Positions 1 to 64,000 of a stretch of 64,000 bases of DNA are shown piece by piece. The first letter of the stretch is position 1. Every line of letters starts with the position of its first letter. Below the pieces are notes generated by a model. The model was given only the letters and a program-made list of their open reading frames with translations, ran no database searches and was not told where the DNA came from. Origin of the DNA: Prescottella sp. R16 (GTDB lineage: Bacteria; Actinomycetota; Actinomycetes; Mycobacteriales; Mycobacteriaceae); NCBI RefSeq assembly GCF_030656875.1, contig NZ_CP130943.1:4278001-4342000 (forward strand), read 5' to 3'. Both the position numbers and the translations under genes were made by a program.

Positions 1-67
1 GTACTGGCGGGACCGGCTGCCGAAGGCGTGGCCGACGCTCGCGAAATCACTGGATCTGCCGGCCTGA
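1..67 (+). CDS. 3' end of unidentified gene (partial)
   Basis: Only the last 21 codons are present. Read from base 2 they start YWRDRLPKAW and end LDLPA, with TGA at 65-67. This frame was chosen because it stops just before a perfect hairpin terminator, whereas frame 1 runs through that hairpin. The tail is basic and rich in tryptophan and leucine. It is too short to assign a family, and the rest of the gene lies left of the window. Confidence 0.5.
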   Translation, partial: YWRDRLPKAWPTLAKSLDLPA

Positions 68-86
68 CACCGGCTTCTGCGCACAG

Positions 87-118
87 GGGCCCCGCACGGA
101 CGATTCCGTGCGGGGCCC
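87..118. terminator. Bidirectional rho-independent-type terminator
   Basis: A perfect 14-bp GC-rich stem (87-100 with 105-118) closes on a 4-base loop, CGAT, and is followed by TT. It lies between the plus-strand gene ending at 67 and the minus-strand dioxygenase ending at 137, so it probably serves both. Confidence 0.8.
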
Positions 119-136
119 TTGTCGTGCAGTAGGCGA

Positions 137-1042
137 TCAGGCCTTCGGGATGAACGCCTTCAGCGGTTCGGAGGCCGACCAGTCGTGGCCCCAGTAGCTG
201 TCGGCGGTGATCTCCTCGGCCGTGTAGTACCGCTCGTCGACGAGCATGCCCTCGGTGCCGAACTCGAGGTCCCAGCCGCCGGGTGCGCGCACGTAGAACG
301 ACACCATCTTGTCGTTGGTGTGGCGGCCCAGGGTCGACGAGATCGTGAAGCCGAGCTTCGCGACGCGGTCGAGTGCCTGACCGACGGCGTCGAGGGTGTC
401 GACCTCCGTCATGAGGTGGACCAGGCCGGGCTCGTCGCTCGGGGGCGCCGGGCACAGCGCGAGGCTGTGGTGGCGCTGGTTGACGCCGAGGAACCGGACA
501 CGGTTGACGCCGTCCTGCAGGCGGACTGCGCCGCGCGGCAGGAAGCCGAGCACCTCGGTGTAGAAGGCGTACGACTCGGCGAACTTCGGGGTCGGCAGCA
601 CGACGTGGCCGAGGCCCTGGTCGCCGGTGATCCAGCGGCCACCGTGCGGCGTCACGACCGGGCTGTGGTCGAGGACCGGTCCGAAGAACACCTCGACGCG
701 GGTGCCGGCCGGGTCGTCGAACGCGATGACCTTCTCGGCGTCGCGGTAGAGCGACTCCTCGGCGGAGAGGACGCCTACCTGGATGCCGGCCTTCTCGACA
801 GCCTCACGGACCCGCTCGAGGGCGAACTCGTCACGCACCTCCCAGCCGACCGCGAGCGCCTTGTCGGACTCGCCGGGCAGCACGATGAGGCGGGCCCGCC
901 GCTCGTCGACACGCAGGTACAGGCCGTCCGGCTCCGGTCCCTGGCCGACCGACATGCCGAGGCCGTCGACGACGAGCTCGCGCCAGCGTGCCACGTCCTG
1001 CGTCTGAATCCTGAGGTATCCGAGACCCCGAATTTCCGTCAT
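137..1042 (-). CDS. hsaC: HsaC-like iron-dependent extradiol dioxygenase
   Basis: This 301-aa type I extradiol dioxygenase resembles HsaC and BphC. HsaC performs meta-cleavage of the catecholic A ring of 3,4-DHSA during steroid degradation. Two vicinal-oxygen-chelate halves are visible. The 2-His-1-carboxylate iron ligands are His146 (GLGH), His191/192 (RHHS) and Glu261 (DLEFG), and the second-shell RHTND motif is near 241-245. The length equals that of known HsaC (about 300 aa). It starts 40 nt after hsaA and is probably cotranscribed with it. The steroid substrate is inferred from the neighbours HsaA, HsaB, HsaD and KstD; a biphenyl-type catechol remains possible. Confidence 0.85.
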   Translation of the reverse strand: MTEIRGLGYLRIQTQDVARWRELVVDGLGMSVGQGPEPDGLYLRVDERRARLIVLPGESDKALAVGWEVRDEFALERVREAVEKAGIQVGVLSAEESLYRDAEKVIAFDDPAGTRVEVFFGPVLDHSPVVTPHGGRWITGDQGLGHVVLPTPKFAESYAFYTEVLGFLPRGAVRLQDGVNRVRFLGVNQRHHSLALCPAPPSDEPGLVHLMTEVDTLDAVGQALDRVAKLGFTISSTLGRHTNDKMVSFYVRAPGGWDLEFGTEGMLVDERYYTAEEITADSYWGHDWSASEPLKAFIPKA

Positions 1043-1082
1043 ATCTATCCGTCCCTGGGTGTGGAGTGCAGAGGGTTGCGAA

Positions 1083-2255
1083 CTAGATCATCGAGCGGTG
1101 GACGCCCTGCGGCTCGCCACCGAGCTGCGTGAGCGCCGACGCGTGGTTGATCGAGCCGGGCACGTGGATGGCGTGGGTGAGGCCGACGTGCGCGTCGCGC
1201 CAGAAGCGCTGCAGCGGGAGCGTCACCTTCATGGCGCCGCCACCGGCGCGGGCGAAGACCTCGTCGAGGGCGCTGACGGCACGCCACGCGGCGTTCGTCT
1301 GGGTGCGACGGCCGATCGCGCGCTCCTCGAAGGTGATCGTCTCGCCCTTCTCGGTCTTGTCCCAGAAGCGGTCGACGGTCTCGAGGATCGCGACCCGCGA
1401 CGCGTTGATCTCGTCCGCGGCCTGTCCGATGGCGTAGAGGACGTACGGGTCCTCCTTGATCGGGATACCGGTGACGGCGACGCGTTCCTTCTGCATGGCG
1501 ATGTACAGGCCGAGTCCGCCCTCCGCCATGCCGATCAGCGACGAGGAGATACCGAGCGGGAAGATGCAGGAGAACGGGAACTTGTACAGCGTCTCGTCGC
1601 GGCCGGCGTGCGCGGCGCCGTTGCCCTGCAGGACGATGTCGGCGTCGATGGTGCGGTACTCGGGGACGAAGGCGCCCTTGACGGTGAAGTCCTTCGATCC
1701 GGTGCCGCGCAGGCCGACGACGTTCCAGCTGTCGTGGTCGACGGTGTAGTCGGCCTTGGGGACCAGCACGTGCAGGATCTTGCCGGTGCGGTTGCCGTCC
1801 TTGTCGCCGACCGCGGCGCCGATCATGACCCACTCGCAGTGGTCGTTGCCGGTCGAGAACGACCAGCGGCCGTTGAGGATGTAGCCGCCGTCGACGGGGA
1901 CCGCGACACCCATGGGGGCGTACGGCGACGCGATCCAGGTGTCGACGTCCTCGCCCCACACCTCCTGCTGCGCCTTGGGATCGAAGAACGCCATCTCCCA
2001 CGGGTGGACGCCGACGATGCCGGAGACCCAGCCGGTGGAGCCGTCGACGGCACCGAGGGCCATGGCGGTCTCCGCGAACTCGCGCGGGTGCACCTCGAGG
2101 CCGCCGAATTCCTTCGGCTGCAGCATCCGGATGACGCCGGCGTCGCGAATACGCTTGGCGTTTCCGTCGGAGAGGCGCATGAGCTTCTCGCCCTCGATGC
2201 CTCCCTCGCGGATCTCGTCCGCGAACTGCATGATGTTGTCCAAAACCTGACCCAT
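1083..2255 (-). CDS. hsaA: HsaA-like flavin-dependent monooxygenase (oxygenase component)
   Basis: This 390-aa protein has the acyl-CoA-dehydrogenase fold of group D flavin monooxygenases, which use reduced flavin supplied by a separate reductase. HsaA hydroxylates 3-HSA to the catechol 3,4-DHSA, the substrate of HsaC. The N-terminal helical region, the middle beta region (GRWSFSTGNDHCEW around 150) and the C-terminal helical bundle with its FWRDAHVG segment are all present. The length matches HsaA (about 394 aa). It is the first gene of a two-gene unit with hsaC. The 304-nt gap upstream separates it from the kstD-like gene, so it probably has its own promoter. The matching reductase is encoded at 5404-5931. 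Confidence 0.85.
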   Translation of the reverse strand: MGQVLDNIMQFADEIREGGIEGEKLMRLSDGNAKRIRDAGVIRMLQPKEFGGLEVHPREFAETAMALGAVDGSTGWVSGIVGVHPWEMAFFDPKAQQEVWGEDVDTWIASPYAPMGVAVPVDGGYILNGRWSFSTGNDHCEWVMIGAAVGDKDGNRTGKILHVLVPKADYTVDHDSWNVVGLRGTGSKDFTVKGAFVPEYRTIDADIVLQGNGAAHAGRDETLYKFPFSCIFPLGISSSLIGMAEGGLGLYIAMQKERVAVTGIPIKEDPYVLYAIGQAADEINASRVAILETVDRFWDKTEKGETITFEERAIGRRTQTNAAWRAVSALDEVFARAGGGAMKVTLPLQRFWRDAHVGLTHAIHVPGSINHASALTQLGGEPQGVHRSMI

Positions 2256-2559
2256 GGCTAACCAGCCCTCTCTGTGTCGATCCCACGGCGACGCGGGTCA
2301 ATTCTCAACGGACGGACCCACTGCGTTCCAGAGCAATTGGTCTCTTTTGTCCTCCCGACCCGCATCCGGTCGTGACCGCGTGCGAGTCGCGGGTCAGCGC
2401 CTTTCCGAGCGGATCGAAACTGCGCTGATCGTGCTTCGAACGGTCCCAGCTACGGGGCCGGGGAAACAAAACGCCTCCCGCTCAGCGGGACTGGGATTCG
2501 GCCACGTCAGAGCCGTTTTCCCAGTCCCACTGAATGGCCACGGGAGTTCCGTGAACCTA
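2256..2559. promoter_or_regulatory. 304-nt non-coding gap: hsaA promoter region plus kstD terminator
   Basis: No convincing gene is seen here. The left part should hold the minus-strand promoter of hsaA-hsaC, but no clear -35/-10 pair could be picked. The right part holds the inverted repeat at 2487-2528 that follows the kstD-like gene. A long plus-strand open frame crosses the region but is only the antisense shadow of the kstD-like gene. Confidence 0.4.
2487..2528 (-). terminator. Hairpin after the kstD-like gene
   Basis: Perfect 9-bp arms (GGGACTGGG at 2487-2495 and CCCAGTCCC at 2520-2528) enclose a 24-base loop that itself contains a CGGC/GCCG pair. It lies 31 nt after the kstD-like stop. 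There is no clean U-tract, so termination is inferred from position. Confidence 0.45.
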
Positions 2560-4263
2560 CTACTTGCCGGCCGTCGTCGACAGACGATCGGCGCTGTTGT
2601 CCGCGATGTAGTTCGCGGCGACGTAGCCGAAGATCATCGACGGGCCGATGGTGGCGCCGGCGCCGGCGTACTCGTTGGCCATGACGGAGGCGGCGGTGTT
2701 GCCGACCGCGAACAGGCCGTCGATGACGGATCCGTCCTCGCGCAGGACACGGGCCTCGGCGTCGGTCATGAGACCGCCCTTGGTGCCGAGGTCGCCGGCT
2801 TCGATGCGGACCGCGTAGAACGGGCCCTTGACGATCTCGTCGAGCGCCGGGTTCTTCATCGTCGGGTCGCCGTAGTACTGGTCGTACGCGCTGTCGCCGC
2901 GGCCGAACTCCTCGTCCTTGCCGGTGCGGGCGTAGCCGTTGAACCGGTCGACGGTCTCGAGCAGGTTCTGCGGCGGGACACCGATCTTCTCGGCCAGCTC
3001 GCTCAGCGAGTTCGCCTTGTGGACGATGCCCTGGTCGTAGAAGCCCTGCGGGAACGGGGCACCGGGCAGGACCTGCGCGAACGGGTACCGCGAGCGAGCC
3101 TTGCTGTCCATGACGAAGTAGGCCGGGACGTGGCCGCCCTCGATCTGGTCGTGCACGAAGTTGACGTACGGTGCCGACTCGTTCGTGAACCGCTTGCCGT
3201 CCTGGTTGACGATCACCGACGGCGGGATCGACCGCTCGGACACCAGCGGGATGACCGCACCCATCGGGTGCTTCACCGACGGCATCCACCATGCGTCGTC
3301 CATGAGATCGACGGCCGCACCGAGCTTCTGGCCGGCGACGATGCCGTCACCGACGTTCTCGCGCGCGCCCATGCTGATGTTGTCGACACCGTTCTGCGGC
3401 AGGTACTTGGCGCGCATCTCGTTGTTGTGCTCGAAGCCGCCGGTGGCGAGCAGGACACCCTTACGGGCGCCGACGCGCACCTTCTTGCCGTCCTTCTCGA
3501 CGACGGCACCGACGACGGCACCCGTGCTGTCGGTGATCAGCTCGGTCATCGACGTCTGCAGCCACAGCGGGACACCCGCGTCCTTGAGCGCCATGCGCAT
3601 GCGGGCGACGAGCGCGCGACCACCGGTCGACATGTGACGACGGCGGACGACGTTCGACGCGACACGCCACGCCGCGACGAGCGAGGCCCGACGGCCCGCC
3701 CACGTGCGCTTGACCATCGCGAGGTCGTGGTAGTCCTTGCCGGTGACCCACAGGCCCAGCGGGCCCTTCATGCTGTTGGGGCGCTGGAACTTCTCGTCCT
3801 CGCCGAGCTTGCGGGTGTCGAACGGGGTGCATTCGACGGTGCGGCCGAGGGGGCGTCCGCCCTCGAGCTCGGGGTGGTAGTCGGAGTAGCCCTTGACCCA
3901 GTAGAACTCGATGTGGGGGCTGCGCTCGAGCAGCTCCATCATCTTCGGGCCGTTCTCGATGTAGGCGTCGAGGCGATCGCCGGCGACCTTGTCGTCGGTG
4001 AGGATGTCGAGGTAGCGACGGATCGACTCCTTCGAGTCCCGCTGGGCACCCTTGCGCAGCAGCACCGGGGCGTTGGGGATCCAGATGCCGCCACCGGAGA
4101 TCGCAGTGGAGCCGCCGAACGTCTTGCCCTTGTCGACGATCAGCGCCGACAGTCCCCGGTCGGCGGCGGTGAGGCCGGCGACCATGCCGCCACCACCGCT
4201 TCCGATGATCAGGAAGTCGACGATGGTGTCGAAGTTCTCGTTGTCGGCTTTCTTGTCTGCCAT
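2560..4263 (-). CDS. kstD: KstD-like 3-ketosteroid delta1-dehydrogenase
   Basis: This 567-aa FAD-dependent dehydrogenase of the KstD / fumarate-reductase superfamily introduces the 1,2 double bond into 3-ketosteroids, which leads to B-ring opening. The N-terminal dinucleotide motif is GSGGGG (near residue 20), followed by GGSTAISGGG. KstD-type active-site landmarks are visible: a YSDYHPE tyrosine segment (near 125), an APYVNF tyrosine, and the C-terminal EYAGAGATIGP motif that supplies the Tyr and Gly holding the 3-keto group. The ATG at 4263 was preferred over the longer open frame to 4287, because it follows the hsaD stop by 10 nt and has an AGGCGAAA-type ribosome site. It is cotranscribed with hsaD. 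A delta4-dehydrogenase role is an alternative. Confidence 0.8.
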   Translation of the reverse strand: MADKKADNENFDTIVDFLIIGSGGGGMVAGLTAADRGLSALIVDKGKTFGGSTAISGGGIWIPNAPVLLRKGAQRDSKESIRRYLDILTDDKVAGDRLDAYIENGPKMMELLERSPHIEFYWVKGYSDYHPELEGGRPLGRTVECTPFDTRKLGEDEKFQRPNSMKGPLGLWVTGKDYHDLAMVKRTWAGRRASLVAAWRVASNVVRRRHMSTGGRALVARMRMALKDAGVPLWLQTSMTELITDSTGAVVGAVVEKDGKKVRVGARKGVLLATGGFEHNNEMRAKYLPQNGVDNISMGARENVGDGIVAGQKLGAAVDLMDDAWWMPSVKHPMGAVIPLVSERSIPPSVIVNQDGKRFTNESAPYVNFVHDQIEGGHVPAYFVMDSKARSRYPFAQVLPGAPFPQGFYDQGIVHKANSLSELAEKIGVPPQNLLETVDRFNGYARTGKDEEFGRGDSAYDQYYGDPTMKNPALDEIVKGPFYAVRIEAGDLGTKGGLMTDAEARVLREDGSVIDGLFAVGNTAASVMANEYAGAGATIGPSMIFGYVAANYIADNSADRLSTTAGK

Positions 4264-4273
4264 TGGGTTTCGC

Positions 4274-5140
4274 CTACTTCTCGTCACGCAACAGGAAGGC
4301 CAGGACCGTGGCGACCCAGGCGTCCCGAGCCTCGATCATGGTCCAGTGGCCACACTTGGGGAACACGTGGAATTCCGCGTTCGGGATGTCGCGCATGGGC
4401 AGCAGGCCCATGTCGACGGGGCTGACGCGGTCGTCACGACCCCAGGTGATCAGGGTGGGGGCCTTGATCTTGCCGAACTGCGACCAGTACGGCGCCTCGT
4501 TCGACATCGCGTTCGCGGCAGCCATCGCGGCGAACGCCTTCGAGCTGTACATGCGGCGCGCGATCTCGAGCGTCTTCGGCTCGGTCGCGAGCGCCCAGCG
4601 CTCCTCGATGAGCTGCTCGGTCACGACAGCGGGGTCGTAGACCATCGACTGCAGCCACCGGATCAGGCCCTCACGGGTCGGATTGTCGGTGAACTCCATG
4701 AGCAGTTTGATGCCCTCACCGGGGGCCGGGGAGACGACGTTCTTGCCCAGGCCGCCGATCGAGACGATCTTCTCGACGCGGTCGGGGTGGGTCATCGCGA
4801 ACCGGCCGGCGACGATGCCGCCCATCGAGTTGCCGATGAGGCTCACCTTGTCGAGGCCCAGGCCGTCGAGGAACGTCGGAACCGCCGCGACGGCCTCGAC
4901 CATCGGGTGGCCCTCGCACGGGTCGGAGACACCGAAGCCGGGGAATTCGAGCACGTAGCAGCGGAAGTGCTTCGCGAAGTCCGCGAGCACGCCACGGTAG
5001 TTGCGCCAGCCGGTGACACCGGGGCCGGAGCCGTGGAGCAGCAGCAGCGGAGGCCCGTCACCCGCCTCGTGGTAGCGCAGCACACCCTTGTCGGTGTGCA
5101 GTTCCTTCAGAGTGTCCTCGTAGCTGAGCTCAGTAGTCAT
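4274..5140 (-). CDS. hsaD: HsaD-like meta-cleavage product hydrolase
   Basis: This 288-aa alpha/beta hydrolase of the C-C bond (MCP) hydrolase family resembles HsaD and BphD. HsaD cleaves 4,9-DSHA, the product of HsaC, into DOHNAA and a hydroxyhexadienoate. The oxyanion motif HGSGPG is near residue 40, the nucleophile elbow GNSMGG near 112, the acid in WGRDDRV, and the histidine in CGHWTMIE near 267. The ATG at 5140 gives the family length (about 290 aa) and follows an AGAGGCG ribosome site; the longer frame to 5245 has no comparable signal. It lies 10 nt upstream of the kstD-like gene and is divergent from hsaB. Confidence 0.85.
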   Translation of the reverse strand: MTTELSYEDTLKELHTDKGVLRYHEAGDGPPLLLLHGSGPGVTGWRNYRGVLADFAKHFRCYVLEFPGFGVSDPCEGHPMVEAVAAVPTFLDGLGLDKVSLIGNSMGGIVAGRFAMTHPDRVEKIVSIGGLGKNVVSPAPGEGIKLLMEFTDNPTREGLIRWLQSMVYDPAVVTEQLIEERWALATEPKTLEIARRMYSSKAFAAMAAANAMSNEAPYWSQFGKIKAPTLITWGRDDRVSPVDMGLLPMRDIPNAEFHVFPKCGHWTMIEARDAWVATVLAFLLRDEK

Positions 5141-5403
5141 CGTCGCCTCTGCGTAGTCGGCCGCTGTCGTCGGATCCGCAACTGTCGTCGGGGTCACAAC
5201 CCATCCGGGCGAAGGGTGCCAGCCCGCGTGGGACGCAGCCATCACCCATCCCGATCAGCGAGACCCCGGCCGGATCCACGGGCCACACGATGTCCGGTTC
5301 CGCTCAACGAGACCGCAGTTCAGGACACATATCCGGAGGGCCATACGCTCGCCTCATCGACCAGTCGTTCCGTTCGAACAGTTCCGTACAGGAGGTGGCT
5401 TCC
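5141..5403. promoter_or_regulatory. Divergent hsaD / hsaB control region
   Basis: This 263-nt non-coding region lies between divergent genes. An 8-bp palindrome, GTTCGAAC, sits at 5372-5379, only 24 nt before the hsaB start. A near-perfect ribosome site, GGAGGTGG, precedes the hsaB ATG. The IclR regulator at 6068-6961 is the nearest candidate to bind here. No reliable sigma-factor hexamers could be chosen. Confidence 0.35.
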
Positions 5404-5931
5404 ATGACCGCAGAGACGATCGCACGCCCGACCACGGCAGGCTCGTGTGCTCCGACGCCCGACGAGATGCGTCGCGTCATGGGCCAGTTCGCGACCGGAG
5501 TGACCATCGTGACCGGCATCGACGAGGAGGGCCCTGTCGGGTTCGCCTGTCAGTCGTTCGCGTCGGTGTCGCTCGAGCCGGCCCTGATCCTCATCTGCGC
5601 CGACCATCGGGGCCGTGCGTGGCCGCGGATCCGCAAGTCCGGCCGTTTCTGCGTCAACGTCCTGCACGAGGACCAGTCCGAGCTGTGCGCCCGCTTCGGT
5701 TCCAGCCGCGGCCGCAAGTACGAGGACCTCGACTGGGAGCTGTCCCGGTGGGACACCCCGTCGCTGCCGGGTGTGCTGATGCGCGTCCACGCCGAGGTGG
5801 AGAACGTGCACGTCGCCGGCGACCACGACGTCATCATCGCCCGGGTGCTCGAACTCGACACCGTGTGCGAGGAGCGCCCCATGGTGTTCTTCCGCGGCAA
5901 GTTCGGCATCGAGGCACCTGCCGGCGTCTGA
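5404..5931 (+). CDS. hsaB: HsaB-like flavin reductase
   Basis: This 175-aa flavin reductase (FMN-binding split-barrel family) supplies reduced flavin to HsaA-type oxygenases. Family features are RRVMGQFATGVTIVTG near residues 22-37, the FACQSFASVSLEPALIL core near 46-62, and a C-terminal FFRGKFG segment. The ATG at 5404 is preceded by a strong GGAGGTGG site; upstream in-frame starts lack one. It is divergent from hsaD and convergent with iclR. Its stop codon lies inside the first unit of a 26-bp tandem repeat, so the last residues (EAPAGV) are partly repeat-derived. Pairing with the HsaA at 1083-2255 is inferred from proximity. Confidence 0.85.
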   Translation: MTAETIARPTTAGSCAPTPDEMRRVMGQFATGVTIVTGIDEEGPVGFACQSFASVSLEPALILICADHRGRAWPRIRKSGRFCVNVLHEDQSELCARFGSSRGRKYEDLDWELSRWDTPSLPGVLMRVHAEVENVHVAGDHDVIIARVLELDTVCEERPMVFFRGKFGIEAPAGV

Positions 5932-5989
5932 CACTGTAGGCACCTGTCGGCGTCCGACGCCGTAGGCACCTGCCGGCGTCCGACGCCGT
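5912..5989. repeat. Three tandem copies of a 26-bp unit
   Basis: Copies lie at 5912-5937, 5938-5963 and 5964-5989. Copies 2 and 3 differ at one base. Copy 1 differs at a few bases and contains the hsaB stop codon. Copies 2 and 3 contain the dyad GGCGTC-C-GACGCC. The unit length is not a multiple of three, so the array is not a coding extension. Confidence 0.9.
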
Positions 5990-6002
5990 AGGCCCACGAA
6001 CC

Positions 6003-6047
6003 GGAAACGGCGGCACACTTCCGAGATCGGAGTGTGCCGCCGTTTCC
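6003..6047. terminator. Bidirectional terminator between hsaB and iclR
   Basis: A perfect 17-bp stem (6003-6019 with 6031-6047) is capped by a small CCG-AGAT-CGG inner hairpin. Its ends read GGAAAC / GTTTCC, giving short A/T runs in both directions. It lies between the convergent hsaB (ends 5931) and iclR (ends 6068). Confidence 0.85.
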
Positions 6048-6067
6048 CGTTCGGCGCGAGGTACGTA

Positions 6068-6961
6068 CTAGATCCACTGTCCGCTCTGGATCGACAGCAG
6101 CCGATCCATCGCGTCGGCCGACCACGTGTCGGCGGGGGTGGTGGCGGCGCGGCGACCGCGACGCGGCTGACCGAGCTCCGGGTACAGCGTGCGCGACACT
6201 TCCCGGGCCGCGTCCACCACGAGCGGCGCGACCCGCTCGAGCTGCGCGGTGCGGGAGTCGCCGCACAGCGAGATCCCGGCGACCGGACCGTCGTGGCCGC
6301 GGACGGCGACACCCACGCAGGCGACACCGCGCACCGACTCGCCGCGCTCGAACGCGAGGCCGCGGCGCTGTCGGATCCGGTTGAGTTCCTGGTGCAGCGT
6401 CGGGATGTCGGTGATGGTGCGGTCCGTGCAGCGGGCCAACCGCTCCTCGTACAGGCTGTCGACGCGCTCGGGGTCGAGCCACGCGAGCATCGACTTGCCG
6501 CCGGCAGTCGAGTACGCGGGGCCACGCCCGCCGACCCGTGACGGCAGGGTGGTCGCGAATCGTCCGCCGACCTTGTCGAGGTAGACACTCTCGCTACCGT
6601 CGAGAACCGCGAGGTGGACGACCATGCCGGTCTGCATGTGCAGCTCGTGCAGCAGCGGTGCCGCGGCGGCGCGGATCTCGCTGTGGCCACCGTCGCCGCC
6701 ACCGAGACCGAGAGCTCGACGTCCGAGGCAGTAGCCGAACGACGCGTGCTCCACCCAGTTGAGCCGGACGAGCTGGTCGAGGATGCGGTGCACCGTCGAG
6801 CGCGGCAGCTGGGTCCGGCAGGCCACCTCTTCGAGCGTCAACCGGGATGCCCGGCCGTCGAACGCATCGAGGATGAGCGTCATGCGCTCGACCATGGACG
6901 GGGGCAATTCGCGGCGGGCCGCAGGAGTAGCGACGGCCTCACTGGGATCGACGATGGTCAT
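6068..6961 (-). CDS. IclR-family transcriptional regulator (steroid block)
   Basis: This 297-aa IclR-type regulator has an N-terminal winged helix-turn-helix at about residues 24-85 (LTLEEVACRTQLPRSTVHRI is the recognition segment). The effector-binding domain spans about 98-260 and includes the family signature PAYSTAGGKSMLAW and the C-terminal VAGISL segment. A basic, arginine-rich tail of about 35 residues extends beyond the usual family length. The ATG at 6961 was chosen because GGAGGTG precedes it directly. It stands alone, convergent with hsaB. Control of the hsa/kstD genes is inferred from position only. Confidence 0.85.
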   Translation of the reverse strand: MTIVDPSEAVATPAARRELPPSMVERMTLILDAFDGRASRLTLEEVACRTQLPRSTVHRILDQLVRLNWVEHASFGYCLGRRALGLGGGDGGHSEIRAAAAPLLHELHMQTGMVVHLAVLDGSESVYLDKVGGRFATTLPSRVGGRGPAYSTAGGKSMLAWLDPERVDSLYEERLARCTDRTITDIPTLHQELNRIRQRRGLAFERGESVRGVACVGVAVRGHDGPVAGISLCGDSRTAQLERVAPLVVDAAREVSRTLYPELGQPRRGRRAATTPADTWSADAMDRLLSIQSGQWI

Positions 6962-7246
6962 CGACACCTCCAAACAACGTCCGCGCCCTGATCGAGGGGC
7001 GATGCGATGCGAAATTGAAATGAATTCTTACAGCAGGTTATCAGGTGCGTCCCGGTAGCCGGGAGTGTTTGTGGACGAATCTCACGAAACGGCTGCCGAA
7101 TCCGGCGCACCCATCATGATCGTTGCCCGACGGTTCCGCACCCACCGGACGACACCCTGCCGGACAACGTACACACGTCCCCCGCATGTTCCCGGTCACC
7201 GGAAGAGCCGCAGCGAGCCGGGTGACGGGCCCGGTAGAACGGAGCC

Positions 7247-8140
7247 ATGCGGACCGGGATGCACATCGGAATCGTCTCCCCCGTCGTGGTGCTGCACCCC
7301 GGCGCCCACTCGGAGTGGGAACGCACGGGCGGGATCGCCGACCTCGCCGCGATCGCCGAGACCGCCGACCGGCTCGGTTTCCACCACCTGACCTGCAGCG
7401 AACACGTCGCGGTTCCCGTCGATATCGCGGAAAACCGCGGCGGCACCTACTGGGATCCGCTCGCCACGTTCGGTTACCTCGCGGCCCGCACGCAGCGGAT
7501 CCGGCTCGCGACCCAGGTCCTCGTCCTCGGCTACCACCACCCGCTCGAGATCGCGAAACGCTACGGCACCCTCGACGTCGTCAGTGGCGGACGTCTCGTT
7601 CTCGGCCTCGGGGTCGGCACGCTGAAGGAAGAGTTCGATCTGCTCGGTGCCCCGTTCGAGGACCGTGGCGCCCGCGCCGACGATGCGCTGGCCGCGCTGC
7701 GCGCCGGCCTGTCCCGCCGAGTTCCCGAGTACCACGGCGCCTACTACGACTTCGAGGACCTCGTCGTCGACCCGCACGCCGAGCAGGACCGGGTGCCGCT
7801 GTGGATCGGCGGGCGCACCCTGCGGTCACTGCGTCGCGCGGTCGCGCACGGCGACGGCTGGGTGCCGTTCGGGCTGCGACTCGAGGACCTGCAGACCATG
7901 CTCGGCAAGGTCGACGTCCCGGACGGCCTCGAGGTGGTCCTCAGCGCCGGCGGGCCTCTCGATCCGCTCGGCGACCGGGACCGCACGCTCCGCGCCCTCG
8001 AACGTCGCCGGGACGCCGGCGCCACCGTCGCGAGCGCGTCGATCTCCGCGACCGGGCCGTCGCACTACCGCGAGCAGCTCGAGGCGCTGCGGGACCTGGG
8101 CGTCGAACTCGGGCTCGCGTTCGAGCCGCCGCACGACTGA
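7247..8140 (+). CDS. LLM-class flavin-dependent oxidoreductase (possibly F420)
   Basis: This 297-aa protein is a bacterial luciferase-like TIM barrel. Family segments include the N-terminal IGIVSPVV strand, LTCSEHVAVP near residue 45, the LATQVLVLGYHHP segment near 85, and GRLVLGLGVGTLKEEF near 115. The pattern, with the conserved WDPLATFGYLA, is typical of F420-dependent actinobacterial members, but the cofactor is not proven by sequence. The start is uncertain: the ATG at 7247 has GGAG only 2 nt away, and the ATG at 7259 is an alternative. It is 33 nt upstream of a SnoaL-like gene, probably in one operon. The substrate is unknown. Confidence 0.75.
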   Translation: MRTGMHIGIVSPVVVLHPGAHSEWERTGGIADLAAIAETADRLGFHHLTCSEHVAVPVDIAENRGGTYWDPLATFGYLAARTQRIRLATQVLVLGYHHPLEIAKRYGTLDVVSGGRLVLGLGVGTLKEEFDLLGAPFEDRGARADDALAALRAGLSRRVPEYHGAYYDFEDLVVDPHAEQDRVPLWIGGRTLRSLRRAVAHGDGWVPFGLRLEDLQTMLGKVDVPDGLEVVLSAGGPLDPLGDRDRTLRALERRRDAGATVASASISATGPSHYREQLEALRDLGVELGLAFEPPHD

Positions 8141-8173
8141 TTTCCTTTTCACACCGACGCACTAGGAGATTCG

Positions 8174-8659
8174 ATGACCGATACCGCCGCTCTCGTCCAG
8201 TCCCTGCTCGAGCGGGTCCAACTGCTCGAGGACAAGCTCGCCATCCAGGAACTCATCACCGCGTACGGCCCGGCCGTGGACGCCGGCCAGGCGGAGAAGG
8301 TGGGTGCGCTGTGGACCGAGGACGCGGTGTACGACGTCGACGTGCGCATGATGGACGGCCGCGAGGAGATCATGGAAATGGTGCGCACCAGCCCGCACCA
8401 GGACTACATCAAGAACGGCTGCGGCCACCTGCTCGATCCGGTGAACATCGTCGTCGACGGTGACACCGCGATCGCGACCTGCCACTCGCAGCTGCTGCTC
8501 CGCAACCAGGACGAGGACTCGTTCCGGGTGTGGCGGGTGACGGCGAACCGGTTCGAGCTGGTCAAGGTCGACGGCGAGTGGAAGATCGCGCGCCGCACGT
8601 CGCGCGCGCTCAACGGCAACCCGAAGGCCGTGGAACTGCTCGCCCGCGCCGGCAGCTGA
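8174..8659 (+). CDS. SnoaL / NTF2-like protein
   Basis: This 161-aa protein has the SnoaL-like (NTF2) cone fold common to small isomerases, dehydratases and hydroxylase-like proteins. After a leucine-rich helical N-terminus (residues 1-30) the usual layout follows: AIQELITAYGPAVDAG, then LWTEDAVYDVD, GREEIMEMV, and the strand AIATCHSQLLLR leading to WKIARRTSRALNG. AGGAG precedes the ATG. It is the second gene after the LLM oxidoreductase. Its role is unknown; such proteins often accompany steroid and terpenoid catabolic enzymes. Confidence 0.7.
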   Translation: MTDTAALVQSLLERVQLLEDKLAIQELITAYGPAVDAGQAEKVGALWTEDAVYDVDVRMMDGREEIMEMVRTSPHQDYIKNGCGHLLDPVNIVVDGDTAIATCHSQLLLRNQDEDSFRVWRVTANRFELVKVDGEWKIARRTSRALNGNPKAVELLARAGS

Positions 8660-8676
8660 TCGCCCGTACACGCCGA

Positions 8677-8711
8677 AGCGGCCCGCACCTCGTATCGAGG
8701 TGCGGGCCGCT
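8677..8711. terminator. Bidirectional terminator
   Basis: A perfect 16-bp stem (8677-8692 with 8696-8711) has a 3-base loop and is followed by TT. It sits between the convergent SnoaL gene (ends 8659) and the fadD gene (ends 8741). Confidence 0.85.
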
Positions 8712-8740
8712 TTCCGTCGGACTGTCGTGGAGACCGGCTG

Positions 8741-10357
8741 TCAGCCTGCGGCCTCGAGCGTGGTCTTGGCCCACCGGTAGTCGGCCTTGCCGCTGGGCGA
8801 GCGCACGACGTCGGGCACCACGACGACGGTGCGCGGCACCTTGTAGCCGGCGATCTTGGTGCGGCAGTGTGCGATCACCTCGTCCTCGTCGAGGTCGTCG
8901 ATGCCGTCGCGGGCCGAGATGACGGCGGAGACCCGCTGTCCGTACGTGGGATCCGGGATGCCGGCGACGAGTGCGTCGAGCACGTCGGGGTGGCTCTTGA
9001 GTGCTTCCTCGACCTCCTCGGCGTACACCTTCTCGCCGCCGGTGTTGATGCACGACGAGCCGCGGCCGAGGACGACGATGGTGCCGTCCGCTTCGACGCG
9101 GGCGAGGTCGCCGAGCACCGACAGCCGCACCCCGTCGACGACGGGGAAGGTGGCCGCGGTCTTCTCCGGGTCACCGAAGTAGCCGAGCGGCACGTGACCG
9201 GCCCGGGCCAGGTAGCCGACGGTGTCGGAGCCGGGCTCGATCGTGGAGAAGTCGGTGTCGACGACGCGGGCCTTCGGGGACGGCGGCATCCGCAGCAGGC
9301 CGTCCTCGTCCTTCTTCAGTTCGCCGTCGTTGCCGGACTCCGACGAGCCGAACGCGTCGCGCAGGTACGTGTTGGGCAGCAGTTTGTTGAGCTTCTCGCG
9401 GACGCTGGCCGACCACAGGGCGCCGCCGGAGCCGATGATCCACAGCGTGCTCAGATCGAACCGGTCGCCGTGCTCCTCGATCGCGTCGGCGAGTGGGCGG
9501 GCGATCGCGTCTCCGACCACCATCACGACGTTGATCTTGTGCTCGTGGACGAGCTCGAGCGCGGCGACCGGCTCGTACTTGGGCATGAGGACCTGCTTGG
9601 AACCCATGAACATGCACGTGAACAGCGAGTACGACGCCGCACCGTGCATCAGCGGCGCGGTGACGAGGTAGGTCATGGAGAACTGGTTGGCGGCCGCGGC
9701 CGCACCCAGGTCGGCGGGCGTCAGGATCGGGTCGCCGCCCATGACGGCGCCGCCGGACAGGGCCGCGTGGTAGAAGTCCTCGTGCCGCCACATGACGCCC
9801 TTGGGCATGCCGGTGGTGCCGCCGGTGTAGATGATGTAGATGTCGTCGTCCGAGCGCTCGGGGAAGTCTCGTTCGGGCGACTGGTCGGCGATCGCCTTGT
9901 GGTAGTCCGCAACCGACACTCCGGCGGTGGCGGCAGCTTCGGCGAGGGCCGGTCCGGCCGGTTCTCCGACCAGCACGATGTGCTTCAGCTCGGGGCACGT
10001 GGGCAGGACGGCGGCGATGGTGTCGCTGAACTCTCCGTCGGCGACGACCGCCTTCAGCTTCGCGTCGTTGTACAGGTATTCGAGTTCGGCGTCGACGTAC
10101 CGGAAGTTGACGTTGACGGGCACGGCGCGGATCTTGAGACAGCCGAGCAGGGCCTCGACGAACTCGATGCTGTTGCGGGCGTGCAGTCCGACGTGGTCGC
10201 CGGGCTGCACGTTCTGCGCGGCCAGGAAGTGCGCGATGCGGTTGGCCTCGGCATCGAATTCGGCGAACGTCCGCGTCTCGGAACCGCACGCGAGCGCGAC
10301 CTTGTCCGGGATGGCGTCGACCACCGCTTCCGTCAGATCCGCGAGATTGAGTGACAT
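8741..10357 (-). CDS. FadD19-like steroid/acyl-CoA synthetase
   Basis: This 538-aa ANL-superfamily adenylate-forming ligase joins CoA to a carboxylic acid at the cost of ATP. The P-loop YTGGTTGMPKGVMWRHED (near 177-194) with its MWRHED extension resembles FadD19/FadD17 of mycobacterial cholesterol side-chain catabolism. Also visible are GSSESG (A5 motif, near 340), GDLARVEADG (A7), and PSGKADYRWAK carrying the catalytic lysine near the C-terminus. The length matches FadD19 (about 545 aa). It is divergent from the Hsd4A-like gene, and a KstR-like palindrome lies about 32 nt upstream of the start. A substrate of C24-C27 steroid acids is inferred from homology and context. Confidence 0.8.
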   Translation of the reverse strand: MSLNLADLTEAVVDAIPDKVALACGSETRTFAEFDAEANRIAHFLAAQNVQPGDHVGLHARNSIEFVEALLGCLKIRAVPVNVNFRYVDAELEYLYNDAKLKAVVADGEFSDTIAAVLPTCPELKHIVLVGEPAGPALAEAAATAGVSVADYHKAIADQSPERDFPERSDDDIYIIYTGGTTGMPKGVMWRHEDFYHAALSGGAVMGGDPILTPADLGAAAAANQFSMTYLVTAPLMHGAASYSLFTCMFMGSKQVLMPKYEPVAALELVHEHKINVVMVVGDAIARPLADAIEEHGDRFDLSTLWIIGSGGALWSASVREKLNKLLPNTYLRDAFGSSESGNDGELKKDEDGLLRMPPSPKARVVDTDFSTIEPGSDTVGYLARAGHVPLGYFGDPEKTAATFPVVDGVRLSVLGDLARVEADGTIVVLGRGSSCINTGGEKVYAEEVEEALKSHPDVLDALVAGIPDPTYGQRVSAVISARDGIDDLDEDEVIAHCRTKIAGYKVPRTVVVVPDVVRSPSGKADYRWAKTTLEAAG

Positions 10358-10388
10358 TACTGGCCCTTCAGGTGGTTCGCACTACGAA

Positions 10389-10461
10389 TAGAGTGCGTTC
10401 TACCACAAACTGGACGCTTGTGTGCCGGCCGTCACACGGTGTTTGGTAGAACATATTTCGA
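10389..10461 (-). promoter_or_regulatory. KstR-like operator and nested inverted repeats upstream of fadD
   Basis: TAGAGTGCGTTCTA at 10389-10402 matches the KstR-type palindrome TAGAAC-NN-GTTCTA at 12 of 14 positions, counting the two free central bases. A facing half-site, TAGAAC, is at 10447-10452. GTTCTACCA (10397-10405) and TGGTAGAAC (10444-10452) form an inverted repeat, with GTGTG/CACAC nested inside it. No kstR gene is in the window. Confidence 0.5.
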
Positions 10462-10592
10462 TATTGAGAGGGGTGAGCGAACCGACAGGTCGCTCTACGC
10501 TCCACGATCGCGAGGTCGACATGCACGTCATCCACATCGCGCCGCCTCGAGCCCGGGTCGTCGCAGTCAGTGGGAACCTGTTGCAAATCGAC

Positions 10593-10606
10593 TAGAATGA
10601 ATACTA
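10593..10606 (+). promoter_or_regulatory. KstR-like palindrome upstream of hsd4A-like gene
   Basis: TAGAATGAATACTA is a near-palindrome that resembles TAGAAC-NN-GTTCTA with three mismatches. It ends 39 nt before the ATG at 10646, a normal operator position. It is the counterpart of the better site on the fadD side of the same intergenic region. Confidence 0.4.
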
Positions 10607-10645
10607 TTTTTTAGGGAACTGCACGGAAGGTAAAAGGAGCCTGAC

Positions 10646-13374
<2,729 letters not shown>

Positions 13375-13384
13375 CACCACCGCC

Positions 13385-13418
13385 TCCGTGCCCCCGCCGA
13401 CCAGGGCGGGGGCACGGA
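13385..13418. terminator. Bidirectional terminator after choE
   Basis: A perfect 14-bp stem (13385-13398 with 13405-13418) has a 6-base loop. It lies between choE (ends 13374) and the convergent dioxygenase gene (ends 13423). Confidence 0.8.
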
Positions 13419-13422
13419 AGCG

Positions 13423-14355
13423 TCAGCGCGCTTCCGCAGCAAGCGGTTTCACGATGCCGGGCAGTGCCGCCTGTGCGGCCGCGGAACGCTTGTGCCCCCA
13501 GTAGCTCGGCCGGGTGTAGGTGCGGGCCACCCAGCTGAGGTCGTCGACAGCGAGACCGCCGAAACCGTACTCGATCTGCAGGCCCGACGGACTACCGATG
13601 TACACCGACGTCATCAGATCGTTGGTGTGCCGGCCGAGGGACTGCACGATCTCGACGTCGTGCTCGTCGAGCAGGTCGATCAGCCGGCCCAGATCGTCCA
13701 TGTGCTCCACCTCGAGCATGAGGTGGTTGAACCCGACGTGGCCGGGCAGTTCCGCCAGTGCGAGCGAATGGTGCCGTCCGTTGACGTGATAGAAGCGTAC
13801 GTCGACGGTACTGTCGGCACCGCCGGCACCGACCGTGACGCGGTCGGAGAGCCGGAAACCGAGTACGTCGACGTAGAAGTGATCGGCGCGGGCGATGTCC
13901 GGCACCTGGAAGACCACGTGCCCGAGCCCCTGCTCGCCGGTGACGAACCCGCCTCGCATGGTGCGCCCGGCCCGGAACGACAGCGGGGTGGCCGCCTTAC
14001 CCCAGCTCAGCTCGTGGCGCAGACCCCACGGGTCCTCGAACCACACCAGGCCGGCCACCTGCCGCTCGCGCAGCAACTCCGCGTCGCCGTGGTGCACCGT
14101 CACGCCCCGGGACTCCAGATGGGACGCGAAGGCATGCAGGTCGGTCTCGTTGGCCACTCCCCAGCCGGCGTACCGGAACTCGTCCTCGGACGCCGGGTGG
14201 ACCGCTATGCGGTAGTCGACGTCGTCGACGGCGAGCCGGACGGCACCGTCGGGCCCGTCCGGGGCGAGCATCGCCCCGAGCAACTCGGTGCCGTAACGCC
14301 GCCAGTCCTCGGCGTGCGGCGAGCCGATTCCGATGTACGACAGTTCTTGGATCAC
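13423..14355 (-). CDS. Second extradiol dioxygenase (HsaC/BphC-like)
   Basis: This 310-aa type I extradiol dioxygenase has two chelate halves. Iron ligands are the His of GLGHVVF (near 146), the His of RHHSLAL (near 197), and the Glu of QIEYGFGG (near 265). The second-shell RHTNDLM motif is present. The GTG at 14355 was chosen because GAGGGGAGAG precedes it and it gives the family length; the ATG further upstream would place the operator palindrome inside the gene. It differs clearly from the hsaC at 137-1042, so it is a paralogue for another catechol. It is divergent from a MarR regulator, and no hydrolase partner is adjacent. Confidence 0.8.
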   Translation of the reverse strand: MIQELSYIGIGSPHAEDWRRYGTELLGAMLAPDGPDGAVRLAVDDVDYRIAVHPASEDEFRYAGWGVANETDLHAFASHLESRGVTVHHGDAELLRERQVAGLVWFEDPWGLRHELSWGKAATPLSFRAGRTMRGGFVTGEQGLGHVVFQVPDIARADHFYVDVLGFRLSDRVTVGAGGADSTVDVRFYHVNGRHHSLALAELPGHVGFNHLMLEVEHMDDLGRLIDLLDEHDVEIVQSLGRHTNDLMTSVYIGSPSGLQIEYGFGGLAVDDLSWVARTYTRPSYWGHKRSAAAQAALPGIVKPLAAEAR

Positions 14356-14401
14356 AACACTCTCCCCTCGTTCGGTGGATACCGCGAAGCTACACATGTA
14401 A

Positions 14402-14414
14402 GCCAATCATTGGC
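14402..14414. promoter_or_regulatory. MarR operator between divergent dioxygenase and marR
   Basis: GCCAAT-C-ATTGGC is a perfect 13-bp palindrome placed 47 nt upstream of the dioxygenase start and 82 nt upstream of marR. A weaker ATTGG half-site follows at about 14425. Position and symmetry fit MarR autoregulation and repression of the dioxygenase. Confidence 0.55.
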
Positions 14415-14495
14415 AATGCCATCTATTGGGTGGGCCGATTTAATACGCCCGCTCCCCGGAGGGCTGCAACCGTTGGGCCGCCCTACAATCGGGCC

Positions 14496-14948
14496 ATGAG
14501 CTCGACCGACAACCTCCCCGGCCTGTCCCGGCGACCCGGATTCGTGTTCGTCCGCGCCGCACTGCGGGTCCGGCAGGTGTACGCCGACGCACTCGCGCAG
14601 GTGGGGCTCCTACCGAACCAGCACGCGATCCTCAGCACCCTCGTCGACCTCGGCCCGTGCCATCAGAAGGAACTCGCGAAACGCGTCGTCGTCGACCCCG
14701 GCGACATCGTCGCCTACCTCGACGGCCTCCAGGAGAACGGCTACATCCTCCGCGAACGCGACCCACAGGACCGGCGACGCCAGATCGTCACCGTCACCGA
14801 CACCGGACGAGCCCTGCTCGACGAGAGCGACGCCCTGCTCGACGCCATCGAAGCCGACACATTCTCGGTGCTCAGCGCCACGGACCGCCGGCACCTCGAG
14901 CGCATCGCGACCCGCCTGTACGGGGTGGCCGATCCGCACGCCGGCTAG
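14496..14948 (+). CDS. MarR-family transcriptional regulator
   Basis: This 150-aa MarR-type winged-helix repressor has an N-terminal dimerisation helix (about 15-40), a DNA-recognition region with KELAKRVVVDPGDIVAYLD (about 60-78), and the wing RDPQDRRRQIVTVT (about 88-101). The ATG at 14496 gives a normal MarR N-terminus; an upstream in-frame start overlaps the control region. It is divergent from the second extradiol dioxygenase with a perfect palindrome between them, so it probably represses that gene and responds to an aromatic ligand. Confidence 0.85.
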   Translation: MSSTDNLPGLSRRPGFVFVRAALRVRQVYADALAQVGLLPNQHAILSTLVDLGPCHQKELAKRVVVDPGDIVAYLDGLQENGYILRERDPQDRRRQIVTVTDTGRALLDESDALLDAIEADTFSVLSATDRRHLERIATRLYGVADPHAG

Positions 14949-15012
14949 ACACACCGCCGGGCCGTCGATCGACTCCGTGCACTGCGACCGGTCCCCGCAC
15001 CCGTGCGCGCGA

Positions 15013-15780
15013 TCAGGACGGATGCTGCACATGGATGCGCAACGCGGTCGCAGCGAAGCGTGCGGCGGCTCGGCTACCGAAGGCTCGGTGGAAGTCCGGG
15101 TCGGTCTCGTACTTCGCGGCCACACCCAGCACCATCGCGGTGGATCTTTCCGCGTCACCGGCGTGGGTCGGTGTTCCCGGAATATCGGCGAACCAGGCCA
15201 GGTGCACGGCAGCATGCTCCTGGGCGGCCGCGGAATCGGGGTCGCATCCTTCCTCCTGCAGCTCACGCCAACGGGCGAGGAGCGCCTCCGCAGCGTCCTT
15301 CCATTCCCGTTGTCGGCGAACGGATTTGCTGTGCCACCACCGGTTCGACACCTCGAAGGCTTCACGCCCCCAACGTTGGACGACCTCGTCTTCGTAACGG
15401 TCGTTGAAGCCTTGCAGCATCACGTCCATCTGCGGTTCGCGGCCCTGACGTCGCATGGCCAGGGTGTGTTCGACCGTGTCGATGCGCCTGTCCAAGGCCT
15501 CTCGATCCGCGACCAACTGCCGCAGATGCGCCTGGAGCGCTTCGATCTCCGCAGTGGTGGCTTCCGGGGCATCGAGTACTGCGGCGATCTCACCCAGGGC
15601 CATGCCCGTGTCGCGCAGCAGCAGGATGCGGTGCAAACGTGTGACAGCGTCGGGTCCGTAATAGCGGTAGCCGTTGGACCCGACGCGGTCGGGTTCGAGT
15701 AGCCCGATGTCGTGGTAGTGACGCAGGGTACGGCCGCTGATGCCCGCGCGCTCGGCAAGTTCCTTGACCGTCCACTCCAT
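15013..15780 (-). CDS. TipA-like MerR regulator with TipAS ligand domain
   Basis: This 255-aa MerR-family activator has a helix-turn-helix at residues 1-70 (VKELAERAGISGRTLRHYHD, then GYRYYG). A long dimerisation coiled coil follows at about 75-115. The C-terminal TipAS antibiotic-recognition domain (about 125-255) contains FNDRYEDEVVQRWG and W-rich helices. In TipAL this domain binds thiopeptides. The gene starts 28 nt after the metalloprotease-like gene on the same strand and is probably read from the MerR-type promoter at 16726-16756, giving autoregulation. The ligand here is unknown. Confidence 0.85.
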   Translation of the reverse strand: MEWTVKELAERAGISGRTLRHYHDIGLLEPDRVGSNGYRYYGPDAVTRLHRILLLRDTGMALGEIAAVLDAPEATTAEIEALQAHLRQLVADREALDRRIDTVEHTLAMRRQGREPQMDVMLQGFNDRYEDEVVQRWGREAFEVSNRWWHSKSVRRQREWKDAAEALLARWRELQEEGCDPDSAAAQEHAAVHLAWFADIPGTPTHAGDAERSTAMVLGVAAKYETDPDFHRAFGSRAAARFAATALRIHVQHPS

Positions 15781-15808
15781 CGTGGGCTCCTGACATTCGA
15801 GGTGATGC

Positions 15809-16717
15809 TCAGTGTCTCCCGGTCGGAACGAGACCGAGCCGCGGCAGAGCGGTGCGGAGGATGTCGGCGGCCCGAGTACGAACGGCCTGCGCTGCCGTAC
15901 TGCCGGAAGCCTCCAGATATGCGTGGACGAGCCGGGCACCCGCGGCATACCCGGCTCCGGTCGGTAGTCCGACGGGCTCACCGCCGAACAGCCGTGCCGT
16001 GGAGTCGCCGAGGACCCAGGCAGCGAAATCCTGCATCCCGGTGACCTCGAGACCCGAGACGACCTTCGCCAGCACGCCGTCGTCTGCACGTGTTCGCTCG
16101 CCCACGAAGTGCGTGTAGCCCGCGTCGCCGTACAGTTCCGTCGCGAACACGTCCGCCAGCCCCTCGGCCACGACATGCTCACCGACCGTCACGGTGGCCG
16201 GGTTCCAGAGGATTCCACCCGGGGAGTAGCGGACGTTGTGGTGAAGTTCGTGAACCGCGATGGCTTCGAGTCGGGCGAGGACGCGTGGGGTGGGCCAGAC
16301 GGTGACGACGATGTAGCCGCTGATCCCGCCGAACCCCGAAAGACCCTGTACCTCGTCGAGGAAATGCTCGTCGGTCGGGTCCCCCAGCACGAGCAGCACG
16401 TTCATGTCGGGAACCGTCGCGCCGGGATCCACGGACGTCAGGGCCGCAGCGCCGACCTCGAGTGCGTCCGCGATGCGGCGCCACGCATCGGCGGCGACCA
16501 GAGCATCCAAGCCTTCTCGCAGACGGTCCACGGGGCCTTCCCAGTCGAAGCCGAAATTCTGCCGATGCACATCGGCCATGTCGACCCCACCCGGGACGAA
16601 GTGGTACATCCCCGCCATCGGCGCCCACATCTCGCGCACGAGGTCGGCCCGGTCTTCCACCGCCGCGTCCAGAACGCGTGTCATCGCCGGAGCACTGTCG
16701 ATCAGTGAAATGGTCAT
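15809..16717 (-). CDS. DUF2268-type putative zinc metalloprotease
   Basis: This 302-aa protein resembles the DUF2268 family of predicted zinc-dependent proteases. The zinc-binding HELHH motif (HExxH) is near residue 158, followed by the distal acidic segment VAEGLADVFATELYG near 185, as in gluzincin-type enzymes. There is no signal peptide or membrane segment, so it should act in the cytoplasm. The ATG at 16717 lies only 8 nt downstream of a -10 hexamer, so the mRNA is probably leaderless. It is the first gene of an operon with the TipA-like MerR. Family function is not established, and the protease activity is a prediction. Confidence 0.65.
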   Translation of the reverse strand: MTISLIDSAPAMTRVLDAAVEDRADLVREMWAPMAGMYHFVPGGVDMADVHRQNFGFDWEGPVDRLREGLDALVAADAWRRIADALEVGAAALTSVDPGATVPDMNVLLVLGDPTDEHFLDEVQGLSGFGGISGYIVVTVWPTPRVLARLEAIAVHELHHNVRYSPGGILWNPATVTVGEHVVAEGLADVFATELYGDAGYTHFVGERTRADDGVLAKVVSGLEVTGMQDFAAWVLGDSTARLFGGEPVGLPTGAGYAAGARLVHAYLEASGSTAAQAVRTRAADILRTALPRLGLVPTGRH

Positions 16718-16725
16718 GACAGCCG

Positions 16726-16756
16726 ACCGTAAACATTTCCGCTACGGCAAGGTCAA
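16726..16756 (-). promoter_or_regulatory. MerR-type promoter with 19-bp spacer
   Basis: On the minus strand TTGACC (16751-16756) and TACGGT (16726-16731) are separated by 19 bp, the long spacer typical of MerR-activated promoters. The spacer holds a dyad, TTGCCG-TAG-CGGAAA. The start codon at 16717 follows the -10 by 8 nt, so the transcript would be leaderless. Confidence 0.6.
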
Positions 16757-16790
16757 CCGTCGCATCGATCGCCGTCGGACGGGACGGCCG

Positions 16791-17708
16791 TCAGCCGAGC
16801 CCGAACAGCGTCGCCGCGTTGTGGTGGACGACGCCGCGCACCCAGTCGTCGCCGAGGCCGAAGCGTTCGAGGGCCTCGAGGGCGTCGAGGTAGCGGTAGG
16901 GGATGTTGGGGAAGTCGCTGCCGAACAGGATCCGGTCGCCGAGGTCACGGAGGCGGGGCACGGCGTCCCGCGGGAACGGGATGTCCGATTCGGTGAAGTC
17001 GGTGAACGCCATGGTGGTGTCGAGGAGCAACCTCGGATACCGGTCGGCGAGGTCGAGGAACTCGGCGTATTCGGGCATGCCCATGTGGGCGACGATCAGC
17101 GGCAGCCGCGGGTAGCGGGCCAGCAGGGCGGCGATGCGGTCGGGGCCGGTGAACCGTCCGGGCGCGGGACCCGATCCGCAGTGCACGACGATCGGGGTTC
17201 CGGCGTCCTCGAGCAGCCCCCATACCGCGTCCAGCAGTGGATCGTTCGGGTCGTAGTCGCCGACCTGGATGTGGGACTTGAATACGCGTGCCCCGGCAGC
17301 GAGCGCGTCGGCGACGTAGCCGGGCGCCGACTCCTCCGGATAGAACGTGGCGGTGTGCAGGCAGTCGGGGGTGCGGGACGCGAAGTCCGCGGACCACTGG
17401 TCGAGCCACGCTGCCATGCCCGGCTTGTGCGGGTAGAGCATCGAGGTGAAGCGTCGGACCCCGAACGCGCGCAGCTGCCCGACGCGCGCCTGTTCCTCGA
17501 TGCGGTACCGGATCGGCCAGGGTCGGCCGGTGAGCGGGCCGGCGGAGTCGAAGTACGCCCACACCTTGTCGAGAACGTTCTGCGGCATGAAGTGGGTGTG
17601 CACGTCGATCAGCGCGTCCAGCCCCAGCCGTTCCCGGAACGCGGCGACGTCGGCCACCTCGGACGTGTGGTCGTGGACGGTCTCGCCCACCGGTTCGCAC
17701 ACGGGCAT
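16791..17708 (-). CDS. Amidohydrolase-2 family metal-dependent hydrolase/decarboxylase
   Basis: This 305-aa TIM-barrel protein belongs to the amidohydrolase-2 / ACMSD-like family of metal-dependent hydrolases and decarboxylases. Metal and catalytic landmarks are HTHF (near residue 41), the His of VVHCGSG (near 176), the His of IVAHMG (near 208), and the Asp of FGSDFP (near 265). It is single-domain with no signal peptide. It is divergent from the old-yellow-enzyme homologue with 153 nt between them. The substrate is unknown; members act on aromatic acids and lactones. Confidence 0.75.
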   Translation of the reverse strand: MPVCEPVGETVHDHTSEVADVAAFRERLGLDALIDVHTHFMPQNVLDKVWAYFDSAGPLTGRPWPIRYRIEEQARVGQLRAFGVRRFTSMLYPHKPGMAAWLDQWSADFASRTPDCLHTATFYPEESAPGYVADALAAGARVFKSHIQVGDYDPNDPLLDAVWGLLEDAGTPIVVHCGSGPAPGRFTGPDRIAALLARYPRLPLIVAHMGMPEYAEFLDLADRYPRLLLDTTMAFTDFTESDIPFPRDAVPRLRDLGDRILFGSDFPNIPYRYLDALEALERFGLGDDWVRGVVHHNAATLFGLG

Positions 17709-17814
17709 CCCCTTTCCGTCGGGCCCGGCCGGGCACTCCCGCCGACCCTAGCCGGGGCCGGCTCGCACTGGGTGAGATCCCGGTTTGACGGCCCGGAACA
17801 CACCTGGGACTCTA

Positions 17815-17830
17815 CCTAGCAATTGCTTGG
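17815..17830. promoter_or_regulatory. 16-bp palindrome upstream of the OYE gene
   Basis: CCTAGCAATTGCTTGG is symmetric except at one pair and centres on the perfect AGCAATTGCT. It ends 31 nt before the ATG at 17862, between divergent genes. No regulator gene is adjacent, so the binding protein is unknown. Confidence 0.4.
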
Positions 17831-17861
17831 TTTACGACGATCCCGAGAAGGCACAGACGAC

Positions 17862-19001
17862 ATGACCACTTCATCTCCCCTGTTCCAGCCGCTCACGGTG
17901 CGTTCGCTCGAACTCGCGAACCGCATCGTCATGTCGCCGATGACGCGTTCCTACTCGATCGACGGCATCCCCGGGGACGACGTCGCGGGCTACTACCGTC
18001 GTCGCGCCGAGGGCGGCACAGGCCTGATCGTCACCGAGGGTGTCGCGATCGACCACGAGACCTCGGTCGACAACTCGCGCGTCCCGCGCCTCTTCGGCGA
18101 CGACGCCCTCGCCGGCTGGCGCAAGGTCGTCGACGATGTCCACGAGGCCGGCGGCAAGATCATTCCGCAGCTGTGGCACGTCGGCCCGCTGTGGGGCGCG
18201 ATGAGCAAGGTCGATCCCGCGCTCAAGCCGATGCGCCCGTCCGGCGAGTGGGGTCCGCTGGGCACCACGTCGTACCCGGAGTCGTACACCTCGTGGGTCC
18301 AGGAGCCCACCGAGGCGATGACCGAGCAGGACATCGCGGACGTCATCTCGGCGTTCGCCCGCGCGGCCCGCAACGCGATCGACGTCGGCTTCGACGGCAT
18401 CGCCCTGCACGGCGGTCACGGCTACCTGCTGGACTCGTTCCTGTGGGCCGGCACCAACAAGCGTGACGACGCGTGGGGCGGCGACCTCGAGCGCCGTACC
18501 CGCTTCCCCGTCGAGGTCGTCAAGGCCATCCGCGCCGAGATCGGCGAGGACTACCCGATCTTCTACCGCTTCTCGCAGCACAAGCAGCAGAACTACACCG
18601 CGCGCATCGCCGAGACGCCCGACGAACTGAAGGTGATCCTCGGTGCGCTCGCCGACGCCGGGGTCGACGTCTTCGACGCCAGCATCCGCCGCTTCGACTT
18701 CCCCGCCTTCGAGGGCAGCGAACGCTCGCTGGCCGGCTGGGCCAAGGAGGTCACCGGCAAGATCACGATGGCCGTCGGTAGCGTCGGCATCGGAAAGTCG
18801 CTGCGCGACAGCCGTATCGACGGATCCGCCCCCACCGTCGACAACATCCCCGAACTCGAGAAGCGCATCGGCAGCGGCGAATTCGACCTCATCGCGATCG
18901 GCCGCCTGCACCTCGCCGACCCCGCCCTCGCATCGAAGCTGCGCGCCGGCGAACCCCTCCCCGCCTTCATCCGCGACGTCCACGAGGGCTCGCTGACGTA
19001 G
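17862..19001 (+). CDS. Old yellow enzyme-type NADH:flavin oxidoreductase
   Basis: This 379-aa FMN-dependent TIM-barrel ene-reductase belongs to the OYE / 2,4-dienoyl-CoA reductase-like family. Family segments are LANRIVMSPMTRSYS (near 20), the TEGVAID segment (near 59), the substrate-binding HGGHGYLLDSFL (near 183-194), the NKRDDAWGGDLERR motif (near 198-211), and the phosphate-binding AIGRLHLADP near the C-terminus. HGGH replaces the HxxN/HxxH pair found in classical members. It is alone in its unit and ends in a strong terminator. Its likely role is reduction of alpha,beta-unsaturated carbonyls. Confidence 0.85.
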   Translation: MTTSSPLFQPLTVRSLELANRIVMSPMTRSYSIDGIPGDDVAGYYRRRAEGGTGLIVTEGVAIDHETSVDNSRVPRLFGDDALAGWRKVVDDVHEAGGKIIPQLWHVGPLWGAMSKVDPALKPMRPSGEWGPLGTTSYPESYTSWVQEPTEAMTEQDIADVISAFARAARNAIDVGFDGIALHGGHGYLLDSFLWAGTNKRDDAWGGDLERRTRFPVEVVKAIRAEIGEDYPIFYRFSQHKQQNYTARIAETPDELKVILGALADAGVDVFDASIRRFDFPAFEGSERSLAGWAKEVTGKITMAVGSVGIGKSLRDSRIDGSAPTVDNIPELEKRIGSGEFDLIAIGRLHLADPALASKLRAGEPLPAFIRDVHEGSLT

Positions 19002-19020
19002 TCGACGCACGCCGTGATCG

Positions 19021-19063
19021 GATGGTCGCCGCAACTTCTCCGCGAGGAGTTGCGGCGACCATC
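19021..19063 (+). terminator. Terminator after the OYE gene
   Basis: A 20-bp stem (19021-19040 with 19044-19063) has one wobble pair and a 3-base loop, followed by TCGTTT. It begins 19 nt after the OYE stop. Confidence 0.85.
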
Positions 19064-19109
19064 TCGTTTGTCGGGCAGCGACGCGGACCGACTCCAAGAA
19101 AGCAGATCC

Positions 19110-19562
19110 ATGACGGACTCCATGACGAAGTACGACGACGCCGACTGGCACTACGGCGGCATCTTTCCCGAAGACCTGCCGAATGCGGCCGGCGGCACGC
19201 ACATCGGCATGTTCGTCGCGTGGTGCCTACTGAGCGGCTTCGCGGGCGAGGACGTGGAGGACGAACTCGAGCCGCTCGAGTCGCGGGAGACGACGCCCGG
19301 CGCCTACCTGATGGAGGTGCTCGACGAGAAGTTCGTCAGCGACGATCTCACCGCCGACGGCAACGCCTTCGCCGTCGCGTACTACGCCGGTAAGAACGAC
19401 GACTCCCGATACATCGAGGACTACGTCGCCGCGTTCGACACGGACGCGGCAGAGATCTACCGGGTCGAGGACAGCTGGGAGACGTACGACGTGATCGCGG
19501 AGCGGATCGACGCCCGGTTCCGTGACTGGATGGACGCCGGGCGGCCGCGCTTCCTCCCCTGA
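19110..19562 (+). CDS. Conserved small acidic protein of unknown function (DUF7832-like)
   Basis: This 150-aa acidic soluble protein (about one residue in five is Asp or Glu) starts KYDDADWHYGG and continues FPEDLPNAAGGTHIGMF. I associate this pattern with a widespread uncharacterised bacterial family annotated as DUF7832, but that label is from memory and needs a profile search. There is no signal peptide or membrane segment. An AAGAAAG-type ribosome site precedes the ATG at 19110. It follows a terminator and is convergent with RNase HI (4 nt between stops). The function is unknown. Confidence 0.6.
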   Translation: MTDSMTKYDDADWHYGGIFPEDLPNAAGGTHIGMFVAWCLLSGFAGEDVEDELEPLESRETTPGAYLMEVLDEKFVSDDLTADGNAFAVAYYAGKNDDSRYIEDYVAAFDTDAAEIYRVEDSWETYDVIAERIDARFRDWMDAGRPRFLP

Positions 19563-19565
19563 CGG

Positions 19566-20114
19566 TCAGAACAGCGTGAGCAGTGGCTCCGGTTCGCCGG
19601 CGGTCACGGGGGCAGGAGCAGGAGCGGGAGCGGGGGCCGTGTCCGGCCGTGCGAGCCCGCGCCACGGCCGCGCCTGCCCCGGGTCGCTGCGGACGGCCCG
19701 TGCGGCTTCCCCGGCGAGTTGGTCGGCCATCTCGTTGAAGTGGTTGCCGACGTGGCCGCGCACCCACCGGAAGCGGACCGGTCCGGATCGTTCGGTGATG
19801 GCCCGGTCGATGTCCTGCACCAGTTCGAGGTTCTTCACCGCCCCGCCGGACGACGTCTTCCACCCCTTGCGTTTCCAGCCGGGCAGCCATTCCGACGCGC
19901 ATTTGATGGCGTACTGCGAATCCGACTCGATGAGCAGAGGTTCGGGGCCGGGATGCGAGACGATCGCCTCCACCAACGCCCACAGTTCCGCGATCTGGTT
20001 CGTCCCCGACACGTCGCCACCGGATCGACTGCCTCCGTCGTGCGCGACCCACGCCCAGCCGATCGCACCGCCCGGATTCTTCAGACAGGATCCGTCCGTA
20101 CTCACGATGATCAC
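19566..20114 (-). CDS. rnhA: Ribonuclease HI
   Basis: This 182-aa protein is type 1 RNase H, which removes RNA from RNA:DNA hybrids. The four catalytic carboxylates are visible: Asp in STDGSC (near 7), Glu in AELWALVEA (near 44), Asp in IESDSQYA (near 66) and Asp in EMADQLA (near 130). The WVRGHVGN motif with its catalytic histidine is near 118. A proline/alanine-rich tail (repeated PA) extends about 30 residues past the fold. GTG at 20114 is the chosen start; a second GTG at 20105 is possible. It is divergent from the glycosylase gene. Confidence 0.88.
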   Translation of the reverse strand: MIIVSTDGSCLKNPGGAIGWAWVAHDGGSRSGGDVSGTNQIAELWALVEAIVSHPGPEPLLIESDSQYAIKCASEWLPGWKRKGWKTSSGGAVKNLELVQDIDRAITERSGPVRFRWVRGHVGNHFNEMADQLAGEAARAVRSDPGQARPWRGLARPDTAPAPAPAPAPVTAGEPEPLLTLF

Positions 20115-20210
20115 GATTGTGAACAATAGGCGTCTCCGGCCCCCGTGTGCCTTTCGGTAGCGGACGCCACCGAAAAGGCACGCGGGTGCGCAGCGCCTAC
20201 GCTGGCCGAT

Positions 20211-21116
20211 ATGCGGTGCGAGGTGGTCACGGAACGGCCTGTGGACCTGGCGTCGACGTTGTCGCCGTTGCGGCGCGGCCGGTTCGATCCGTGTCATCGG
20301 GTGGAGTCCGACGGCACGGTGTGGCGGGCGTCGTTGCTGCCGTCGGGACCGGTGACGTACCGGTTGCGGCAGCAGGGGCCGTCACGTGTCGACGTGCAGG
20401 TGTGGGGTCCGGGTGCCGACGTGTTCGACGCGTTCCTGCCGGGGCTGCTCGGGGCCCACGACGATGCCGCCGGGTTCACGCCGACGCATCCGAAACTGGT
20501 CGAGGCGCACCGGCGGTTCCCGGATCTGCGAGTCGTGCGGACCGGGCGGGTGTTCGAGGCGCTGGTGCCCGCGATTCTGGAGCAGCGGGTGCACACCGTG
20601 GCGGCGCGGGCGTCGTGGGGCAGGCTCGTCACGGCGTTCGGAACGCCGGCTCCGGGGCCGGCCCCGGAGGGGATGCGGGTGCCGCCGGGTCCGGAGGTGT
20701 GGCGCCGGGTCCCGTCGTGGGAGTTTCACCGCGCGAACGTCGATCCGCGGCGGGCGCGGACGATCGTCGAGTGTGCTCGGGTCGCGGACCGGTTGGAGGC
20801 CGTCGTCGATCTGGGGTCGTCCGACGCGCAGCAGCGGCTGCAGTCCGTGCCGGGGGTGGGGGCGTGGACGGCAGCGGAGGTGGCGCAGCGGGCGCTCGGG
20901 GACGCGGATGCGTTGTCGGTCGGCGATTTCCATCTCGCCGCCACGGTCGGGTGGACGCTGCTCGGACGCCCTCTCGACGACGCCGACATGGTCGAGTACC
21001 TCGCGGATCTGCGCCCGCACCGCTATCGGGCGGTCCGGCTCCTCGAAGTCAGCGGTCAGGCACGGAAACCGAAGTTCGGGCCGCGGACGCCGATCGTCGA
21101 CCACCGGTGGCACTGA
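20211..21116 (+). CDS. AlkA-like DNA-3-methyladenine glycosylase (HhH-GPD)
   Basis: This 301-aa HhH-GPD superfamily base-excision glycosylase has an N-terminal AlkA-like domain at about 1-105. The helix-hairpin-helix follows at about 213-235 (LQSVPGVGAWTAAEVA). The catalytic aspartate is in SVGDFHLA, about 20 residues later, matching the AlkA spacing. The RVFEALVPAILEQRV segment near 120 is the usual first helix of the catalytic core. The ATG at 20211 gives the family length. There is no Ada domain. It is divergent from rnhA by 96 nt. Its likely role is removal of alkylated purines. Confidence 0.8.
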   Translation: MRCEVVTERPVDLASTLSPLRRGRFDPCHRVESDGTVWRASLLPSGPVTYRLRQQGPSRVDVQVWGPGADVFDAFLPGLLGAHDDAAGFTPTHPKLVEAHRRFPDLRVVRTGRVFEALVPAILEQRVHTVAARASWGRLVTAFGTPAPGPAPEGMRVPPGPEVWRRVPSWEFHRANVDPRRARTIVECARVADRLEAVVDLGSSDAQQRLQSVPGVGAWTAAEVAQRALGDADALSVGDFHLAATVGWTLLGRPLDDADMVEYLADLRPHRYRAVRLLEVSGQARKPKFGPRTPIVDHRWH

Positions 21117-21125
21117 GCCCGAGCG

Positions 21126-21923
21126 CTAACCGCCGAGCTTGGTGAAGTCCGGGTAGTTGGAGATCTCCCAGCCACCGTCGACCACGAGGCTGGTCCCGGT
21201 GATGTAGCTCGCGTCGTCGCCGGCCAGGTACAGGCACGGCGCCGCGATCTCGTCCGGACTCGCGGGCCGGCCCATCGGGATGCGCTCGACGAACATGTCC
21301 AGCAGCGGCTGGTAGCCGGTCACCGCGGCCACCAGCGGGGTGTCGACCAGACCGGGCAGCACCGTGTTGACGCGGATCCCGTGGCGCGCCAACTCGACCG
21401 CCGCGTTCTTGCCGAACATCTCGACGCCCGCCTTGCCCGTCGCGTACGGGCTGCCGCCGATGAGCGGCACGTGCCCGTTGAGCGACGCGACGTTGACGAT
21501 GGCGCCGCCGCGCCCGCCCGCCACCATGTGCCGGGCCTCGTGCTTGGTGCACAGGAACACTCCCTTCTGCACGAGGTCGACGGTGAAGTCCCAGTCTGCT
21601 TCCTCGAGGTCGAGGATCTGCCCGCCCTTCTGCGCCCCGGCGACGTTGAACGCCATGTCGAGCCCACCGAAGCGTTCGGTCGCCACCGCGACGGCCGCGG
21701 CGACCTCGTCCTCGTTCGTGACGTCCGCGGGAGCACCGACGAACCTCTCGCCGAGTTCCTTCTCCATCGCGTCGAGCGCATCGGTGGCGACGTCGATCCC
21801 GACGACGGACGCGCCCTCGGCGACCAGTCGTGTCGCGACGGACGCCCCGATGCCCGATGCCGCGCCGGTCACGACCGCGACCCTGCCGCCGAACCGGTTG
21901 CCCACGGATCCACCCTCAGCCAT
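21126..21923 (-). CDS. SDR-family oxidoreductase
   Basis: This 265-aa classical short-chain dehydrogenase has the cofactor motif TGAASGIG at about 18-25, with an Asp at the end of the second strand (GIDVAT) that favours NAD(H). The FNVAG segment replaces NNAG near 93. The catalytic serine is in NVASLN, and YATGK carries Tyr and Lys near 160. The C-terminal GTSLVVDGGW is typical. Its start overlaps the end of the zinc-dehydrogenase gene by 8 nt, so it is the third gene of a coupled operon with the LLM oxidoreductase and MDR. The substrate is unknown. Confidence 0.8.
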   Translation of the reverse strand: MAEGGSVGNRFGGRVAVVTGAASGIGASVATRLVAEGASVVGIDVATDALDAMEKELGERFVGAPADVTNEDEVAAAVAVATERFGGLDMAFNVAGAQKGGQILDLEEADWDFTVDLVQKGVFLCTKHEARHMVAGGRGGAIVNVASLNGHVPLIGGSPYATGKAGVEMFGKNAAVELARHGIRVNTVLPGLVDTPLVAAVTGYQPLLDMFVERIPMGRPASPDEIAAPCLYLAGDDASYITGTSLVVDGGWEISNYPDFTKLGG

Positions 21924-22962
21924 GTCCCACCTCCACGAGTACCTTCATGCGCCGGCCGGCGGACGCCGCCTGCACACCTTCCACCACCACGTCCGCGAGC
22001 GGGACCGATTCGACCCACCCGTCGAGCGGGTACGCCCCGGCCGCCATCCGGTCGATGACGGTGCGGAACTCGTTGCGCGAGTAGGCCAGCGATGCCATCA
22101 GCCGCGCCTCGGTGAACATCAGCAGGTACGTGGCGAGTGGCACCGGCTCCTTGTAGGTGGCGAGCAGGACCACCGACCCGCGGGCCCGCACCGCGCCGAG
22201 CGCGGTCTGCACCGCCGCCGCGACACCGGCGCACTCGAACACCACGTCCGCGCCGACGCCGGCCGTGCGCTCGGCGACGGCCGCCGCGGGATCCTGCACC
22301 GCGGGATCGATCACGTCGAATCCCAATGCCTGCGCGACGGCCCGACGAGTCGGGGACGGCTCGCTGAGCAGGATCCGGTCGACGCCCCCGGCCCGCAGAT
22401 CGAGAGCCGTCGCGATGCCGATCGGACCGGCCCCGAGCACCACCGCGTATGCCCCCGGCCGGACGCCGGACAGTGCGACGGCGTGCAGCGCCACGGCCAG
22501 CGGCTCGACCACCGCGGCCTGACGGAGGCTCACCCCGTCCGGGATCTTGTGCACGTTGCCCGCCGGAACCGCCGTGCGCTCCGACAGCCCGCCGCCGTCC
22601 GCGTCGAGTCCGTGGAACGCGATGACCTGACACAGGTGGTCGTGTCCGGCGGAACACCGCACGCACGTGCCGCACGAGTAGTTCGGCTGGACCACCACGC
22701 GGTCGCCGACGGACAGGTCCTCGACGCCCGCACCGACCTCGCGCACCACCCCGGAGAATTCGTGACCGAGGATCTGCGGCCCACAGGCGCCGGTGAGCGG
22801 ATGCGGGTGCTCGGAGATGCCGAACGAGTGGATCATCCCGAGGTCCGATCCGCAGATTCCGTTGTACGCCACGTCGATCAGGACGTGGCCGTCGCGCAGT
22901 TCCGGCTCCGGCACGTCCTCGACCCGCAGATCGTCGACCCCGTGCAGGACCACTGCCCTCAT
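21916..22962 (-). CDS. Zinc-dependent alcohol dehydrogenase (MDR, butanediol-dehydrogenase-like)
   Basis: This 348-aa medium-chain dehydrogenase has catalytic zinc ligands Cys in GICGSD (near 37) and His-Glu in LGHEFSG (near 66). The structural zinc loop is CGTCVRCSAGHDHLC (near 95-109, four cysteines). The Rossmann motif is GAGPIG (near 178). It resembles 2,3-butanediol and sorbitol dehydrogenases in the GGGLSERTAVPA segment. Its start overlaps the LLM stop by 4 nt (ATGA) and its end overlaps the SDR start by 8 nt, so translation is coupled. It probably oxidises a secondary alcohol. Confidence 0.82.
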   Translation of the reverse strand: MRAVVLHGVDDLRVEDVPEPELRDGHVLIDVAYNGICGSDLGMIHSFGISEHPHPLTGACGPQILGHEFSGVVREVGAGVEDLSVGDRVVVQPNYSCGTCVRCSAGHDHLCQVIAFHGLDADGGGLSERTAVPAGNVHKIPDGVSLRQAAVVEPLAVALHAVALSGVRPGAYAVVLGAGPIGIATALDLRAGGVDRILLSEPSPTRRAVAQALGFDVIDPAVQDPAAAVAERTAGVGADVVFECAGVAAAVQTALGAVRARGSVVLLATYKEPVPLATYLLMFTEARLMASLAYSRNEFRTVIDRMAAGAYPLDGWVESVPLADVVVEGVQAASAGRRMKVLVEVGHG

Positions 22963-24125
22963 CCCTTGGCCGCCAGTTCGTCCTCGTACTTGCGCGTCAT
23001 GTGCGCGATCGCCGCGTGCTGCGCCCGGTTGTGGCCGTCACGCACCTTCCCGGCCCGGGCCGCCGCGTCCAGCAACGGCTGCGACTGCCCCTGGAAGTGC
23101 GGTGCCACCTGCTGCGCGATCAGCTCGAACGAACGTCTGGTCGCCGCCGGGGCGGCCCAGTCGGTGCCCATGACAAGCATCGAGCCGAAGCCGCCGGACT
23201 GGTCGACGAGCTTCTGGACCAGTTCGCGCGCCTGCGCGGGGGTGCCGATGATGCCCATGCCCGAATGGTTCATGTACTGGATCATCTGGTCCATGGACGC
23301 CCCACCGGAGCCGAAGTGCGGGAAGGCCGCGACCTTGCCGAAATAGTCGATCCATTCACCGAGACCGAAGCGGACGTCCTGCTGGGCCTGTTCCTCCGTC
23401 TCGGCAATGTGCATGGGGCACACCAGCCGCCACTGGTCGCGGTCGACGGTGGTCCCGAATTCGGCGGCCCGCTCCTCCATGATGCCGAAATGGTGGCCGA
23501 GGGCGTCGAAGCCTTCGGGAGTGAGGGTCGCGCCGATCGACAGCAGGCCCAGACCGTGCTTGCCGGCCAACCGTGGTCCGGTGGGCGAGGCCACGCCGGC
23601 GACGACGATGTCGAAGCACGGGTGCGAGTAGGGCCGCATCTGCAGCTGGGCGTCGACCAGGGTGTGCGTCTGGGTCGTCGCGGTCACCGACTCACCGTTC
23701 AACAGTCGCATCACGATGTCGAGGTTGTCGTCGAGCAGTTCGCGGCACTCGGTGGGGTCGAGGCCGATCATCGCCGAATCGGTGGGCAACGAGCCCGGCC
23801 CGACACCGAGCATGACGCGGCCACGGGTGAGGTGATCGAGCAGCACCATCCGCTCGGCCGCCCACAGCGGGTTGTGATAGCTCAGGGAGGTGACTCCGGT
23901 GCCGAGTTTGATGCGTTTGGTGCGCTCGGCCGCCGCGGCGATGAAGATCTCGGGGCTGCCGATGATCTCGCTGCCCGCCGAGTGGTGTTCACCGATCCAC
24001 ACCTCGTCGAAGTCGAGACGGTCGAGATGCTCCACCAGCTCGAGGTCGCGCTGCAGCGCGACGGTCGGATTCTGCCCTGCTGCATGATGGGGCGCGACGA
24101 ACGCACCGAACCGTAGCCTGCCCAT
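22959..24125 (-). CDS. LLM-class flavin-dependent monooxygenase
   Basis: This 388-aa luciferase-like TIM barrel starts MGRLRFGAFVAPHH. Typical segments include VWIGEHHSAGSEI (near 42-54), LGTGVTSLSYHNP (near 75-87), RVMLGVGPGSLPTD (near 103-116) and the C-terminal MIQYMNHSGMGIIGTP. It resembles limonene / alkanal-type FMN monooxygenases that need a partner reductase. The ATG at 24125 has GAGGAG 7 nt upstream; a much longer open frame to 25379 is antisense shadow. It is the first gene of the LLM-MDR-SDR operon and is divergent from a LuxR regulator. Confidence 0.82.
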   Translation of the reverse strand: MGRLRFGAFVAPHHAAGQNPTVALQRDLELVEHLDRLDFDEVWIGEHHSAGSEIIGSPEIFIAAAAERTKRIKLGTGVTSLSYHNPLWAAERMVLLDHLTRGRVMLGVGPGSLPTDSAMIGLDPTECRELLDDNLDIVMRLLNGESVTATTQTHTLVDAQLQMRPYSHPCFDIVVAGVASPTGPRLAGKHGLGLLSIGATLTPEGFDALGHHFGIMEERAAEFGTTVDRDQWRLVCPMHIAETEEQAQQDVRFGLGEWIDYFGKVAAFPHFGSGGASMDQMIQYMNHSGMGIIGTPAQARELVQKLVDQSGGFGSMLVMGTDWAAPAATRRSFELIAQQVAPHFQGQSQPLLDAAARAGKVRDGHNRAQHAAIAHMTRKYEDELAAKG

Positions 24126-24208
24126 GCGTGTACTCCTCGGGAATTCGCTGAAACGCAGTGGATCCCGACGATAGAATCGGCTCCGCCGAGGCGACAGTGC
24201 ACTTTGGT

Positions 24209-24225
24209 GGACAATTCCTGTGTCC
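24209..24225. promoter_or_regulatory. Candidate LuxR operator
   Basis: GGACA-N7-TGTCC is a perfect 5-bp inverted repeat between the divergent LLM and LuxR genes. It lies 84 nt upstream of the LLM start, and 27 nt upstream of the LuxR ATG chosen at 24252. Confidence 0.35.
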
Positions 24226-24251
24226 CGCTCGGCGTAGACCGTTCGACGCGA

Positions 24252-25043
24252 ATGGGTGGTGAACTGTTGATCGAGTCCTCGTTGCGTACCGCCGACTACG
24301 AGCGAGTGTTCGCGGTCCTCGAGCGGTGCGACGACGTCCGGACGGTGCCGGAGTTCCGCACCCGGATCGTCGGCGCGATGACCGACGTGTTCCCGGTGCG
24401 GGTCGCGACCTGCTTCGTCGGGGACTCGTTCGAGAGCCAGTTCGTCGACCCCGACGCCGCGCTCGCCGGTGCGGCCGGGTGGGAGCGCACACGCGCTGTC
24501 TACCAGCAGGACTGGGCCCGTTTCGACGTCTTCGGGACGCCGGAGGCGCGGCGCCGGCTGGAGGCGACGCGGGTGGCGTCGCTGCGCGACCTGCACGATC
24601 TTCCGGCGGAGTCCGCGACCTACGTCCGCGAGTACCTCGACGTGTGGCGTTCGGTCAACGCGCTGCACCTCGAGCTGCCCGGCCGCGCGCGGGCCCTGGT
24701 CGGCCTGTACGACGTCGACGAGAATGCGCTCGGGCCACGGGATTTCGTGGCACTGCGCCTGCTGGCCCGTCAGCTGTCGGTGCTCACCCGCAGTCTCGTG
24801 AATGCGCCCGGGCGGGACCTGCTCGCGGCACTGACCGACCGTCAACGCGAGGTGGCCCGGCTGGTCGCCGACGGGCTGAGCAACGCCGCGATCGCCCGTC
24901 GGCTCACCCTCACCGAGGACACCGTGAAGAAGTACGTCAGCCGCATCCTGGCGGCGACCGGGTGCGCGTCCCGCACCCAGCTCGCCCTCGACGTCCAACG
25001 CCGGGCCGAGCCGGGTCAGGCCTTCGGACCGCCCGCCACGTAG
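24252..25043 (+). CDS. LuxR-type transcriptional regulator
   Basis: This 263-aa regulator has a C-terminal LuxR/GerE helix-turn-helix at about 190-250: ALTDRQREVARLVADGLSNA, then TEDTVKKYVSRILAATG. The N-terminal 180 residues form an unassigned, GAF-like sensory region rich in Val and Asp. It is not a response regulator (no receiver domain) and not a LAL ATPase (no P-loop). The ATG at 24252 is preferred over the GTG at 24204, although neither has a clear ribosome site. It is divergent from the LLM-MDR-SDR operon, its likely target. Its 3' end overlaps the convergent fabG by 28 nt. Confidence 0.8.
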   Translation: MGGELLIESSLRTADYERVFAVLERCDDVRTVPEFRTRIVGAMTDVFPVRVATCFVGDSFESQFVDPDAALAGAAGWERTRAVYQQDWARFDVFGTPEARRRLEATRVASLRDLHDLPAESATYVREYLDVWRSVNALHLELPGRARALVGLYDVDENALGPRDFVALRLLARQLSVLTRSLVNAPGRDLLAALTDRQREVARLVADGLSNAAIARRLTLTEDTVKKYVSRILAATGCASRTQLALDVQRRAEPGQAFGPPAT

Positions 25044-25777
25044 ATCACCTGACCGGACACGTATCCGGCCCCCTCGCTGACGAGGAACGACACGGTGTGC
25101 GCGATGTCGTCGGGAACCCCGACCCGGCGGACCGGCGTCTCGGCCGCAATGGTCGCCTTGAACTCGTCGAACGACACCCCGAGTCGCTGCGCGGTGGCCT
25201 CGGTCATCTCGGTGGCGATGAAGCCCGGGGCGATCGCGTTGGCGGTGACACCGAACTGTCCGAGTTCGAGAGCGAGGGTCTTGGTCAGGCCCTGCATGCC
25301 GGCCTTCGCGGCGGAGTAGTTGGCCTGGCCACGGTTGCCGAGAGCGGAGATGCTGGACAGGTTGACGATGCGCCCCCACCGGGCGTCGACCATGTGCTTC
25401 TGCACGGCGCGGGTGAGCAGGAACGCGCCGCGCAGGTGCACGTTCATCACGGCGTCCCAGTCGTCGACGCTCATCTTGAACAGCAGGTTGTCGCGGGTGA
25501 TGCCGGCGTTGTTGACGACGACGGTGGGCGGGCCGAGTTCACCGGCGATGCGGTCGACGGCGGTCGCCACGGCGGCCTCGTCGGACACGTCGGCGCCCAC
25601 GGCGAGCGCCTCTCCGCCGGCCGCCCGGATCGCGGATACCGTGTCGGCGCAGGATGATTCGTCGAGGTCGAGGACGGCGACAGCGAACCCGTCGGAGCCG
25701 AGTCGTTTCGCGATCGCCGCCCCGATTCCGCGTGCCGCACCCGAAACCACCGCCACCTGCCGTGTACCGTCCGCCAT
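25016..25777 (-). CDS. fabG: FabG-like 3-oxoacyl reductase (SDR)
   Basis: This 253-aa SDR is very close to FabG in motif detail: SGAARGIG (near 10), NNAGITRDNLLFKM (near 87), [22 protein letters not shown] (about 138-159, Ser-Tyr-Lys triad) and GFIATEMT (near 185). It reduces 3-oxoacyl thioesters with NADPH, or works in reverse in beta-oxidation. The ATG at 25777 has an AAGGGA site; the track-length start at 25816 does not. It is monocistronic or follows the exported protein gene by 57 nt. It is not in a fatty-acid-synthesis cluster, so a catabolic role is likely. Confidence 0.82.
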   Translation of the reverse strand: MADGTRQVAVVSGAARGIGAAIAKRLGSDGFAVAVLDLDESSCADTVSAIRAAGGEALAVGADVSDEAAVATAVDRIAGELGPPTVVVNNAGITRDNLLFKMSVDDWDAVMNVHLRGAFLLTRAVQKHMVDARWGRIVNLSSISALGNRGQANYSAAKAGMQGLTKTLALELGQFGVTANAIAPGFIATEMTEATAQRLGVSFDEFKATIAAETPVRRVGVPDDIAHTVSFLVSEGAGYVSGQVIYVAGGPKA

Positions 25778-25834
25778 TGCCGTCCCTTTCCGTCGTGTAC
25801 TGCCGTCGTCGGTCAAGCTACGCCGAAAGCCCGG

Positions 25835-26284
25835 TCAGGACAGGGAGACCGGCACGATGTTCGCCTCGATCCGGTGGATCGCACCGTCGACGAGGTCGAA
25901 CGTCTCGACGATCTCGACGGTCATGAGGCGCTGTTCCCCGACCCCGGAATCGAGCAGGTAGCGGGTGTGCACGGTGTCACCGGACTCGGTCATGGTCAGG
26001 TCGCGCACACCCTGGACGACGCGGTACTGGATGCCGTGGTTCAGGTCGTCGGTGAGCTGGCGGCCGTTGAACCCGGTCTGCAGGCCGACCTCGACGCGGG
26101 TGGCGTCCGGTGTGAACCGCACCGCGGACGCGTCGTGGCTGACGAGGGCGTCGATGTAGGCGCGGGCCGCGGCCTGGTTCGGGGTGTCGGCGGGGTTCGG
26201 TGCGGCCGTGGCCACAGCGGGGGCGGCGACGGCGACGGCCGATACGGCCAGCACGGACAGGGCGGCGGTCTTGGCGATACGCAT
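25835..26284 (-). CDS. Exported small protein, NTF2-like
   Basis: This 149-aa protein has a clear Sec signal peptide: basic MRIAKT, an alanine/valine core to about residue 25, and an AxA-type cleavage site (ATAAP, about 25-29). The mature part begins NPADTPNQAAARAYIDAL and then has an NTF2-like alternation of strands (RYLLDSGVG, RLMTVEIVETFDLVDGAIHRIEA). There is no lipobox. It is divergent from the aldehyde dehydrogenase gene and upstream of fabG. The function is unknown; the fold assignment is by pattern only. Confidence 0.6.
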   Translation of the reverse strand: MRIAKTAALSVLAVSAVAVAAPAVATAAPNPADTPNQAAARAYIDALVSHDASAVRFTPDATRVEVGLQTGFNGRQLTDDLNHGIQYRVVQGVRDLTMTESGDTVHTRYLLDSGVGEQRLMTVEIVETFDLVDGAIHRIEANIVPVSLS

Positions 26285-26411
26285 GACGCATCCTAACTGG
26301 AACACGTTCTCGTCGGCCGGTTTTTCCGACATTCCCGGTCAACGAGACGGGAAGTGTTACTGCCGCCACAGCTCGTTAACTTCGTGACATCGGCAACGAC
26401 AGGAGTTACCC

Positions 26412-27857
26412 ATGAGCGAGACGGTCATCGTCACCACCCCGATCGCGGAACTGCCCCGAATCCTCGAAGCGCAGAAACGCGCGGCTGTGGAACAGGGTCC
26501 GGCGTCGGCGGAGGTACGACGCGACCGTCTGCAGCGGATGATCGATCTCCTGGTGCGCCACCACAAGTCTCTGACCGAGGCGATCGACGCCGACTTCGAC
26601 GGACGCCTCGCCGCGTACTCGATCATGAACGACATCCTGGGGTCGCTCACGTCGCTCAAGCACACCCGTGATGCGTTCGAGTCGTGGATGGGCGACGACG
26701 AGCGGCCCGCGTTCGCGCCGTACGACCAGTTGGGGGCCAAGGCGTACGTGCAGTACCAGGCCAAGGGATCGGTCGGCATCATCGGCACGTGGAACGCGCC
26801 GCTGTTCACGCTGCTGAGCCCGCTCGCGTGCGCGCTGGGCGCCGGCAACCGGGCGATCCTCAAGCCCTCGGAGATCGTTCCGCGGACCGCGCAGGTCCTG
26901 GCGGACGCCGTCGCCGACGCCTTCGATCCGACCGAGGTCGCCGTCGTCACGGGCGGACCCGATCTGGCGGACACGTTCACATCGCTGCCGTTCGATCACC
27001 TGGTGTTCACGGGCAGCACCGAGGTCGGCAAGCTGGTCATGACCAATGCCGCCAAGAATCTCGTTCCCGTCACCCTCGAACTGGGCGGCAAGTCGCCGAC
27101 GGTCGTGGGCCGCAGCGCCGACCTCGACGCCGCAGCGAACAAGATCGCAATCGCGAAGGCCAGCAACGCGGGTCAGCTGTGCGTCTCCCCCGACGTCGTG
27201 TACGTGCCGCGGGAACACCTCGACACGTTCGTCGAGGCGCTCGAGAAGTCGTATGCGTCGCTGCTGCCGACGGTCACCGACAACCCGGATGTCGTTGCCA
27301 TCGTGAGCGATCGACACCTGGCCCGGGTCGAGGGACTCGTGGCCGACGCCCGTGAACACGGCGCCCTCATCGTCGCCACCCCGGTCGACGAGTCTCCCCG
27401 CGTCGACGGTGACCGCAAGCGGCCGCTGCGCCTGGTGATCTCGCCGCCGGAGGAGTCGAAGATCATGCAGGAGGAGATCTTCGGTCCCGCAGTGATCCTG
27501 CTGCCGTACGACCAGACCGAGGACGTCGTCGCGGACATCAACCGCCGTCCGAAGCCGTTGGCCCTCTACTACTTCGGCACCGACCCGGAGGAGCAGCACG
27601 CGGTCCTGTCGCGGACCAGTTCCGGCGGCGTCACCGTCAACGACGTCATGATGCATCCCGGCATGACCGACGCGCCGTTCGGTGGCGTCGGAGCCTCCGG
27701 CATGGGGCACTACCACGGCCGCGAGGGTTTCCTCGAGTTCAGCCATGCAAGAACGGTTTTCGAGGCACCCGAGCACGATCTGCGCGGCGAATGGGGGACC
27801 CTGCCGCCGCACGGCGAGGGCTTCCTCGAAGCCATGCAGGCTCAGGTCACCCCGTAG
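26412..27857 (+). CDS. Coniferyl-aldehyde-type aldehyde dehydrogenase
   Basis: This 481-aa NAD(P)-dependent aldehyde dehydrogenase lacks a transmembrane tail. The catalytic Glu is in TLELGGKSP (near 222) and the catalytic Cys in GQLCVSPD (near 256); the cofactor loop FTGSTEVGK is near 200. The N-terminal LQRMIDLL-N-EAIDADF layout and the GRAAYSIMND-like segment are typical of the CALDH / FALDH subgroup that oxidises aromatic and fatty aldehydes. AGGAG precedes the ATG. It is followed after 9 nt by a SnoaL-like gene and forms a three-gene run with two SnoaL proteins. Confidence 0.85.
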   Translation: MSETVIVTTPIAELPRILEAQKRAAVEQGPASAEVRRDRLQRMIDLLVRHHKSLTEAIDADFDGRLAAYSIMNDILGSLTSLKHTRDAFESWMGDDERPAFAPYDQLGAKAYVQYQAKGSVGIIGTWNAPLFTLLSPLACALGAGNRAILKPSEIVPRTAQVLADAVADAFDPTEVAVVTGGPDLADTFTSLPFDHLVFTGSTEVGKLVMTNAAKNLVPVTLELGGKSPTVVGRSADLDAAANKIAIAKASNAGQLCVSPDVVYVPREHLDTFVEALEKSYASLLPTVTDNPDVVAIVSDRHLARVEGLVADAREHGALIVATPVDESPRVDGDRKRPLRLVISPPEESKIMQEEIFGPAVILLPYDQTEDVVADINRRPKPLALYYFGTDPEEQHAVLSRTSSGGVTVNDVMMHPGMTDAPFGGVGASGMGHYHGREGFLEFSHARTVFEAPEHDLRGEWGTLPPHGEGFLEAMQAQVTP

Positions 27858-27866
27858 TCTGCGCCC

Positions 27867-28328
27867 ATGACCCGCGAACTCATCGACCGTCTCGCCCTGT
27901 CGGATCTCGTCGCGCAGTACGCGATCGCCGTCGACCGGCGTGACGAGACCGTCCTGGCCGCCCTGTTCACCACCGATGCCCGGCTCGTGCAACCGCCTGA
28001 CCTGGTGCGTCCCGGACGGGATCCGATCCTGTCCGGGGCGGTGGGGATCGCGTCGAGCATCCTCGCAGCCGTCGCACACCTGCACTCGACACGGCACGTC
28101 GTCGCGCAGCAACTCGTCGAGATCACCGGCGACAGCGCGCGCGGCGAGACGTATTGCGAAGCGCATCATATGTATCCGGTCGAGGGGGGACATCGTGACC
28201 ATGTCGTCGCGCTCCGCTACCTCGACGAGTACCACCGGGCCGACGGAGCGTGGCGGATCGCCCGCCGCGAACTGATCGTCGACTTCACCGAGAACCGCAC
28301 CGTAGCCCTACCGAAGAACGGGAAGTGA
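27867..28328 (+). CDS. SnoaL-like protein
   Basis: This 153-aa NTF2-fold protein shows the family layout: DRLALSDLVAQYAIAVDRRD, ALFTTDARLVQP, then a long helix (SSILAAVAHLHSTRH) and strands SARGETYCEAHH and WRIARRELIVDF. The His-rich THRH/EAHH features occur in dehydratase and isomerase members but do not define a reaction. It starts 9 nt after the aldehyde dehydrogenase and ends 4 nt before the next SnoaL gene, so the three are cotranscribed. The ribosome site is weak, so expression may depend on coupling. Confidence 0.65.
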   Translation: MTRELIDRLALSDLVAQYAIAVDRRDETVLAALFTTDARLVQPPDLVRPGRDPILSGAVGIASSILAAVAHLHSTRHVVAQQLVEITGDSARGETYCEAHHMYPVEGGHRDHVVALRYLDEYHRADGAWRIARRELIVDFTENRTVALPKNGK

Positions 28329-28332
28329 TCCG

Positions 28333-28860
28333 ATGACCGAGACCCCGACCGCACAGCTGACCCTGTCTCCCGTCGAGCAACTGCTCGCGATCGAGGAGAT
28401 CAAGAAAGTGTTCGCCGGCCGCCTACGAGTCATGGACACCAAGCAGTGGGATCTCTACGGCAGCTTCCACACCGAGGACGTGGTCAGCGAGACGTGGGGC
28501 GGGCTGCCCGGCGACAAGCAGCCGCAGACGAACGGGACCGGCGGCCGCGTCGTGGGCCGGGAGGCGCTGACGAAGGCGATCAGCGGCATGCTCGGCGGCC
28601 CCACTCCGGTGACGACGGCACACCACGGGCACACCCCGGAGATCACCCTCACCTCCGACACCACTGCCACCGGGATCTGGCCGATGGAGGACGAATTGTG
28701 GTGGACCAACGGTGATGTCGAGGAGCATCTGCACGGCTACGGGCACTACCACGAGGAGTACCGCAAGGTCGGCGACCGGTGGCTCATCAGCTACCGCGCA
28801 CTCACCCGGCTGCGGGAAGTCCACACGCCGAACTTCTTCTCCTACATGAAGGCCCTGTAA
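28333..28860 (+). CDS. SnoaL-like protein
   Basis: This 175-aa NTF2-fold protein has the family layout: AIEEIKKVFAGRLRVMDT, YGSFHTEDVVSETWGG, GREALTKAI, HHGHTPEITLTS, and a final YHEEYRKVGDRWLISYRALTRLR. It differs from its neighbour at 27867-28328 in length and loops, so the pair is not a recent duplication. GGAAGTG precedes the ATG. It is the last gene of the aldehyde dehydrogenase operon and is convergent with the crotonase gene (9 nt between stops). No reaction can be assigned. Confidence 0.65.
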   Translation: MTETPTAQLTLSPVEQLLAIEEIKKVFAGRLRVMDTKQWDLYGSFHTEDVVSETWGGLPGDKQPQTNGTGGRVVGREALTKAISGMLGGPTPVTTAHHGHTPEITLTSDTTATGIWPMEDELWWTNGDVEEHLHGYGHYHEEYRKVGDRWLISYRALTRLREVHTPNFFSYMKAL

Positions 28861-28869
28861 CCGGTTCCG

Positions 28870-29619
28870 TCATCGTCCGAGCCACTGCGGTGCGCGCCGC
28901 TGCGCGAACGCGTCGAGTCCGACCCGGAAGTCGTCCGACGCCGCCACCGTGCGCAGCGCGTCCGCAGTGGCGTCCCAGCCCCGTTCGTCGGCGGCGGCGA
29001 CCTGCGCGTGAAGCGCGTCCAGGCTCGCCCGCACGGACACCGGTGCAGCACTGCAGATTTCGTTCGCCATGACCAGGGCGGCGTCGAGTGCGGCACCCGG
29101 GTCGGTCACCTCGTTCACCACCCCGAGCCCGTAGGCGCGCTCGGCGGTCAGGGTGCGTCCGGTGATCAGCAGTTCCCGGGCCACGTTCAGCGGCAGGGCC
29201 CGCGGGGCCCGGAACAGTGCGCCGGACGTCGCGACCAGGCCCCGCCGGGTCTCGGGCAGGCCGAACTCGGCCGTCCGGCCCGCGACGATCAGATCGCAGG
29301 CCAATGCGATCTCGAAACCGCCGCCGAGCGCGTAGCCCTCGACCGCTGCGATCAACGGGGTGGCGCGTCGGCGTCGGACGATGCCGTACTCGCCGCCGCG
29401 CGGCATCCTCAGGTCGGCGCGTTCACGAATGTCGGTACCCGCGGAGAACACCCGCGGGGTTCCGGTCACGACACCGGCCCACAGGTCGGGGTCGTCGTCG
29501 AGCAGATCGAAGGCCTCCTCGAGCCCTTCGGCGGTCGCTCGGTCGATCGCGTTGCGCCGCTCCTCCCGCTCGATCCTGACCACGAGGATCCGCCCGTCCC
29601 GCTCGCACCGCACCGTCAT
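28870..29619 (-). CDS. Enoyl-CoA hydratase/isomerase (crotonase family)
   Basis: This 249-aa crotonase has oxyanion-hole segments FSAGTDIRE (near 60) and YALGGGFEIALACD (near 100). The glutamate in GLPETRRGL (near 125) fits the second catalytic acid of hydratases, while the first acidic position is not clearly kept, so isomerase or hydrolase activity is also possible. It is shorter than mitochondrial enzymes, as usual for bacterial paralogues. It is divergent from the TetR gene, with palindromic sequence between them, and convergent with the SnoaL gene. Confidence 0.8.
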   Translation of the reverse strand: MTVRCERDGRILVVRIEREERRNAIDRATAEGLEEAFDLLDDDPDLWAGVVTGTPRVFSAGTDIRERADLRMPRGGEYGIVRRRRATPLIAAVEGYALGGGFEIALACDLIVAGRTAEFGLPETRRGLVATSGALFRAPRALPLNVARELLITGRTLTAERAYGLGVVNEVTDPGAALDAALVMANEICSAAPVSVRASLDALHAQVAAADERGWDATADALRTVAASDDFRVGLDAFAQRRAPQWLGR

Positions 29620-29652
29620 CGTGTCGTCCCCGATCCCCTCCGCAGGATGTCG

Positions 29653-29705
29653 TATTTGCGAATATTACCCTCCGATCGCTGCACGGACGGGTAGTTTTAC
29701 TTCCC
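29653..29705. promoter_or_regulatory. Candidate TetR operator region
   Basis: Between the divergent crotonase and tetR genes lie the near-palindrome TATTTGCGAATA (29653-29664), an inverted pair TACCC (29666-29670) / GGGTA (29689-29693), and GGGTAG-N5-CTTCCC (29689-29705). Any of these could be the TetR site. The crotonase start is at 29619 and tetR at 29765. Confidence 0.4.
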
Positions 29706-29764
29706 ACCTTGCCGCCGGATCCACCGGCCCAGAACAAACGAGAATCGGAGACGGGGGCAGACAC

Positions 29765-30391
29765 ATGACGGACGATCGCGACAGCACCGTACGCCGCGAG
29801 GAACGCAAGCAACGCACCCGCGAACGCCTGCTCGACGCCGCCCGGAAGCTGTTCTCCGAACACGGCTACGACACCACCACGATCGACGACATCGCCGTGG
29901 CCGCCCACGTCTCGCGGGGCACGTTCTTCAACTACTTCGACGGCAAGGACGCCGTACTCGCCGCACTGCACCAGGTGCACATGACGAAGCTGCCCGGCAT
30001 CGTCGACGACCTCCTCGCCCGGCCGATCACCACCGCCGAACGCATCACGTCCCTGTTCGACGACGTCGTCGAGGCTGCGGTGACGCTCGAGAAGTACTTC
30101 CGGGCGACCACCCGGGAACTCGACCGCGACCTCGCCACCCCGACCCTCAGCGCTGCCCGCACCGAACGGTTCATCGTCCAGTTCCAGCGCATCCTCGAGG
30201 CCGGAATCCCCCGTGGGGAAGTGCGTCAGGATTATCCGCTCCGGTTCCTCGCCCAGATGGTGACCGCCGTCTACGTCAGCACGATCCGTTTCTGGCGTCA
30301 GGAGACCGTGTCCGACATGCGGGAGGAGTTCGACCGGGCCGCGGCCTTCATCACGGAGTCGGTTGCGGTGCAGCGCCCGTCCGGCCCGTAG
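29765..30391 (+). CDS. TetR-family transcriptional regulator
   Basis: This 208-aa TetR repressor has its helix-turn-helix at about residues 14-60: RERLLDAARKLFSEHGYDTT, then IAVAAHVSRGTFFNYFDGKD. The C-terminal ligand and dimer domain (about 70-205) is mostly helical and has no recognisable subfamily signature. It is divergent from the crotonase, its likely target along with itself. Its 3' end overlaps a hairpin shared with the convergent CoA-transferase genes. Confidence 0.88.
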   Translation: MTDDRDSTVRREERKQRTRERLLDAARKLFSEHGYDTTTIDDIAVAAHVSRGTFFNYFDGKDAVLAALHQVHMTKLPGIVDDLLARPITTAERITSLFDDVVEAAVTLEKYFRATTRELDRDLATPTLSAARTERFIVQFQRILEAGIPRGEVRQDYPLRFLAQMVTAVYVSTIRFWRQETVSDMREEFDRAAAFITESVAVQRPSGP

Positions 30392-30414
30392 CCGCCGAGG
30401 CTTCCGGGCCGGAC
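30379..30414. terminator. Bidirectional hairpin between tetR and scoB
   Basis: Perfect 10-bp arms, GTCCGGCCCG (30379-30388) and CGGGCCGGAC (30405-30414), have a 16-base loop. The left arm overlaps the last codons of tetR. It sits between convergent genes and has no U-tract. Confidence 0.55.
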
Positions 30415-30425
30415 GTTCCGACGGG

Positions 30426-31064
30426 CTACGTCAGGTCGACGGCCAGTTCGGTGTCGGTCGCCGCCTGTACCTGGTCGACGGTGACGTCGGGGGCGAGTTC
30501 CCGCAGCACCAGTCCGGTGTCGGTGACGTCGACGACGGCGAGGTTGGTGATGATGCGCTGCACCACCGCCCGACCGGTCAACGGCAGCGTGCACCGCTCG
30601 ACGAGTTTGGCGCCGCCATCGCGGTCGGTGTGTTCCATGACCACGATGACGCGCCGGGCACCGTGCACCAGATCCATGGCACCGCCCATGCCCTTGACCA
30701 TCTTGCCCGGCACCATCCAGTTGGCGAGGTCCCCGGCCGCGGAGACCTGCATGCCACCGAGGACCGCGGTGTCGATGTGGCCACCACGGATCATGCCGAA
30801 CGACAACGCCGAATCGAAGAACGCCGCCCCCGGGTTGACCGTCACGGTTTCCTTGCCGGCGTTGATCAGGTCCGGGTCGACCGCATCCTCGCTCGGGTAC
30901 GGGCCGGTGCCCAGGATGCCGTTCTCCGAATGCAACACCACCTTCACCCCTGCGGGCAGGTAGTTCGGGATCAGGGTCGGCAACCCGATCCCCAGATTCA
31001 CGTACTCGCCGTCGATCATCTCGGCCGCCGCCCGGGCGGCCATCTGTTCCCGTGACCAGCTCAT
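30426..31064 (-). CDS. scoB: 3-oxoacid CoA-transferase subunit B
   Basis: This 212-aa beta subunit of a two-gene SCOT-type CoA-transferase moves CoA from succinyl-CoA to acetoacetate. The active-site glutamate lies in the [10 protein letters not shown] motif (near 46). The conserved segments [13 protein letters not shown] (near 22), [10 protein letters not shown] (near 127) and [13 protein letters not shown] (near 95) are present. The start overlaps the end of scoA by 4 nt (ATGA). It is the last gene of the homogentisate operon, which produces acetoacetate, so SCOT fits better than 3-oxoadipate transferase. Confidence 0.88.
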
Positions 31065-31807
31065 GCCGACACCGTCCGCTTCTCGATCCGCTTGTCCTGG
31101 ATGCCGGTGTGCACCACCCGCTGGACGAACACACCCGGCAGATGCACCTGCGCCGGATCCAACTCGCCCGGGGCGACGAGCTTCTCGACCTGCGCGATCG
31201 TGACCCGGCCCGCCATCGCCGCCAGCGGGTTGAAGTTCATCGCGGTCTTGGCGAACACCAGATTGCCCTCGGTGTCCCCGACCTCGGCGTGCACCAGCGC
31301 ATAGTCCGCGACGATCGACTCCTCGAGCACGAACGTCCTGCCACCGAACTCGCGGGTCTCCTTCGGCGGCGACGCCACCGCCACCGACCCGTCCGGGTGG
31401 TAACGCCACGGCAGACCCCCCTCCGAGACGGGGGTGCCCACCCCGGCCGGGGTGTAGAACGCCGGAATCCCCGCACCCCCGGCCCGCAACCGCTCGGCGA
31501 GCGTGCCCTGCGGGGTCAACTCCACCTCGAGTTCACCCGAGAGGTACTGCCGCGCGAACTCCTTGTTCTCCCCCACATACGACGCCGTCACCCGACGGAT
31601 CCGCCCCGCCGACAACAGCACCCCCAGACCGTGATCGTCCACACCACAATTGTTGGAGAACACCTCGAGCCCCGACACACCCCGATCCGCCAGACCGGAG
31701 ATCAGCTCGGTCGGGATACCGCACAGACCGAACCCACCCACCGCAAGCGACGACCCATCGGCAATGTCGGCGACGGCCTCGGCCGCAGAGTTGTAGACCT
31801 TGCTCAT
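31061..31807 (-). CDS. scoA: 3-oxoacid CoA-transferase subunit A
   Basis: This 248-aa alpha subunit of the SCOT-type transferase shows [18 protein letters not shown] (near 15-32, the CoA-transferase signature), [12 protein letters not shown] (near 51), and the [10 protein letters not shown] loop (near 120). The family length is about 230-250 aa. It overlaps fahA upstream and scoB downstream by 4 nt each, so subunits A and B should be made in equal amounts. It converts the acetoacetate released by FahA to acetoacetyl-CoA for thiolysis. Confidence 0.88.
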
Positions 31808-32997
31808 CGCGCATCACCGGTGGCGGGCAGGATGCGGGCACGGACCTCACCGAAGCCGATGCGTCCGCCGTTCGCGCCGGGCGCGGTCGCGGAGATCGAG
31901 ATCTCGTCGCCGTCCTGGAGGAACGTGCGCTGCTCACCGGCGACCTCGACGGGTTCTGCCCCGCCCCAGGTCAATTCGATGAAGGCGCCGCGCTGGTCCT
32001 TCTCCGGGCCCGAGATGGTGCCGGACCCGAACAGGTCGCCGGTGCTGGCGGCCGCGCCGTTGACGGTGGTGTGCGCCAGCATCTGTGCGGGCGACCAGTA
32101 CATCTGCGCGTACGGCGGACGGGAGACGACGTCACCGTTCCACTCGACCGCGAGATCGATGTCCAGGCCCCACTTCTCGTCACCCTGCAGGTACGGCAGC
32201 GGAGTCGGATCCTGGACCGGGGTGTCGACGCGGGCCGCCTCGAGCGCGAGCAGCGGCACCACCCACGGCGAGATCGACGTTGCGAAGCTCTTGCCGAGGT
32301 TCGGGCCCAGCGGGACGTACTCCCATGCCTGGATGTCGCGGGCCGACCAGTCGTTGAGGATCACGGCACCGAAGCAGTGCTCGGCGAACCGGTCCGGAGT
32401 GATCGAGGAGCCCATCGGCGAACCGACACCGACGATGAAGCCCATCTCGGCCTCGATGTCGAGGCGCAGCGACGGACCGAACGACGGCGTCGCATCGGCC
32501 GGGGCCTTGCGCTGACCGCACGGGCGCACGATGTCGGTGCCCGACACGATGACGGTGCTGGACCGACCGTGGTAGCCGACCGGCAGGTGCTTCCAGTTCG
32601 GCATCAGCGCAGCCGAATCCGGGCGGAACAGCTTGCCGAGGTTGGTCGCGTGGTTCTCCGACGCATAGAAGTCGACGTAGTCCGCGACCGCGATGGGCAG
32701 GTGCATCGTGACGTCACCGACCGCGAACACCGCGTCGTCGGCGATCTCGCCGGTGACGAGTTCGGTGATCTGTGCGCGCACCGCGACCCACCGGTCACGG
32801 CCCTGGGCCATGAACGCGTTGAGCGTCGGCTGGGCAAAGACCTGAGCTTCACTGTCGCCCAGCGCCTTGGCGAGGTCGACGACGCTGTCACCGACACGCA
32901 CACCCACCCGCGGTCCCACGTCGGCGGTCGAGAACACGCCGTAGGGCAGGTTGTCGAGGCCGAACAGGGAATCGGCGGGAATCGAGATGACGGTCAT
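31804..32997 (-). CDS. fahA: Fumarylacetoacetase
   Basis: This 397-aa enzyme hydrolyses 4-fumarylacetoacetate to fumarate and acetoacetate, the last step of the homogentisate branch. Features of two-domain FAH are the N-terminal SH3-like region (to about 110) with FGLDNLPYGVFST, and a catalytic domain with DFYASENHATNLG (near 110-122), YHGRSSTVIVSGTDIVRP (near 142-159), DIEAEMGFIVG (near 182), and the metal-binding NDWSARDIQAWEY (near 213-225). The length is typical of bacterial FAH (about 400 aa). It overlaps both neighbours by ATGA. Confidence 0.92.
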   Translation of the reverse strand: MTVISIPADSLFGLDNLPYGVFSTADVGPRVGVRVGDSVVDLAKALGDSEAQVFAQPTLNAFMAQGRDRWVAVRAQITELVTGEIADDAVFAVGDVTMHLPIAVADYVDFYASENHATNLGKLFRPDSAALMPNWKHLPVGYHGRSSTVIVSGTDIVRPCGQRKAPADATPSFGPSLRLDIEAEMGFIVGVGSPMGSSITPDRFAEHCFGAVILNDWSARDIQAWEYVPLGPNLGKSFATSISPWVVPLLALEAARVDTPVQDPTPLPYLQGDEKWGLDIDLAVEWNGDVVSRPPYAQMYWSPAQMLAHTTVNGAAASTGDLFGSGTISGPEKDQRGAFIELTWGGAEPVEVAGEQRTFLQDGDEISISATAPGANGGRIGFGEVRARILPATGDAR

Positions 32998-33917
32998 GCG
33001 AGGGGTCCTTCCTCGGTCGAGGGGGAATCCACCGAGCCCGTAGGCGCGGAGGGCTCGGTGGATGATCGGGGCACCAGTCCGAGGCCGACCAGTTCGGTCA
33101 GCGGATCGCTGATGCTGCAGGTACCGAACGAGCGGAAACGTGCGCGCAGCACGCCAACCGCTTCGGCCGGGAGCCCGTCGAGGGCAGCCGAGAGACGGGT
33201 TCCGTCACGGTCGGCGAGCGTCGCGGCGATCTCCTCGACGCTCGCACCGTCGGCTGCCCGATGCGTCGCGAGCATGACGTTGAGGAAGCCGTGCTGCTCG
33301 AATCCTGTGTCGGGGTCCGTGTTCCGGATCGCGTGATGCAGGCCGGCGGTCGCCTTGAACCGCACACCGGACGTGACGACGGCGTGGATGGCCGCGGCCA
33401 GTTCGGCCTCGTCCGGGTACGCCTCCGCGACGATGCCGCCGGTGCGGAACTTCGCGGAGTACGCGGTTCCGGCGAGCCGGGACAGGATCTCGGGGCGGCG
33501 CCGGTCGCGCGGAACCTCGACGAAGATCTCCACGCCCGGTGCAGCCGAGGCGATCTCGTCGAGAGCACCGAACAGTGCGTCGGGGGTCTGCCCCGCGGGG
33601 ACCGCGATCTCCATCGCGGCCAGCTTCACGCCGTCGATGGCGCGCAGCTGCTCGAGTGCGGCGGGGACGGCATCGGTGCCGGCGGGCACGGTCAGGCTCA
33701 GCTCGAGCTCGCCGCCCTGGCCGGCCGCCTTCTCGCCGAGGATCGCGGGCAGCTCACCGAGCCGCGGCGCGGGAAATACGAACGGACCGACGAGCGCAGC
33801 GTGGTCGCTGCCCTCGTGCGCGAAGTGCGCCGGCACCGCGACGTCCATCGGCGCGTTCCCCGGGGGGAACAGTGCCGCGTCGTCGCACAGGCCGATCAGC
33901 AACGGGGAGAATCTCAT
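32994..33917 (-). CDS. Unknown protein between hmgA and fahA
   Basis: This 307-aa soluble protein has no signal peptide or membrane segment. I do not recognise a named family. Alternating beta and alpha segments with KFRTGG (near 160), VRFKATAGLHHAIRN (near 185-199) and GFLNVML (near 210) suggest a TIM-barrel-like core; the last 30 residues are a Ser/Thr/Pro-rich tail. The ATG at 33917 overlaps the hmgA stop (ATGA), and the gene end overlaps the fahA start in the same way, so it is made together with both enzymes. It occupies the slot where maleylacetoacetate isomerase is needed, and no GST-like isomerase is seen in the window. Isomerase function is inference only. Confidence 0.75.
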   Translation of the reverse strand: MRFSPLLIGLCDDAALFPPGNAPMDVAVPAHFAHEGSDHAALVGPFVFPAPRLGELPAILGEKAAGQGGELELSLTVPAGTDAVPAALEQLRAIDGVKLAAMEIAVPAGQTPDALFGALDEIASAAPGVEIFVEVPRDRRRPEILSRLAGTAYSAKFRTGGIVAEAYPDEAELAAAIHAVVTSGVRFKATAGLHHAIRNTDPDTGFEQHGFLNVMLATHRAADGASVEEIAATLADRDGTRLSAALDGLPAEAVGVLRARFRSFGTCSISDPLTELVGLGLVPRSSTEPSAPTGSVDSPSTEEGPLA

Positions 33918-35131
33918 TGCGCCGCCTTCGTCCCGGACTGCGGTCCGCGTCCGGACCAGGTCCACGCATAGCCGGGGTCCTCGCACGCCAGCGCACCTTC
34001 ACCGAGTTCGAGCGGGCGGAAGGTGTCGACCATGACCGCCAGCTCGTCGAAGAACTCGACGCCGATGCTGCGCTCGTATGCGCCGGGCTGCGGGCCGTGT
34101 GCGTGGCCGCCGGGGTGGATCGAGATCGAGCCCTGGCCGATACCCGAACCCTTGCGGGCCTCGTAGTCGCCTCCGCAGTAGAACATGATCTCGTCGGAGT
34201 CCACGTTCGAGTGGTAGTACGGCACCGGGATCGACAGCGGGTGGTAGTCGACCTTGCGGGGCACGAAGTTGCAGATGACGAAGTTGTTGCCCTCGAACGC
34301 CTGGTGCGCCGGCGGCGGTTGGTGCACGCGTCCCGTGATGGGCTCGTAGTCGGAGATGTTGAAGGTGTACGGGTACAGGCAGCCGTCCCAGCCGACGACG
34401 TCGAACGGGTGGTCGGGGTACACCATGCGGGTGCCGACGATCGCTCCCCCGGCGCGGTGCTTGACGAGGACCTCGACGTCGGTGCCCTCCGCGATCAACG
34501 GCTCGGTGGGGCCGTGCAGGTCGCGCTCGCAGAACGGCGCGTGCTCGAGGAACTGGCCGAACTTCGACAGGTAACGCTTGGGCGGAACGATGTGACTGTT
34601 CGCCTCGATTGCGTACGCGCGCAACGGCTCCGGGCCCTGCGGCACCCAGCGGTGGGTGGTCGACATCGGGATCAGGACGTAGTCGCCCGGACGGGCGTGC
34701 AGAGCGCCGAACACGGTCTCGACGATCGCCTCGCCGGACTCGACGTACACCATCTCGTCGCCGAGCGAATTGCGGTACAGCGGCGACTCCGTGGCGGAGA
34801 CCACGTACGAGATGCGCACGTCGGCGTTGCCCAGGATCAGCCGACGCCCGGTCACGACGTCGGTCTCGGCCCAGATCTCCTCGGGGAAGAGGTCGTGCAG
34901 CTTCAGGTGCCGCGGCTTGAGCGGGTGGTTCGGGGTGGTGGTCTGGTCGCGCAGCTCCCACACGGTCGCGTCGACGATGGCCGACGGGATGTGGCGGTGG
35001 TACAGCAGCGACGAGTCGGAGGAGAAGCCCTCCTCGCCCATCAACTCCTCGAAGTAGAGCCGGCCTTCCTCGTCCCGGTGCTGGGTGTGACGCTTCGGCG
35101 GAATGCTGCCGAGCTGTCGATAGAACGCCAT
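33914..35131 (-). CDS. hmgA: Homogentisate 1,2-dioxygenase
   Basis: This 405-aa cupin-fold ring-cleavage enzyme converts homogentisate to 4-maleylacetoacetate. Iron ligands fit the family: His in YYHSNVDSDEIMFY (near 300) with the Glu just after, and His in PGGHAHGPQPGA (near 337). The N-terminal FYRQLGSIPPKRHTQHRDE and WDGCLYPYTFNISDYEP (near 252) segments are characteristic of the shorter bacterial HgmA type. It is the first gene of a five-gene operon joined by 4-nt overlaps. A MarR-type palindrome lies about 92 nt upstream of the start, and the marR gene is next upstream. Confidence 0.92.
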   Translation of the reverse strand: MAFYRQLGSIPPKRHTQHRDEEGRLYFEELMGEEGFSSDSSLLYHRHIPSAIVDATVWELRDQTTTPNHPLKPRHLKLHDLFPEEIWAETDVVTGRRLILGNADVRISYVVSATESPLYRNSLGDEMVYVESGEAIVETVFGALHARPGDYVLIPMSTTHRWVPQGPEPLRAYAIEANSHIVPPKRYLSKFGQFLEHAPFCERDLHGPTEPLIAEGTDVEVLVKHRAGGAIVGTRMVYPDHPFDVVGWDGCLYPYTFNISDYEPITGRVHQPPPAHQAFEGNNFVICNFVPRKVDYHPLSIPVPYYHSNVDSDEIMFYCGGDYEARKGSGIGQGSISIHPGGHAHGPQPGAYERSIGVEFFDELAVMVDTFRPLELGEGALACEDPGYAWTWSGRGPQSGTKAAQ

Positions 35132-35222
35132 GACCGGCCCTCCTGATGTCTTGTGCCCGAACCGGGCCGTTGTCCGTCACCGTCGGGGGAACAGCAGCGG
35201 GGCCGTCGTCCCCTCTCCGAGG

Positions 35223-35242
35223 TTAGTAAACAGATTAACTAG
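35223..35242 (-). promoter_or_regulatory. MarR operator in front of hmgA
   Basis: The 18-bp core TAGTAAACAGATTAACTA (35224-35241) has arms TAGTaAA and TTaACTA with one mismatch around CAGA. The same arrangement occurs upstream of marR at 36020-36037. It lies 92 nt upstream of the hmgA start in otherwise GC-rich DNA. Confidence 0.6.
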
Positions 35243-35381
35243 TTTCGGTGCGTGAGCGCAACCACACGAGCGGTCCGGAACTCCCGGCACCCACCCTGAA
35301 CGCGCGCCGAGTACGCACAGCGTGGGACACGGAAGGGGCGCAACGGAACGAAGGGGGAGGTCGAGCGCGGGGCGCGTGCGC

Positions 35382-35951
35382 TCAGTTGCGTCCGCGGACG
35401 TCGAACTGGCTGCGGTTGGTGATGAGCTTGTCGAGCAGCATGACGAGAATGTGCTGTTCGGCCTCGGTGAGCACGCTCGCCCACGCGTATTCGCGCTCGT
35501 TGTGCTCCTGATAGGTGGCGGCCATCTCGGCCCGCCCCTTCTCCGTGAGGGACAACTGCACCGAACGTCCGTCGCGCTCGTCGGGTGCGCGTTCGAGCAG
35601 GCCGGACGCCTCCAGCGTCTTCGCCAGGTTCGACACCGCGGCGCGGCTCATGCCGGTGAGCTTGGCGGCGCTCTTCGGTTCGATCGGCCCCGCCAGCCAG
35701 GTCACGAACATCAGACGGAACGCCGACCACGACAGCCCCCGAGGCCGGTGCACGGACGATTCGAGGTCGTAGGTGACGACGTTGGCGGCCCGGTTGAGGG
35801 TCAGTAGGACCTGCGTGGCCAACTGGTGCGTGGAACCGAACTCGGTGCTCAGCCGCCGGTTCGCGAGTTCGATGAACGACCAGAAGTCGAGTGGACCGGG
35901 CGCCGGCGACTCCGCTGCCACCTGCATGCCACCCCCGTCGTCCTCGCTCAT
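35382..35951 (-). CDS. MarR-family regulator of the homogentisate operon
   Basis: This 189-aa MarR-type repressor has an N-terminal dimerisation region (about 15-60), a recognition helix region KSAAKLTGMSRAAVSNLAKT (about 93-112) and the wing APDERDGRSVQLSLTEKG (about 121-138). The ATG at 35951 is the chosen start; the much longer frame upstream has no family sequence. It lies upstream of hmgA in the same direction with a 250-nt gap. Both genes carry the same TAGT-N10-ACTA palindrome, so autoregulation and control of hmgA are likely, with an aromatic-acid ligand. Confidence 0.85.
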   Translation of the reverse strand: MSEDDGGGMQVAAESPAPGPLDFWSFIELANRRLSTEFGSTHQLATQVLLTLNRAANVVTYDLESSVHRPRGLSWSAFRLMFVTWLAGPIEPKSAAKLTGMSRAAVSNLAKTLEASGLLERAPDERDGRSVQLSLTEKGRAEMAATYQEHNEREYAWASVLTEAEQHILVMLLDKLITNRSQFDVRGRN

Positions 35952-36018
35952 GCGGCCAACCCTATCGCGGTCGGCAGTGTGGGTGCGCAGCAGCGAAGGT
36001 CCCGGATAACTCACCGAT

Positions 36019-36038
36019 TTAGTATATCTGTGAACTAC
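36019..36038 (-). promoter_or_regulatory. MarR operator in front of marR
   Basis: TAGTATATCTGTGAACTA (36020-36037) shares TAGTA and AACTA, with identical spacing, with the site before hmgA. It is 69 nt upstream of the marR start and also lies in the region upstream of the divergent iclR gene (start 36172). Confidence 0.55.
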
Positions 36039-36171
36039 TTTTTCCGGATCTCGACACAACCCACCCACCCCACCTCCCACCTGTCGACGACCGGCTACCG
36101 CTCCACCAGGGAAAGTCGGTACAAAGGGACTCGAAACATCGGAATCCGCACGATCACAGGACGGGACACCC

Positions 36172-36855
36172 ATGAGCACGTTGCAGACGCTCGATCGTGG
36201 GCTGCGCGCGCTCGACCTCGTCGCACAGTCGCCGTCCGGGATATCGGTCGCGGATCTGTCCAGGGAACTCGATGTCCACCGGGCCATCTGCTACCGCATC
36301 GTCGCGACACTCGAAGCACACGCGCTGGTCGCCCGTACCGCCGACGGCCGGATCCGGCTCGGCGTCGCCGCGGCCGTCCTCTCCTCACGGTTCGAGCCGC
36401 AGTTCGCCGGAGACGTCCAACCCCTGCTCCACGCCCTCGCCGACGAGACCCGCGCGACGGCATTCGTCTCCGCGGCACAGGGACCGAACTGTGTCGTGAT
36501 CATGGTCGCCGAGCCGGAGGACACCCTGCTGCGTGTCGGCTACCGCGTCGGCAGCAGCCACCCCCTCGACCGCGGTGCCGCAGGAATCGCGATCCTCGCG
36601 CTGCGCCCGGAGACCTCGCGCGACCCGGAAGAAGTCCGCCGGGCCCGCGCCGAGGGCTACAGCCTCACCCGCGGGCAGCTCGAACACGGGGCCGTGGGTA
36701 TCGCGTCGGGCATCGCGCTGCCGGAGGGAACCGGTTCGAGCGCCGGCCTGGAACGCAGCGTCGGAGTCGTCGCGATCGACGGCCTCGACACCGACCGCGC
36801 CGCAGCAGCCGTGATGCGCACGGCCCGCGAGATCGAGCATCTGATCAGCGTCTGA
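36172..36855 (+). CDS. IclR-family transcriptional regulator
   Basis: This 227-aa IclR-type protein has an N-terminal winged helix-turn-helix at about 1-60 (ISVADLSRELDVHRAICYRI). The effector domain follows at about 75-225 with HPLDRGAAGIAIL (near 124) and VGIASGIALPEG (near 178). It is shorter than usual IclR members (about 250 aa), with a compact N-terminus. The ATG at 36172 follows GGGACAC. It lies between marR and the CYP116B gene, reading towards the latter across a 330-nt gap, so the P450-transporter-hydrolase genes are its likely target. Confidence 0.85.
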   Translation: MSTLQTLDRGLRALDLVAQSPSGISVADLSRELDVHRAICYRIVATLEAHALVARTADGRIRLGVAAAVLSSRFEPQFAGDVQPLLHALADETRATAFVSAAQGPNCVVIMVAEPEDTLLRVGYRVGSSHPLDRGAAGIAILALRPETSRDPEEVRRARAEGYSLTRGQLEHGAVGIASGIALPEGTGSSAGLERSVGVVAIDGLDTDRAAAAVMRTAREIEHLISV

Positions 36856-36930
36856 CGCTTCCGCACTCTTCGTCACCCCCTTCCTCTTCCCTCGCATCCC
36901 TCTGCGCACCCCATCTCTGCACGCACCCTC

Positions 36931-36998
36931 CTCGCGATTTGCGCACTTGTCGGGGTGTCGAGAGGTGTCTGCGCAGCGATAAGTGCGCAAATCGCGAG
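36931..36998. repeat. Perfect 18-bp inverted repeat with 32-nt spacer
   Basis: Arms at 36931-36948 and 36981-36998 are exact reverse complements (CTCGCGATTTGCGCACTT and its complement). It lies downstream of iclR and upstream of the P450 promoter. It could be a terminator for iclR, although there is no U-tract, or a dispersed intergenic palindrome. Confidence 0.75.
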
Positions 36999-37068
36999 AC
37001 AGGGGCGACCGATTGAGCCGATTCCCGAGCCCTGGAACAAACCGCCCGCGTGGTTACAGGGAGCGCAC

Positions 37069-37097
37069 TTGACCTCGAATGTGACCGCACTTACTCT
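37069..37097 (+). promoter_or_regulatory. Sigma-A-like promoter of the CYP116B operon
   Basis: TTGACC (37069-37074) and TACTCT (37092-37097) are separated by 17 bp. They lie about 89 nt upstream of the chosen start at 37186. The sequence between the promoter and the gene has the near-palindrome GTTATTAGTAAC, which could bind IclR. Confidence 0.5.
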
Positions 37098-37185
37098 GTG
37101 CGAAGTTCGCTCACCGATACAAGGTGTGCGTTATTAGTAACTTCGCAGCTCAATGCGAGTTTTGAGACAGACGGAGATGCAAGTC

Positions 37186-39486
37186 ATGAGCGCGTGCCCG
37201 ATCGACCACACAGCCCTCCGGAACACGGGCTGCCCGGTTTCCGCGAATGCCGCCGCCTTCGACCCCTTCACCGGCCCGTACCAGGTGGATCCCCCGGCAT
37301 CGCTGCGCTGGTCGCGCGACGAGGAACCGGTGTTCTACAGCCCCACGCTGGGCTACTGGGTGGTGACGCGATACGAAGACGTCAAGGCGGTCTTCCGCGA
37401 CAACATCCTGTTCTCGCCGTCGGTCGTCCTCGAGAAGATCACCCCGGTCTCCGATGAGGCGACGGCTGTGCTCGAGAAGTACGACTACGCGATGTCCCGG
37501 ACTCTCGTGAACGAGGACGAGCCCGCGCACATGCCCCGCCGCCGTGCACTGATGGACCCCTTCACCCCACAGGAACTCGTCCACCACGAACCGATGGTCC
37601 GCCGCCTCACCCGCGAGTACGTCGACCGCTTCGTGGACTCCGGCAAGGCCGACCTCGTCGACGAGATGCTGTGGGAGGTCCCCCTCACCGTCGCCCTGCA
37701 CTTCCTCGGAGTTCCCGAGGAAGACATGGACACGATGCGCAAGTACTCCATCGCACACACCGTCAACACGTGGGGACGCCCGGCGCCCGAGGAACAGGTG
37801 GCCGTCGCCGAGGCCGTCGGCAAGTTCTGGCAGTACGCCGGCCAGGTGCTCGAGAAGATGCGCCAGGATCCGTCCGGACACGGGTGGATGCCGTACGGCA
37901 TCCGCGTCCAGAAGGAACTTCCCGAGGTCGTCACCGACTCCTACCTGCACTCGATGATGATGGCGGGAATCGTTGCGGCACACGAGACCACGGCACACGC
38001 CTCGGCGAACGCCTTCCGCCTGCTGCTCGAGAACCGCAGCGTGTGGGAGGAGATCTGCGCCGATCCGAGCCTGATCCCCAACGCCGTCGAGGAGTGCCTG
38101 CGACATTCGGGCTCGGTCGCGTCCTGGCGCCGACTGGCCACCGCGGACACCACGATCGGCGGCGTCGACATCCCGAAGGGCGCCAAACTGCTGATCGTCA
38201 CGTCGTCGGCGAACCACGACGAACGGCACTTCGAGGGGGCCGACGACTTCGACATCCGCCGCGAGAACTCGAGCGATCACCTCACCTTCGGCTACGGCGG
38301 CCACCAGTGTCTCGGCAAGAACCTCGCCCGCATGGAGATGCAGATCTTCCTCGAGGAACTCACCACCCGCCTGCCGCACATGGAGCTGGTCCCCGACCAG
38401 ACCTTCACCTACCTGCCCAACACCTCGTTCCGCGGGCCGGACCACGTGTGGGTGCAGTGGGACCCTGCCGCGAACCCGGAGCGCACCGAGCCGGCGACCC
38501 TCGAGCGTCGTCAGCCGGTGAAGATCGGTGAGCCGTCCAAGGTTTCGCGCACGGTCACCGTGGACTCCGTCACTCCCGCCGCCGACGGCGTCGTCCGGGT
38601 GACGCTGTCCGATCCGTCGGGCAAGCCGCTGCCGAAGTGGACCCCCGGCTCGCACGTCGACGTCGAACTCGGCGAACTGTCGCGCCAGTACTCGCTGTGC
38701 AGTGACCCGAACGACCTGTCGTACTACGAGATCGCGGTGCTCGAGGAGCCCGAGAGCCGTGGCGGCTCCCGCTACGTGCACCGCACGCTCCGCGCCGGCG
38801 ACACCCTGAAGATGCGCGGGCCGCGCAACCACTTCAGACTCGATCCCGACGCCGAGCGCTACGTGTTCGTGGCGGGTGGCATCGGCATCACACCGATCAT
38901 CGCGATGGCCGACCACGCCAAGACGTCCGGCAAGGACTACGAGATCCACTACTGCGGACGCGATCTCACCACGATGGCGCTGCTCGACCGGCTGACGGCC
39001 GATCACGGCGACCGGCTGACGGTCCACGCGAGTTCGGCCGGCAACCGCCTCGACATCCCGGCCCTGCTCGACGTCCCGGTCGACGGGACCCAGATCTACT
39101 CGTGCGGCCCGGAGCGTCTGCTCGACGCCCTCGAGGAGGCGACCGCGCACTGGCCCGAGGACTCGCTGCGCGTCGAACACTTCACGTCGAACCTGACCAC
39201 GCTCGACCCGGCCGTCGAGCACGCGTTCGAGGTCGAACTGCGCGATTCCGGTCTGACGATCCAGGTCGCCGCCGACCAGACGGTGCTCGACGCCCTGCGT
39301 GCGTCGAACATCGACATCCAGAGCGACTGCGAGGAGGGGCTGTGCGGATCGTGCGAAGCCCCCGTCCTCGACGGCGAGGTGGATCACCGCGACATGGTGC
39401 TCACCAAAACCGAACGGGCCCAGAACAAGTCGATGATGACCTGCTGCTCGCGCGCGTGCGGCACCAAGATCACCCTCGCGCTCTGA
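37186..39486 (+). CDS. Self-sufficient cytochrome P450 (CYP116B / P450RhF type)
   Basis: This 766-aa three-domain monooxygenase carries its whole electron chain. The P450 domain (about 1-425) has the I-helix motif AAHETT (near 270), ExxR in EECLRH (near 302), and the heme loop FGYGGHQCLG with the cysteine ligand (near 382). The FMN reductase domain (about 440-665) has RQYSLCS for FMN and GGIGITP for NADH/NADPH. The C-terminal 2Fe-2S ferredoxin domain (about 680-766) has C-EEGL-C-GS-C and a distal Cys in MMTCCSRA. Long stretches match my memory of P450RhF (CYP116B2, 773 aa). The ATG at 37186 has GGAG 9 nt upstream. It probably hydroxylates or dealkylates aromatic ethers; the natural substrate is unknown. 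Confidence 0.93.
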   Translation: MSACPIDHTALRNTGCPVSANAAAFDPFTGPYQVDPPASLRWSRDEEPVFYSPTLGYWVVTRYEDVKAVFRDNILFSPSVVLEKITPVSDEATAVLEKYDYAMSRTLVNEDEPAHMPRRRALMDPFTPQELVHHEPMVRRLTREYVDRFVDSGKADLVDEMLWEVPLTVALHFLGVPEEDMDTMRKYSIAHTVNTWGRPAPEEQVAVAEAVGKFWQYAGQVLEKMRQDPSGHGWMPYGIRVQKELPEVVTDSYLHSMMMAGIVAAHETTAHASANAFRLLLENRSVWEEICADPSLIPNAVEECLRHSGSVASWRRLATADTTIGGVDIPKGAKLLIVTSSANHDERHFEGADDFDIRRENSSDHLTFGYGGHQCLGKNLARMEMQIFLEELTTRLPHMELVPDQTFTYLPNTSFRGPDHVWVQWDPAANPERTEPATLERRQPVKIGEPSKVSRTVTVDSVTPAADGVVRVTLSDPSGKPLPKWTPGSHVDVELGELSRQYSLCSDPNDLSYYEIAVLEEPESRGGSRYVHRTLRAGDTLKMRGPRNHFRLDPDAERYVFVAGGIGITPIIAMADHAKTSGKDYEIHYCGRDLTTMALLDRLTADHGDRLTVHASSAGNRLDIPALLDVPVDGTQIYSCGPERLLDALEEATAHWPEDSLRVEHFTSNLTTLDPAVEHAFEVELRDSGLTIQVAADQTVLDALRASNIDIQSDCEEGLCGSCEAPVLDGEVDHRDMVLTKTERAQNKSMMTCCSRACGTKITLAL

Positions 39487-39528
39487 CCCACCTCTCCAGA
39501 ATCTTCTCAGCACCCGAAAGGATCCGTC

Positions 39529-40875
39529 ATGGGATCTCCGACCCTCACCGGACCCGCCGTCCCCGGCTCGTCCGCGAGCGCACAGCCACCCCGATCCAGC
39601 TTCAAGCGTGTCCTCACCGGCAGCATGGCCGGTGCGGTTCTCGAGTGGTACGACTTCGCGATCTACGGCATCCTCGCCGCCACCGTCCTGGGCCCACTGT
39701 TCTTCCCCGGTGACAGCGGCGTCGCGAAGCTGCTGCTGGCGCTCGCGACGCAGGGCCTCGGTTTCGTCGCACGCCCGCTGGGCGGCATCGTCTTCGGTCA
39801 TCTGGGCGACAAGTTCGGCCGCAAGCCGATGTTGGTCGCGACGTTCATCATGCTGGGTACCGCGACCGCGGCGATCGGCCTGCTGCCCACGTACGACCAG
39901 ATCGGTATCTGGGCGACGGTCATGCTGGTGGTGCTGCGCATGATCCAGGGCTTTGCACTCGGCGGCGAGTTCGGTGCCGCGGTGCTGCTGGTCAGCGAGT
40001 ACGGCGAACCCAAGAAGCGCGGTTTCTGGGCGTCGTGGCCGCAGGCCGGCGCGCCGATGGGCACCGTCCTGGCGACGGTCGTGGTGTCGGTGCTCGGCGT
40101 CTTCCTCTCCGACGACGCATTCGACCAGTGGGGCTGGCGTGTGGCCTTCCTGTTCGCGATCCCGCTGCTGATCGTCGGATTCTGGGTGCGCCGCGGCGTC
40201 GAGGAGTCCCCGGTGTTCAAGGCTGCGCAGGAGCAGGCCGCGAAGGCTCCTGCAGCACAGGAACGTTCGAGCATCCTCGAGGCCCTCGCGCATCCGCGCG
40301 CGGTACTGACCGGCCTGGGCATGCGTCTCGGCGAGAACATCGCGTTCTACGTCTACACGGTCTTCGTGATCGCATACGCCACCACGTACTTCGACTTCCA
40401 TCGCGGCGACATCATCCTGGCCGTGACGTTCGCGTCGCTGTTCCAGTTCGTCGGCATGATCGGCGGTGGCGCATGGTCCGACCGGGTCGGCCGCAAGACC
40501 GCGATGCTCGTGCCCGCGATCGTCCTCGTGGCGTGGGCACCGGTGTTCTTCTGGCTGGTCCAGCTCGAGAGCCTGCCGATGCTGTGGCTCGGTGTGTGCG
40601 TGGGCGCGTTCTTCCACGGCATGCTCGCCGGCCCGGAGGCCGCATGGATCACCGAACTGTTCCCCACCCGCTACCGGTACGCCGGTTCGTCGCTGGTGTT
40701 CCAGGGCTCGTCGATCATCGCCGGTGCGCCGGCCCCGTTCATCGCGGTCTGGCTCATCGAGAACTTCGGTGTCGGTATGGTCGTCGGCTACCTGGTGGTC
40801 ACGATGGCGATCACAGTGGTCGCCCTCGCGTTCAGCCGGGAAACCAAGGGCGTGGATCTCGACGACGTCGCATGA
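39529..40875 (+). CDS. MHS-family major facilitator transporter
   Basis: This 448-aa, 12-helix MFS protein belongs to the metabolite:H+ symporter (MHS) family. A hydrophilic 25-residue N-terminus precedes SMAGAVLEWYDFAIYG, the classic MHS first helix. The loop 2-3 motif GHLGDKFGRKP is near 88, and RMIQGFALGGEFGAA near 138 is also family-typical. It follows the P450 by 42 nt with no terminator and precedes the hydrolase gene. It probably imports the organic acid, or other substrate, handled by the P450; MHS members carry aromatic acids, dicarboxylates and osmolytes. Confidence 0.85.
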   Translation: MGSPTLTGPAVPGSSASAQPPRSSFKRVLTGSMAGAVLEWYDFAIYGILAATVLGPLFFPGDSGVAKLLLALATQGLGFVARPLGGIVFGHLGDKFGRKPMLVATFIMLGTATAAIGLLPTYDQIGIWATVMLVVLRMIQGFALGGEFGAAVLLVSEYGEPKKRGFWASWPQAGAPMGTVLATVVVSVLGVFLSDDAFDQWGWRVAFLFAIPLLIVGFWVRRGVEESPVFKAAQEQAAKAPAAQERSSILEALAHPRAVLTGLGMRLGENIAFYVYTVFVIAYATTYFDFHRGDIILAVTFASLFQFVGMIGGGAWSDRVGRKTAMLVPAIVLVAWAPVFFWLVQLESLPMLWLGVCVGAFFHGMLAGPEAAWITELFPTRYRYAGSSLVFQGSSIIAGAPAPFIAVWLIENFGVGMVVGYLVVTMAITVVALAFSRETKGVDLDDVA

Positions 40876-40924
40876 GCCGAAGGGTCCCTTCATGCGCCGT
40901 CAGCATGTGGAGGGACCCTTCGGC
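40876..40924 (+). terminator. Intergenic hairpin between MHS transporter and hydrolase
   Basis: Perfect 14-bp arms (40876-40889 and 40911-40924) start right after the transporter stop. The 21-nt loop contains a further CATGC/GCATG pair. It ends 28 nt before the hydrolase ATG and has no U-tract. It could be a partial terminator or an mRNA-stability element that lowers hydrolase expression. Confidence 0.55.
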
Positions 40925-40952
40925 CGACCGATCTCAGGCAAGGAGAACTCGT

Positions 40953-41714
40953 ATGGCAATCGCGCACAAGATCGTCGGTCACGGTCCCGTCAAGGTGATC
41001 GCGCTGCACGGCTGGTTCGGCACGTCGGAGGGCTGGGGTCTGCTTCCCGACCTGGTCGACCCGGACGCCTACACGTACGCATTGATCGACTACCGCGGCT
41101 ATGGGGCCCGCAAGGACGAGGCCGGCGAGTACACGCTCGAGGAGATCTCGGCGGACACCCTCGCCCTCGCCGACGAGCTGGGCTGGGACCGTTTCGCCGT
41201 GCTCGGTCACTCGATGGGCGGCGCCGCGGCGCTGCGTGTGCTGGCCGACGCTCCCGAGCGGATCACCGCGGTGATCGGCATCAGCCCGGTGCCGGCGTCG
41301 GGTGTTCCGTTCGATGCGGACAGCGAGGCGCTGTTCACCGGCGCCGAGACCGAGGACGGCAACCGCTACGCCATCCTCGACTTCACCACCGGCAACCGGC
41401 AGTCTGCGTACTGGCTGCGGCAGATGACGCAGTTCTCGGTGGACGAGTCGGTCCGCCCGGCGGTCGGCGCCTACCTGCGTGCCTGGGCCGGAGCCGATTT
41501 CGTTGCGGAACTGCCGCAGACCACCGTCCCGGTCGTGACGATCGTGGGCGAGCACGATCCGGCGCTCGGGGCCGAGACCATGAAGGCCACGTGGATGGGG
41601 CAGCTACCGCAGTGCGAGCTGGACGTCCTCGCGAACGCCGGCCACTACGCGATGTTCGAAGCGCCGGTCGCGCTGATGACCAGCATCGAGAAGGTGCTCG
41701 CCCGGCTGCAGTGA
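40953..41714 (+). CDS. Alpha/beta hydrolase
   Basis: This 253-aa alpha/beta hydrolase has a full catalytic set: the oxyanion segment LHGWFG (near 18), the nucleophile in LGHSMGG (near 88), an Asp in GEHDPALG (near 200) and His in NAGHYAMFE (near 231). It resembles esterases and the chloroperoxidase-like group in its short cap. AAGGAG precedes the ATG. It is the third gene of the P450 operon but is separated from the transporter by a strong hairpin. It may hydrolyse an ester taken up or formed by the P450; this is inference. Confidence 0.8.
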   Translation: MAIAHKIVGHGPVKVIALHGWFGTSEGWGLLPDLVDPDAYTYALIDYRGYGARKDEAGEYTLEEISADTLALADELGWDRFAVLGHSMGGAAALRVLADAPERITAVIGISPVPASGVPFDADSEALFTGAETEDGNRYAILDFTTGNRQSAYWLRQMTQFSVDESVRPAVGAYLRAWAGADFVAELPQTTVPVVTIVGEHDPALGAETMKATWMGQLPQCELDVLANAGHYAMFEAPVALMTSIEKVLARLQ

Positions 41715-41743
41715 CGCGCGGAAACCCGCCCCCTTCACGAAAC

Positions 41744-41781
41744 ACGCGGCCCGCCCCTCGATGTCGAGGGGCGGGCCGCGT
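41744..41781. terminator. Bidirectional terminator
   Basis: A stem of 17 bp (41744-41760 with 41765-41781) has the 4-base loop ATGT. It separates the convergent hydrolase (ends 41714) and SnoaL gene (ends 41852). Confidence 0.85.
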
Positions 41782-41851
41782 CGGCGCGGAGGATCGCGGC
41801 CGTCGGGGGCATCGTGCATGCCGTCGCCCCACGGAAACGGACGGAAAGCGG

Positions 41852-42340
41852 TCAGGGCTTCCCGGTGAAGACAGGGTCCTCGAAGGAGCGACGGGACCGG
41901 ACCCAGGAGGGGGGCAGGGTGTCGACGATCTCGTCGGTCACGGATTCGTCGAACACGACGATGCGGTCCGCGATGCGCCACTGCCCGTCACGCCGCTCGA
42001 ACCGGTCGACGTAGCGGCACTTGACGGTGGCCCGGGACTGGGGGCCACCCGGAACGGCGGGCGCCTGCCGCAGGTAGCACAGGCAGTACGACTCGACGTT
42101 CGCCGTGTCGCCGTCGAGGTCGATGAGCACGTTGGTGACGTAGTGCAACGACGAATCGATGGTGGCGTGCCGGCTCTTCATGTCCTCGACGAGCCCCGCC
42201 ACGGTGCCGATGTAGCCGCCGTGGTTGTCGATCGCGTCGGGGAAGTAGCAGTCGGCGACGCGATCGAAGTCCTTGCGGTCCACTGCCCGCGCGTAGCGGT
42301 AGAGGACCTCGGTGATCTCCTGCTTGTCGATGAGCGACAC
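41852..42340 (-). CDS. SnoaL-like protein
   Basis: This 162-aa NTF2-fold protein begins SLIDKQEITEVLYRYARAVDRKDFD and continues VADCYFPDAIDNHGG, RHATIDSSLHYVTNVLIDLDGD and WRIADRIVVFDES. This layout (tyrosine and aspartate at the cavity, YRYARAVDR motif) is common in SnoaL proteins next to dehydrogenases of hydroaromatic and steroid catabolism. It follows the MHS transporter gene across a terminator-like hairpin. It is probably the last gene of the IclR-linked operon (47465 down to 41852). The activity is unknown. Confidence 0.7.
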   Translation of the reverse strand: MSLIDKQEITEVLYRYARAVDRKDFDRVADCYFPDAIDNHGGYIGTVAGLVEDMKSRHATIDSSLHYVTNVLIDLDGDTANVESYCLCYLRQAPAVPGGPQSRATVKCRYVDRFERRDGQWRIADRIVVFDESVTDEIVDTLPPSWVRSRRSFEDPVFTGKP

Positions 42341-42362
42341 GCGCTCTCCTCTCGTGACGAAC

Positions 42363-42394
42363 GGGCCCTGCCGGTGTCGCCACCGGCAGGGCCC
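42363..42394 (-). terminator. Terminator-like hairpin after the MHS transporter gene
   Basis: Perfect 14-bp arms (42363-42376 and 42381-42394) have the loop TCGC. It lies 13 nt after the transporter stop and 23 nt before the SnoaL start, so it may reduce read-through to the last gene. Confidence 0.7.
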
Positions 42395-42406
42395 GACGGG
42401 GCCGGA

Positions 42407-43774
42407 TCAGTCGACGCGGAGCTCGATGCCCTTGGTCTCCGTGACGAAGAAGATCGCACCGAGGGTGAGCAGCGCACAGAACACGAAGTAGAACGCCGGC
42501 GCCAGGTTGTTGCCGGTGACGTCGATCAGCCACGTCGCGATGAACGGGGCCGTGCCGCCGAGCGCCATGTTGGTGATGTTGTTGCCCAGGGCCAGGCCGC
42601 TGTAGCGGACCGACGCCTTGAGCATCTCGACGTACGTCACGTAGGACGCACCGTTGACCACCGACACCGCGATGAACAGGACGGACTGGCCGACGATCGC
42701 CTGCCAGATGCTGCCGCCCGCCATGAGCATGAACATCGGGACGCCCAGGACGACGGCGGCGACGGTGCCGGTGAACAGGACGGGCTTGCGGCCGTACTTG
42801 TCCGCCAGGTAGCCGGCGATCGGCAGCGTGACGACACCGAGGACCAGGGCCAGCGACGTGGACAGGAACGCGACGGTGGACGACTGCCCGCCGGCCTTCT
42901 GCAGGTACGTGGCCGCGTACACCGAGGCGATGTAGTAGCCGCCGGTGATGAGTGCACCCAGGAAGATGATCTTCACGAGAGACGAGCCCGAGGTGGTCAG
43001 CAGCTCCTTGACGGGCACCTTCGCGGTCTCGCCCTTGTCCTCGAGCTCCTTGAACTGCGGGGTGTCCTCCATGTGGTTACGGATCCAGATGCCGACCACA
43101 CCGATGACGACGGACAACAGGAACGGGATGCGCCACGCCCACGACATGATCTGGTCGTGTGTGAACACCGACGTCAGGGCGAGTGCGGTGAGCGACGCGA
43201 CGAGCGAACCGAGGTAGGTACCGGAGTTGACCATCGAGGTCTGGAAGGCGCGCCATTTGGCCGGGGCAGACTCCGACACGAACGCGTTGGCACCACCCAA
43301 CTCGCCGCCGGCCGCGAAGCCCTGCAGGCAGCGGGCGAGCACCAGGATCGCTGTCGCCCACACACCGAGCGTCACGTAGGTGGGCATCATGCCCATCGCC
43401 GCCGTCGCGACGACCATCAACAGAATCGTCCAGGACAGAGCGTTCTTGCGGCCGTACTTGTCGCCGATGTGGCCGAAGAAGATGCCACCGGGCACCCGCA
43501 GGAAGAACGCGACCGCGAACGTCGCGAACGTGCCGAGCAGTGCGGCGGTGTCGCTCTCCGAGACGAAGAACAGCGACGCGATGATCGTCGCCATGTAGCC
43601 GTAGATACCGAAGTCGTAGTATTCGACGACGGTGCCGACGATGGCCGCCCGCACCACCTTGACGGACGACTGCTTCTTCTCGGTCGGCACGTTCTTCTCG
43701 GACTGCACGGGATCCGGTCCTCGAACGGGTTCGGTGCTACGAACTGCGGGTGCTGCAGCATCGTTCATGGTCAT
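42407..43774 (-). CDS. MHS-family major facilitator transporter
   Basis: This 455-aa 12-helix MFS symporter has a 40-residue hydrophilic N-terminus before VGTVVEYYDFGIYG, the MHS first-helix motif. The loop motif is GHIGDKYGRKN (near 125), with RCLQGFAAGGELGGA (near 167) after it. The ATG at 43774 is preceded by AAAGGAAAC; an ATG two codons later is possible. It is downstream of the FAD dehydrogenase and two SDR genes and is the transporter of that operon. It probably takes up the acid or alcohol that these oxidoreductases process. Confidence 0.85.
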   Translation of the reverse strand: MTMNDAAAPAVRSTEPVRGPDPVQSEKNVPTEKKQSSVKVVRAAIVGTVVEYYDFGIYGYMATIIASLFFVSESDTAALLGTFATFAVAFFLRVPGGIFFGHIGDKYGRKNALSWTILLMVVATAAMGMMPTYVTLGVWATAILVLARCLQGFAAGGELGGANAFVSESAPAKWRAFQTSMVNSGTYLGSLVASLTALALTSVFTHDQIMSWAWRIPFLLSVVIGVVGIWIRNHMEDTPQFKELEDKGETAKVPVKELLTTSGSSLVKIIFLGALITGGYYIASVYAATYLQKAGGQSSTVAFLSTSLALVLGVVTLPIAGYLADKYGRKPVLFTGTVAAVVLGVPMFMLMAGGSIWQAIVGQSVLFIAVSVVNGASYVTYVEMLKASVRYSGLALGNNITNMALGGTAPFIATWLIDVTGNNLAPAFYFVFCALLTLGAIFFVTETKGIELRVD

Positions 43775-43816
43775 GATGTTTCCTTTGTAAAAGTATGGCG
43801 CGCACAGTGTTCGGTG

Positions 43817-45286
43817 TCAGGCCCCGGCAGGAAGCACGGACGGGGCGGGGTGGGGTGCAGCAGGCTCGGCACGCGCGGCCAGCGCGGCATTCGTACCGGC
43901 GATCCGGCCCATCGTGAGGGCGTTCGCGACGGCGTTGCCGCCGCCCACGTAGCGGAGGCCGAGGATTCCGGCTCCGGCCTCACCGGCCGCGTAGAGTCCG
44001 TCGACCGGACGGCCGGTCCGGTCCAGAACGGATGCGTTGCCGTCGATCTCGACGCCCGCGTGGGTGCACACGAGTTCGGCGGGCAGCAGTCGCGCCGCGT
44101 AGTACGGTCCCTGCGCGATCGGATCCGGGTCCGTGGTGGAGCCCTTGTTGGCGAGGGTGCGGTGGCGCAGGAAGTCGTCGTCGGCGCCGTGGGGAAGCTG
44201 GGCGTTCCAACGTGCGACGGCCGCCTCGAGGGCATCGGCGGGAACATTCATCGCCCGAGCGAGTTCGGTGAGCGAGTCCGCGCGGAGCGTCCGCCCGGAG
44301 TCGGCCTCGTCGAGCACTCGTTCGGGGGCCCAATCGGCGTATCCCGCCGGGAGTTCCGTCCGCGCCTTCTCGTCGAAAACGATCCAGGCACCGCCCGGTT
44401 GGGCGTCGATGATCCCGGTGGAGACCGCGTACGACGCGTCCTCGTCCATGAACCGCCGACCCTCTCCGTTGATGTAGATCCGCGACTTGGGCGGGAAGCC
44501 GGACTGCCAGTGGTGGTAGCGCTGGAAGTACACCGTCGGCAGCATCAGGCCCCAGCCCTCGCCGGCGACGGACGCGTCCACCTGTTCCCCGAAGGCCAGG
44601 TGGTCGCCCTGACTACCCTCGGCGGCCACGACGAACAGCGAGTCTCCGCCCTTGTTCGCATCCGGATAGAGGCGGTCGACCAACTCCTTGTTCTGCGCGA
44701 ACCCGCCGCTGGCGATCACCACCGCCGACGCCCGAACCTCGATGTCGTCGGCGACGACGCCCACGACGCGGTCGTCCTCGACGAGCAACGACTGCACGCG
44801 GGTGTTCAGGACCACCTCGACGCCGCGGTCGCGGCGGGCCCGGTCGAGTACCTGGACCAGGCCGTAACCCTGGTCCTTGGGGACGTGACCGCGCCACACG
44901 TCCTCGACACCGGCCTGGGCCAGGCCCGGCATGTGGGCGTTGGCCGACTCGCGGGCCGGGATCTCGACGCCCAGGTCGATGAGCCATTCGAGGGTGGGTC
45001 CGGCGTTTTCGCAGAACGCGCGGATCAGGCCCGGGTTGAGCATCCAGTGGTTGAGGTCCATGTAGTGCTGGAAGAACTTCTCGGCGGTGTCCTCGATGCC
45101 GAGACCGCGCTGGACGCTGGTGCCGGCGGCGGTGAACAGGCCCGCCGACAGTTGCGTCGAGCCGCCCAGTTCGGTCTGCGACTCGAACAGCAGCACGGAT
45201 GCGCCCTGCTCGGCCGCGGACACCGCGGCCGCGAGTCCGGCTCCGCCGCCGCCGATCACGACGACGTCCCAGTTGTCTTCACTCAT
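43817..45286 (-). CDS. FAD-binding dehydrogenase (fumarate reductase / KstD superfamily)
   Basis: This 489-aa flavoprotein has VVVIGGGGAGLAAA (near 8-21) and FESQTELGGSTQLSAG (near 34-49) for FAD. A central capping domain with RIYINGEGRRFMDED (near 273-287) follows, and the C-terminal flavin segment is GLYAAGEAGAG / GLRYVGGGNAVANAL. It lacks the KstD YAGAG tyrosine motif seen at 2560-4263, so it is not a simple paralogue of that enzyme. GGAGGAG precedes the ATG, and the start overlaps the SDR stop by 4 nt. It probably desaturates or reduces an alicyclic substrate; the exact reaction is unknown. Confidence 0.8.
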   Translation of the reverse strand: MSEDNWDVVVIGGGGAGLAAAVSAAEQGASVLLFESQTELGGSTQLSAGLFTAAGTSVQRGLGIEDTAEKFFQHYMDLNHWMLNPGLIRAFCENAGPTLEWLIDLGVEIPARESANAHMPGLAQAGVEDVWRGHVPKDQGYGLVQVLDRARRDRGVEVVLNTRVQSLLVEDDRVVGVVADDIEVRASAVVIASGGFAQNKELVDRLYPDANKGGDSLFVVAAEGSQGDHLAFGEQVDASVAGEGWGLMLPTVYFQRYHHWQSGFPPKSRIYINGEGRRFMDEDASYAVSTGIIDAQPGGAWIVFDEKARTELPAGYADWAPERVLDEADSGRTLRADSLTELARAMNVPADALEAAVARWNAQLPHGADDDFLRHRTLANKGSTTDPDPIAQGPYYAARLLPAELVCTHAGVEIDGNASVLDRTGRPVDGLYAAGEAGAGILGLRYVGGGNAVANALTMGRIAGTNAALAARAEPAAPHPAPSVLPAGA

Positions 45287-46080
45287 GAGAGAACTCCTCC
45301 CGTTTCGGCGAGGATGCGGTGGTAGAGCCCGTTGGACACCAGGCCGCCGTCCACCGTCATCTCGCTGCCGTTCATGTACGTCGACCGGTCGGACAGCAGG
45401 AACAGGACCGCATCGGTGATCTCGTCGACGGTGCCCATGCGTGCTGCGGGAATGCTCGCCAGTGAAGCCTCGACGAAGGCGTCCGCTCCCCCGACGAGAG
45501 CGGTGCCCACCAGTCCGGGGTGCACGGAGTTCACCCGGATGCCCCAGGACGCGAACTGTCCGGCCGCCGACTTCGACAGCCCGGTCAGTCCCCACTTGCT
45601 CGCCGCGTACGCCGCCGAGAAGTACCCGATCTGGCCGGAGATCGACGAGATGTTCACGATCGATCCGCCGCCGCTCTCCCGCATCAGCGGTGCGGCGGCC
45701 TTCATCCCGTAGAACGGGCCGAACAGATTGATGCGCAGGGTCAGTTCCCAGACGTCGTCCGGGGTGTCCATGAACTCGCGGCGGCGGCTGATGCCGGCGT
45801 TGTTGACCAGACCGCCGAGTTCGCCCTTGGTGGAACGAATCTCGTCGATCACACGAGCCCATGCCGCGGAGTCGGCGACGTCGAGTTCGTGCGCCGACGC
45901 GCTGCCACCGGCGGCCGCGATCTCGGCCGTGACCGCGGAGGTGTCCGCGATGTCGGCGACGCACACGTGCACGCCCTGCGCGGCGAGCGCCTTGGCGTGG
46001 TTGGCACCCATGCCGCCGGCGGCGCCGGTGACGAGGACGACGTTCGGGTAGCCGATCACTTCGGACTTCGAATCAGACAT
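45283..46080 (-). CDS. SDR-family oxidoreductase
   Basis: This 265-aa classical SDR has TGAAGGMG (near 19), an acidic strand end VADIAD that favours NAD(H), NNAGISRRREF (near 93), a catalytic Ser in NISSISGQ (near 146) and YAASK (near 161). The C-terminal NGSEMTVDGGL is typical. Its start overlaps the preceding SDR by 8 nt and its end overlaps the FAD dehydrogenase by 4 nt, so translation is coupled. It probably oxidises a cyclic or secondary alcohol in the same pathway as its neighbour SDR. Confidence 0.82.
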   Translation of the reverse strand: MSDSKSEVIGYPNVVLVTGAAGGMGANHAKALAAQGVHVCVADIADTSAVTAEIAAAGGSASAHELDVADSAAWARVIDEIRSTKGELGGLVNNAGISRRREFMDTPDDVWELTLRINLFGPFYGMKAAAPLMRESGGGSIVNISSISGQIGYFSAAYAASKWGLTGLSKSAAGQFASWGIRVNSVHPGLVGTALVGGADAFVEASLASIPAARMGTVDEITDAVLFLLSDRSTYMNGSEMTVDGGLVSNGLYHRILAETGGVLS

Positions 46081-46909
46081 GGCGCGAACCACCGTCGACG
46101 GCGATGGCGTGGCCGGTGACGTAGCGGGCGCTGTCCGAGAGCAGGAACAGCAGCGGCCCGAAGACCTCCTCGGGCGAGCCGAGGCGGTGCAGCGGCACCA
46201 CATCGAGGGCGTGCGCGAGCGCGGCCGGGTCCTCTTGGACCCACCGGGTCATCTCGGTGTCGATGTAGCCGGGGGCGATGGCGTTGACGCGAATACCCTT
46301 GTCGCCCAGTTCGACCGCGAGCGACTCGGTGAGATGTGCGACGGCCGCCTTGGACGTGCAGTACGCGCCGCGGCCGCGGCGGATGCGCAACGCCGACACC
46401 GACGACATGTTCACGATCGCGCTGCCGGGCGCCATGTGCCGGGCCGCGGCCTGGGCACCGAACAGCACTCCTTCGACGTTGACGTCGAGGGTTGCCGCGA
46501 TCTGCTCGGGCGTGATCTCCTCGACCAGCGCGAACGGGAAGATACCCGCGTTGTTGATCCAGAAGTCGATGCGGCCGAACTCCTTCAGCGCGGTCTGCGC
46601 GAGAGCCTCGTGCTCGTCTGCCTCGGTGACGTCGATGCGGGCACCGACCACGCGTCCAGGGGTCTCGGCAAGCGAGTGCGCAGCGAGTGCGGCGTTGATC
46701 TCGTCGGCGGTGGCCGTCATCTGCTCTTCGTTGATGTCGGCACCGACGACGTCGACGCCGCGGGCGGCGAGACCGGCAGTGAAGGCGGCGCCCATGCCCC
46801 GGGCGGCACCGGTGACGACGGCGACCTTGCCGGCCATCTCCGGGTACAGCGCGGTCATCTGGGACGCGTCGGTGCGGCCGGGGTTCTGGGTGTCGACGGT
46901 TTCGGTCAT
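46073..46909 (-). CDS. SDR-family oxidoreductase
   Basis: This 278-aa SDR has a 28-residue N-terminal extension before the Rossmann strand. TGAARGMG is near 34-41, VGADIN ends the second strand, NNAGIFPFAL is near 120, the catalytic Ser is in NMSSVSA and Tyr-Lys in YCTSK near 182. GGAGGAAAA precedes the ATG at 46909, so this start was preferred over the longer frame to 46933. It is the second gene of the IclR-linked operon. Two adjacent SDRs with different sequence suggest two successive alcohol oxidations or a stereo-specific pair. Confidence 0.82.
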   Translation of the reverse strand: MTETVDTQNPGRTDASQMTALYPEMAGKVAVVTGAARGMGAAFTAGLAARGVDVVGADINEEQMTATADEINAALAAHSLAETPGRVVGARIDVTEADEHEALAQTALKEFGRIDFWINNAGIFPFALVEEITPEQIAATLDVNVEGVLFGAQAAARHMAPGSAIVNMSSVSALRIRRGRGAYCTSKAAVAHLTESLAVELGDKGIRVNAIAPGYIDTEMTRWVQEDPAALAHALDVVPLHRLGSPEEVFGPLLFLLSDSARYVTGHAIAVDGGSRHV

Positions 46910-46979
46910 GATCGGGTTTTCCTCCAAAAACAATGTTCTGCAAAAGATTCGGGTTGTTCACCCACCGAGCCCCGAGGTG

Positions 46980-47465
46980 TCAGGACTGCGGGGCCTGATC
47001 GTCCCGGCGGACGGCGCGGTGCGCGATGAGCCACCGGCCGCCCTCTCGCACCACTCGGTCGGTGACGGTGGTGAACCGCACGAGGCGGGAATCGCCGCCG
47101 ATCCGGGTCGCGACGATCTGCAGGTAGGCGCGGACCTCGAACTCGTCGCCACCGCCGTTCTCGTCGCCACCGCCGTTCTCGTCGCCGCCGACTCTTTCGA
47201 CGGCGATATTGGTGAGCACGTGCCGGTGCACCTCGCCCGCGACGGACGCGTTCGCGAAGAACCCGTCGGCGAACTCGGTGAGCGCGGCGGTTCCCACGAC
47301 GGGGGCCGGGTAGCTGGGCGAGTGGAATTCGCCGCCGGCCGTGAAAGTGGCCGCCCACTCGGCTGCGTGCCCCTCGTCGACGAGGTGGCTCTGCCGGCCG
47401 TAGAGCTGGTGGATCTCCACGAAGTCGGTTGCATCGATGCCGGCGTGGCTCTCGGTACGGGTCAT
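46980..47465 (-). CDS. SnoaL-like protein with internal 6-residue repeat
   Basis: This 161-aa NTF2-fold protein has family segments DFVEIHQLYGRQSHLVDEG, WAATFTAGGEFHSP, GTAALTEFADGFF and WLIAHRAVRRDD. A glycine/acidic loop (about residues 92-108) repeats the unit GGDENG because of an 18-bp DNA repeat at 47142-47189. The ATG at 47465 follows GAGGAG. It is the first gene of the operon and divergent from iclR, with direct repeats between them. It is a likely small hydratase or isomerase, with no assigned reaction. Confidence 0.7.
   Translation of the reverse strand: MTRTESHAGIDATDFVEIHQLYGRQSHLVDEGHAAEWAATFTAGGEFHSPSYPAPVVGTAALTEFADGFFANASVAGEVHRHVLTNIAVERVGGDENGGGDENGGGDEFEVRAYLQIVATRIGGDSRLVRFTTVTDRVVREGGRWLIAHRAVRRDDQAPQS
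47142..47189. repeat. In-frame 18-bp tandem repeat
   Basis: Two identical 18-bp copies (47142-47159, 47160-47177) are followed by a partial third (to about 47189). They lie inside the SnoaL gene and encode a Gly-Gly-Asp-Glu-Asn-Gly-type loop. Copy-number change would keep the frame. Confidence 0.85.
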
Positions 47466-47527
47466 GAAGGAACTCCTCGGGACGACACCGGTGCAGTCCC
47501 GCTCGGGATTGCACCACCTCGCCATAC

Positions 47528-47560
47528 GTGCGATAATCGAACGCGTTGTGCGATTAACGA
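47528..47560. promoter_or_regulatory. IclR operator: paired direct repeats
   Basis: GTGCGATAATCGA (47528-47540) and GTGCGATTAACGA (47548-47560) are direct repeats with a 20-bp period, two helical turns. The first contains the palindrome CGAT-A-ATCG. They lie between the divergent SnoaL operon and iclR. Confidence 0.6.
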
Positions 47561-47603
47561 GAAGCGTAGGTGTCCCACCTCACACGCGTCAAGGGAGTGA
47601 GTC

Positions 47604-48344
47604 ATGCCCTCTGCTGGTATCGATGAGCAGATGAACGAAGGTTCCAGGAAAGTTGTTGGCGTACAGGTCGATTCGAGGATGTCGAAGACTTTGCACAACG
47701 GACTCGAGATCCTCGAGTTACTGGCCCGACACAAGCACGGGCTGACGACCACCGAGATCGCGGAAGGCATCAGTGTGCACCGGACGGTCGCGGACCGACT
47801 GGTACGCACGTTGGAGGCGCACCGGCTGTCCCGACGCACCGAGAGCAAGCGCATCCTGCTCGGGGCGGGACTCGTCACCCTCGCCGGCGCGGTGGAGCAG
47901 GATCTGCGCGAACTCGCCGGGCCGATCCTCGAGGAACTCGCGGACACGGCGCACGCGACGGCCCACCTCGCAGTACGGGAGGGCGAGGACGCCGTGCGCG
48001 CCCTGATGGTGATCGAGCCCCGGAACTCCCGTGCCCATGTGGGTTTCCATCCCGGTCAGGTCGATCCGATCGACCGCGGGTCGGCGGGGTTGGCGATGCT
48101 GGCGGCACTGCCGCCGCGGGAGGGCGAACGCCCCGAGGTCACTCGAGCCCGCGAGCGCGGCTTCGCGGTGACCTCGGGGGAGGTGACTCATTCGGTCACG
48201 GGCATCTCGGCCACATTGCCGAACCGCCGGCCCGCCGACCTGGTGAGCATCGGTGTCTCGGTGTTCGACTCGTCCGAGGAGCAGAAGCTGGGCGAGGCGG
48301 TCATGGCCGCGGCCCGGCGGTTGGGGGCGCTACTGCTGCGCTGA
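47604..48344 (+). CDS. IclR-family transcriptional regulator
   Basis: This 246-aa IclR-type protein has a 25-residue leader, then the winged helix-turn-helix at about 27-85 (LTTTEIAEGISVHRTVADRL). The effector domain spans about 100-245 with DPIDRGSAGLAMLAAL (near 153-168) and THSVTGISATLP (near 194). AAGGGAG precedes the ATG. It is divergent from the operon running from 47465 to 41852, with paired direct repeats in the gap, and is the probable regulator of that operon. Confidence 0.87.
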   Translation: MPSAGIDEQMNEGSRKVVGVQVDSRMSKTLHNGLEILELLARHKHGLTTTEIAEGISVHRTVADRLVRTLEAHRLSRRTESKRILLGAGLVTLAGAVEQDLRELAGPILEELADTAHATAHLAVREGEDAVRALMVIEPRNSRAHVGFHPGQVDPIDRGSAGLAMLAALPPREGERPEVTRARERGFAVTSGEVTHSVTGISATLPNRRPADLVSIGVSVFDSSEEQKLGEAVMAAARRLGALLLR

Positions 48345-48360
48345 CGCGGGTGTTGCGGGT

Positions 48361-48396
48361 CAGAAGCGGGCCGGAGGGAATCCTGACCCGCTTCTG
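48361..48396 (+). terminator. Hairpin after iclR
   Basis: Perfect 10-bp arms, CAGAAGCGGG (48361-48370) and CCCGCTTCTG (48387-48396), have a 16-base loop, starting 16 nt after the iclR stop. An alternative GGGTCAG/CTGACCC pairing overlaps it. It is weak as a rho-independent terminator because no U-tract follows. Confidence 0.5.
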
Positions 48397-48416
48397 TCCG
48401 GCCAACGCTGTGTCGC

Positions 48417-48447
48417 TTGACTCTGACACCGTGTGAGACTGCAGACT
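48417..48447 (+). promoter_or_regulatory. MerR-type promoter with 19-bp spacer and central dyad
   Basis: TTGACT (48417-48422) and CAGACT (48442-48447) are 19 bp apart. The dyad TCTGACAC-C-GTGTGAGA (48422-48438) fills the spacer, as in MerR-activated promoters. The GTG start at 48455 is 7 nt after the -10, so the mRNA is probably leaderless. Confidence 0.65.
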
Positions 48448-48454
48448 CACTTCC

Positions 48455-49306
48455 GTGACCGACCCCTCGAAGCTGATGTCCATCGGCCGCTTTTCCTCGT
48501 TGAGCAGGATCAGCGTGCGGATGCTGCGGCACTACGACGCAAGCGGTGTGCTGGTTCCCGCCGCGGTCGATGGTGCCAGCGGATATCGCTGGTATTCGCC
48601 GGAGCAACTGGGTGATGCCCGCCGCATTCGGCAGCTGCGTGACGTCGGGTTCGGCGTGTCCGCCATCGGAGCCCTGCTCGCCGTGTTCGGCACCCCCGCG
48701 TACGACGCTGCGCTGCGATCGCAGCGCCAGGCACTCGTGGACGAGGCCGCCTCGGCCCGGCATCGGCTGACCCTCATCGAGCACATGCTCGACCAAGCCG
48801 AAATGGAGAACACCATGTCCGACATCGACGTTCAATTGATCGACATCCCCGCGCAGACGCTGGTGGCGCTGCGCGGGACGGTACCGGACTACGCCGCCGA
48901 AGGGCAGCTGTGGGGGCGTTTCATGCCCGAGCTTCAGCGGCAGAAGATCGCGATGGCCGGTCCGGGCGGCTGCATCGAACACGACGACGAATTCCGGGAA
49001 TCCGACGTCGACGAATCGGTGTTCGTGGAAATCGAGGACGGCATCGAGGTCCGAGCCCCGCTCCTCGCGCTGCACTTCCCGGCTCGCCGCGCGGTGCGCG
49101 CAACCGTGACGGGCCCGTTCGCCGAGGTGATCCCGCAGGCACACGAGCGGATCGCGGCCTTCATCGGTGACAACGGTCTACGGATCGCTCGTACCGACGA
49201 CGATGTCTCGACCCACCACTTCAACGTCTATCTCACCGACCCCAGCCAGGTGCCCGAGTCGGAGGCCGTGACGTCGGTAACCGTCCCGGTCGTCCGACTC
49301 GGCTGA
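48455..49306 (+). CDS. MerR regulator with GyrI-like effector domain
   Basis: This 283-aa MerR-family activator of the BltR/BmrR type has a helix-turn-helix at about 8-75 (SIGRFSSLSRISVRMLRHYD, then GYRWYSPEQL). A dimerisation helix follows at about 85-115. The C-terminal GyrI-like (AraC effector-binding) domain (about 125-283) starts at DVQLIDIPAQTLVALRG and ends VTSVTVPVVRL. It starts with GTG at 48455 directly after its own promoter. No efflux gene is adjacent, so autoregulation is the only target suggested by position. The ligand is probably a hydrophobic or cationic drug-like molecule. Confidence 0.85.
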   Translation: MTDPSKLMSIGRFSSLSRISVRMLRHYDASGVLVPAAVDGASGYRWYSPEQLGDARRIRQLRDVGFGVSAIGALLAVFGTPAYDAALRSQRQALVDEAASARHRLTLIEHMLDQAEMENTMSDIDVQLIDIPAQTLVALRGTVPDYAAEGQLWGRFMPELQRQKIAMAGPGGCIEHDDEFRESDVDESVFVEIEDGIEVRAPLLALHFPARRAVRATVTGPFAEVIPQAHERIAAFIGDNGLRIARTDDDVSTHHFNVYLTDPSQVPESEAVTSVTVPVVRLG

Positions 49307-49503
49307 CGGCGGAGCGTTGCGGGTCAGCGAGAAATTCTGGTCCGCAACGCGACACCGGCCGCCAGGCACACGACCGCGGCCGCGCTCGACACCAGCGGGC
49401 TCATCGACCAACCGCCGATATGGGTGGCGACGAACGCGACGGCCACGAAGACGACTCCAGCGCCGCCGGCTGCTGCCGGGCGGCGCTGGACTCGGAGACC
49501 TGC

Positions 49504-51420
49504 TCAGCCACCGATGGTGGCGTCCGCGTCCCGGTCGGCCGGGACGGTGAGCGTCGGGTCGGTGGCGGCCGCGATGGCCTCCTCGAACTCGCGCTGTCCC
49601 ACCTGTGATCCGAGTACGAGTGCGAGGCGCGCGAGGAAACCCTCACGGTCGTTCTCGTCGACCTGGTCGAGGGCGTCGGACAGGCCCATCCACACGTTCT
49701 CGCGGCGCAGCTCGGCCGGGTCGATGGCCGGTCCGCTGTCGACGACGGCGCTGGCACCGGTGGGCGCGTCGCCCAGCGAGAGGTGGCGCGCGACGTCGTC
49801 GATGCGTCCGACGCCGTCGATGCGGCACAGCAGCACACCGTCGGGGCGGATCACGAACACCTCGCCGTCCCGCGCGCCGAGTGCGGACGCGACACCGCCG
49901 TCGGCGTCGGGAACCACCGCGACGGACGCGTCCGAGGTGTCGCTGCCGACCAGGATGGCGCGCACCGACTCCGGAGCCAGCGCACCGGCGAGGGTCGCGC
50001 TCGCGGCGGCGAGGGCGGCGGCATCGACGTTCACGCCGAGGACCGCGAAACCGTTGCCGCGCAATGTGTCGAGCGACGTCTCGGTGCCGTCGGCGGTCAC
50101 CACACGGCGGTCCTCGACCGGGTCGCCCGCGGCGATGCCCTCGGCGTCGGCCGGCGTGGGCCACGTGAGCGGGGAGATCCGCGCGTTGGTGGCGCTGGAC
50201 TGGCGCGGGTTGATGAGGTGGCTGAACTCGGGGCGGGTCACCGACAGCGCGAGGATCGCGTCGCGGGTGGTCAGGTAGCCGTGGCTGCCGGGCGACATGA
50301 TGAGCGTGCTCTTGCCGGCGTTGGCGACGTTCTGTTGCCACGCGTCGTGACGCTCCACCGAGTACGCCTGCAGCAGGTCGGGACTCGCGTTGCCGTGGAT
50401 GACGGCGGCCAGCTGCCACGCCAGGGTCTCGGCGTCCTCCATGCCCGAGTTCAGGCCGCGGACACCGAAGATCGGGACCAGGTGGGCCGCGTCGCCGGCG
50501 AACAGCAGGCGGCCGTGCGTGAAGTCGGGCAGCGCAAGGGCGCGGGCGCTGTAGAAGCCGTGCCACTCGAGCGTCCAGGGCAGGTCGTTCTGTAGCCATT
50601 CGAGATGCTTGGTGATGCGGGCCCGGATGCGGTCTTCCTGGGTCTCGATCTCGGCGTCCTCGGACGGGTCGAGCTGGTAGTCGATGCGCCAGATGTTCTT
50701 GGGCTGCTTGTGCATGATGATCGTCGAGCCGGGGTTGCTCGGCGGATCGAACCAGACCATGCGCTCGGCCGGCAGCTCGGATTCCCAGTGGATGTCGGCG
50801 ATGACGTAGCGGCCGTCGTAGTTGTTGCCCTGCATCCGGAGTCCGGCGAGCTCGCGCATGCGGCTGCGGCCACCGTCGGCGGCCACGACCCAGCGGGCCC
50901 GCAGGTGGCGCTTGCCGTCGGCGCAGTCGACCTCGAGGGTGACCTCGTCGTCGGCGCGCAGCACGCCCGCGATGCTCGCGGACCAGTGCAGCGTGATGAG
51001 CGGGTTCTTCTCGATCGTGTCGACCATGATCTGCTCGAACTCCGACTGGGAGACGTTGATCATGGGCGGGCGCACGTCGTGGTCGGCGTTACGCATCTGG
51101 AAGTGCAGCACCTGCTGGTCGCGGTAGAAGCTTCGGCCACCGACCCACGGCAGCACGATCTTCTCGAGCTCGGCACCGAAGCCGAGGCGCGCGGCGGCCT
51201 CGAGGCTGTGGCGGGAGATGCAGATCGCGCGGCTGCCGAACGACACCTGGTCGGCGGCCTCGAGGATCGTGACGGGGATACCGCGCTGCGCGAGGCCGAG
51301 TGCGACGGCCATGCCGACGGGGCCGGCGCCGACGATGACGACCGGAAGGACCTCGTCGGCGGGCGTCATCGACTCGAAGACCGACGCCGCGTACTTCTTG
51401 GGCTGGTAGTAGGTCGACAC
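49504..51420 (-). CDS. FAD-dependent aromatic hydroxylase (MhpA-like) with DUF2783-like C-terminus
   Basis: This 638-aa class A flavoprotein hydroxylase of the PHBH superfamily is related to 3-(3-hydroxyphenyl)propionate hydroxylase. It has GAGPVGMAVALG for FAD (near 31), the DG motif VVAADGGRSRMRE (near 186), and the GD motif LLFAGDAAHLVP (near 315) followed by RGLNSGMEDAETLAWQL. A thioredoxin-like C-terminal region covers about 430-570. The last 65 residues contain LSDALDQVDENDREGF, which resembles DUF2783, usually a separate small gene beside such enzymes. GTG at 51420 is 4 nt after the MHS transporter stop. It probably ortho-hydroxylates an imported phenolic acid. Confidence 0.82.
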   Translation of the reverse strand: MSTYYQPKKYAASVFESMTPADEVLPVVIVGAGPVGMAVALGLAQRGIPVTILEAADQVSFGSRAICISRHSLEAAARLGFGAELEKIVLPWVGGRSFYRDQQVLHFQMRNADHDVRPPMINVSQSEFEQIMVDTIEKNPLITLHWSASIAGVLRADDEVTLEVDCADGKRHLRARWVVAADGGRSRMRELAGLRMQGNNYDGRYVIADIHWESELPAERMVWFDPPSNPGSTIIMHKQPKNIWRIDYQLDPSEDAEIETQEDRIRARITKHLEWLQNDLPWTLEWHGFYSARALALPDFTHGRLLFAGDAAHLVPIFGVRGLNSGMEDAETLAWQLAAVIHGNASPDLLQAYSVERHDAWQQNVANAGKSTLIMSPGSHGYLTTRDAILALSVTRPEFSHLINPRQSSATNARISPLTWPTPADAEGIAAGDPVEDRRVVTADGTETSLDTLRGNGFAVLGVNVDAAALAAASATLAGALAPESVRAILVGSDTSDASVAVVPDADGGVASALGARDGEVFVIRPDGVLLCRIDGVGRIDDVARHLSLGDAPTGASAVVDSGPAIDPAELRRENVWMGLSDALDQVDENDREGFLARLALVLGSQVGQREFEEAIAAATDPTLTVPADRDADATIGG

Positions 51421-51424
51421 TGAT

Positions 51425-52750
51425 CTACACCGCTTCCTGCTCGATCGGACGGGGAGACGTGGTACCGGGAACCTTCAGCACGAGGATGCTGGCGAGGCTG
51501 ATCAGGGCGATCAGCACGAAGTAGCCGGTGATCGCGAGCGACGACTCGAAGCTCGCGTACAGCGCGGTGGCGATGATCGGGGCGAGACCGCCACCGAGGA
51601 TGGCGCCGACCTGGTAGCCGAGGGAGGCACCCGAGTAGCGGATCGCCGGCGGGAACAGCTCCGCGAACAGCGCGGACTGCGGGCCGGCGCAGCAGCCGAG
51701 GACGAAACCGAGGGCGATCATCGCGGCAGCCATGACGGGCAGCACCGCGGTGTCCATGAGCGGGAAGAACACGGCGGCGGCGATCACGAGCGCGATCGAG
51801 CTGCGCACGTACACGGTGCGCCGGCCCAGGGTGTCGGACTTCCACGCGCCCAGCGCCATACCGGCCATCCAGAACGGGCACGACCCGATCAGCAGGAACA
51901 GCATCGTGGTCTTGCTGAAGCCGAGTTCGGTCTCGCCGTACTTGAGGACGTAGACCATGTACGCGTAGGCGATGCCGTTGGTGGCGATGAACGTGCCACC
52001 GGCCAGCAGGACCGTCTTCCAGTGCTTGGTGAGGACCTCGACGATCGGCAGCTTCTCGGGCTGCTGCTGGTTCTTGGTCTCCTGGAACTCGCTGCTCTCC
52101 TCGAGGCCGAGACGGATCCACATCGCGACCAGGACGAGGACGGCACTGAACAGGAACGGGATGCGCCAGCCCCAGGACTTGAACGCCTCGTCGCTCATGA
52201 ACGCGGTCAGCGGCAGATACACGAGGTTCGCGACGAGGACACCCGCCGGGACACCGATCTGCGGTGCGGCGCCGTAGAGGCCCTTGCGGCCCTCGGGGGC
52301 GTTCTCGGTGGCGACGAGCACCGCGCCGCCCCATTCGCCGCCCACGCCGAGGCCCTGGACGAAGCGCAGCGTCACCAGCAGGATCGGGGCGAACACGCCG
52401 ATCGCGTCGTAGTTGGGGAGTACACCGATGCCGACGGTCGCGAAGCCCATGAGCAGCAGCGAGATGACGAGCATCGACTTGCGGCCGACGAGGTCACCGA
52501 AGTGGCCCATGACGACGCCGCCGATGGGCCGCGCGATGAAACCGACCGCGAGGGTCGCGAACGCCGCCAGGGTGCCGGCGAGGTCCGAGGAGTTCGGGAA
52601 GAACTGGTGACCGAGAACGAGAGCGGCAGCCGTGCCGTAGATGAAGAAGTCGTACCACTCGATCGCGGTACCGGCGAAGCTGCCCAGCGCGGCCCTGCGG
52701 GCCTTGCGGTGCAGCTCCTGCGGCGGAGCCGCAGCCATGGTTGCCGTCAT
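51425..52750 (-). CDS. MHS-family major facilitator transporter
   Basis: This 441-aa 12-helix MFS symporter has the first-helix motif AGTAIEWYDFFIYG (near 24), the loop motif GHFGDLVGRKS (near 83), and RFVQGLGVGGEWGGA (near 123), all MHS hallmarks. The ATG at 52750 has GAAAGG upstream; the longer frame to 52795 has none. It is followed after 4 nt by the aromatic hydroxylase, so the pair forms an uptake-plus-hydroxylation operon for an aromatic acid. A perfect inverted repeat lies about 70 nt upstream. Confidence 0.85.
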   Translation of the reverse strand: MTATMAAAPPQELHRKARRAALGSFAGTAIEWYDFFIYGTAAALVLGHQFFPNSSDLAGTLAAFATLAVGFIARPIGGVVMGHFGDLVGRKSMLVISLLLMGFATVGIGVLPNYDAIGVFAPILLVTLRFVQGLGVGGEWGGAVLVATENAPEGRKGLYGAAPQIGVPAGVLVANLVYLPLTAFMSDEAFKSWGWRIPFLFSAVLVLVAMWIRLGLEESSEFQETKNQQQPEKLPIVEVLTKHWKTVLLAGGTFIATNGIAYAYMVYVLKYGETELGFSKTTMLFLLIGSCPFWMAGMALGAWKSDTLGRRTVYVRSSIALVIAAAVFFPLMDTAVLPVMAAAMIALGFVLGCCAGPQSALFAELFPPAIRYSGASLGYQVGAILGGGLAPIIATALYASFESSLAITGYFVLIALISLASILVLKVPGTTSPRPIEQEAV

Positions 52751-52820
52751 GGTTCGGTGCCTTTCAACTCTGGAGGCGCGCAGGGACGAAACCACCTACA
52801 CGCATGCCGACGAAGCGGCC

Positions 52821-52841
52821 TGCAGGCCATTTTGACCTGCA
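52821..52841. promoter_or_regulatory. Inverted repeat upstream of the MHS-hydroxylase operon
   Basis: TGCAGG-N9-CCTGCA is a perfect 6-bp inverted repeat in a 21-bp window, 71 nt upstream of the transporter start. The spacing fits a LysR-type site, and a lysR gene ends at 53003. Confidence 0.4.
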
Positions 52842-53002
52842 TCACATCGCGTGAAAAGCGCAAGAAATCGGGGTGAATACGCAGAAATTCCGAGGTTTGC
52901 CACTCAGGGTCGGTACACGCCCGGGCAGCGGACTCGCCGCCTCGGATCCTCCCCTGTTCCGGACCGATTGTCCCGTGTGAGAACGGTTACACCCACGCCG
53001 TC

Positions 53003-53953
53003 TCAGTGGGCCGTGGCATCCCCTGCGGCAGTCCCTGGGTTGTCACCGTCGACCGCGAAGTCGACGAACGCGCGCGCGGTCCGGCTGAGGAGCGCGTCCT
53101 GCGACCACGCGAGAAGGACGTCGACCTCCGGCACCGGCGGCTCCACCTCCGGTCGGACGACGACGCCGAGTCCCTCGTACGTGACGTCGAGGTGCGGCCG
53201 CTGGATCAGCAGCGTCCAGCCGAAGCCGCGGCCGACGAGGGCGCGGGCGGTCTCGAAGTTCTTGGGACGGAACCGTACGTGCGGCGTGAATCCGGCGCGG
53301 CTGCACATCTGCAGGGCATGGAAGGAACTGGGCGGGGCGTCGAGCAGCACCATCGGTTCGTCGGCGAGTTCGGCGAGTTCGACGACCGGCGCATCGGCGA
53401 GACGGTGGTCGGCGGGCAGCAGGATCGCGGGCTGCCGGGTACCCATGCGGGCGCGTCGCAGCTCGGGCGACAGATCGAGGTCGTAGACGATCGCGAGATC
53501 CAGCTCACCGGACATCAGCCGCTGCTCGAGCCGGTCCTGGGTGTCCTCGACGAAGTCGACCGTAACCTTCGGATGCAGCTGGTTGAACTCGTACAGCAAC
53601 CGGGGCAGCAGCGTCGGACCGAGCGACGAATAACAGCCGATCGCGAGCGGACCGGTGAGCACGCCCTCCGCGCCGGACGCCTCGGACGCCAGATCGCCGG
53701 CCTGCTCGAGCAGCGCCCGCGCGCGGATCAGAACCCGCTCGCCCGTCGGCGTCAGCTGGACGCCGTGCGCACGCCGCCGCACACACAACTGCGATTTGAG
53801 TCCGCGTTCGAGTTCGGTGATCGCGAGCGACACCGCGGACTGCGAGACGTGCAACCGCTCGGCCGCGGCCCGGATGGTGCCGGTCTCGGCGACCGCGACG
53901 AAAACGAACAGCTGACGCATCGTGTACGCCGGGGGTCTTGCCGAGCTGACCAT
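53003..53953 (-). CDS. LysR-family transcriptional regulator
   Basis: This 316-aa LTTR has an N-terminal winged helix-turn-helix at about 12-70 (FVAVAETGTIRAAAERLHVS, then SAVSLAITELERGL). The periplasmic-binding-protein-like effector domain (about 95-300) has GPLAIGCYSSLGPTLLP and DLAIVYDLDL. GGAGGT precedes the ATG at 53953. It is oriented the same way as the MHS-hydroxylase operon and upstream of it, across a 252-nt gap that holds an inverted repeat. It is the likely activator of that operon, by position. Confidence 0.87.
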   Translation of the reverse strand: MVSSARPPAYTMRQLFVFVAVAETGTIRAAAERLHVSQSAVSLAITELERGLKSQLCVRRRAHGVQLTPTGERVLIRARALLEQAGDLASEASGAEGVLTGPLAIGCYSSLGPTLLPRLLYEFNQLHPKVTVDFVEDTQDRLEQRLMSGELDLAIVYDLDLSPELRRARMGTRQPAILLPADHRLADAPVVELAELADEPMVLLDAPPSSFHALQMCSRAGFTPHVRFRPKNFETARALVGRGFGWTLLIQRPHLDVTYEGLGVVVRPEVEPPVPEVDVLLAWSQDALLSRTARAFVDFAVDGDNPGTAAGDATAH

Positions 53954-54026
53954 GGTTACCTCCGGGCACCGATTCTCGCACCCCACCGCACGGGCGGGAC
54001 CGGAGGGAACGTGCGTCCGGGCGCGG

Positions 54027-55457
54027 TCAGCCCCGGCCCGGATCGACCGCGACGAGTTCGCTCGGCACCCACGTCCCGTCGAACCACGGTTCGAGGGGGC
54101 CGTACAGCCGAAGTATCGGGAACCAGCTCTTGTTCGGGACGGTGCGGATCCAGTTCGCCTCCCGCCCGGCCGGCGGTGTCGGGCCGAACCACAGCACGAA
54201 CGATCCGTCGTCCTCCGGGACGACGGTGCCGCCCAGGCTCATCAGGCTCGGGTAGGGGTTGTCGGTCTGCAGCAGCGATCGTGTCTGGGTGTCGTAGACG
54301 TCGACCGACCAGAAGTTCTTCGCGGGCGGGTTCGGTGGCAGCGTCAGCCGGTACGTCCTGCCGCCGTCGAGGATCGTCCCCTGGCCGTCCTCCGCGGTGT
54401 AGGCGTACGCCGATCCGGCGCCCACCTGGGCGTGCGCCATCGCCGGGGTGATCACGGTGGCGAAGTAGTGGAACTGGGTGCGGGCGTCGAGCAGGCGGGC
54501 ACGGTCGTGCAGGAACTCGTAGCTGCCGCCGACGAACGCCTGCTTCCACGAGGAGCCGTCGTGCAGGAAGGCGTCGGGGTCTCGCGGGAAGTAGACGAGT
54601 GCCCGGCTGATCCCGGCAGCGGTTCGGGCGGCGGTGTCGAGGATGCCGCGCAGTCGGTCGTCGGGAGCGAAGGGTTTCCCGTGGCGGATGCCGATCGCCG
54701 CGAGCTGGCCGGCACGTTCGGGATCGAGCGACTCGGCGGGCTCCTCCTGGACCAGTTCGTCGATCTCCTCGAAGAAGGAGAAGTCGTTCGCGTGCACGGT
54801 GTTGAACTTCTTGTCGGTGATGTCGACGAACGACATCTCGGGTGGGTCCGCAGCATCGGCGAGGCGGTAGACGCGGGTCTGTCGGATCGCGTCGACCCCG
54901 CCGAGCGCACGGAAGACCGCCCAGTTGGTGAAGGTGGGCGTGCGGTGGACGAAGTAGCCGTCGGGCTCGTCGCCGTCGTAGCCGGGCGGAAGGAACAGAT
55001 ACTTACCGCCCTTGCCCCGGTCCGGTCCCGCGATGCCCATGTCCGCGACGTACCGGAACCAGAAGTCGTCCACGACGCACAGCGACTCGACAGGCGGTTC
55101 GACCACTACCGGGCCGTCGCGCAGATCGAGAAACATGGTGGCGTAGGTGGTCTCGGTGTTCGGGGTCAGGAAGTAGCTGCCGGAGTTGGCACGCGGATCG
55201 GTGTACGCGATCGTGCCCGGTCCGTCGATGCCGATGCTGCGGAATCCGCGCCGCATCGCGACGAGCGAGGCCCCGGGGACGGCGTTGAGGAACACCTCGA
55301 TGCCGCGCAGGAAGTCGAGTCCGTCGTACAACTTTTTCGTCGTCTCGGGTACGGGCACCCCGTCGAAGAACTCGAAGGTCCCGATCGGCGTCCGGACACT
55401 GTCCGGCATGCCTATCCCCTCGAGGGCCTGCGCGAGGTCGTTACTCGAGTCGTTCAC
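54027..55457 (-). CDS. DUF1254/DUF1214-domain protein
   Basis: This 476-aa protein has the two-domain architecture of the DUF1254-DUF1214 family. The N-terminal DUF1254 (about 40-170) contains YFLTPNTETTYATMFLDLRDGP and the C-terminal DUF1214 (about 345-460) contains NFWSVDVYDTQTRSLL and ANWIRTVPNKSWFPILRLYGP. There is no signal peptide, although many homologues are exported. GTG at 55457 follows GGGAGAC. It is downstream of nothing obvious and divergent from the acyl-CoA dehydrogenase. Family function is unknown; some members are annotated as cell-envelope or lipid-related. Confidence 0.8.
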   Translation of the reverse strand: MNDSSNDLAQALEGIGMPDSVRTPIGTFEFFDGVPVPETTKKLYDGLDFLRGIEVFLNAVPGASLVAMRRGFRSIGIDGPGTIAYTDPRANSGSYFLTPNTETTYATMFLDLRDGPVVVEPPVESLCVVDDFWFRYVADMGIAGPDRGKGGKYLFLPPGYDGDEPDGYFVHRTPTFTNWAVFRALGGVDAIRQTRVYRLADAADPPEMSFVDITDKKFNTVHANDFSFFEEIDELVQEEPAESLDPERAGQLAAIGIRHGKPFAPDDRLRGILDTAARTAAGISRALVYFPRDPDAFLHDGSSWKQAFVGGSYEFLHDRARLLDARTQFHYFATVITPAMAHAQVGAGSAYAYTAEDGQGTILDGGRTYRLTLPPNPPAKNFWSVDVYDTQTRSLLQTDNPYPSLMSLGGTVVPEDDGSFVLWFGPTPPAGREANWIRTVPNKSWFPILRLYGPLEPWFDGTWVPSELVAVDPGRG

Positions 55458-55527
55458 CTGGGTCTCCCGTCGACGCGAACCGGACTGCCTCCCCCGCCGA
55501 CGCTAGGTACGGACGGTTCCCGACTCC

Positions 55528-55544
55528 TCACCCGCGCGGGGTGA
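55528..55544. promoter_or_regulatory. 17-bp palindrome between divergent DUF1254 and acyl-CoA dehydrogenase genes
   Basis: TCACCC-GCGCG-GGGTGA is a perfect 6-bp inverted repeat, 71 nt upstream of the DUF1254 start and 66 nt upstream of the dehydrogenase start. No regulator gene is adjacent. Confidence 0.4.
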
Positions 55545-55609
55545 TCCCTTTCGCGGACGCGGCCCGAGGGGAATACTCACCGGTAGGTCTCTCTTCGAGG
55601 AGGCGGACC

Positions 55610-57559
55610 ATGGTTACGCCGACACCGGTGACGGAAGAACAGGCCCGCGCGGTCGCCGAGGAGGCGCGGGAAGGCGGATGGGACAAGCCCTCGTTCGCGA
55701 AGGAGTTGTTCCTCGGCAGATTCCCGCTCGAGCTGGTGCACCCGTTCCCGGTGCCGGATGCCGACGAGGCGGCGCGGACGGATGCGTTCGTGGCCGAGCT
55801 CGACCGGTTCTGCCGGGGACTGGACGGCGCGGTGATCGAGCGGGACGCCCGGATCCCCGACGAGTACGTGACGGGCCTGGCGGAGTTGGGCTGTTTCGGG
55901 TTGAAGGTGCCCACCGAGTACGGCGGGCTGGGCCTGTCGCAGGTGGCGTACAACCGGGCGCTCATGGTGGTGTCGTCGGTGCATCCGAGCCTGGGCGCGC
56001 TGTTGTCGGCGCACCAGTCGATCGGGGTGCCGGAGCCGTTGAAGCTGGCGGGCACCGAGGAGCAGAAGCGAAAGTTCCTGCCGCGCTGCGCGAAAGGGGC
56101 GATCTCGGCGTTTCTGTTGACGGAGCCGGACGTCGGCTCCGATCCGGCGCGGCTGGCGTCGACGGCCACACCCACCGAGGACGGGTCGGCGTATCTGCTC
56201 GACGGCGTCAAGTTGTGGACCACCAACGGGGTGGTCGCCGAACTGCTGGTGGTGATGGCGCGGGTGCCGGACGTCCGCCGCGGTGGGGGCATCAGCGCGT
56301 TCGTCGTCGAGGCGGATTCGCCGGGCATCACCGTCGAGCGCCGCAACGCGTTCATGGGGTTGCGGGGCATCGAGAACGGGGTCACCCGCCTGCATCGGGT
56401 GCGGGTGCCGGCCGAGAACCTGATCGGGCGTGAGGGCGACGGCCTGAAGATCGCGCTGACCACGCTGAATGCAGGACGGTTGGCGATTCCCGCAATGTGC
56501 GCGGCGGCCGGCAAGTGGTCGCTGAAGATCGCGCGGGAGTGGTCGGCCGAGCGGGTGCAGTGGGGACGCCCGGTCGGCGAGCACGGTGCGGTGGAAGCGA
56601 AGATCGCGTTCGTCGCGGCCACCACGTTCGCGCTCGAGGCGGTGGTGGAGCTGGCGGGCCGGATGGCCGACGAGGGCCGGAACGACATCCGGATCGAGGC
56701 GGCGCTCGCGAAGCTGTGGTCGAGCGAGATGGGGTGCCTGATCGCCGACGAACTCGTCCAGATCCGGGGTGGCCGAGGCTACGAGACCGCGGATTCGCTC
56801 GCGGCCCGTGGGGAGCGGGCGGTGCCGGTCGAACAGTTGGTCCGGGATCTGCGGATCAACCGGATCTTCGAGGGATCGAGCGAGATCATGCGGCTGCTCA
56901 TCGCTCGCGAGGCCGTCGACGCGCACCTGACGGCGGCCGGCGATCTGGCCGACCCGAAGGCCGACCTGCAGCACAAGGCGAGGGCCGCGGTCGGGGCGAG
57001 CGGTTTCTACGCCAAGTGGCTGCCGCACCTGGTGTCCGGGAAGGGGCAGCTACCGGCGTCGTACGGCGAATTCGGCAGCTTGGCACCACATTTCCGGTTC
57101 ATCGAACGCAATGCCCGCAAGCTGGCCCGGTCCACGTTCTACGGTATGGCCCGCTGGCAGGCGGGACTGGAGAAGCATCAGGCGTTCCTCGGGCGCATCG
57201 TCGACATCGGGGCGGAACTGTTCGCGATGTCGGCGGCGTGCGTGCGGGCCGATATGGAGGCGAACTCCGACGACCACGAGCGGGGCGCGTCGGCGGTCGA
57301 ACTCGCCGACGCCTTCTGCCTGCAGTCCCGGATGCGGATCGACCGTTCGTTCGCCGCTCTGTGGGACAACACCGACGACGTCGATCACCGGATCGCACGC
57401 AGCGCCCTGGCCGGCGAGTACGCATGGCTCGAGGCCGGAGTGTTCGACCGCAGCGAGGGCACGGGCCCGTGGATCGCGTCGTGGGCACCCGGTCCGTCGG
57501 CGGAGGAGAACATGGCCCGCCGCTTCCCGACCACCACCGCCGAGGGAGCCACCCCCTAG
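55610..57559 (+). CDS. VLCAD/ACAD9-like acyl-CoA dehydrogenase
   Basis: This 649-aa acyl-CoA dehydrogenase has the usual catalytic core (about 60-450): the FLLTEPDVGSDPARL flavin segment (near 165), WTTNGVVAELLVVMAR (near 202), and FEGSSEIMRLL (near 423), in which the Glu occupies the VLCAD-type catalytic base position. A helical C-terminal extension of about 190 residues follows, as in VLCAD and ACAD9 rather than MCAD. GAGGAGG precedes the ATG at 55610; the longer frame upstream lacks one. It is divergent from the DUF1254 gene. It is expected to act on long-chain or bulky acyl-CoAs. Confidence 0.83.
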   Translation: MVTPTPVTEEQARAVAEEAREGGWDKPSFAKELFLGRFPLELVHPFPVPDADEAARTDAFVAELDRFCRGLDGAVIERDARIPDEYVTGLAELGCFGLKVPTEYGGLGLSQVAYNRALMVVSSVHPSLGALLSAHQSIGVPEPLKLAGTEEQKRKFLPRCAKGAISAFLLTEPDVGSDPARLASTATPTEDGSAYLLDGVKLWTTNGVVAELLVVMARVPDVRRGGGISAFVVEADSPGITVERRNAFMGLRGIENGVTRLHRVRVPAENLIGREGDGLKIALTTLNAGRLAIPAMCAAAGKWSLKIAREWSAERVQWGRPVGEHGAVEAKIAFVAATTFALEAVVELAGRMADEGRNDIRIEAALAKLWSSEMGCLIADELVQIRGGRGYETADSLAARGERAVPVEQLVRDLRINRIFEGSSEIMRLLIAREAVDAHLTAAGDLADPKADLQHKARAAVGASGFYAKWLPHLVSGKGQLPASYGEFGSLAPHFRFIERNARKLARSTFYGMARWQAGLEKHQAFLGRIVDIGAELFAMSAACVRADMEANSDDHERGASAVELADAFCLQSRMRIDRSFAALWDNTDDVDHRIARSALAGEYAWLEAGVFDRSEGTGPWIASWAPGPSAEENMARRFPTTTAEGATP

Positions 57560-57690
57560 GGGGCGCTCGGCCCACTCCCCCGTCTGTCGGGCCCGATGAT
57601 TTTCCGCGCCGCGGCGGGTCTGTCCGTGTAGGAGCCCGTTGTCGGCAGGACACGGGCCGTGCGGTACAGACGGATGAGGGGAGAATCCCT

Positions 57691-58548
57691 GTGGCAAAGG
57701 GGATGGAAACGATCGACGTCAACGGCGTCACGCTCGGGGTGGAGCACTTCGGGGACGCGACAGCGCCGCTGATTCTACTCGTGGGCGGAACCACCATGCT
57801 CTCGTGGCCCGACGCCCTGTGCGCCGCTCTCGCCCGCGGTGGGCACCACGTCGTGCGGTACGACCTGCGCGATTGCGGGGCGTCGACAACCGTCGATCCC
57901 GAGTCGCCAGCCTACACGTTGCGCGATCTGGCGTCGGACGCCGCGGCGCTCGCCCACGAGCTCGACTCGAGGCCGGCGCACCTGGCGGGCATCGGTGTCG
58001 GCGGAATGGTCGCCCAGGTCGCCGCGCTCGATCATGCGGACGCGTTCGGCGCGCTCACGCTCGTCGGAACGCGGCCTGTCGCTCCAGGACCGGTCGACGA
58101 CGATCTGCCCGACCATGACGAGGCAACGATGGGCCGGCTGTTCTCACGTCCGGAGCCGGACTGGTCCGATCGTGCCGGCGTGGCGGAGTTCGCCGCCGCC
58201 GGCGCCGAGATCCTCGGTGACGATCCCGCCGCCGCGCGCGTGACCGCCGAACGCATCTGGGGCCGCACGCGGAGCACCCAGCCCGCGATCCAGATGGCGA
58301 ACCAGCTGGGAATGGTGTTCTCCAAGCTCGACTGCGAGCCACGCTGGCGCGAACGTCTGCCCGAGCTCACGCTCCCGACACTGGTGGTGCACGGCAGGCA
58401 CGACCAGTTCTTTCCCGTCGGCAACGGCGAAGCGTGCGCGCGGGAGATCCCCGGAGCGCGGCTGCTCGTGATGGAAGATGCAGCGACCGCGATTCCCGAT
58501 GCGGCCACCGATGCGGTGACGACGGCGATGCTCTCGCTGGGGCGGTGA
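57691..58548 (+). CDS. Alpha/beta-hydrolase homologue lacking catalytic Ser and His
   Basis: This 285-aa protein has the alpha/beta-hydrolase fold of the RdmC-type esterase group: LLVGGTTMLSWPD near residue 30, RYDLRDCGAS near 57-66, and HGRHDQFFP with the acid Asp238. The nucleophile elbow reads GIGVGG, with Gly102 where Ser is expected. The histidine position in MEDAATAIPD is Thr266, where related enzymes have GHDLP. Both changes are clear codons (GGT at 57994, ACC at 58486), and the frame is otherwise intact. GTG at 57691 follows GAGGGGAG. It is convergent with the DUF808 gene. It is probably non-hydrolytic, for example ligand-binding, or has an altered mechanism. Confidence 0.75.
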   Translation: MAKGMETIDVNGVTLGVEHFGDATAPLILLVGGTTMLSWPDALCAALARGGHHVVRYDLRDCGASTTVDPESPAYTLRDLASDAAALAHELDSRPAHLAGIGVGGMVAQVAALDHADAFGALTLVGTRPVAPGPVDDDLPDHDEATMGRLFSRPEPDWSDRAGVAEFAAAGAEILGDDPAAARVTAERIWGRTRSTQPAIQMANQLGMVFSKLDCEPRWRERLPELTLPTLVVHGRHDQFFPVGNGEACAREIPGARLLVMEDAATAIPDAATDAVTTAMLSLGR

Positions 58549-58555
58549 TACCGCC

Positions 58556-59509
58556 TCAGTGCGCCGTCGTGTCCTTCTTCCGCTTCGGAATCAGGTGCGC
58601 GATCAGCACGACGATCGCGCCCAGGATCAGTCCGACGACCGCCGACGCCACAGTTCCCGCGGTCCAGGACAGAACGCCGCCGAAGCCGCCGTGCACGAGT
58701 TCGCCGAACCAGTGCTCGAGGTCGTGCAGACGGTCGGCCGGCCAGTGGAATCCGGCCTCGCCGACGTTGACGATCAGGATGTGGCCACCCACCCACAGCA
58801 TCGCGGCGATGCCGACCACGGTGAGCACCGCCATCACCTTCGGCATCGCGGCCACGAGGCCGCGGCCGATCCGCCGACTGACGGTCGACTTGCGCTGGGC
58901 GAGCGCGAGACCCACGTCGTCCATCTTCACGATGAGGGCGACGACGCCGTACACCAGGACGGTGATGAGGATCGCGACGACGACGAGCACCATCAGTCGG
59001 GTGAGGAACGGTTCGTCCTCGACCGACGACAGGGCGATCACCATGATCTCGGCGGACAGGATCAGGTCGGTCCGGATCGCACCGCTGACCATCGTCTTCT
59101 CGTGCTCGGGGCCGTCCTGCGCGGCCGTCGTGCCCCCGCCCTCGTGGTGACCGCCGGTCAGCGCCTCGTAGACCTTCTCGGCGCCCTCGTAGCAGAGGAA
59201 CAGACCACCGGCGATCAACAGATAGGGCAGTGCCTGCGGCAGGAACTGGCTGAGGATCATCGCCACCGGCAGGATGATCAGGAGCTTGTTCCGGATCGAC
59301 CCGACCGCGATCTTGCGGATGATCGGCAGCTCCCGCTTGGGCGAGAACCCGTGCACGTAGCGGGGTGTCACGGCGGTGTCGTCCACGACCACGCCGGCCG
59401 CCTTGATGCTGGCCTTGCCGGCTGCCGCACCGACGTCGTCGATGGATGCCGCGGCCGCTTTCGCGATCGCTGCCACGTCGTCCAGCAGGGCGGCGAGACC
59501 ACCAGCCAA
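58556..59509 (-). CDS. DUF808-family (YedI-like) membrane protein
   Basis: This 317-aa inner-membrane protein of the DUF808 family is related to E. coli YedI. The N-terminus MAGGLAALLDDVAAIAKAAA and ASIDDVGAAAGKASIKAAGVV match the family closely. Predicted membrane segments are near 80-100, 150-165, 172-195, 225-245 and 285-308, with a His/Gly-rich loop near 118-128 and a basic tail PKRKK. It is convergent with the hydrolase homologue (7 nt between stops) and divergent from the polymerase-like gene. The function is unknown. Confidence 0.82.
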   Translation of the reverse strand: MAGGLAALLDDVAAIAKAAAASIDDVGAAAGKASIKAAGVVVDDTAVTPRYVHGFSPKRELPIIRKIAVGSIRNKLLIILPVAMILSQFLPQALPYLLIAGGLFLCYEGAEKVYEALTGGHHEGGGTTAAQDGPEHEKTMVSGAIRTDLILSAEIMVIALSSVEDEPFLTRLMVLVVVAILITVLVYGVVALIVKMDDVGLALAQRKSTVSRRIGRGLVAAMPKVMAVLTVVGIAAMLWVGGHILIVNVGEAGFHWPADRLHDLEHWFGELVHGGFGGVLSWTAGTVASAVVGLILGAIVVLIAHLIPKRKKDTTAH

Positions 59510-59669
59510 GGGAACCTCCCGGGTTCGGATGCGCTGAGCCGGTCGACCGACGCGGGCTCGAGGCTGGACAGCCTAACGCCGTGTCGGGAGCGGCAGCCAC
59601 ACCGGCTCGGCCGGGGCCCGTTCCGGCACCGCGGGGGCAGTGTCGGTGCCGCCCGGCACACTGGACGTC

Positions 59670-61208
59670 GTGAGAACGATGCTGGTGCCCGACAGCGACG
59701 GTGCCACGCTGATCCGGACCGACGAGTCCGGCAACCCGGTGGAGGCGCCGCGGCGTACGGCCGACGTCGCGGCGACGGTCCGGGAGATCGAGGCGACCGA
59801 GCATCCCCGCTGGGTGTTCGAGGACAGCGCGCGTGCCTGTCCGCCCCTGCTGGCGGCGGGGGTGCGTGTGGCGAGAAGCCACGACCTGCGGTTGACGGGC
59901 GCGCTGCTCGACATGCGGGCCGGACGGTTCACCTCGGCGCCCGACATGCCCGTCGACGACCGTCCCAGCCTGTTCGACGCGGTCCCGTCCACCGCACCCG
60001 AGGTGGTGATCGAGCGGCACCGCCGCCAGCTCGCGGCCATCGCGGACGATCCGCGGCTGCGCCTGCTGGTGGCCGCCGAGTCTGCGGGCGGGCTCGCGGC
60101 CGCCGAGATGAGCCACGACGGGCTGCCGTTCTCCACCGACGCGCACCTGGCACTGCTCGCCGACGCGCTCGGCCCGCGCACCCGGGACGACATGTTGCCC
60201 GTCCGCCTGCACGAGGTGGCCGACGAGGTGTCGGCGGCGTTCGGGCGTCAGGTCAATCCGGCGTCGCAGCCCGAGGTGGTCGCGGCGTTCGCACGCGAGG
60301 GCATCGAACTGGCGTCCACCCGCAAGTACCTGCTGCGGGAGATCGACCATCCGGCCGTGGAGCCGCTGCTGCGGTACCGCGATCTGGCGAAGCTGCACAG
60401 CACCAACGGGTGGACGTGGCTCGACGCGTGGGTGCGCGGCAACCGGTTCCGGCCGGTGTACGTGCCGGGTGCGGTGGTGTCGGGGCGGTGGGCCAGCCGC
60501 GGTGGCGGCGCGCTGCAGATTCCGAAGGCGTTGCGCTCGAGTGTGATCGCCGATCCCGGGCACACCTTCGTGACCGCCGACGCCGGCCAGCTCGAGCCGC
60601 GCATCCTCGCAGCGATGTCCGGCGATCCGCGGATGACCGCCGCCGCCGGCACCGACGATCTGTACGCCCTCGTCGCGGCCGAGGTGTTCCGCGGCGACCG
60701 CGCCAAGGCCAAGATCGCGATCCTCGGTGTCCTCTACGGCGCCACGGCCGGGGAGGCCCGCGCGCTGTTGACCATGCTGCGCAAGCGCTTTCCCACCGCT
60801 GTCCAGCTGGTCGAGGACGCGGCTCGCGCAGGCGAGCGCGGCGAGGTGGTGCACTCGTGGCTCGGCCGCGCCTGCCCGCCGCCGTCGGAGGGGTGGTGGT
60901 CGAACGGGGACGCCCATGCCCGCGGCCGGTTCACCCGCAATTTCGTCGTGCAGGCAACGGCCGCCGAGTGGGCACTGTGCCTGCTCGCGGATCTGCGTCG
61001 ACGCCTCGCCGACGCTCCCGGGGACGGGGAGTTGGTGTTCTTCCAGCACGACGAGGTGGTGGTCCACACTCGGCGCCCCGATGCCGCCACCGCCCACGTT
61101 CTGGCGGCCGCGGAGGCCGCGACCCGACTGCTGTTCGGCGCGACGGCCGTCCGGTTTCCGATGGATATCGGGGTTCGGGACTGTTATGCCGAACCCGAGT
61201 CTCTGTAA
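59670..61208 (+). CDS. DNA polymerase I-like (family A) protein
   Basis: This 512-aa protein belongs to the actinobacterial group annotated as bifunctional 3'-5' exonuclease/DNA polymerase. Polymerase motif A is TADAGQLEPRIL (near 304), motif B is RAKAKIAILGVLYG (near 346) and motif C is FQHDEVVVH (near 460). In motif B the Arg, Lys and Tyr of the O helix are kept, but Leu stands at the place of E. coli Phe762. The N-terminal 180 residues show no DEDD acidic motifs that I can recognise, so exonuclease activity is doubtful, and there is no 5'-nuclease domain. GTG at 59670 gives the family N-terminus. A repair or translesion role is possible. Confidence 0.75.
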   Translation: MRTMLVPDSDGATLIRTDESGNPVEAPRRTADVAATVREIEATEHPRWVFEDSARACPPLLAAGVRVARSHDLRLTGALLDMRAGRFTSAPDMPVDDRPSLFDAVPSTAPEVVIERHRRQLAAIADDPRLRLLVAAESAGGLAAAEMSHDGLPFSTDAHLALLADALGPRTRDDMLPVRLHEVADEVSAAFGRQVNPASQPEVVAAFAREGIELASTRKYLLREIDHPAVEPLLRYRDLAKLHSTNGWTWLDAWVRGNRFRPVYVPGAVVSGRWASRGGGALQIPKALRSSVIADPGHTFVTADAGQLEPRILAAMSGDPRMTAAAGTDDLYALVAAEVFRGDRAKAKIAILGVLYGATAGEARALLTMLRKRFPTAVQLVEDAARAGERGEVVHSWLGRACPPPSEGWWSNGDAHARGRFTRNFVVQATAAEWALCLLADLRRRLADAPGDGELVFFQHDEVVVHTRRPDAATAHVLAAAEAATRLLFGATAVRFPMDIGVRDCYAEPESL

Positions 61209-61310
61209 CCGGGACCACACGAGCCTGACCTCTCCTGAATCCGTATCGTCGATTTCGAACGGATGTCTTGTCGTATTCACTACGACCACAACCACATCGG
61301 AGGACAGAAC

Positions 61311-62054
61311 ATGAGGCTCGAGGGCAAGGTTGCGATCGTCACCGGCGGTGCGGGCGGTATCGGCCGCGGCATCGTGCGCGCGTTCACGAAGGAGGGCGCA
61401 AAGGTCCTGGTCGTCGACATCAACGACGACGCCGGTGCCGCGCTCGAGGCCGAGCTCGGTGACGCGGTCCGCTTCCTGAAGGCCGACATCTCGAAGCAGG
61501 AGAGCGCCGCGCAGATCCGCGACGCGGCCGTCGACGCATTCGGCTCGGTGAGCGTGCTGGTCAACAACGCGCACGCGTCCCGGCAGGCGCCGCTGCTCGA
61601 GACGACGCAGGAGATGATGGACCTGTCGTTCGGCACCGGCTTCTACCCGACGCTCTGGCTGATGCAGGCCTGCTACGAGCAGTTGAAGACGAACCAGGGT
61701 TCGATCATCAACTTCGCGTCGGGCGCCGGCATCGAAGGCAAGGTGACGCAGACGTCGTACGCGGCCGCGAAGGAAGCGATCCGCGCGATCAGCCGGGTCG
61801 CCGCGAACGAGTGGGCGAAGGACGGTATCAACGTCAACCTCATCTCGCCGCTCGCCCTCACCGAGGGCATCGAGGCGTACATCGAGGCGAATCCCGCCAT
61901 GGAGGAGATCCTCCTCTCGAGCACTCCGATGCACCGACTCGGCGACCCGGAATCCGACATCGGGCGGGTCGCGGTGTTCCTCGCCAGCGCCGACGCGTCC
62001 TACATGACCGGGCAGACGCTCATGGTCGACGGCGGCACCATCAAGCTGCGCTGA
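61311..62054 (+). CDS. SDR-family oxidoreductase
   Basis: This 247-aa classical SDR has TGGAGGIG (near 12-19), an acidic strand end VVDIND that favours NAD(H), NNAHAS in place of NNAG (near 86), a serine in NFASGAG (near 137) and YAAAK (near 152). The C-terminal GQTLMVDGGTI is typical. Histidine in the NNAG loop is unusual and may shape the active site. GGAGGA precedes the ATG. It is monocistronic and ends in a strong hairpin. The substrate is unknown. Confidence 0.82.
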   Translation: MRLEGKVAIVTGGAGGIGRGIVRAFTKEGAKVLVVDINDDAGAALEAELGDAVRFLKADISKQESAAQIRDAAVDAFGSVSVLVNNAHASRQAPLLETTQEMMDLSFGTGFYPTLWLMQACYEQLKTNQGSIINFASGAGIEGKVTQTSYAAAKEAIRAISRVAANEWAKDGINVNLISPLALTEGIEAYIEANPAMEEILLSSTPMHRLGDPESDIGRVAVFLASADASYMTGQTLMVDGGTIKLR

Positions 62055-62060
62055 CGTCTT

Positions 62061-62098
62061 CCGCCCGGTCGGGTCGTTCGCCGCACCCGACCGGGCGG
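62061..62098 (+). terminator. Terminator after the SDR gene
   Basis: Perfect 14-bp arms (62061-62074 and 62085-62098) have a 10-base loop, 6 nt after the SDR stop and 58 nt before the next gene. There is no U-tract. Confidence 0.7.
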
Positions 62099-62156
62099 TG
62101 CGTGCTGTACTGAGAGGCGTCGGTACTCGGCCGCATCCGTCGACGAGGAGCCCCCG

Positions 62157-64000
62157 ATGACGCGTGTGGAATCGTCCGGTCGGCGGTGGCCGGTGTTCAC
62201 GGTGGTGGCGGTCGCGGTCGTCGTGTTCCTGTTGGGTGGGCTCGGTGGCGGGTTCCAGGGCAAGCTCGCCGACGTGCAGAAGAACGACAATGCGTCGTTC
62301 CTTCCGGCGCAGGCGGAGTCGACGATCGTGACGAACGAGTCGGCGAAGTTCGTGTCGGTGGAGACGGTGCCGGGGGCGGTGGTCTTCCATCGTGACGGCG
62401 GGTTGACGGATGCCGACCGGGCGGCGATCGAGCAGGCCCGCACCACGATCGCGACGATCGACGGGGTGGCGACGGATTCGGTGACGCCCACCCAGTTCTC
62501 GCAGGACGGGTCGACGGCGTCGGTGTTCGTGCCGTTGATCGCGAAGCAGGACGGGACGGCGGTGACCGGGCCCGCGCTCGCCGACACCGAACAGCACGTT
62601 CTCGATGCCGCGCGTGCGGCCGTCGACGGCGGGGTGGAGGTGCTGCCGGCGGGACCGGGCGGCCTGCTGGTGGCGTTCATCGACGCCTTCGAGGGGCTCG
62701 ACAGCACGCTGCTGCTCGTGGCGTTGCTCGTCGTGATCGTGATCCTGCTGGTGGTGTACCGCTCGCCGGTGCTGTGGGTGTTCCCGCTGTTCTCGGCGTT
62801 GTTGGCGCTGGGATTGTCGTCGATGGTGATCTATCTGCTCGCCGACCACGAACTGCTCACGCTCACCGGGCAGAGTCAGGGCATCCTGTTCGTGCTCGTG
62901 ATCGGCGCGGGCACGGACTATGCCCTGCTGCTGATCGCCCGGTATCGGGAGGAACTGCACTTCCACGACAACCGGTTCGACGCCATGATCAAGGCGTGGC
63001 GGGAGTCGGCGCCGGCGATCACGGCGTCGGCGGTCACCGTGATCCTGGGTCTGCTGTGCCTGAGCTTCTCGGAGTTGAACTCCAACAAGAGTCTCGGTCC
63101 GGTCGCCGCGATCGGTATCGCGTGCACGTACGTGGTGATGATGACGTTCCTGCCGGTCGTCCTGTCGGTGGTCGGGCGCTGGGTGTTCTGGCCGCGCACG
63201 CCTCGGGTCGACGGTGCGACGGACCTTGCCACGCACGGGATGTGGGGGCGGATCGCCGGATTCGTGGGACGACGCGACCGGCCCGCCTGGATCGGGGCGA
63301 CGGTGCTGTTGGCGGCGCTGTTCGCAGTCGGTATCGGCAGCCTGCAGACCGACGGGCTGACCGCGACGGAGAACTTCACCGGCACACCCGACGCCGTCCG
63401 CGGGCAGGCACTGTACGACGCCGACTTCGATCCCGGTGCCGGTGCCCCCGCCGTCGTCACGACGAACGCGGCGGCGGTCGATGCGGTGATCGCCGCGGCG
63501 AGCGGTGTCGAGGGGGTGCGGCAGGGACCGGGATCGGTGTGCGTGCAGATCGACCTCGAGAAGGTCGAGGGGCTGCTACGCAATTCCGGCGGTACGACGC
63601 CGGAGCTTCCGCCCGGGTGCCCGCCCGCGATCCTGAACGTCGCCCCGATCGACGGCCGCACGGTTGTCAATGTGGCCCTTGACGATTCGTACGATTCGCC
63701 GGAAGCATTGCAGACCGTGCAGCGGCTGCGGGACGCGTTGCACGAGGTTCCCGGGGCGGACGCCCTCGTCGGTGGTAGTTCGGCGGCAACTCTGGACGTG
63801 CAGACCGCGTCGGTGCACGACCGGAACCTGATCATCCCGATCGTGCTGGTGGTGATCTTCGTCGTTCTCGCGATCCTGTTGCGGGCGCTGCTCACGCCGC
63901 TGATCCTCATCGCGACGGTGGTGCTGAGTTTCGCGGCGACCCTCGGTGTGTCCGGGATCTTCTTCACGCACGTCTTCCATTTCGCGGGTGCCGACCCGTC
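62157..64000 (+). CDS. MMPL-family transporter (5' part, cut by window edge)
   Basis: The first 614 codons of an RND-superfamily MMPL transporter are present; the frame is open at the right edge. TM1 is near residues 12-28 (VFTVVAVAVVVFLLGG). An extracytoplasmic porter domain follows (about 30-180). A block of helices (about 182-345) carries GAGTDYALLLIARYREEL, the Asp-Tyr pair of the proton relay seen in MmpL3-like proteins. A basic cytoplasmic loop, TM7 (near 380) and the second porter domain follow, and the window ends in the second helix block. GAGGAG precedes the ATG. Members export lipids, siderophores or drugs; the substrate here is unknown. Confidence 0.85.
   Translation, partial: MTRVESSGRRWPVFTVVAVAVVVFLLGGLGGGFQGKLADVQKNDNASFLPAQAESTIVTNESAKFVSVETVPGAVVFHRDGGLTDADRAAIEQARTTIATIDGVATDSVTPTQFSQDGSTASVFVPLIAKQDGTAVTGPALADTEQHVLDAARAAVDGGVEVLPAGPGGLLVAFIDAFEGLDSTLLLVALLVVIVILLVVYRSPVLWVFPLFSALLALGLSSMVIYLLADHELLTLTGQSQGILFVLVIGAGTDYALLLIARYREELHFHDNRFDAMIKAWRESAPAITASAVTVILGLLCLSFSELNSNKSLGPVAAIGIACTYVVMMTFLPVVLSVVGRWVFWPRTPRVDGATDLATHGMWGRIAGFVGRRDRPAWIGATVLLAALFAVGIGSLQTDGLTATENFTGTPDAVRGQALYDADFDPGAGAPAVVTTNAAAVDAVIAAASGVEGVRQGPGSVCVQIDLEKVEGLLRNSGGTTPELPPGCPPAILNVAPIDGRTVVNVALDDSYDSPEALQTVQRLRDALHEVPGADALVGGSSAATLDVQTASVHDRNLIIPIVLVVIFVVLAILLRALLTPLILIATVVLSFAATLGVSGIFFTHVFHFAGADP

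Follow-up and report, generated by a model that had tools for sequence, protein, structure and literature searches.

The homogentisate operon described here raises the question of how maleylacetoacetate is converted to fumarylacetoacetate in a bacterium in which no glutathione-dependent isomerase can be recognised. The operon lies at 30426-35131 of the window, by which we mean the whole stretch of 64,000 nucleotides of Prescottella sp. R16 DNA that was analysed, and its genes (Table 1) follow the order hmgA-X-fahA-scoA-scoB, where X stands for the unnamed gene between those for homogentisate dioxygenase and fumarylacetoacetase. According to the original prediction these genes are joined by ATGA overlaps, and reading of the junction sequence confirmed ATGA at all four junctions (4/4) and X as a 307-aa ORF on the minus strand. 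The possibility that X is a chance or mis-called ORF was ruled out by its conservation, its reading frame and its ATGA linkage.

Table 1. Features of the homogentisate operon and its surroundings, with positions in the window
Feature	Position	Strand	Remarks
X, candidate glutathione-independent maleylacetoacetate isomerase	32994..33917	-	307 aa, ATG to TGA
hmgA, divergent homogentisate 1,2-dioxygenase	33914..35131	-	405 aa; PF20510 and PF04209 over cut-off
fahA, fumarylacetoacetase	31804..32997	-	397 aa; TIGR01266, 460 bits
scoA, 3-oxoacid CoA-transferase subunit A	31061..31807	-	TIGR02429 over cut-off
scoB, 3-oxoacid CoA-transferase subunit B	30426..31064	-	PF01144; ATGA overlap with scoA
MarR-type regulator, upstream of the operon	35382..35951	-	PF12802/PF01047 over cut-off
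P450-reductase-ferredoxin fusion	37153..39486	+	single chain combining P450 and 2Fe-2S domains

FahA scored over the TIGR01266 cut-off of 375.3 bits and aligned with a solved fumarylacetoacetase at E 1.1e-114. In the case of HmgA, the protein passed the Pfam cut-offs for HgmA_N and HgmA_C and could be aligned with two homogentisate dioxygenases of solved structure, 1ey2 (E 5.6e-9) and 3zds, but it reached 60 bits against TIGR01015, far below the cut-off of 510.75, and therefore belongs to the wider homogentisate dioxygenase family as a divergent member. Judged from its sequence, it is a divergent homogentisate 1,2-dioxygenase that makes maleylacetoacetate, and the scoA product would activate the acetoacetate. 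As a gene for 4-hydroxyphenylpyruvate dioxygenase lies 12 kb past the end of the window, the genome covers the route from 4-hydroxyphenylpyruvate to acetoacetyl-CoA, minus any recognisable isomerase. In fact, the original prediction that the window has no MaiA-type gene holds for the whole genome (4.57 Mb in 2 contigs, completeness 100, contamination 2.49), in which TIGR01262, the model of the GST-zeta isomerase, gave 0 matches at E<=10. A similar gap has been noted before. The excerpt of a 2015 study of Bacillus anthracis hmgA says that 'a gene encoding maleylacetoacetate isomerase ... cannot be identified' there and calls for further work on what becomes of the intermediate (PMC4457819), and part of a review mentions that one Bacillus strain has an activity which does not depend on glutathione (PMC9338888). 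In the portion of a proteomic study of Rhodococcus globerulus on 2-hydroxyphenylacetate or phenylalanine that deals with this route, HmgA and HmgB are named and the isomerase is not (PMC11889516). Among the papers listed by searches of the open-licence PMC literature, no title or abstract opening names the X family or a gene for a glutathione-free maleylacetoacetate isomerase.

X itself had no match in Pfam or NCBIfam (E<=1) or among the PDB sequences, and a profile of its family gave five matches to PDB sequences, all unrelated (best E 0.17). When 43 diverse members were compared with the same collections, 13 Pfam and 6 NCBIfam matches appeared at E<=1, none of them shared by two members and the best at E 0.035; no GST-type family and no PF11716 was among them. 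Membership of the GST-zeta family was rejected, as X had no Pfam or NCBIfam match and the 43 members no GST-type match, and so was membership of the mycothiol-dependent maleylpyruvate isomerase (MDMPI) family, whose PF11716 model matched neither X nor these members. Relatives at E<=0.001 numbered at least 1830 with the window protein as query (7999 candidates scored), at least 5851 with an Acidimicrobiia-type member (7995 scored) and at least 8000 with a Priestia member (8000 of 8000 scored candidates matching), these three sets overlapping one another. Names were taken from the best 120 of each set, which include Rhodococcus, Prescottella, Nocardia, Gordonia and Acidimicrobiia, together with Priestia, Bacillus, Paenibacillus, Brevibacillus, Aneurinibacillus and one Roseiflexaceae bacterium, and which are mostly annotated as 'hypothetical protein'. 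A few carry computer-given names, for example Transaldolase (P0038, P0088, P0099), SUKH-4 family immunity protein (P0006) and Glutamate--cysteine ligase (P0278). X is thus a genuine operon protein, well conserved and part of an unnamed family that is widespread in bacteria, and it diverges faster than its neighbours; at locus L014, for example, X is 58% identical while HmgA and FahA are 88% and 80% identical. On a tree of 122 FahA proteins, the presence of X required 11 changes against 23.9 in shuffles; because 77 of the 96 X-positive rows had been selected by similarity to X, we conclude from this tree no more than that X seems to be old and to have been lost repeatedly.

The occurrence of X is tied to that of the pathway. 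Of the 80 GTDB loci retrieved with X as the only query, 78 contained fahA and 73 hmgA (one of the latter, L084, by a weak match of 27% identity on the opposite strand), and a MarR-type homologue was present somewhere in the locus, on either strand, in 59. A survey of 246 genomes of the class (thresholds E<=1e-5 for X, E<=1e-60 for fahA and E<=1e-20 for MaiA) found X in 77 genomes and fahA in 130, with 74 genomes having both (Fisher p 6.7e-23, a value that ignores shared ancestry), and in 71 of these 74 fahA lay at most 1 kb downstream of X, on the same strand. The three genomes with X and no fahA were G185, where X sits at a contig end with hmgA adjoining on the other strand, and G250 and G306, whose X copies are without Lys156, Lys188 and Cys267. 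In an even sample of 149 genomes across the phylum, fahA scored over its cut-off in 14 genomes overall and in all nine that carried X (9/9). Seven X-fahA loci were without an adjacent canonical hmgA, and a strong hmgA was found elsewhere in six of these genomes (L042, L045, L053, L055, L056 and L067; 65-78% identity). The seventh genome, that of L084, had no hmgA match at E<=1e-10, and that of L058, with X alone, had a weak one of 30% identity. X is also present in Rhodococcus jostii NBRC 16295 (L016), from which its presence in the laboratory strain R. jostii RHA1 is expected. The gene order hmgA-X-fahA is not a matter of chance.

For Bacillota and Cyanobacteriota, the contexts of X come from plasmid records only. 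The two Priestia plasmids that were read, out of six matching Priestia records, carry hppD-X-fahA-hisC-type aminotransferase-hmgA-amino acid permease as a single run in which X is the sole unnamed gene and the isomerase the sole unassigned step of the tyrosine route. On a plasmid of Kovacikia (Cyanobacteriota) one strand carries hmgA together with an hppD-like gene and the opposite strand X-fahA, with X and fahA overlapping by ATGA, while a compact hmgA-X-fahA set is flanked on both sides by insertion elements on a Pseudonocardia plasmid, and plasmids of Streptomyces (two), Rhodococcus and Tsukamurella contain hmgA-X-fahA, cupin-X-fahA or X-fahA. All these data support that X is tied tightly to the homogentisate pathway in Actinomycetota, Bacillota and one cyanobacterium. 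They also bear on the possibility that X is an accessory enzyme which disposes of or mends a reactive side product, or acts on a tautomeric or lactone form of maleyl- or fumarylacetoacetate. The isomerisation would then take place spontaneously or with the help of a thiol, or maleylacetoacetate would be hydrolysed directly and the step bypassed. We consider this unlikely, although it deserves real attention. That X is the third gene of the compact three-gene set in Pseudonocardia and that the otherwise complete Priestia route leaves the isomerase as its one unfilled step both argue against it, and so strict a linkage across phyla would be unusual for an accessory gene. On the other hand, a class I aldolase-like barrel would suit carbon-carbon chemistry on beta-diketones, and excerpts of the literature cite a glutathione-dependent non-enzymatic bypass (PMC9338888) and a Bacillus activity that yields maleate and acetoacetate (PMC9338888; PMC4457819). 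The many genomes with hmgA and fahA but neither X nor MaiA also speak for an accessory role.

These genomes represent the mixed part of the results. The original prediction had proposed a survey of whether X co-occurs with hmgA/fahA precisely in genomes lacking maiA; X does track fahA (74/77) and there were no MaiA carriers (0/246 class-survey genomes at E<=1e-20), but 56 of the 130 fahA genomes had neither X nor MaiA. In the phylum survey MaiA was over its cut-off in 0/149 genomes, and 15 of the 149 had weak GST-like matches, one of them the X carrier G117 (at 50 and 43 bits, the cut-off being 171). With no MaiA carrier in either sample, there is no MaiA-bearing contrast group in which replacement by X could be seen. 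We collected 26 fahA loci without X, 20 of them (L135-L154) belonging to 19 of the 56 genomes and L089-L091 to three further ones of these, while L092-L094 came from the phylum survey (with the fahA of L094 under the cut-off). hmgA was present in 14 of the 26, and in eight (L138, L142, L143, L145, L147, L150, L152 and L154) it shares a strand with fahA and is upstream of it by at most ~160 bp, and there is no X, so that the pathway seems to work without X in some lineages. No common substitute gene beside fahA stands out in the 20 of the 26 loci that could be tabulated (the ORF caller missed fahA in the other six), where the widest neighbour clusters are FahA (20 loci), HmgA (11) and a glyoxalase-domain protein that is probably hppD (9), followed by an ABC-type ATPase (6) and an Lrp/AsnC regulator (6). 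A wider X profile searched against six X-less fahA genomes gave a best E of 0.064. The B. anthracis operon hppD-hmgB-hmgA, in which hmgB and hmgA overlap by 34 nt and the X slot is empty, would likewise not be filled by X, there being no such gene in it as described in the excerpt (PMC4457819). Presumably, some X-less lineages rely on another isomerising enzyme, a free thiol or direct hydrolysis of maleylacetoacetate. Their existence weakens the idea that X is required for the pathway and leaves intact the idea that it acts where present.

As a further rival, the isomerase could be a mycothiol-dependent DinB-fold protein of the MDMPI type encoded elsewhere in the genome, X having some other role in the operon. 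Enzymes of this type isomerise maleylpyruvate in corynebacteria, and the genome holds 12 MDMPI_N matches, 10 of them over the cut-off. None of the 12 is inside the window, the four neighbouring proteins searched beside the two best comprise iron-type transport proteins, a peptidase S51 and a DUF488 protein, and a small home-made profile (the seed plus 3 sequences) detected no MDMPI-like frame in the 26 fahA loci without X, the two Priestia loci or the Kovacikia locus at E<=1. Furthermore, Bacillota and Cyanobacteriota are not known to contain mycothiol, yet X occupies the same slot in them, and we regard this explanation as quite improbable. The likeness between X and these enzymes would be functional, a glutathione-free isomerisation of a maleyl-keto acid, and they differ in that the latter have a DinB fold and X does not match PF11716.

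We now turn to the predicted structure of X. The model (pLDDT 92) is a TIM barrel, the pattern proposed originally, whose nearest solved folds are aldolases, with deoxyribose-phosphate aldolase (DERA) the closest. Of the check suggested at that time, the structural half gave this predicted DERA-type barrel, whereas profile-profile comparison with DERA and other aldolases found no significant link; the relation of X to aldolases thus rests on predicted structure and motif spacing. X also differs from DERA in that neither it nor the 43 diverse members matched TIGR00126 or the corresponding Pfam family, and its motifs SFGTCS and TAGLHH stand against RFGASS and PAGGIR in L118/L119; the genome carries its own DERA elsewhere. 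In an alignment of 54 members spanning Actinomycetota, Bacillota and one Chloroflexota protein, the invariant residues include D12, E103, E134, K156, R158, K188, H194 and C267, and Pro18, Pro19, Gly160, Gly161, Thr190, Gly192, His195, Arg258 and Gly265, among others, are also invariant. In the model the first eight of these fall on or just past strands 1, 4, 5, 6, 7 and 8. K156 is part of strand 6 (154-158) and K188 of strand 7 (187-190), and strand 8 ends at Cys267.

The conservation of K156, K188 and C267 was compared between gene contexts. We read 106 X sequences from the fetched loci, 101 of them at most 2.5 kb from fahA or hmgA (most picked by similarity to X) and five unlinked. K156, K188 and C267 were all kept in 99 of the 101 linked sequences. 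One exception, L163, has lost Lys188 and is a second X copy in a genome with another X-fahA pair; the other, L096, has K156A, H194D and C267R in the X of a real hmgA-X-fahA operon. Three of the five unlinked copies are without K188 and C267, two of them also without K156, and the remaining two (L058 and L159) retain all three. This difference between linked and unlinked copies suggests that Lys156, Lys188 and Cys267 matter for the pathway role of X, with L096 as an unexplained exception. The same L096, together with the persistence elsewhere of X relatives without the key residues, would fit a non-catalytic X, a scaffold or regulator that binds the intermediate, which we find hardly credible, as invariant acidic, Lys, His and Cys residues at the ends of barrel strands point to catalysis. 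The aldolase folds nearest to the model would agree with X hydrolysing maleylacetoacetate directly to maleate and acetoacetate, or cleaving it by a retro-aldol reaction, in parallel to FahA, and an activity of this kind in Bacillus (Crawford 1976) is cited in the excerpt of PMC4457819. Such a function is very unlikely in our opinion, since the fumarylacetoacetase adjoining X in 71 of 74 genomes would be left without an obvious substrate.

Taking together the operon, the co-occurrence, the predicted fold and the invariant residues, X is probably a glutathione-independent maleylacetoacetate isomerase. The original prediction of this function is thereby supported in part, by the predicted barrel, the lack of a MaiA match in the whole genome and the tie to the pathway, and not by the mixed outcome of the MaiA survey. 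X would turn the maleylacetoacetate made by HmgA into the fumarylacetoacetate used by FahA, a cis-trans isomerisation without glutathione. Maleylacetoacetate is a cis-enedione acid, and in the known isomerase the thiol of glutathione adds to its double bond, the resulting single bond turns and the thiol is expelled. X shares with this enzyme (MaiA/HmgC, GST zeta, TIGR01262) the proposed reaction and the slot between HmgA and FahA, and differs from it in having no sequence match and in its predicted TIM barrel, as opposed to a GST fold. The active site of X may have a class I aldolase-like layout, since the two catalytic lysines of DERA presumably sit on strands 6 and 7, one tuning the other. 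Lys156 would form an imine with the C4 ketone of maleylacetoacetate, helped by Lys188, which would lower its pKa, and the imine would render the cis double bond (C2=C3) electrophilic. A nucleophile of the protein itself, with Cys267 as the likeliest candidate, could then add reversibly in place of the glutathione thiol, the single bond would rotate and the nucleophile would leave, while the acidic residues and His194 might shift protons or hold carboxylates. Alternatively, the reaction could follow a plain imine-dienamine route in which Cys267 is not involved. Maleate isomerase, a member of the Asp/Glu racemase superfamily with another fold and another substrate, gives a precedent in which a cysteine of the enzyme, and not glutathione, brings about a cis-trans isomerisation. 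The full proposal, an aldolase-like barrel with its own thiol (a K156/K188 imine plus reversible addition of Cys267) shared by an unnamed family thousands strong in Actinomycetota, Bacillota, Cyanobacteriota and Chloroflexota, is a tentative one.

If X is indeed the isomerase, it would fill a pathway step that is without a gene in many Gram-positive bacteria, a long-noted gap, and would give a function to a large family lacking a Pfam or NCBIfam model. It would also show that a reaction for which glutathione is usually needed can proceed without a cofactor, sparing bacteria that lack glutathione the need for a thiol cofactor, and it would improve models of the breakdown of tyrosine, phenylalanine and lignin-derived aromatics in Rhodococcus, Streptomyces and bacilli. 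X makes the isomerase question testable, as it involves one protein and one substrate.

Finally, two other genes lie near the operon. The profile search of the MarR-type regulator was run on 35382-35948, its start codon being at 35951. The P450-reductase-ferredoxin fusion appears to be CYP116B-like by analogy with CYP116B234 of R. globerulus, described in the excerpt of PMC11889516, and by the same analogy it is a possible supplier of homogentisate from 2-hydroxyphenylacetate.

In eight loci (L138, L142, L143, L145, L147, L150, L152, and L154) the fumarylacetoacetase gene fahA adjoins hmgA and X, the predicted TIM-barrel protein of the homogentisate operon, is absent, and a search for MaiA, the GST-zeta maleylacetoacetate isomerase, at E ≤ 1e-20 gave no match in their genomes. 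Direct hydrolysis of maleylacetoacetate and yet another isomerase are candidate explanations for these loci.

Three X relatives (L156, L157, and L162) have lost both Lys188 and Cys267, and two of them also Lys156. They are located away from homogentisate pathway genes, and it is possible that they have been put to another use. By eye, the genes around them have the appearance of encoding secreted proteins. In L096, X lies in the order hmgA-X-fahA with Lys156, His194, and Cys267 all substituted.

The HmgA of the window is of the Gram-positive type and scores just 60 bits against TIGR01015 (cut-off 510.75), so that an annotation relying only on this model would overlook it. The IclR regulator, P450-reductase-ferredoxin fusion, and MFS transporter genes adjoining the operon could possibly constitute a module converting 2-hydroxyphenylacetate to homogentisate, by analogy with CYP116B234 (PMC11889516).

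Coordinates of the features discussed
Feature	Location	Strand	Remark
IclR regulator, P450-reductase-ferredoxin fusion, MFS transporter	window 36172-40875	+	adjoin homogentisate operon
HmgA	window 33914-35131	-	
Two adjacent small ORFs	window 27867-28860	+	SnoaL/NTF2-type appearance by eye
Aldehyde dehydrogenase	window 26412-27857		PF00171; adjoins the two small ORFs
X	L096:5902-6924	+	
X relative	L156:6357-7412	+	
X relative	L157:6777-7838	-	
X relative	L162:6295-7389	-	
Annotated maleylpyruvate isomerase N-terminal domain protein	L127:1289-1945	-	Streptomyces plasmid; ~4 kb from X-fahA
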